Assembly (NCBI GenBank): GCA_002731295.1
Contig: PCBE01000057.1
Location: 10,617 to 22,197 of the forward strand
DNA length: 11,581 nucleotides
DNA from: Acidiferrobacteraceae bacterium
GTDB lineage: Bacteria > Pseudomonadota > Gammaproteobacteria > Arenicellales > UBA868
Direction of reading: 5' to 3'
The notes beneath the pieces were generated by a model, which ran no database searches, was not told the DNA's origin, and was given only the letters and a program-made list of their open reading frames with translations. Shown in pieces: positions 1 through 11,581 of the stretch (positions are counted from its first letter, which is position 1; every line of letters starts with the position of its first letter). A program made the position numbers and the translations under genes.

Positions 1-258
1 AAAATCGGCAGTTGGCTGGACTACGGCATGTTCATTCAAAATGTGATGCTGGCAGCCAGAGAGAAAGGGCTTCATACCTGCCCTCAGGCGGCTTTTGCCG
101 GTCATCACCAGGTCATCCGTGAATGTCTTCCAATACCTGATGAACAATCCCTGGTTTGCGGGATGTCACTGGGCTATGCTGACCCCGATGCCATCGAGAA
201 CAGCCTTATCACTGAAAGAGAACCCGTTGATTCATTTACACGCTTCATCGATAGTTAA
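1..258 (+). CDS. Nitroreductase family protein, C-terminal part (5' end outside window)
   Basis: The frame is open from base 1 to the TAA at 256-258 and gives 85 residues. The start codon lies upstream of the window; the first internal Met (base 28) falls inside a conserved stretch (SWLDYGMFIQNVMLAAR) and is not the start. This block and the following TCPQAAFA, VCGMSLGYAD and NSLITEREP are typical of the C-terminal third of FMN-dependent nitroreductases of the nitrobenzoate/NfnB-like type. These are homodimeric cytosolic enzymes that reduce nitro groups or quinones with NAD(P)H. The catalytic and most FMN-contacting residues of the N-terminal half are not visible, so the substrate cannot be judged. 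The cupin gene starts 26 bases downstream with its own Shine-Dalgarno site, suggesting one operon with the next two genes. Confidence 0.85.
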   Translation, partial: KIGSWLDYGMFIQNVMLAAREKGLHTCPQAAFAGHHQVIRECLPIPDEQSLVCGMSLGYADPDAIENSLITEREPVDSFTRFIDS

Positions 259-273
259 GCTTATTCTATCGCC

Positions 274-278
274 GGAGG
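274..278 (+). promoter_or_regulatory. Ribosome binding site GGAGG for the cupin gene
   Basis: GGAGG lies six bases before the ATG at 285. It fixes that ATG as the start, rather than the in-frame TTG at 279, which would directly abut the site. Confidence 0.75.
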
Positions 279-284
279 TTGTCC

Positions 285-575
285 ATGCCTGACAAACGAC
301 CCAGCGCTACCCCGACTGTACAAATTGATAATGACAACACCATTGTCACGGAATGGTGTTTTCCGCCTCACGGGGAAACCGGCTGGCATATACATCAGTA
401 TGACTATGTTGTTGTGCCCCTGGTCACTGGCGAACTGCGTCTGGAAACAACGGATGGAGAACGCCTGGCCGAACTTGTTACCGGTCAGGCCTACGCACGC
501 AAGGCCGGTGTCGAACACAACGTCATCAACAACAACGATTTTGAATTTGTATTCATAGAAATTGAACGCAAATAG
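285..575 (+). CDS. Small single-domain cupin protein (BauB-like)
   Basis: This is a 96-residue protein made of one cupin barrel. The text TEWCFPPHGETGWHIHQYDYVVVPL followed by GELRLETTDGE resembles the small cupins annotated near beta-alanine/amine degradation genes (BauB-like); this is recognition from memory. Metal-binding candidates are His35, His37 and His78. Motif 2 is nearly canonical (Gly67, Gly75, His78, Asn82), with Lys73 where Pro is usual. In motif 1 the usual Glu is absent and Asp40/Tyr41 stand near that position, so the metal site may be three-histidine or altered. The protein is cytosolic, with no signal peptide. It lies between the nitroreductase and the PPOX flavoprotein genes with gaps of 26 and 32 bases, so co-transcription is likely. 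The substrate is unknown; the protein could be an enzyme or a sugar/small-molecule binding accessory. Confidence 0.85.
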   Translation: MPDKRPSATPTVQIDNDNTIVTEWCFPPHGETGWHIHQYDYVVVPLVTGELRLETTDGERLAELVTGQAYARKAGVEHNVINNNDFEFVFIEIERK

Positions 576-607
576 CCCTGGCCATACCACTGAGCAAGGA
601 ATTCACC

Positions 608-1258
608 ATGACAGATGCTAAGCCCACACAGACCTATTCTGAACTAGCCGCCCTGCGTGCGTTCATGGGAAAACCTTCCGAGCTTGCGGCCAAAAAAAGC
701 ATCACCCGGCTTGACAAACACTGCCGTGCATTTATTAGCCGATCACCGTTTGTCTGCATCGGTACAACCGATGGCTCCGGCAAAGCCGACGTGAGTCCCA
801 AAGGTGATCCGCCCGGGTTCGTACAGGTGCTCGACGACAAAACGCTCTTTATTCCGGACCGCCCAGGCAACAACAGAATCGATTCTATGTCGAACCTGCT
901 CAAAGATCCGGCTATCGCCTTACTGTTTCTGATACCTGGCTTTGATGAAACACTCCGGGTTAATGGCAAAGGCACCGTAATCCGTGATCAAACTCTCAAC
1001 GCAACCAGCACTGTTAAAGGCCGGTCACCCAAAATCGGTATCAAGGTACAAGTCGAGACCGCATTTCTGCATTGCGCAAAAGCACTCAAGCGATCCCACT
1101 TATGGGACCCCGAGAGCATTCAGAATCGACAAGAAATGCCCAGCCTGGGTCGAATGATCATCGAACAGACCACGCCGACTGGCACAAAGGCCGATCCAGC
1201 CGATATCTCAGATGCCGATGACCGTGTTCAAGAGAGTATCCGTTCACATCTTTATTGA
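608..1258 (+). CDS. Pyridoxamine 5'-phosphate oxidase-fold FMN-binding protein (MSMEG_1061-like)
   Basis: A 216-residue cytosolic protein with the split-barrel flavin-binding fold. Visible blocks are FISRSPFVCIGTTDGSGKADVSPKGDPPG (about residues 42-70, given here as a family signature region), the strand LFIPDRPGNNRIDSMSNLL (80-98) and IALLFLIPGFDETLRVNGKG (103-122). The combination SPKGDPPGF...IPDRPGNNR is characteristic of the PPOX subfamily typified by MSMEG_1061/DR_2398. Its members bind FMN, but their reaction is mostly unassigned; it is not the vitamin B6 enzyme PdxH. The C-terminal ~90 residues are family-specific and include His and Cys residues near a WDP motif. The start ATG at 608 is preceded by AAGGA at 596-600 with seven bases of spacing. 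It is the last gene of the plus-strand set and ends 45 bases before the convergent thioesterase gene; I see no clear hairpin terminator between them. Confidence 0.88.
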   Translation: MTDAKPTQTYSELAALRAFMGKPSELAAKKSITRLDKHCRAFISRSPFVCIGTTDGSGKADVSPKGDPPGFVQVLDDKTLFIPDRPGNNRIDSMSNLLKDPAIALLFLIPGFDETLRVNGKGTVIRDQTLNATSTVKGRSPKIGIKVQVETAFLHCAKALKRSHLWDPESIQNRQEMPSLGRMIIEQTTPTGTKADPADISDADDRVQESIRSHLY

Positions 1259-1303
1259 CAGTCTCTCCGGACACCTACGTTAACAGAGCGTCAACAGCCT
1301 GAA

Positions 1304-1750
1304 TCAGGTCATATCTTCGAGCTTCTGAATCTTCTCGACCAGACCTGGCGGAAAATCACTTTTCTTCTGCTTGCGGTAATCGAAACCAACGACGACCGCT
1401 CTACCGTGAGCCGCAACCTTCTGATGATTACAACTGAAAACAACATGTTGTATCACAAAATAATCTTTTCCTAATTCAATCACTTTCCCGCCCACGAGTA
1501 CCTTATCTGGCCAGGTCAGAGGTAGGCGGAAGTTACAGTCGACAGACTTGAGGATACCGGTTCTACCCGACTGCGCAGTCGCCGAACGCAATTCCACCTT
1601 CTCGAAGTATTCAAACCGCGCTGCCTCCATCCAACGGATATAGACGGTGTTATTGACGTGCTGCATCGAGTCCATTTCACCCCACACCACCGGCAGTTCT
1701 ACGACAACCGGACAAGCGTCATAAACTGCCTGCTCGCTGAATAATTCCAT
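1304..1750 (-). CDS. Acyl-CoA thioesterase, 4HBT hotdog family
   Basis: A 148-residue single hotdog domain. The signature WGEMDSMQHVNNTVYIRWMEAARFEYFE (residues 23-50) matches the 4-hydroxybenzoyl-CoA thioesterase/YbgC-FcbC group, with Asp27 in the position of the usual catalytic acid and His31-Val-Asn-Asn following. The later strand block VDCNFRLPLTWPDKVLVGG is also typical. The likely reaction is hydrolysis of an acyl-CoA to free acid and CoA in the cytosol. The frame stays open far upstream (to base 2158) but only as a shadow of the Gfo/Idh gene; homology begins just after the ATG at 1748-1750, so I choose that start. The ribosome binding site is weak (AGG about nine bases upstream). It lies 49 bases downstream of the oxidoreductase gene on the same strand, consistent with a two-gene operon. 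The chain-length preference cannot be read from the sequence. Confidence 0.88.
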   Translation of the reverse strand: MELFSEQAVYDACPVVVELPVVWGEMDSMQHVNNTVYIRWMEAARFEYFEKVELRSATAQSGRTGILKSVDCNFRLPLTWPDKVLVGGKVIELGKDYFVIQHVVFSCNHQKVAAHGRAVVVGFDYRKQKKSDFPPGLVEKIQKLEDMT

Positions 1751-1799
1751 AACCGAAGGACCTAGGTTGGTAATCTGAGAACTTGAATTTCTATCTATA

Positions 1800-2762
1800 C
1801 TATTGCGGACAAATTTCACACAACAGCTCGATATTACGCCGGCCCTCTTCGCCGGACACCTCTGGTTCCCGACCTTCTTTGATTGCAGAAACAAAGTCTG
1901 CAATCTCACCTGCGTAGGGATTGACCTCGGTAAACGTAATCTGACCGCTGTCAGTATCAATCCGACCACCCCCTCCGCGGCCAATAGTTTCGGAACAGTA
2001 GACATAGCCCGCAGTACCACCGATTTCACCACGATTGGGTGCCGCGAATAATGCGGATGACACAAACTGGGCCACAGCACCAGATTCAAATCGAAGACTG
2101 GCTGCAGCGGTTTCATCGTGGGCACTGCCCAGCACATTTCGGGTGATGGTGCTTGCAACCTCTATCACCTCACCGCACACGGGCAGCAACATCCAGCGTA
2201 GCCAGTCGAGGCTGTGGGTCCCCACGCCGGCCAGACTCCACCAGCGTCCAACTTCGTCATGGGCCCGCCAGTTGGCTGCATTGGGCGCTTGAAACGTCCA
2301 TTGCGCGCGCGCATACCAAATATCACCCAGCTCACCTCGATGCACTCTCTCAGCGAGTTCACGGTGGCCTAGGTGCCATCGCAAGTGGTACGCAACGCCC
2401 AGTCGAACATCAGCGCTTCGGCATGCCTGGATCATGGCATCAGCATCTTCGACAGTAGTCGCCATGGGCTTTTCCACCAGAACATGCTTACCCGCAGCTG
2501 CTGCAGCTATGGTTTGCTCGGCATGCAGCTTGTCTGGTGTAGCAATCACTACGGCATCGAGGTCTGGGTCAGATAGGAAATGCTTCAGGTCATCGAAAGC
2601 CGGCGTCGGGGAAGCGGCGTTGTGCTCTTGTGCAAAGCGGGTGGCATTTGCCTTATCTCGACTGAGTACACTCCACAATGTGGCGCCTTCCACCTCACCG
2701 ATGGCTGGCGTCAGTGCATCACGACTGATGCTGCCTGTTCCAATTATTCCGAGTCGCAACAT
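1800..2762 (-). CDS. Gfo/Idh/MocA family NAD(P)-dependent oxidoreductase
   Basis: A 320-residue protein. The N-terminal Rossmann fold opens with LGIIGTGSIS (Gly8, Gly10), followed by VVIATPDKLHAEQ (71-83) and the hallmark VEKPMATT (96-103), where Lys98 is the usual substrate/nicotinamide-contacting lysine. The C-terminal beta-sheet domain contains GVGTHSLDWLRW, with His183 as the likely catalytic histidine. Family members oxidise or reduce sugars, inositols or related polyols, or act in bile pigment and other pathways; the substrate cannot be assigned here. The protein ends EGRRNIELLCEICPQ. Many relatives extend some 10-15 residues past this helix, so the C-terminus looks slightly short. The start ATG at 2760-2762 is preceded by a GGGG stretch about five bases away. 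The gene is transcribed divergently from the dioxygenase gene, with the thioesterase gene downstream. Confidence 0.9.
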   Translation of the reverse strand: MLRLGIIGTGSISRDALTPAIGEVEGATLWSVLSRDKANATRFAQEHNAASPTPAFDDLKHFLSDPDLDAVVIATPDKLHAEQTIAAAAAGKHVLVEKPMATTVEDADAMIQACRSADVRLGVAYHLRWHLGHRELAERVHRGELGDIWYARAQWTFQAPNAANWRAHDEVGRWWSLAGVGTHSLDWLRWMLLPVCGEVIEVASTITRNVLGSAHDETAAASLRFESGAVAQFVSSALFAAPNRGEIGGTAGYVYCSETIGRGGGGRIDTDSGQITFTEVNPYAGEIADFVSAIKEGREPEVSGEEGRRNIELLCEICPQ

Positions 2763-2948
2763 GGTTTACCCCGAAGTGCAAAACGTCGATTCTACCCTCG
2801 AGCAAGCCATTTACAATACGATCACAGCAAGCCGTCAGCCATCACTGCCTGCACGATTCCAGATCAGTGCCAAATTTAGTTCGATCGCTGTAGACCGACC
2901 TGCAGTCTTCACGAATCGCAAAGCCCTTTCGCTTAACGTATAGACACC

Positions 2949-2958
2949 GTAATATTAC
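2949..2958. repeat. 10-base perfect palindrome GTAATATTAC
   Basis: A perfect self-complementary 10-mer that overlaps the best -10-like hexamer upstream of the dioxygenase gene. It could be an operator half-region or simply part of an AT-rich promoter. A 10-base palindrome can occur by chance, so it carries weight mainly through its position. Confidence 0.35.
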
Positions 2959-2964
2959 AGTGAC

Positions 2965-2977
2965 GTCTGATTCAGAC
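2965..2977. repeat. Perfect inverted repeat GTCTGA-T-TCAGAC
   Basis: Six-base arms match exactly around one central T, directly between the putative promoter and the ribosome binding site at 2981-2985. The size and position suit a dimeric-repressor operator. The single-base loop is too tight for an RNA hairpin without opening the inner pairs. No regulator gene is visible in the window. Confidence 0.45.
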
Positions 2978-2980
2978 CCC

Positions 2981-2985
2981 GGGAG
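2981..2985 (+). promoter_or_regulatory. Ribosome binding site GGGAG that sets the dioxygenase start
   Basis: GGGAG lies seven bases before the ATG at 2993. The frame is open back to a GTG at 2960, but those 11 codons would run through the palindrome and the binding site itself, so ATG 2993 is preferred. Confidence 0.65.
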
Positions 2986-2992
2986 TCATGTC

Positions 2993-3781
2993 ATGAAACT
3001 TGATCGCGATCAGATAGAACAATTTAAATCCGAAGGGTATTTATTTATCCCGGACTGTTTCTCGGCTGCAGAAACATCCCGACTGCTCCAGGAATCCCAT
3101 AAGATTTACGCAATGGATCGGGAAGAAGTTGTTCGTGAAAAAAGTGGTGTTGCCCGTACTGCTTTTGCAGCACACACCTACAATGAGGGATTTCGCCTAC
3201 TGGGTGCCCATCCGCGCCTGATTAAACCTGTCATGCAGCTACTCGACGAAGACGTCTACATGCACCAGTATAAAGTCAATGCGAAAGCCCCCTTCGACGG
3301 GGAAGTTTGGCAATGGCACCAGGATTTCGGGACCTGGCACCGTGATGACGAAATGCCCGAACCCCGTGCCATGAACATTGCTGTCTATCTGGACGATGTC
3401 ACGGCAGCCAATGGGCCGCTACTGTTTATACCCAGAAGCCACAAGGATGGCACACTGCCTGCTGGACATGACATCGAAACAACGTCGTACCCGCTATGGA
3501 CCCTGGACAGGGAAACCGTCACCCGATTGGCTGAACAGGGTGGCATCGCAACACCAGTGGGCAAGGCAGGCGCCGTGGTGATGTTCCACTGCAATTTGGT
3601 CCACGCCAGCCCGCCCAATATCAGTCCGTTCGGCCGCACGATCGTATACTTAAGTCTTTGTGCAGTATCGAACCATATCCGTCGTTATAAACGGGCCGAG
3701 TTTATTGCCCATCGGGATTTCACCCCTATCGCTCCACTGGCTGATGACTGTTTGAGCGATCTGGGAGCAGAAACTGCTTAG
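2993..3781 (+). CDS. Phytanoyl-CoA dioxygenase (PhyH) family Fe(II)/2-oxoglutarate oxygenase, EctD-like iron site
   Basis: A 262-residue cytosolic protein. The double-stranded beta-helix facial triad is visible: His109 and Asp111 in WQWHQDFGTWHRDDEMP and the distal His204 in MFHCNLVHASPP, with Arg215 in SPFGRTIVYLS as the likely 2-oxoglutarate carboxylate anchor. The N-terminus (DQIEQFKSEGYLFIPDCFS) is the usual PhyH opening. The first motif closely recalls the ectoine hydroxylase signature (WHSDFETWH.EDGMP), but Ser, Glu and Gly of that signature are Gln110, Gly113 and Glu120 here. The protein is also shorter than EctD (about 300 residues), and no ectABC genes are nearby. It probably hydroxylates a small molecule, using O2 and 2-oxoglutarate; the substrate is unknown. 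The upstream palindromes suggest its own regulation. Confidence 0.88.
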   Translation: MKLDRDQIEQFKSEGYLFIPDCFSAAETSRLLQESHKIYAMDREEVVREKSGVARTAFAAHTYNEGFRLLGAHPRLIKPVMQLLDEDVYMHQYKVNAKAPFDGEVWQWHQDFGTWHRDDEMPEPRAMNIAVYLDDVTAANGPLLFIPRSHKDGTLPAGHDIETTSYPLWTLDRETVTRLAEQGGIATPVGKAGAVVMFHCNLVHASPPNISPFGRTIVYLSLCAVSNHIRRYKRAEFIAHRDFTPIAPLADDCLSDLGAETA

Positions 3782-3896
3782 GGCCGCCCACTACCCCCGA
3801 ATAACCGGATTGCGTCGCGAGCAGTGCCTGCCCGGCCAGCTCGCACTCTATTATCCATGACCGGTAGCACCTTAATATCTTCGAATTCAATACACC
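3782..3896. other. Intergenic region between dioxygenase and hydrolase genes
   Basis: This 115-base gap holds a six-base inverted repeat (GCGAGC at 3817-3822, GCTCGC at 3839-3844) with a 16-base loop and no T-run after it, so it is at best a weak structure. AT-rich hexamers TATTAT (3849-3854) and TAATAT (3873-3878) could serve as -10 elements for the hydrolase gene, but I find no good -35 at the right distance. No clear Shine-Dalgarno site precedes the ATG at 3897. Confidence 0.3.
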
Positions 3897-5129
3897 ATGA
3901 CCCACAGACTCAAAATTAACGGCACTCGTTTTCTCGAGGACCTCGATGCACTGAGGGAATTCGGAAAACAGGGCATAGGCGTCGTCCGTCCCGCGTTCTC
4001 AGCACCGGATATCGCATCTCGGCGGTGGCTGGCCGAAAAATTTGAAGCCTGTGGATTGATACCCCGCTGGGACCCGGCTGCAAACCTGTTTGGTCTACCG
4101 CCCCAGTCGGGTCAGCCCGTATTGATCGGTTCCCACTCCGACACCCAGCCCGAGGGCGGCTGGCTGGACGGCGCCTATGGCGTGATCCTCGCTCTCGAGG
4201 TAGCCCGGACCAGTCAGGAGTCCGGCGGTCCTCCGGTTGCTGTTGTTTCATTTCAGGACGAAGAGAGTGCATTCATGCCGCTGAGTGGCAGTCGCTACTT
4301 CAGCCGGTATCTAGACCTTGATACGTTATACGATCTGACCAATGCCGCGGGACAGCGCTATGGTGATGAGGCGACAGCGCTGCCGGAGGTCCAGGGGGCT
4401 GAGCCGCTGGAAACCAACCATTTCAGTCACTTTCTTGAGGCCCATATCGAACAAGGGCCCGTACTGGATCTCGCCAATGAGACCATCGGGGTGGTGGAAA
4501 CAATCGTTGGCAGTCGCCAGTTTGAAGTCGTGATTGAAGGACAACAAAATCATGCCGGCACAACACCGATGTCGCTGAGGCGCGATGCCGTGACCGGATT
4601 TTCAGCTTTTGTTGCCGCTCTGGAGCAGCGTTATACAACTGCCGCTACCCCTCGTTCAGTGTGGACTATTGGTCAGGTACAAGTCCATCCCAATGCACCT
4701 TCTATCGTGCCCGGCAGCGTCAGCTGTTCTGTCCAGATGAGAGACGGCACGTTGAACCAGCTGGACTTGATGTGCGATATCACCCGGGATACAGCACAAG
4801 AGGTTGCGGAGGCGCGAAATCTGAAGATTTCATCAATCCAAAACAAATCTGTTGAGCCGGTCGATATGGATGAACGCGTGATCAGCGCATTCTGCGAGGC
4901 TGCTGATCTAAACACCCCCGGGAAATGGCGCCGTATGCCGTCGGGCGCTCTGCATGATGCCATGAACCTTGCCCCGCACATGCCCACAGGCATGTTGTTT
5001 GTGCCTTCGATCGGCGGTGTCAGCCATGCCTTCGAAGAGGATACTCGCAGGGACGATCTGGTTGCCGGGGTCCAGGTCATGGCCGATACCGTAGCCAAGC
5101 TCGCCACTCAGTCGATTGGGGCCAACTAG
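3897..5129 (+). CDS. Zn-dependent M20 hydrolase: N-carbamoyl-L-amino-acid hydrolase / allantoate amidohydrolase type
   Basis: A 410-residue cytosolic enzyme, a normal length for the HyuC/AllC/beta-ureidopropionase group. Metal-centre residues are His80 and Asp91 ([18 protein letters not shown]), the pair Glu122-Glu123 (FQDEES; catalytic base then ligand), His183 (HIEQGPVL) and His377 ([11 protein letters not shown]). The dimerisation/lid domain shows [15 protein letters not shown], and MPSGALHDA precedes the last ligand, with Leu where Gly is usual (SGAGHDA). Family members hydrolyse N-carbamoyl amino acids, ureidopropionate or allantoate, releasing ammonia and usually CO2. Position next to an amidase/urea-type transporter operon supports a role in organic-nitrogen use, but the exact substrate cannot be told. 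Its TAG stop overlaps the stop of the convergent acyl-CoA synthetase gene by four bases. Confidence 0.9.
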
Positions 5130-6859
5130 GCTGTAGTTGCCTCTTCCAAGCCGAGTTCTTCTACCATCTTTGCCCGCATGATGAACTTTTGCGGCTTACC
5201 GGTCACTGTCATCGGGAATTCCTCGACCGTGTGGACATATCGGGGAATTTTGAAATGTGCGATTTGCCCGTTGCAATAGTTATAGACGTCATCAACCGAC
5301 AACTCAACACCCTGGACCGGAACGATCCAAGCACAGACTTCTTCCCCGTATTTTTCGTCTGGAATTCCGAAAACCTGGACGTCCTGGACCTCGGGATGGC
5401 CGAGTAAAAACTCCTCAATTTCCCGTGGATAGACATTCTCTCCACCTCGAATCAGCATGTCTTTCACTCGCCCGACAATATTGCAGTACCCCTGCGTATC
5501 AATAGTGGCGAGATCACCCGTATGCATCCATCCATCAGCATCAATAGACTCGGAGGTGCGCTCCAGGTCGTCCCAGTAACCCCCCATGACCAGATAACCA
5601 CGGGTATGCAGTTCACCTTGCTCCCCAACCACAACTGTCTCTCCCGACTCATTCACAACCTTGGCTTCGACATGAGGATGAATCGTGCCGACCGTGGATA
5701 CCCGCCGCTCAATCGGGTCGTCTACAGCGCTCTGGAACGAGACTGGACTGGTCTCCGTCATACCGTAGGCGATGGTCATTTCTTCGAGGTGCATTTCCGA
5801 AACGACGCGTTTCATCAGCTCAATTGGACAAGGTGCACCAGCCATAATGCCGGTCCGAAGGGTACGCAGGTCAAACTCACTGATATCCGGTCGATTCACC
5901 ATCGCATTGAACATGGTCGGCACGCCATGAACACCCGTACAGCATTCTTGCTGCATGGTCTGAAGGGTTTGAAGCGGATCGAATCCCTCACCGGGAAACA
6001 CCATCGTGCTACCAGCCGAGACACAGGCGAGGTTGCCTAACACCATACCGAAGCAATGATACAACGGCACCGGAATGCACAGTCGGTCCTTCTGGCTCAA
6101 TCGCATTGAGTTCGCAACAAAACGCGCGTTATTAACCACGTTACGATGCGTCAGGGTCGCGGCCTTGGGTAAACCTGTGGTGCCCGACGTAAACTGCAAG
6201 TTAATTGCGTCGACCGCAGACAGCATCCGCCCGATCGCGTCTAGCCGAGCGCGCTGCCCGGCATTGTCGTGCATCATGATGTCCTTGAAGCGAAACATGC
6301 CTTCGACGTCGTTGTCACCCATGTGGATAATGCTCTTAAGCGATGGAAACCGAACAGCTGAGAGCTGTCCTGGACGGCAACCCCTGAGCTCTGGTGCGAG
6401 ATCTTGTAGCATTTCAAGGTAATTACTGGTCTTGAACGACACAGCAGTGATCAACGCCTTGGCATCAACCTTGGCCAGCGCATACTCAAGTTCAGTCCGC
6501 CGATAGGCCGGATTTATATTTACCAATATGGCGCCGATACGCGCTGTGGCAAACTGAGTAAGCACCCATTCTGGCCTATTGGGTGACCATATACCGACCC
6601 GGTCACCTTTGTATATGCCCAGAGCAAGAAGTCCTGCTGAAAGCTGGTCGACCTTTTGCGCGAGCTGATGCCAGGTCCAGCGCTCGCCGAATTCAGAAAA
6701 GATACACGCATCCCGGTTGCCATGGCTGGACACCGTCCGGGCAAGAAAGCTTGAGATCGTGATTTCTTCAAGGGCGGGATCTGCTACCCCTTTAACATGC
6801 GCTCGATCCGATCCGGAAACAAAAGCAGTCTGCTCTGATCTAGCTTCGACTTCGACCAT
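5126..6859 (-). CDS. AMP-binding acyl-CoA synthetase (ACSF2-like)
   Basis: A 577-residue adenylate-forming enzyme. Core motifs in order: [10 protein letters not shown] (223-232, ATP phosphate loop), YGMTETSP (365-372), HTGDLATID (446-454), [21 protein letters not shown] (463-483) and TVTGKPQK (551-558), with Lys555 as the likely catalytic lysine of the mobile C-terminal domain. It forms acyl-AMP and then acyl-CoA from a carboxylate, ATP and CoA. The C-terminal portion ([20 protein letters not shown]) resembles the medium-chain ACSF2 group, but the chain length accepted is not certain. The start ATG at 6857-6859 has GAAGGGA seven bases upstream. It begins 28 bases after the amidase stop and is the last gene of the transporter operon, which suggests it activates the acid released by the amidase. 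No terminator separates it from the convergent hydrolase gene. Confidence 0.93.
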
Positions 6860-6887
6860 AAGTTAATCCCTTCACCCAAATTCCAAA

Positions 6888-8402
6888 CTACATCTGCTTC
6901 CAGTCCCCTAATTGCTCAAAGGCATGCGCAGCCTGATAGATGGTAGATTCACCATAGTGACGGCTGATTAACATCATCCCAACTGGTAGGTCTTCACTCA
7001 TTCCGCAAGGAACCGACATCGCCGGATGTCCTGTAACATCAAACGGGCTGGTGTTTGCAAGCATCTCGAACGCTCTCTGACAATACAAAGCCAGCGACGC
7101 ATCTGGTGGCGGCAATGGCGTCGCTTTCATCGGCAATGTCGGCATCAGGAGAAGATCATACTGGCTGAGCGACTCGTTGTAGGTCTCTTTCAGCTTGCGG
7201 CTCAGGTTCTGTGCCTTGGCATAGTAGTGACCCCGATAATGCCGGAGAAAATATTCACCAACGAACATGCAGATCTTGAGTGTGTCAGACAACTCGTCGG
7301 CACGATTCGGCCAGTTTGAATGGTGGTCGAGCAGGCTGGTCGAGTAAAGACCTTTCCAACCTGTACCGAAGCCATTACCGTTCATCATCTGATTGGTCAG
7401 GCCTTCCAGTGCAATCGGGGTCCAGATGGCCGCTCCCTCGTTGTGCATGGGAATTGAAATATCTTCCACATCTGCTCCCAAATCACGAAGTTTGTCAGCG
7501 GCTGTTCGAACCTTTGCATCAACATCGGACTCTGATTCAGGGCGACCAAATCCCTCCTGCACTACACCAATTTTAAGCCCCCGTACGCCACGACCCAAAG
7601 CTGATGTGTAGTGATCCACTTTGGGTGCATATTGGCGTGGGTCCAGCCCATCTTTTCCCGCAATAACTTCAAGCAGCAGCGCATTGTCGGCGACATTCTG
7701 CGTCATGGGACCAGTATGGTCGATGGTGGTTTCAATAGGCATAACGCCGGTATAAGGGACAAGTCCGTGAGTGGGTTTTAGACCGTAACATCCGCAGTAG
7801 GAAGCAGGCATTCGGATCGATCCACCCTGGTCACCACCCATGGCCATGTCGACTTCACCGGAAGCCACTAGGGCACCGGAGCCTGAAGACGAACCCCCAG
7901 CTGAGTAACCCATCTTGTGGGGGTTGTGACAGGGCCCCGTAGCATTGGTATGACTCCCACCAGAAAGGCAAAAATATTCGCAGTGCGCTTTTCCGACGAT
8001 AGTGCCGCCTGCATCCAGAATACGGGTCACGATAGTGGCATCAATATCGGGAATGTAGCCTTCGAGGGTAGAAGCACCATTCATCATCGGCACACCCGCA
8101 AGACTAATGTTATCTTTAAGGGCAATCGTCTTCCCAGCTAGAGGTCCACGGGGCGCTCCCTTAACTTCGCACTTGATGTACCAGGCATTCAGGGGATTCT
8201 CCTCGGACGACGGCCGATATCCCGGTGTCCTTGGGTAATCGACGGTCGGCAGGTAATCGGGCATCGCGTCAACTATGTCGTAGACTTTCATGGTGTCTTC
8301 CATGACGTCTAGAAACTCTATAATCCGTTCGTCCGAAAGGTGCATTCCGAGATCCAGCGTGATCTCCCTGAGTTGTTCGTGAGTCGGTCTCTTAACAGTC
8401 AT
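6888..8402 (-). CDS. Amidase (amidase-signature family), domain of the fused ORF or separate product from internal ATG
   Basis: From the internal ATG at 8400-8402 this is 504 residues, the usual length of the enantioselective amidases found beside nitrile hydratases in Rhodococcus and Pseudomonas. It opens MTVKRPTHEQLREI. The Ser-cis-Ser-Lys triad is Lys96 (ALKDN), Ser171 (GGSSSGS) and Ser195 (GGDQGGSIRMP); the spacings of 75 and 24 equal those of FAAH (142/217/241). Further matches are ENPLNAWY, GVPMMNGASTLEGY, GLVPYTGVMPIE and PFDVTGHPAMSVP near the C-terminus. It hydrolyses a carboxamide to acid and ammonia in the cytosol; no signal peptide is seen. AGAGAGG lies nine bases upstream of the ATG, making independent translation plausible. 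The order transporter-amidase-acyl-CoA synthetase supports use of an imported amide as nitrogen and carbon source. Confidence 0.85.
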   Translation of the reverse strand: MTVKRPTHEQLREITLDLGMHLSDERIIEFLDVMEDTMKVYDIVDAMPDYLPTVDYPRTPGYRPSSEENPLNAWYIKCEVKGAPRGPLAGKTIALKDNISLAGVPMMNGASTLEGYIPDIDATIVTRILDAGGTIVGKAHCEYFCLSGGSHTNATGPCHNPHKMGYSAGGSSSGSGALVASGEVDMAMGGDQGGSIRMPASYCGCYGLKPTHGLVPYTGVMPIETTIDHTGPMTQNVADNALLLEVIAGKDGLDPRQYAPKVDHYTSALGRGVRGLKIGVVQEGFGRPESESDVDAKVRTAADKLRDLGADVEDISIPMHNEGAAIWTPIALEGLTNQMMNGNGFGTGWKGLYSTSLLDHHSNWPNRADELSDTLKICMFVGEYFLRHYRGHYYAKAQNLSRKLKETYNESLSQYDLLLMPTLPMKATPLPPPDASLALYCQRAFEMLANTSPFDVTGHPAMSVPCGMSEDLPVGMMLISRHYGESTIYQAAHAFEQLGDWKQM

Positions 8403-9230
8403 GTACGTATACCTCTCTTTGCCGGTTGGTGCAGTCGGTAGGGACTGACTGACAGTTGGTGTGTTTTCCCTGGTGGGTTCTGTATGGGAGGTGGAATTTG
8501 ACATCAAGGCTCCAGATCCGAAACCTACAAATTCTTCGATCAGTACCGATTCGGTTGAGTGCCCATCACCGACTTCGCCGATGATATCGCCTTTCTGCAG
8601 CAGCAGTACACGGTCAGACAACGAGGTGACGAACTCAAGGTTCTGCTCAACAAGCACGACCGCTAGCCCTTGCTCTGTATTCAGACGTTTGAGTAGATCA
8701 ATGATGCCGTCAATGATGGATGGCTGTATACCTTCTGTGGGCTCATCTAGGAGCACCAGGTCTGGCTTGCTGATTAAGCAACGTGCGAGGGCAAGAATCT
8801 GCTGCTCACCACCGCTCAAAGCTTCTCCAGAGCGATCGAGCAATGGCTGGAGAGCCGGAAATTCCTGAATGACAGCTTCAATTGCCTCGTGCTCTTCCTC
8901 TGCATGTTCCACAACTCCCATCCTGAGATTGTCGTAGACCGATAGCTGAGGAAATATCCCACGGCCCTGTGGAACATAGCCCAACCCAAGCCGGGATCGT
9001 TCGTATGCCGGTTCGTCAGAAATATCCACCCCGTCGAACTCTATACGACCAGAGGTTGCTGGAACCATGCCCATCAATGTTTTGAGCAAAGTGGTCTTGC
9101 CCATGCCGTTGTGTCCCAACACCCCAACGATCTGACCCTCGCTGACAGAGAAATCAATACCGTGAAGCACGGGTACTCGGCCATAACCTGCATGCAGGTC
9201 CCGGACATTGAGGATCAGCGCTTCACTCAT
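6888..9230 (-). CDS. Fused ORF: LivF/UrtE-type ABC transporter ATPase + amidase-signature hydrolase
   Basis: One uninterrupted 780-codon frame. Residues 1-238 are a complete high-affinity amino-acid/urea transporter ATPase: Walker A GHNGMGKTT (39-47), GYVPQGRGIFPQLSV (84-98), signature LSGGEQQ (138-144), Walker B LVLLDEPT (158-165) and VEQN where other ABC ATPases have His (normal in LivF/UrtE). Residues 239-276 form a Thr/Ser/Pro-rich polar linker. Residues 277-780 are a full-length amidase-signature enzyme (see the separate entry). Start ATG 9228-9230 overlaps the preceding stop (ATGA) and has AGAGGA seven bases upstream, so it is translationally coupled. I know LivF and this amidase as separate proteins of about 235 and 505 residues. 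The fusion may be genuine, may coexist with internal initiation at 8402, or may reflect a lost stop or a sequencing error. Confidence 0.8.
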   Translation of the reverse strand: MSEALILNVRDLHAGYGRVPVLHGIDFSVSEGQIVGVLGHNGMGKTTLLKTLMGMVPATSGRIEFDGVDISDEPAYERSRLGLGYVPQGRGIFPQLSVYDNLRMGVVEHAEEEHEAIEAVIQEFPALQPLLDRSGEALSGGEQQILALARCLISKPDLVLLDEPTEGIQPSIIDGIIDLLKRLNTEQGLAVVLVEQNLEFVTSLSDRVLLLQKGDIIGEVGDGHSTESVLIEEFVGFGSGALMSNSTSHTEPTRENTPTVSQSLPTAPTGKERYTYMTVKRPTHEQLREITLDLGMHLSDERIIEFLDVMEDTMKVYDIVDAMPDYLPTVDYPRTPGYRPSSEENPLNAWYIKCEVKGAPRGPLAGKTIALKDNISLAGVPMMNGASTLEGYIPDIDATIVTRILDAGGTIVGKAHCEYFCLSGGSHTNATGPCHNPHKMGYSAGGSSSGSGALVASGEVDMAMGGDQGGSIRMPASYCGCYGLKPTHGLVPYTGVMPIETTIDHTGPMTQNVADNALLLEVIAGKDGLDPRQYAPKVDHYTSALGRGVRGLKIGVVQEGFGRPESESDVDAKVRTAADKLRDLGADVEDISIPMHNEGAAIWTPIALEGLTNQMMNGNGFGTGWKGLYSTSLLDHHSNWPNRADELSDTLKICMFVGEYFLRHYRGHYYAKAQNLSRKLKETYNESLSQYDLLLMPTLPMKATPLPPPDASLALYCQRAFEMLANTSPFDVTGHPAMSVPCGMSEDLPVGMMLISRHYGESTIYQAAHAFEQLGDWKQM
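8403..8516 (-). other. Linker between ATPase and amidase domains
   Basis: Codons 239-276 of the fused ORF encode a polar stretch dominated by Thr, Ser, Pro, Asn, Glu and Arg (for example SNSTSHTEPTREN and SQSLPTAPTGKER), with no predicted helix core and no stop in this frame. It follows the last ATPase helix (LIEEFVGFG) directly. The composition suits a flexible interdomain linker. The same DNA also contains a Shine-Dalgarno-like AGAGAGG at 8412-8418, as expected if it were once, or still is, a leader for the amidase. Confidence 0.65.
8412..8418 (-). promoter_or_regulatory. Possible internal ribosome binding site for the amidase
   Basis: AGAGAGG on the minus strand stands nine bases before the internal ATG at 8402, where amidase homology begins. 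The anti-Shine-Dalgarno match is GAGG, of moderate strength. If used, a free 504-residue amidase would be made in addition to, or instead of, the fusion. Confidence 0.4.
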
Positions 9231-9952
9231 TGTACTTTCCTCTGGCCAAGATAGATCTCACGAACCTTGTCGTCCGAGGACACTTCATCCATGCCGCCCT
9301 CTATCAAGATTTGTCCTTGGTGAAAGACGGTGACTCTTCTCGCGATCATGCGAATAAACTGCATGTCGTGCTCCACAACGATCATTGTTGCGCTCTTGTT
9401 AATTTCCTGGATGATATCGGCAGTTCGTATGACCTCGTCCGGGGTCATCCCAGCAGTAGGTTCATCCAATATCACCAACCAGGGTTCACCTGCGAGAACC
9501 ATACCCAGTTCAACCTGTTGTCTCTGGCCATGAGCCAGTGAACCGAGTTGTGCTTTCCGAACATCACCCAGTTGAAGTCGCTCAATGACCTCAGAAGTAA
9601 TCACGCGAGCGCGTTTTATGCTGGCCGACTGGCTGGCCGACAACCAAATATTCTCTTCTACGTCTAGACCGTCAAATACATTTGGCACTTGTGTCTTAAT
9701 TCCTACGCCCATTCTCGCTACCTGGTGTGGCTCACTGCCGGTCACATTGAAGTCTCGAATGACAACTTCACCGGCCGTAGGGCTCAACTGCGCGGTAAGA
9801 CACTTAAAAAAAGTGCTTTTACCCGCACCATTTGGACCAATCAGGCAACGTAATTCATTCTCACGAAGAGAAAAATCTACGCGGTCCACTGCCACGACAC
9901 CGCCAAAATGCATTGACAGGCCCCGGGTTTCGAGTACGACTTCACTCCTCAA
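9227..9952 (-). CDS. LivG/UrtD-type ABC transporter ATP-binding protein
   Basis: A 241-residue ATPase counted from the TTG at 9952. Walker A is GPNGAGKS (39-46), Q-loop Gln88, signature LAHGQRQ (139-145), Walker B LVILDEP (159-165), then AGMTPDE and the switch histidine His195 in VEHD. LAHGQ instead of LSGGQ, with AGMT after Walker B and ARRVTVFHQG near the end, is the pattern of UrtD, the urea transporter ATPase, rather than of LivG for branched-chain amino acids. It pairs with the LivF/UrtE-like ATPase to energise the two permeases. The frame is open to a GTG at 9982, but a perfect AAGGAGG sits six bases before TTG 9952, so I prefer that start (11-base overlap with the permease gene). Its TGA overlaps the next ATG. 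Confidence 0.9.
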   Translation of the reverse strand: MRSEVVLETRGLSMHFGGVVAVDRVDFSLRENELRCLIGPNGAGKSTFFKCLTAQLSPTAGEVVIRDFNVTGSEPHQVARMGVGIKTQVPNVFDGLDVEENIWLSASQSASIKRARVITSEVIERLQLGDVRKAQLGSLAHGQRQQVELGMVLAGEPWLVILDEPTAGMTPDEVIRTADIIQEINKSATMIVVEHDMQFIRMIARRVTVFHQGQILIEGGMDEVSSDDKVREIYLGQRKVQ

Positions 9953-11003
9953 ATGTGGCCTCCTTGAATCGGGATCGCCCACGACGCCTTATTCTTTTCG
10001 CGGAGCGGGCTGTCATGCGACGGGACCGCCTTCGGTCCCATAGCTGCACCAGTGAGGGAACAATACCTTTGGGAACAACCAGTACAAAAATAATCAGGAC
10101 GAGACCAAGGAAAAAATTGATATTGACCACAGCCTGACGACCAAGAAAAGAAGTGAGGTAAAACAGGACCAAGGCCCCGAGAATCGGCCCAATTAGCGTA
10201 CCTCGCCCCCCAATAATGACCCAGATAATAGCCAGGGCAGCGTTATACAGATTGTAAACATCAGGGGTAATTCGTCCGATTGAATTTGCAAACATGACGC
10301 CGGCCAGTCCCGCGATGGCGCCGCCCACAGTAAACATTCCTAATTTATACAGGCGAATGTCGTAACCCAAAAGCTCCGAACGAATTTCATTCTCCCTGAT
10401 AGAAATACAAACTCGACCAAAATGGGACTTTGTCAGCCATACACAAAGGAAATACGCGCCAAGCAATGAAACCATGGCGACATAGAACACCTGCTCGGGA
10501 AACAGAAACTGATTCGCATCCCAAGGATAATTAATTGGCGGCACGTTGATCCCGTTAAAACCGCCAAGTTTTGCGATCCCAATCTTATACTCAGGACCAG
10601 AGGTCCTCCTGATGACGCTGTAGAGAATGAGCGTTACTGTCAGGGTGATCACGGCCAGGTAGACGTCGCTCAAACGTCCGTAGAACATAAAGTAGCCTAG
10701 AATGGCCGCAGCGGCGGCGGCAACTAGTATCGCGAGAACAATTGCACTTGTACTACCTCCAAAGTTCAGTGCCGCGATAGCGTACGCATAAGCGCCGATA
10801 CCAAAAAATGCTGTTTGTCCAAAACAGAGAATTCCCCCAAAACCCCAGATCAGTCCTAGGCTCAACGCCAGTATGGCAAGACTGACCGCAGTAGTCAGAC
10901 TGATAATTTCAAAAAGATCAAGAGTCTGTGGTGCGCCAAATAAGATAATCAGCCCGACTATCCCGATCGAGATAAGCGCGTTCGTATCCCGAGATCGTTT
11001 CAC
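9942..11003 (-). CDS. LivM/UrtC-type ABC transporter permease
   Basis: A 353-residue inner-membrane protein with about nine to ten hydrophobic segments (for example residues 11-24, 34-58, 86-107, 113-131, 172-190, 222-240, 255-266, 270-287, 297-311). The blocks GFGGILCFGQTAFFGIGAYA (54-73), the ATPase-contacting loop RENEIRSELLGYDIRLYK (203-220), GAIAGLAGVMF (228-238) and IIGGRGTLIGPILGA (263-277) are typical of LivM/UrtC. It forms the translocation pore with the LivH/UrtB-like partner. The start is GTG at 11001-11003, overlapping the upstream TGA by four bases (GTGA) with a weak GAAG upstream, so translation is probably coupled. The C-terminal tail after PKGIVPSLVQLW is very basic (14 Arg/Lys among the last 30 residues), which is unusual for the family; it should lie in the cytoplasm. 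Confidence 0.92.
   Translation of the reverse strand: MKRSRDTNALISIGIVGLIILFGAPQTLDLFEIISLTTAVSLAILALSLGLIWGFGGILCFGQTAFFGIGAYAYAIAALNFGGSTSAIVLAILVAAAAAAILGYFMFYGRLSDVYLAVITLTVTLILYSVIRRTSGPEYKIGIAKLGGFNGINVPPINYPWDANQFLFPEQVFYVAMVSLLGAYFLCVWLTKSHFGRVCISIRENEIRSELLGYDIRLYKLGMFTVGGAIAGLAGVMFANSIGRITPDVYNLYNAALAIIWVIIGGRGTLIGPILGALVLFYLTSFLGRQAVVNINFFLGLVLIIFVLVVPKGIVPSLVQLWDRRRSRRMTARSAKRIRRRGRSRFKEATFEE
9959..9965 (-). promoter_or_regulatory. Strong ribosome binding site AAGGAGG that sets a TTG start
   Basis: On the minus strand AAGGAGG lies inside the last codons of the upstream permease gene and ends six bases before TTG at 9952-9950. The competing in-frame GTG at 9982 has only AAGG about seven bases upstream and would add ten unconserved residues. 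Confidence 0.65.
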
Positions 11004-11581
11004 AGACTTCGCTTGAAGAAACGGCCAGTGATACCTTGGGGCATCAACCGAAGCAGAACGATCGCGAGCAGGAGCAGTGCCACTTCACCCATAGTTGGAC
11101 CGATTATAAAACTGACGATACCGTTTACCCCACCTAACAAAATCGAGGCCGAAGCAGTACCTGCCAGGATCGCAGTGCCACCAGAAATGACCGTAATGAA
11201 TGCCTTTCCGATATAAATTGCCCCAATCGTTGGCAGGACACCGGTAATGGGTGCCAGCAATCCGCCAGCGAGACCTGACAACGCAGAACCAATCCCAAAT
11301 GTCATGGAGTAGACGCGCTGTGTGCTAATACCCAGCGCAGCTGCCATATCAGCTGCCTGCATGGTTCCACGGGCAACCAGTCCCAGCTTCGTGTAACGCA
11401 ACAAAAGATATACCAGCAGGACCAGGATGATCGCCACAAAAATTAGGAAAACTTCGTACCCGCTGGAACTGAACTCGCCAATGGAAATTGCACCAAACGG
11501 TGGAGAAATTGTCGTAGCCGTCTGGGCTCCGAATATGGTGGTAATAAGTCCGATAAAAAGTAGGCTCAGTCCCCATGTTGC
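11000..11581 (-). CDS. LivH/UrtB-type ABC transporter permease, C-terminal part (5' end outside window)
   Basis: The minus-strand frame is open from the right edge to the TGA at 11000-11002 and gives 193 residues; the start lies beyond the window. A GTG at 11437 is inside the protein, not its start, because membrane and periplasmic-loop sequence continues upstream of it (GLSLLFIGLITTIFGA and PPFGAISIGEF). The block LGLVARGTMQAADMAAALGIS is the cytoplasmic EAA-like coupling loop, followed by SALSGLAGGLLAP, GGTAILAGT and a C-terminal PQGITGRFFKRSL that closely matches LivH/UrtB endings. It partners the LivM/UrtC-type permease encoded just downstream. The matching periplasmic binding protein gene (LivK/UrtA) would be expected further right and is not in the window. 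Confidence 0.92.
   Translation of the reverse strand, partial: ATWGLSLLFIGLITTIFGAQTATTISPPFGAISIGEFSSSGYEVFLIFVAIILVLLVYLLLRYTKLGLVARGTMQAADMAAALGISTQRVYSMTFGIGSALSGLAGGLLAPITGVLPTIGAIYIGKAFITVISGGTAILAGTASASILLGGVNGIVSFIIGPTMGEVALLLLAIVLLRLMPQGITGRFFKRSL

Follow-up and report, generated by a model that had tools for sequence, protein, structure and literature searches.

RhAmidase of Rhodococcus sp. N-771 (PDB 3a1k, and 3a1i with benzamide; NF005565/PRK07235) is a separate chain of 521 aa, and the enzyme is a dimer. Importers of the UrtABCDE or HAAT type are encoded in the A-B-C-D-E order of a binding protein, two permeases and two ATPases, and each holds one D-type and one E-type ATPase. 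The coupling of an importer to an enzyme acting on its cargo has often been proposed and is, to our knowledge, seldom encoded in a single gene. In unfused operons of Tistrella mobilis (pTM2), Paracoccus methylovorus (p1), Rhizobium rhizogenes and Pseudomonas baltica, the same five transporter genes as in our locus are followed by the same amidase, the ATPase and amidase being separate. An ANTAR regulator comes after the amidase in four of the 14 split loci shown (L059, L060, L068 and L133), and nitrile hydratase genes lie near the Tistrella locus.

Genes within genes, with in-frame internal starts and an experimentally shown short product, are described for Rpn, where this product is the C-terminal part, and for the type I-D CRISPR Cascade (PMC10327210). 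As in those systems, one frame would here give two nested products; unlike them, the predicted short product is a whole enzyme from a formerly separate gene.

Here we describe a locus, within a window of 11,581 nucleotides (the whole stretch of DNA analysed), in which the amidase chain, unlike RhAmidase, is joined to an ABC ATPase. The transporter genes keep the order of UrtABCDE, from which the locus differs in that the E ATPase bears the amidase and that flotillin and acyl-CoA ligase genes flank the transporter. A catabolic enzyme would thus be covalently part of an ABC importer motor, in many bacteria. A literature search covering titles and the starts of abstracts, with most subscription journals outside its range, showed no description of an ABC ATPase–amidase fusion or of such a gene set among the papers listed.

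An ABC ATPase continues in frame into an amidase

6888..9230, minus strand: ATPase–amidase fusion gene, a single frame of 780 aa (84.5 kDa) with its ATG at 9230
8517..9230, minus strand: UrtE/LivF-like ABC ATPase domain, residues 1-238
8403..8516, minus strand: flexible Thr/Ser/Pro-rich linker, residues 239-276
6888..8402, minus strand: RhAmidase-type amidase-signature enzyme, residues 277-780, predicted 54.8 kDa if made alone
5126..6859, minus strand: acyl-CoA ligase (AMP-binding), the next gene, 28 bases past the fusion stop
9227..9982, minus strand: UrtD/LivG-like ABC ATPase that presumably pairs with the fused one
9942..11003, minus strand: UrtC-like permease
11000..11581, minus strand: UrtB-like permease, truncated at the window end (whole at L136:13617-14486)
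L136:15872-17569, beyond the window: flotillin/SPFH protein with Band_7 and Flot domains

The fusion gene overlaps the preceding gene by four bases (9227-9230), and a plus-strand reading of 6888..9230 meets many stops; the first-pass annotation had given no strand. The Pfam domains ABC_tran (residues 22-165) and Amidase (355-764) both score well over cut-off, and residues 277-780 align to positions 1-506 of the 506-position NCBIfam amidase profile NF005565 with 831.5 bits against a cut-off of 545. The Lys-Ser-Ser triad K372/S447/S471 (amidase numbering K96/S171/S195) is invariant across all 345 aligned fused proteins, the window protein included. The same holds for Walker A K45/T47, signature S139/G140 and Walker B D162/E163. 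Structure comparison reveals that the amidase half shares the RhAmidase fold from its N-terminus on, residue 278 pairing with residue 2 of RhAmidase 3a1k. Because amidase matches fill the structure comparison list, the ATPase half was judged from its sequence. By profile score, triad and fold, the amidase half is an RhAmidase-type amidase-signature enzyme with predicted amidase activity.

The two halves are connected by a linker of 38 residues, 47% of them Thr, Ser or Pro. Its length and sequence vary among relatives, with the frame kept, and its dN/dS is 0.49-0.82 versus 0.03-0.10 for the domains (where computable). The AlphaFold model of the whole fusion, built from a 66-row alignment, has a mean pLDDT of 91, and its sole segment of at least three residues with pLDDT below 50 is 238-276, i.e. 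the linker; an earlier model from 25 similar rows (pLDDT 58) was discarded in favour of this one. The in-frame fusion of two intact halves and the Thr/Ser/Pro-rich linker, both read from the window by the first-pass annotation, are therefore borne out.

Origin and distribution of the fusion

The architecture is no one-off: three protein searches, of the kind that the annotation had called for, gave at least 344 distinct fused proteins among the matches listed. The best 120 of 7999 protein matches all carry both domains; as best matches to fused queries, these lists of 120 do not measure frequency. In other assemblies, close relatives at 96%, 88% and 87% identity also carry the in-frame fusion. 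The first-pass annotation had named a stop codon behind the ATPase in such relatives as grounds for abandoning the fusion; we looked for one and found none in these relatives, so this objection falls. The fusion is real and conserved.

We examined 24 fused genes as DNA, Sulfitobacter plasmid records included. All 24 clade members retaining the upstream ATPase are in frame, counts that are not independent, as the 24 rows are mutually related; one of them, L012, which lies on a contig of 3003 bases, contains a stop codon close to the amidase end. The loci were gathered from amidase matches above 400 bits starting within five residues of the amidase N-terminus, a set that passes over eight short loci in favour of longer copies, leaves L018 and L021 outside (43-44% identity, stop codons between genes) and contains near-copies (the L055/L069 pair and two R. 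rhizogenes loci). The tree of these loci places the origin of the fusion in a single event (support 97/98), with three ATPase-less amidases nested within the fused clade that seem to have been released from it. From these sequences, the ancestor seems to have been an operon in which ATPase and amidase were still neighbouring but separate genes, and the intervening stop codon seems to have been lost once, long ago. Within the order, 12 of 109 genomes have the fused gene (G002 via a cut contig). With two candidates scored per genome, it was found in the window's own genome only, both in a sample of 398 genomes from the phylum (E up to 1e-100) and in one of 369 genomes from the class (E up to 1e-240).

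Flotillin and an acyl-CoA ligase accompany the fusion

A Peripla_BP_6 binding protein, two BPD_transp_2 permeases and two ABC_tran ATPases lie side by side, the composition of a HAAT-type importer, and the fused ATPase is the sole E-type ATPase seen in the fused gene sets. Among NCBIfam models, the transporter parts match Urt models best, with each score under its cut-off: 278.4 of 494.8 bits (TIGR03669) and 172.9 of 492.75 (TIGR03407) for the binding protein, 225.8 of 374.25 and 187.2 of 250.3 for the UrtB-like permease, 264.1 of 575.55 and 179.1 of 296.2 for the UrtC-like permease, 246.3 of 304.1 for UrtD, and 262.8 of 285.8 for UrtE (TIGR03410) on the fused ATPase half. With all listed Urt scores below cut-off, we rejected a urea transporter. 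AmiC-like genes lie upstream in some loci, both fused and unfused.

The ligase matches NF009233 with 833.1 bits (cut-off 832), and the flotillin scores 111.5 bits for PF15975 (cut-off 27) and 56.1 bits for PF01145 (cut-off 23.6). The order flotillin, binding protein, two permeases, ATPase, ATPase–amidase and acyl-CoA ligase is common to all 21 testable fused loci, the other three of the 24 (L011, L012 and L062) having too little flank for flotillin. Flotillin was found in 0/12 testable split loci, and an acyl-CoA ligase of the fused-locus type in 0/13, short flanks having removed 11 and 10 of the 23 split rows from the respective tests; L061, a split locus omitted from the ligase test, has an AMP-binding gene of 29% identity cut by the contig end. 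This shared gene order may reflect one ancestral event.

Neither gene is specific to the system when taken alone, a reading that we rejected since both occur in genomes lacking the fusion. Flotillin homologues are present in 35 of the 398 phylum-sample genomes, the window's own included; four flotillin neighbourhoods examined contain no such gene set, with weak ATPase or ligase matches kilobases away in two. Ligase homologues (49-58% identity) occur in seven genomes from the order that lack the fused gene. The specific feature is flotillin and ligase together beside the fusion, and nothing less.

A conserved putative second start inside the fusion gene

8400..8402, minus strand: internal ATG (Met277), ancestral amidase start and putative second translation start
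8412..8418, minus strand: Shine-Dalgarno-like AGAGAGG, 9 bases upstream of the internal ATG (-9.2 kcal/mol)

The internal ATG at 8402, pointed out by the first-pass annotation, is present in all 24 fused DNA rows. A clear ribosome-binding site precedes it in 21; it is weak in L058 (-3.5), L129 (-2.9) and L062 (-2.3). Raw Shine-Dalgarno strength was dropped as stand-alone proof of internal initiation because equal or nearly equal scores occur at other conserved Met codons (Met462 -7.17, with 21/23 at or below -5; Met383 -5.42; Met615 -5.49); the internal ATG ranks strongest within its gene in just 4/24 rows. We substituted a synonymous-recoding null with controls, under which the internal site is stronger than predicted (z -5.1, 16 representatives), compared with z -1.7 to +2.5 for 15 other conserved Met columns. 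The site beats this null although identity to the window drops to 58% in the clade, and in G007 and G009 positions -14..-9 are invariant despite near-saturated synonymous sites (domain pS 0.73-0.91). The residue itself is Met, Met shifted by one codon, or Val in 341/345 fused proteins; in four proteins of one lineage the Met is lost and residue 277 is Lys. The strength of the site is about equal to that of true amidase starts (means of -7.4 for split and -6.9 for solo genes, leaving out 4/23 split and 4/27 solo rows that lack a start codon at the corresponding position).

The gene thus combines a conserved in-frame start codon with a ribosome-binding site exceeding coding constraint, the three weak rows aside, as expected of a gene within a gene. 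The internal ATG is the surviving old start of the formerly separate amidase, and the sequence pattern indicates that the gene probably makes both the 84.5-kDa fusion and the 54.8-kDa free amidase. Fusion and internal initiation, set out as alternatives in the first-pass annotation, are both supported at once by the sequence comparisons.

Proposed mechanism and alternatives

As the likely reading, we propose that this gene provides an Urt-like (HAAT-type) amide importer with its E-type ATPase, to which the amidase is permanently tethered, and that internal initiation also yields free amidase. That both proteins are made is something we infer, as are the substrate class, membrane tethering, CoA trapping and the flotillin role; the amide substrate is guessed from the neighbouring genes. 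The Peripla_BP_6 binding protein would capture a carboxamide, which the two permeases and two ATPases would import. The amidase, held at the importer's inner mouth by the disordered linker, would convert it to a carboxylic acid and ammonia, and the ligase of the adjoining gene would trap this acid by turning it into an acyl-CoA. The flotillin encoded with these genes may concentrate the complex in a patch of membrane. These two proteins, which the first-pass annotation did not mention, would extend the import-coupled hydrolysis that it suggested. Should an importer contain a single E-type ATPase, one tethered amidase would sit on it, and the free form could supply extra catalytic copies or, if the enzyme is dimeric like RhAmidase, the partner protomer. 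More speculatively, and in our view doubtfully, the system could be a self-assembling import-and-degrade complex, in which a flotillin-gathered importer bears one tethered:free amidase pair and passes the acid to the ligase. If so, uptake, hydrolysis and CoA trapping would form one channelled membrane step, whose stoichiometry would be fixed by two start sites within one gene.

The full-length fusion could be the only product, with the internal ATG and ribosome-binding site being relics or an inter-domain elongation pause. The site does descend from a true start, similar sites occur at other Mets of the same genes and three rows have a weak one; nonetheless, its excess over the synonymous null down to 58% identity, the unchanged -14..-9 stretch in G007 and G009 and the start-codon-like behaviour of the residue make this account improbable. 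The converse, that the free amidase is the working enzyme and that the amidase tail on the transporter is tolerated and idle, would agree with the likeness of the internal site to true starts and with the three seemingly released amidases. A useless fusion should, however, often show stops or frameshifts in so fast-evolving a linker, and all 24 ATPase-retaining clade members are in frame; moreover, the fused ATPase has no second E-type ATPase beside it in the gene sets seen. We regard this as very unlikely.

We hold it equally unlikely that the amidase half is a substrate sensor gating the ATPase (trans-inhibition) rather than a degrading enzyme. In some ABC importers the ATPase does bear a regulatory domain at its C-terminus, which lends the idea some plausibility; it is countered by the invariant catalytic triad and by the position, next in gene order, of a ligase able to use the acid product. 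An assembly or base-calling error that erased the stop codon could be imagined for a draft genome split over 126 contigs (2.5 Mb, 81.5% complete). We rejected it, its probability being negligible, because fused orthologues occur in independent assemblies, Sulfitobacter plasmid records among them, and the low domain dN/dS also speaks against it. The lost stop codon considered in the first-pass annotation thus survives as an apparent single event in a two-gene ancestor and fails as a sequencing error.

Returning to the reading with both a tethered and a free amidase, frame and internal start are both conserved, and the two forms can therefore be compared by small changes within one gene. The constant companionship of flotillin and acyl-CoA ligase in the examined loci suggests a compact bacterial metabolon. 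Where they are telling, source names cover one half of the protein only ('amidase', rarely UrtE or amide transporter ATP-binding protein), and either the importer or the enzyme role is therefore lost from metabolic reconstructions.

The fusion is kept in frame

The ATPase and the amidase are joined in frame in 24 of the 24 clade members with an upstream ATPase, which bears out the fusion proposed by the first-pass annotation. The database search it had suggested, for ABC_tran + Amidase proteins of about 780 residues, finds such proteins in number. Against 5.8 billion proteins, the best 120 of 7999 matches to the window fusion carry both domains (772–869 aa), as do 120 of 120 matches listed for a Sulfitobacter fused query and likewise 120 of 120 for a second fused-protein query; pooling the three queries gives at least 344 distinct fused proteins among the matches listed. 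Their database names, where telling, are mostly "amidase"; UrtE, HAAT ATP-binding protein and indoleacetamide hydrolase are rare. In the Sulfitobacter sp. THAF37 and S. alexandrii plasmid records the fused gene is labelled plain amidase. The gene is present in 12 of the 109 genomes of the window's order, and, at the thresholds used, an even sampling of the phylum (398 genomes) and of the class (369 genomes) shows it only in the window's own genome; its distribution is thus patchy.

Architecture, catalytic residues and linker are directly observed. Relative to the nearest orthologue (genome G003), dN/dS is 0.09–0.10 in both domains, and relative to G007 it is 0.03 in the ATPase domain, a rough value given a dS of 2.7; synonymous saturation in the other comparisons restricts the domain estimates to these. 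In the linker dN/dS is 0.49–0.82 against orthologues. The gap from the end of the ATPase match to the amidase match spans 37 to 101 codons in the 24 fused rows, and the linker region 42 to 139 residues in 121 proteins. Judged from these alignments, the frame across the fusion is under selection. One fused gene, L012 (genome G002, on a 3003-base contig), contains a stop near position 2034, close to the amidase end, with similarity continuing beyond it, reflecting either sequence error or decay.

A retained start inside the fused gene

The ATG at the ancestral amidase start, Met277, is kept in 24 of 24 fused DNA rows. Of 345 proteins, 329 have Met at this position; in 9 the Met lies one codon earlier, 3 have Val and 4 have Lys. 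The four Lys proteins (P0037, P0042, P0075 and P0080) form one lineage and have in common a Met eight residues upstream, to which their start has possibly shifted.

We scored ribosome sites as the anti-Shine-Dalgarno duplex energy at −18 to −5. The mean at Met277 in fused rows is −6.6 kcal/mol (−5 or lower in 21 of 24), compared with −7.4 at true amidase starts in split loci (19 rows), −6.9 in solo loci (23 rows), and −2.7 at 689 in-frame ATGs elsewhere in these fused genes (−5 or lower in 147). A sliding profile from −90 to +120 bases peaks at the Met277 codon, with a lesser rise to −4.1 about 38 codons after it. Shine-Dalgarno strength by itself fails as proof of an internal start: Met462 (−7.17) is stronger than Met277 while Met383 (−5.4) and Met615 (−5.5) come near, all three scoring strongly because of the residues encoded upstream. 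Moreover, the Met277 ATG is the gene's strongest single site in only 4 of 24 fused genes, and the internal site is weak in three rows (L058, L129 and L062).

The discriminating null is random synonymous recoding using each gene's own codons. An equally low energy at Met277 arose in 0 of 300 recodings (24 rows), 0 of 2000 (16 representatives) and 0 of 500 (a further run); the z value there is −5.1, against −1.7 to +2.5 at 15 other conserved Met columns. The eight residues before Met277 show a conservation of 0.30, the lowest among the conserved Met columns compared, and genomes G007 and G009 are identical to the window at −14 to −9 despite near-saturated synonymous sites. With the ATG retained and its site exceeding the synonymous null, the fused gene therefore most likely yields two products, an 84.5-kDa fusion and a 54.8-kDa free amidase. 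Internal initiation at 8402 had been put forward as an alternative to the fusion; the common frame and the recoding result support both, and only their mutual exclusion is abandoned.

Origin of the fusion

The amidase tree was built from 74 rows of the gathered loci. In 24 of them, the window among them, the amidase is fused; in 23 (split) a distinct ATPase gene lies upstream; and in 27 (solo) no ATPase gene is adjacent. The careful tree unites all 24 fused rows with three solo amidases, L019, L020 and L130, in a single clade (support 97/98); constraining the fused rows as a clade without these three is rejected (p-AU 0.024). The ATPase-half tree agrees, placing the 24 fused rows on one side (93/93). 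These stand-alone amidases are nested in the fused clade, and their genomes (G055, G042 and G484) also hold a fused copy; a single release of the amidase from the fusion seems to account for them. On these trees, a single fusion and a single later release explain the gathered loci.

Split operons are found in Rhizobium, Pseudomonas, Paracoccus, Tistrella and a record titled Solirubrobacterales; two of them, L055 and L069, carry a tandem pair of amidase genes, the second of which has diverged. Around the amidases of loci L025 (genome G199) and L026 (G076), the open frame runs to 1072 and 1122 aa, respectively, with the amidase match beginning only at residue 273–276; these are possibly other extensions or mere stop-free sequence.

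The gene set around the fusion

Seven genes lie on one strand, presumably as one operon: flotillin, binding protein, two permeases, two ATPases (one amidase-fused) and an acyl-CoA ligase. Those flanking the transporter core on the window's contig (L136) are:

L136:14524-15816, beyond the window edge, Peripla_BP_6 binding protein
L136:15872-17569, just outside the window, flotillin with Band_7 and Flot domains
window 6859..5126, same strand as the fused gene, acyl-CoA ligase

Flotillin, as first gene of the set, and ligase occupy the same positions in 21 of 21 fused loci with enough flank; the flank of the other 3 of 24 is too short. Among split loci with enough flank, flotillin is found in 0 of 12 and the fused-set ligase in 0 of 13. 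Immediately downstream of its amidase, split locus L061 has a different AMP-binding gene (L061:7865-9259, 29% identity), and an acyl-CoA ligase may have been recruited there independently; the locus stands outside the ligase count because the contig ends inside this gene. In split locus L060 an AMP-binding gene (28% identity) lies far upstream. An ANTAR regulator follows the amidase in 4 of 14 split loci shown (L059, L060, L068 and L133), nitrile hydratase genes lie close by in the Tistrella split locus, and AmiC-like genes are present in some fused and some split loci.

Away from the fusion, in genomes of the order lacking the fused gene, a flotillin match at E < 1e-85 occurs only in G058, where the contig stops right after it, and similar ligases occur in 7. 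Elsewhere, flotillins are common, with homologues in 35 of 398 genomes of the phylum sample (the window's own included); none of four neighbourhoods read around non-fusion flotillins holds such a gene set.

Proposed mechanism

Based on family knowledge, we propose that the transporter would import a carboxamide, which the tethered RhAmidase-type enzyme would cleave to an acid and ammonia, the ligase then converting the acid into its acyl-CoA. The separate AMP-binding gene in the corresponding position of L061 is consistent with this scheme. The free amidase could add enzyme copies or, since RhAmidase is a dimer, may pair with the tethered copy. A role for flotillin is a guess drawn from what flotillins do. 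The transporter is Urt-like, yet misses every listed Urt model cut-off. The window ligase scores 833.1 bits against NF009233 (fatty acid CoA ligase family; cut-off 832) and the Sulfitobacter ligase 802.3 bits, under that cut-off.

The ATPase half, the amidase half and the importer type are known; among the papers listed by our searches of an open-access library, we found no description of a covalent ATPase-amidase with a conserved internal start in a flotillin-importer-ligase set. This conserved two-product design makes the old question of importer-enzyme coupling a simple genetic test.

Convergent to the operon lie a hydantoinase/carbamoylase-family M20 hydrolase (window 3897-5129, plus strand) and a PhyH dioxygenase (window 2960-3781, plus strand), both kept nearby in G003 and G007. 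A further amidase-signature gene (L136:519-1724, plus strand; 401 aa, PF01425) lies beyond the window's other end.
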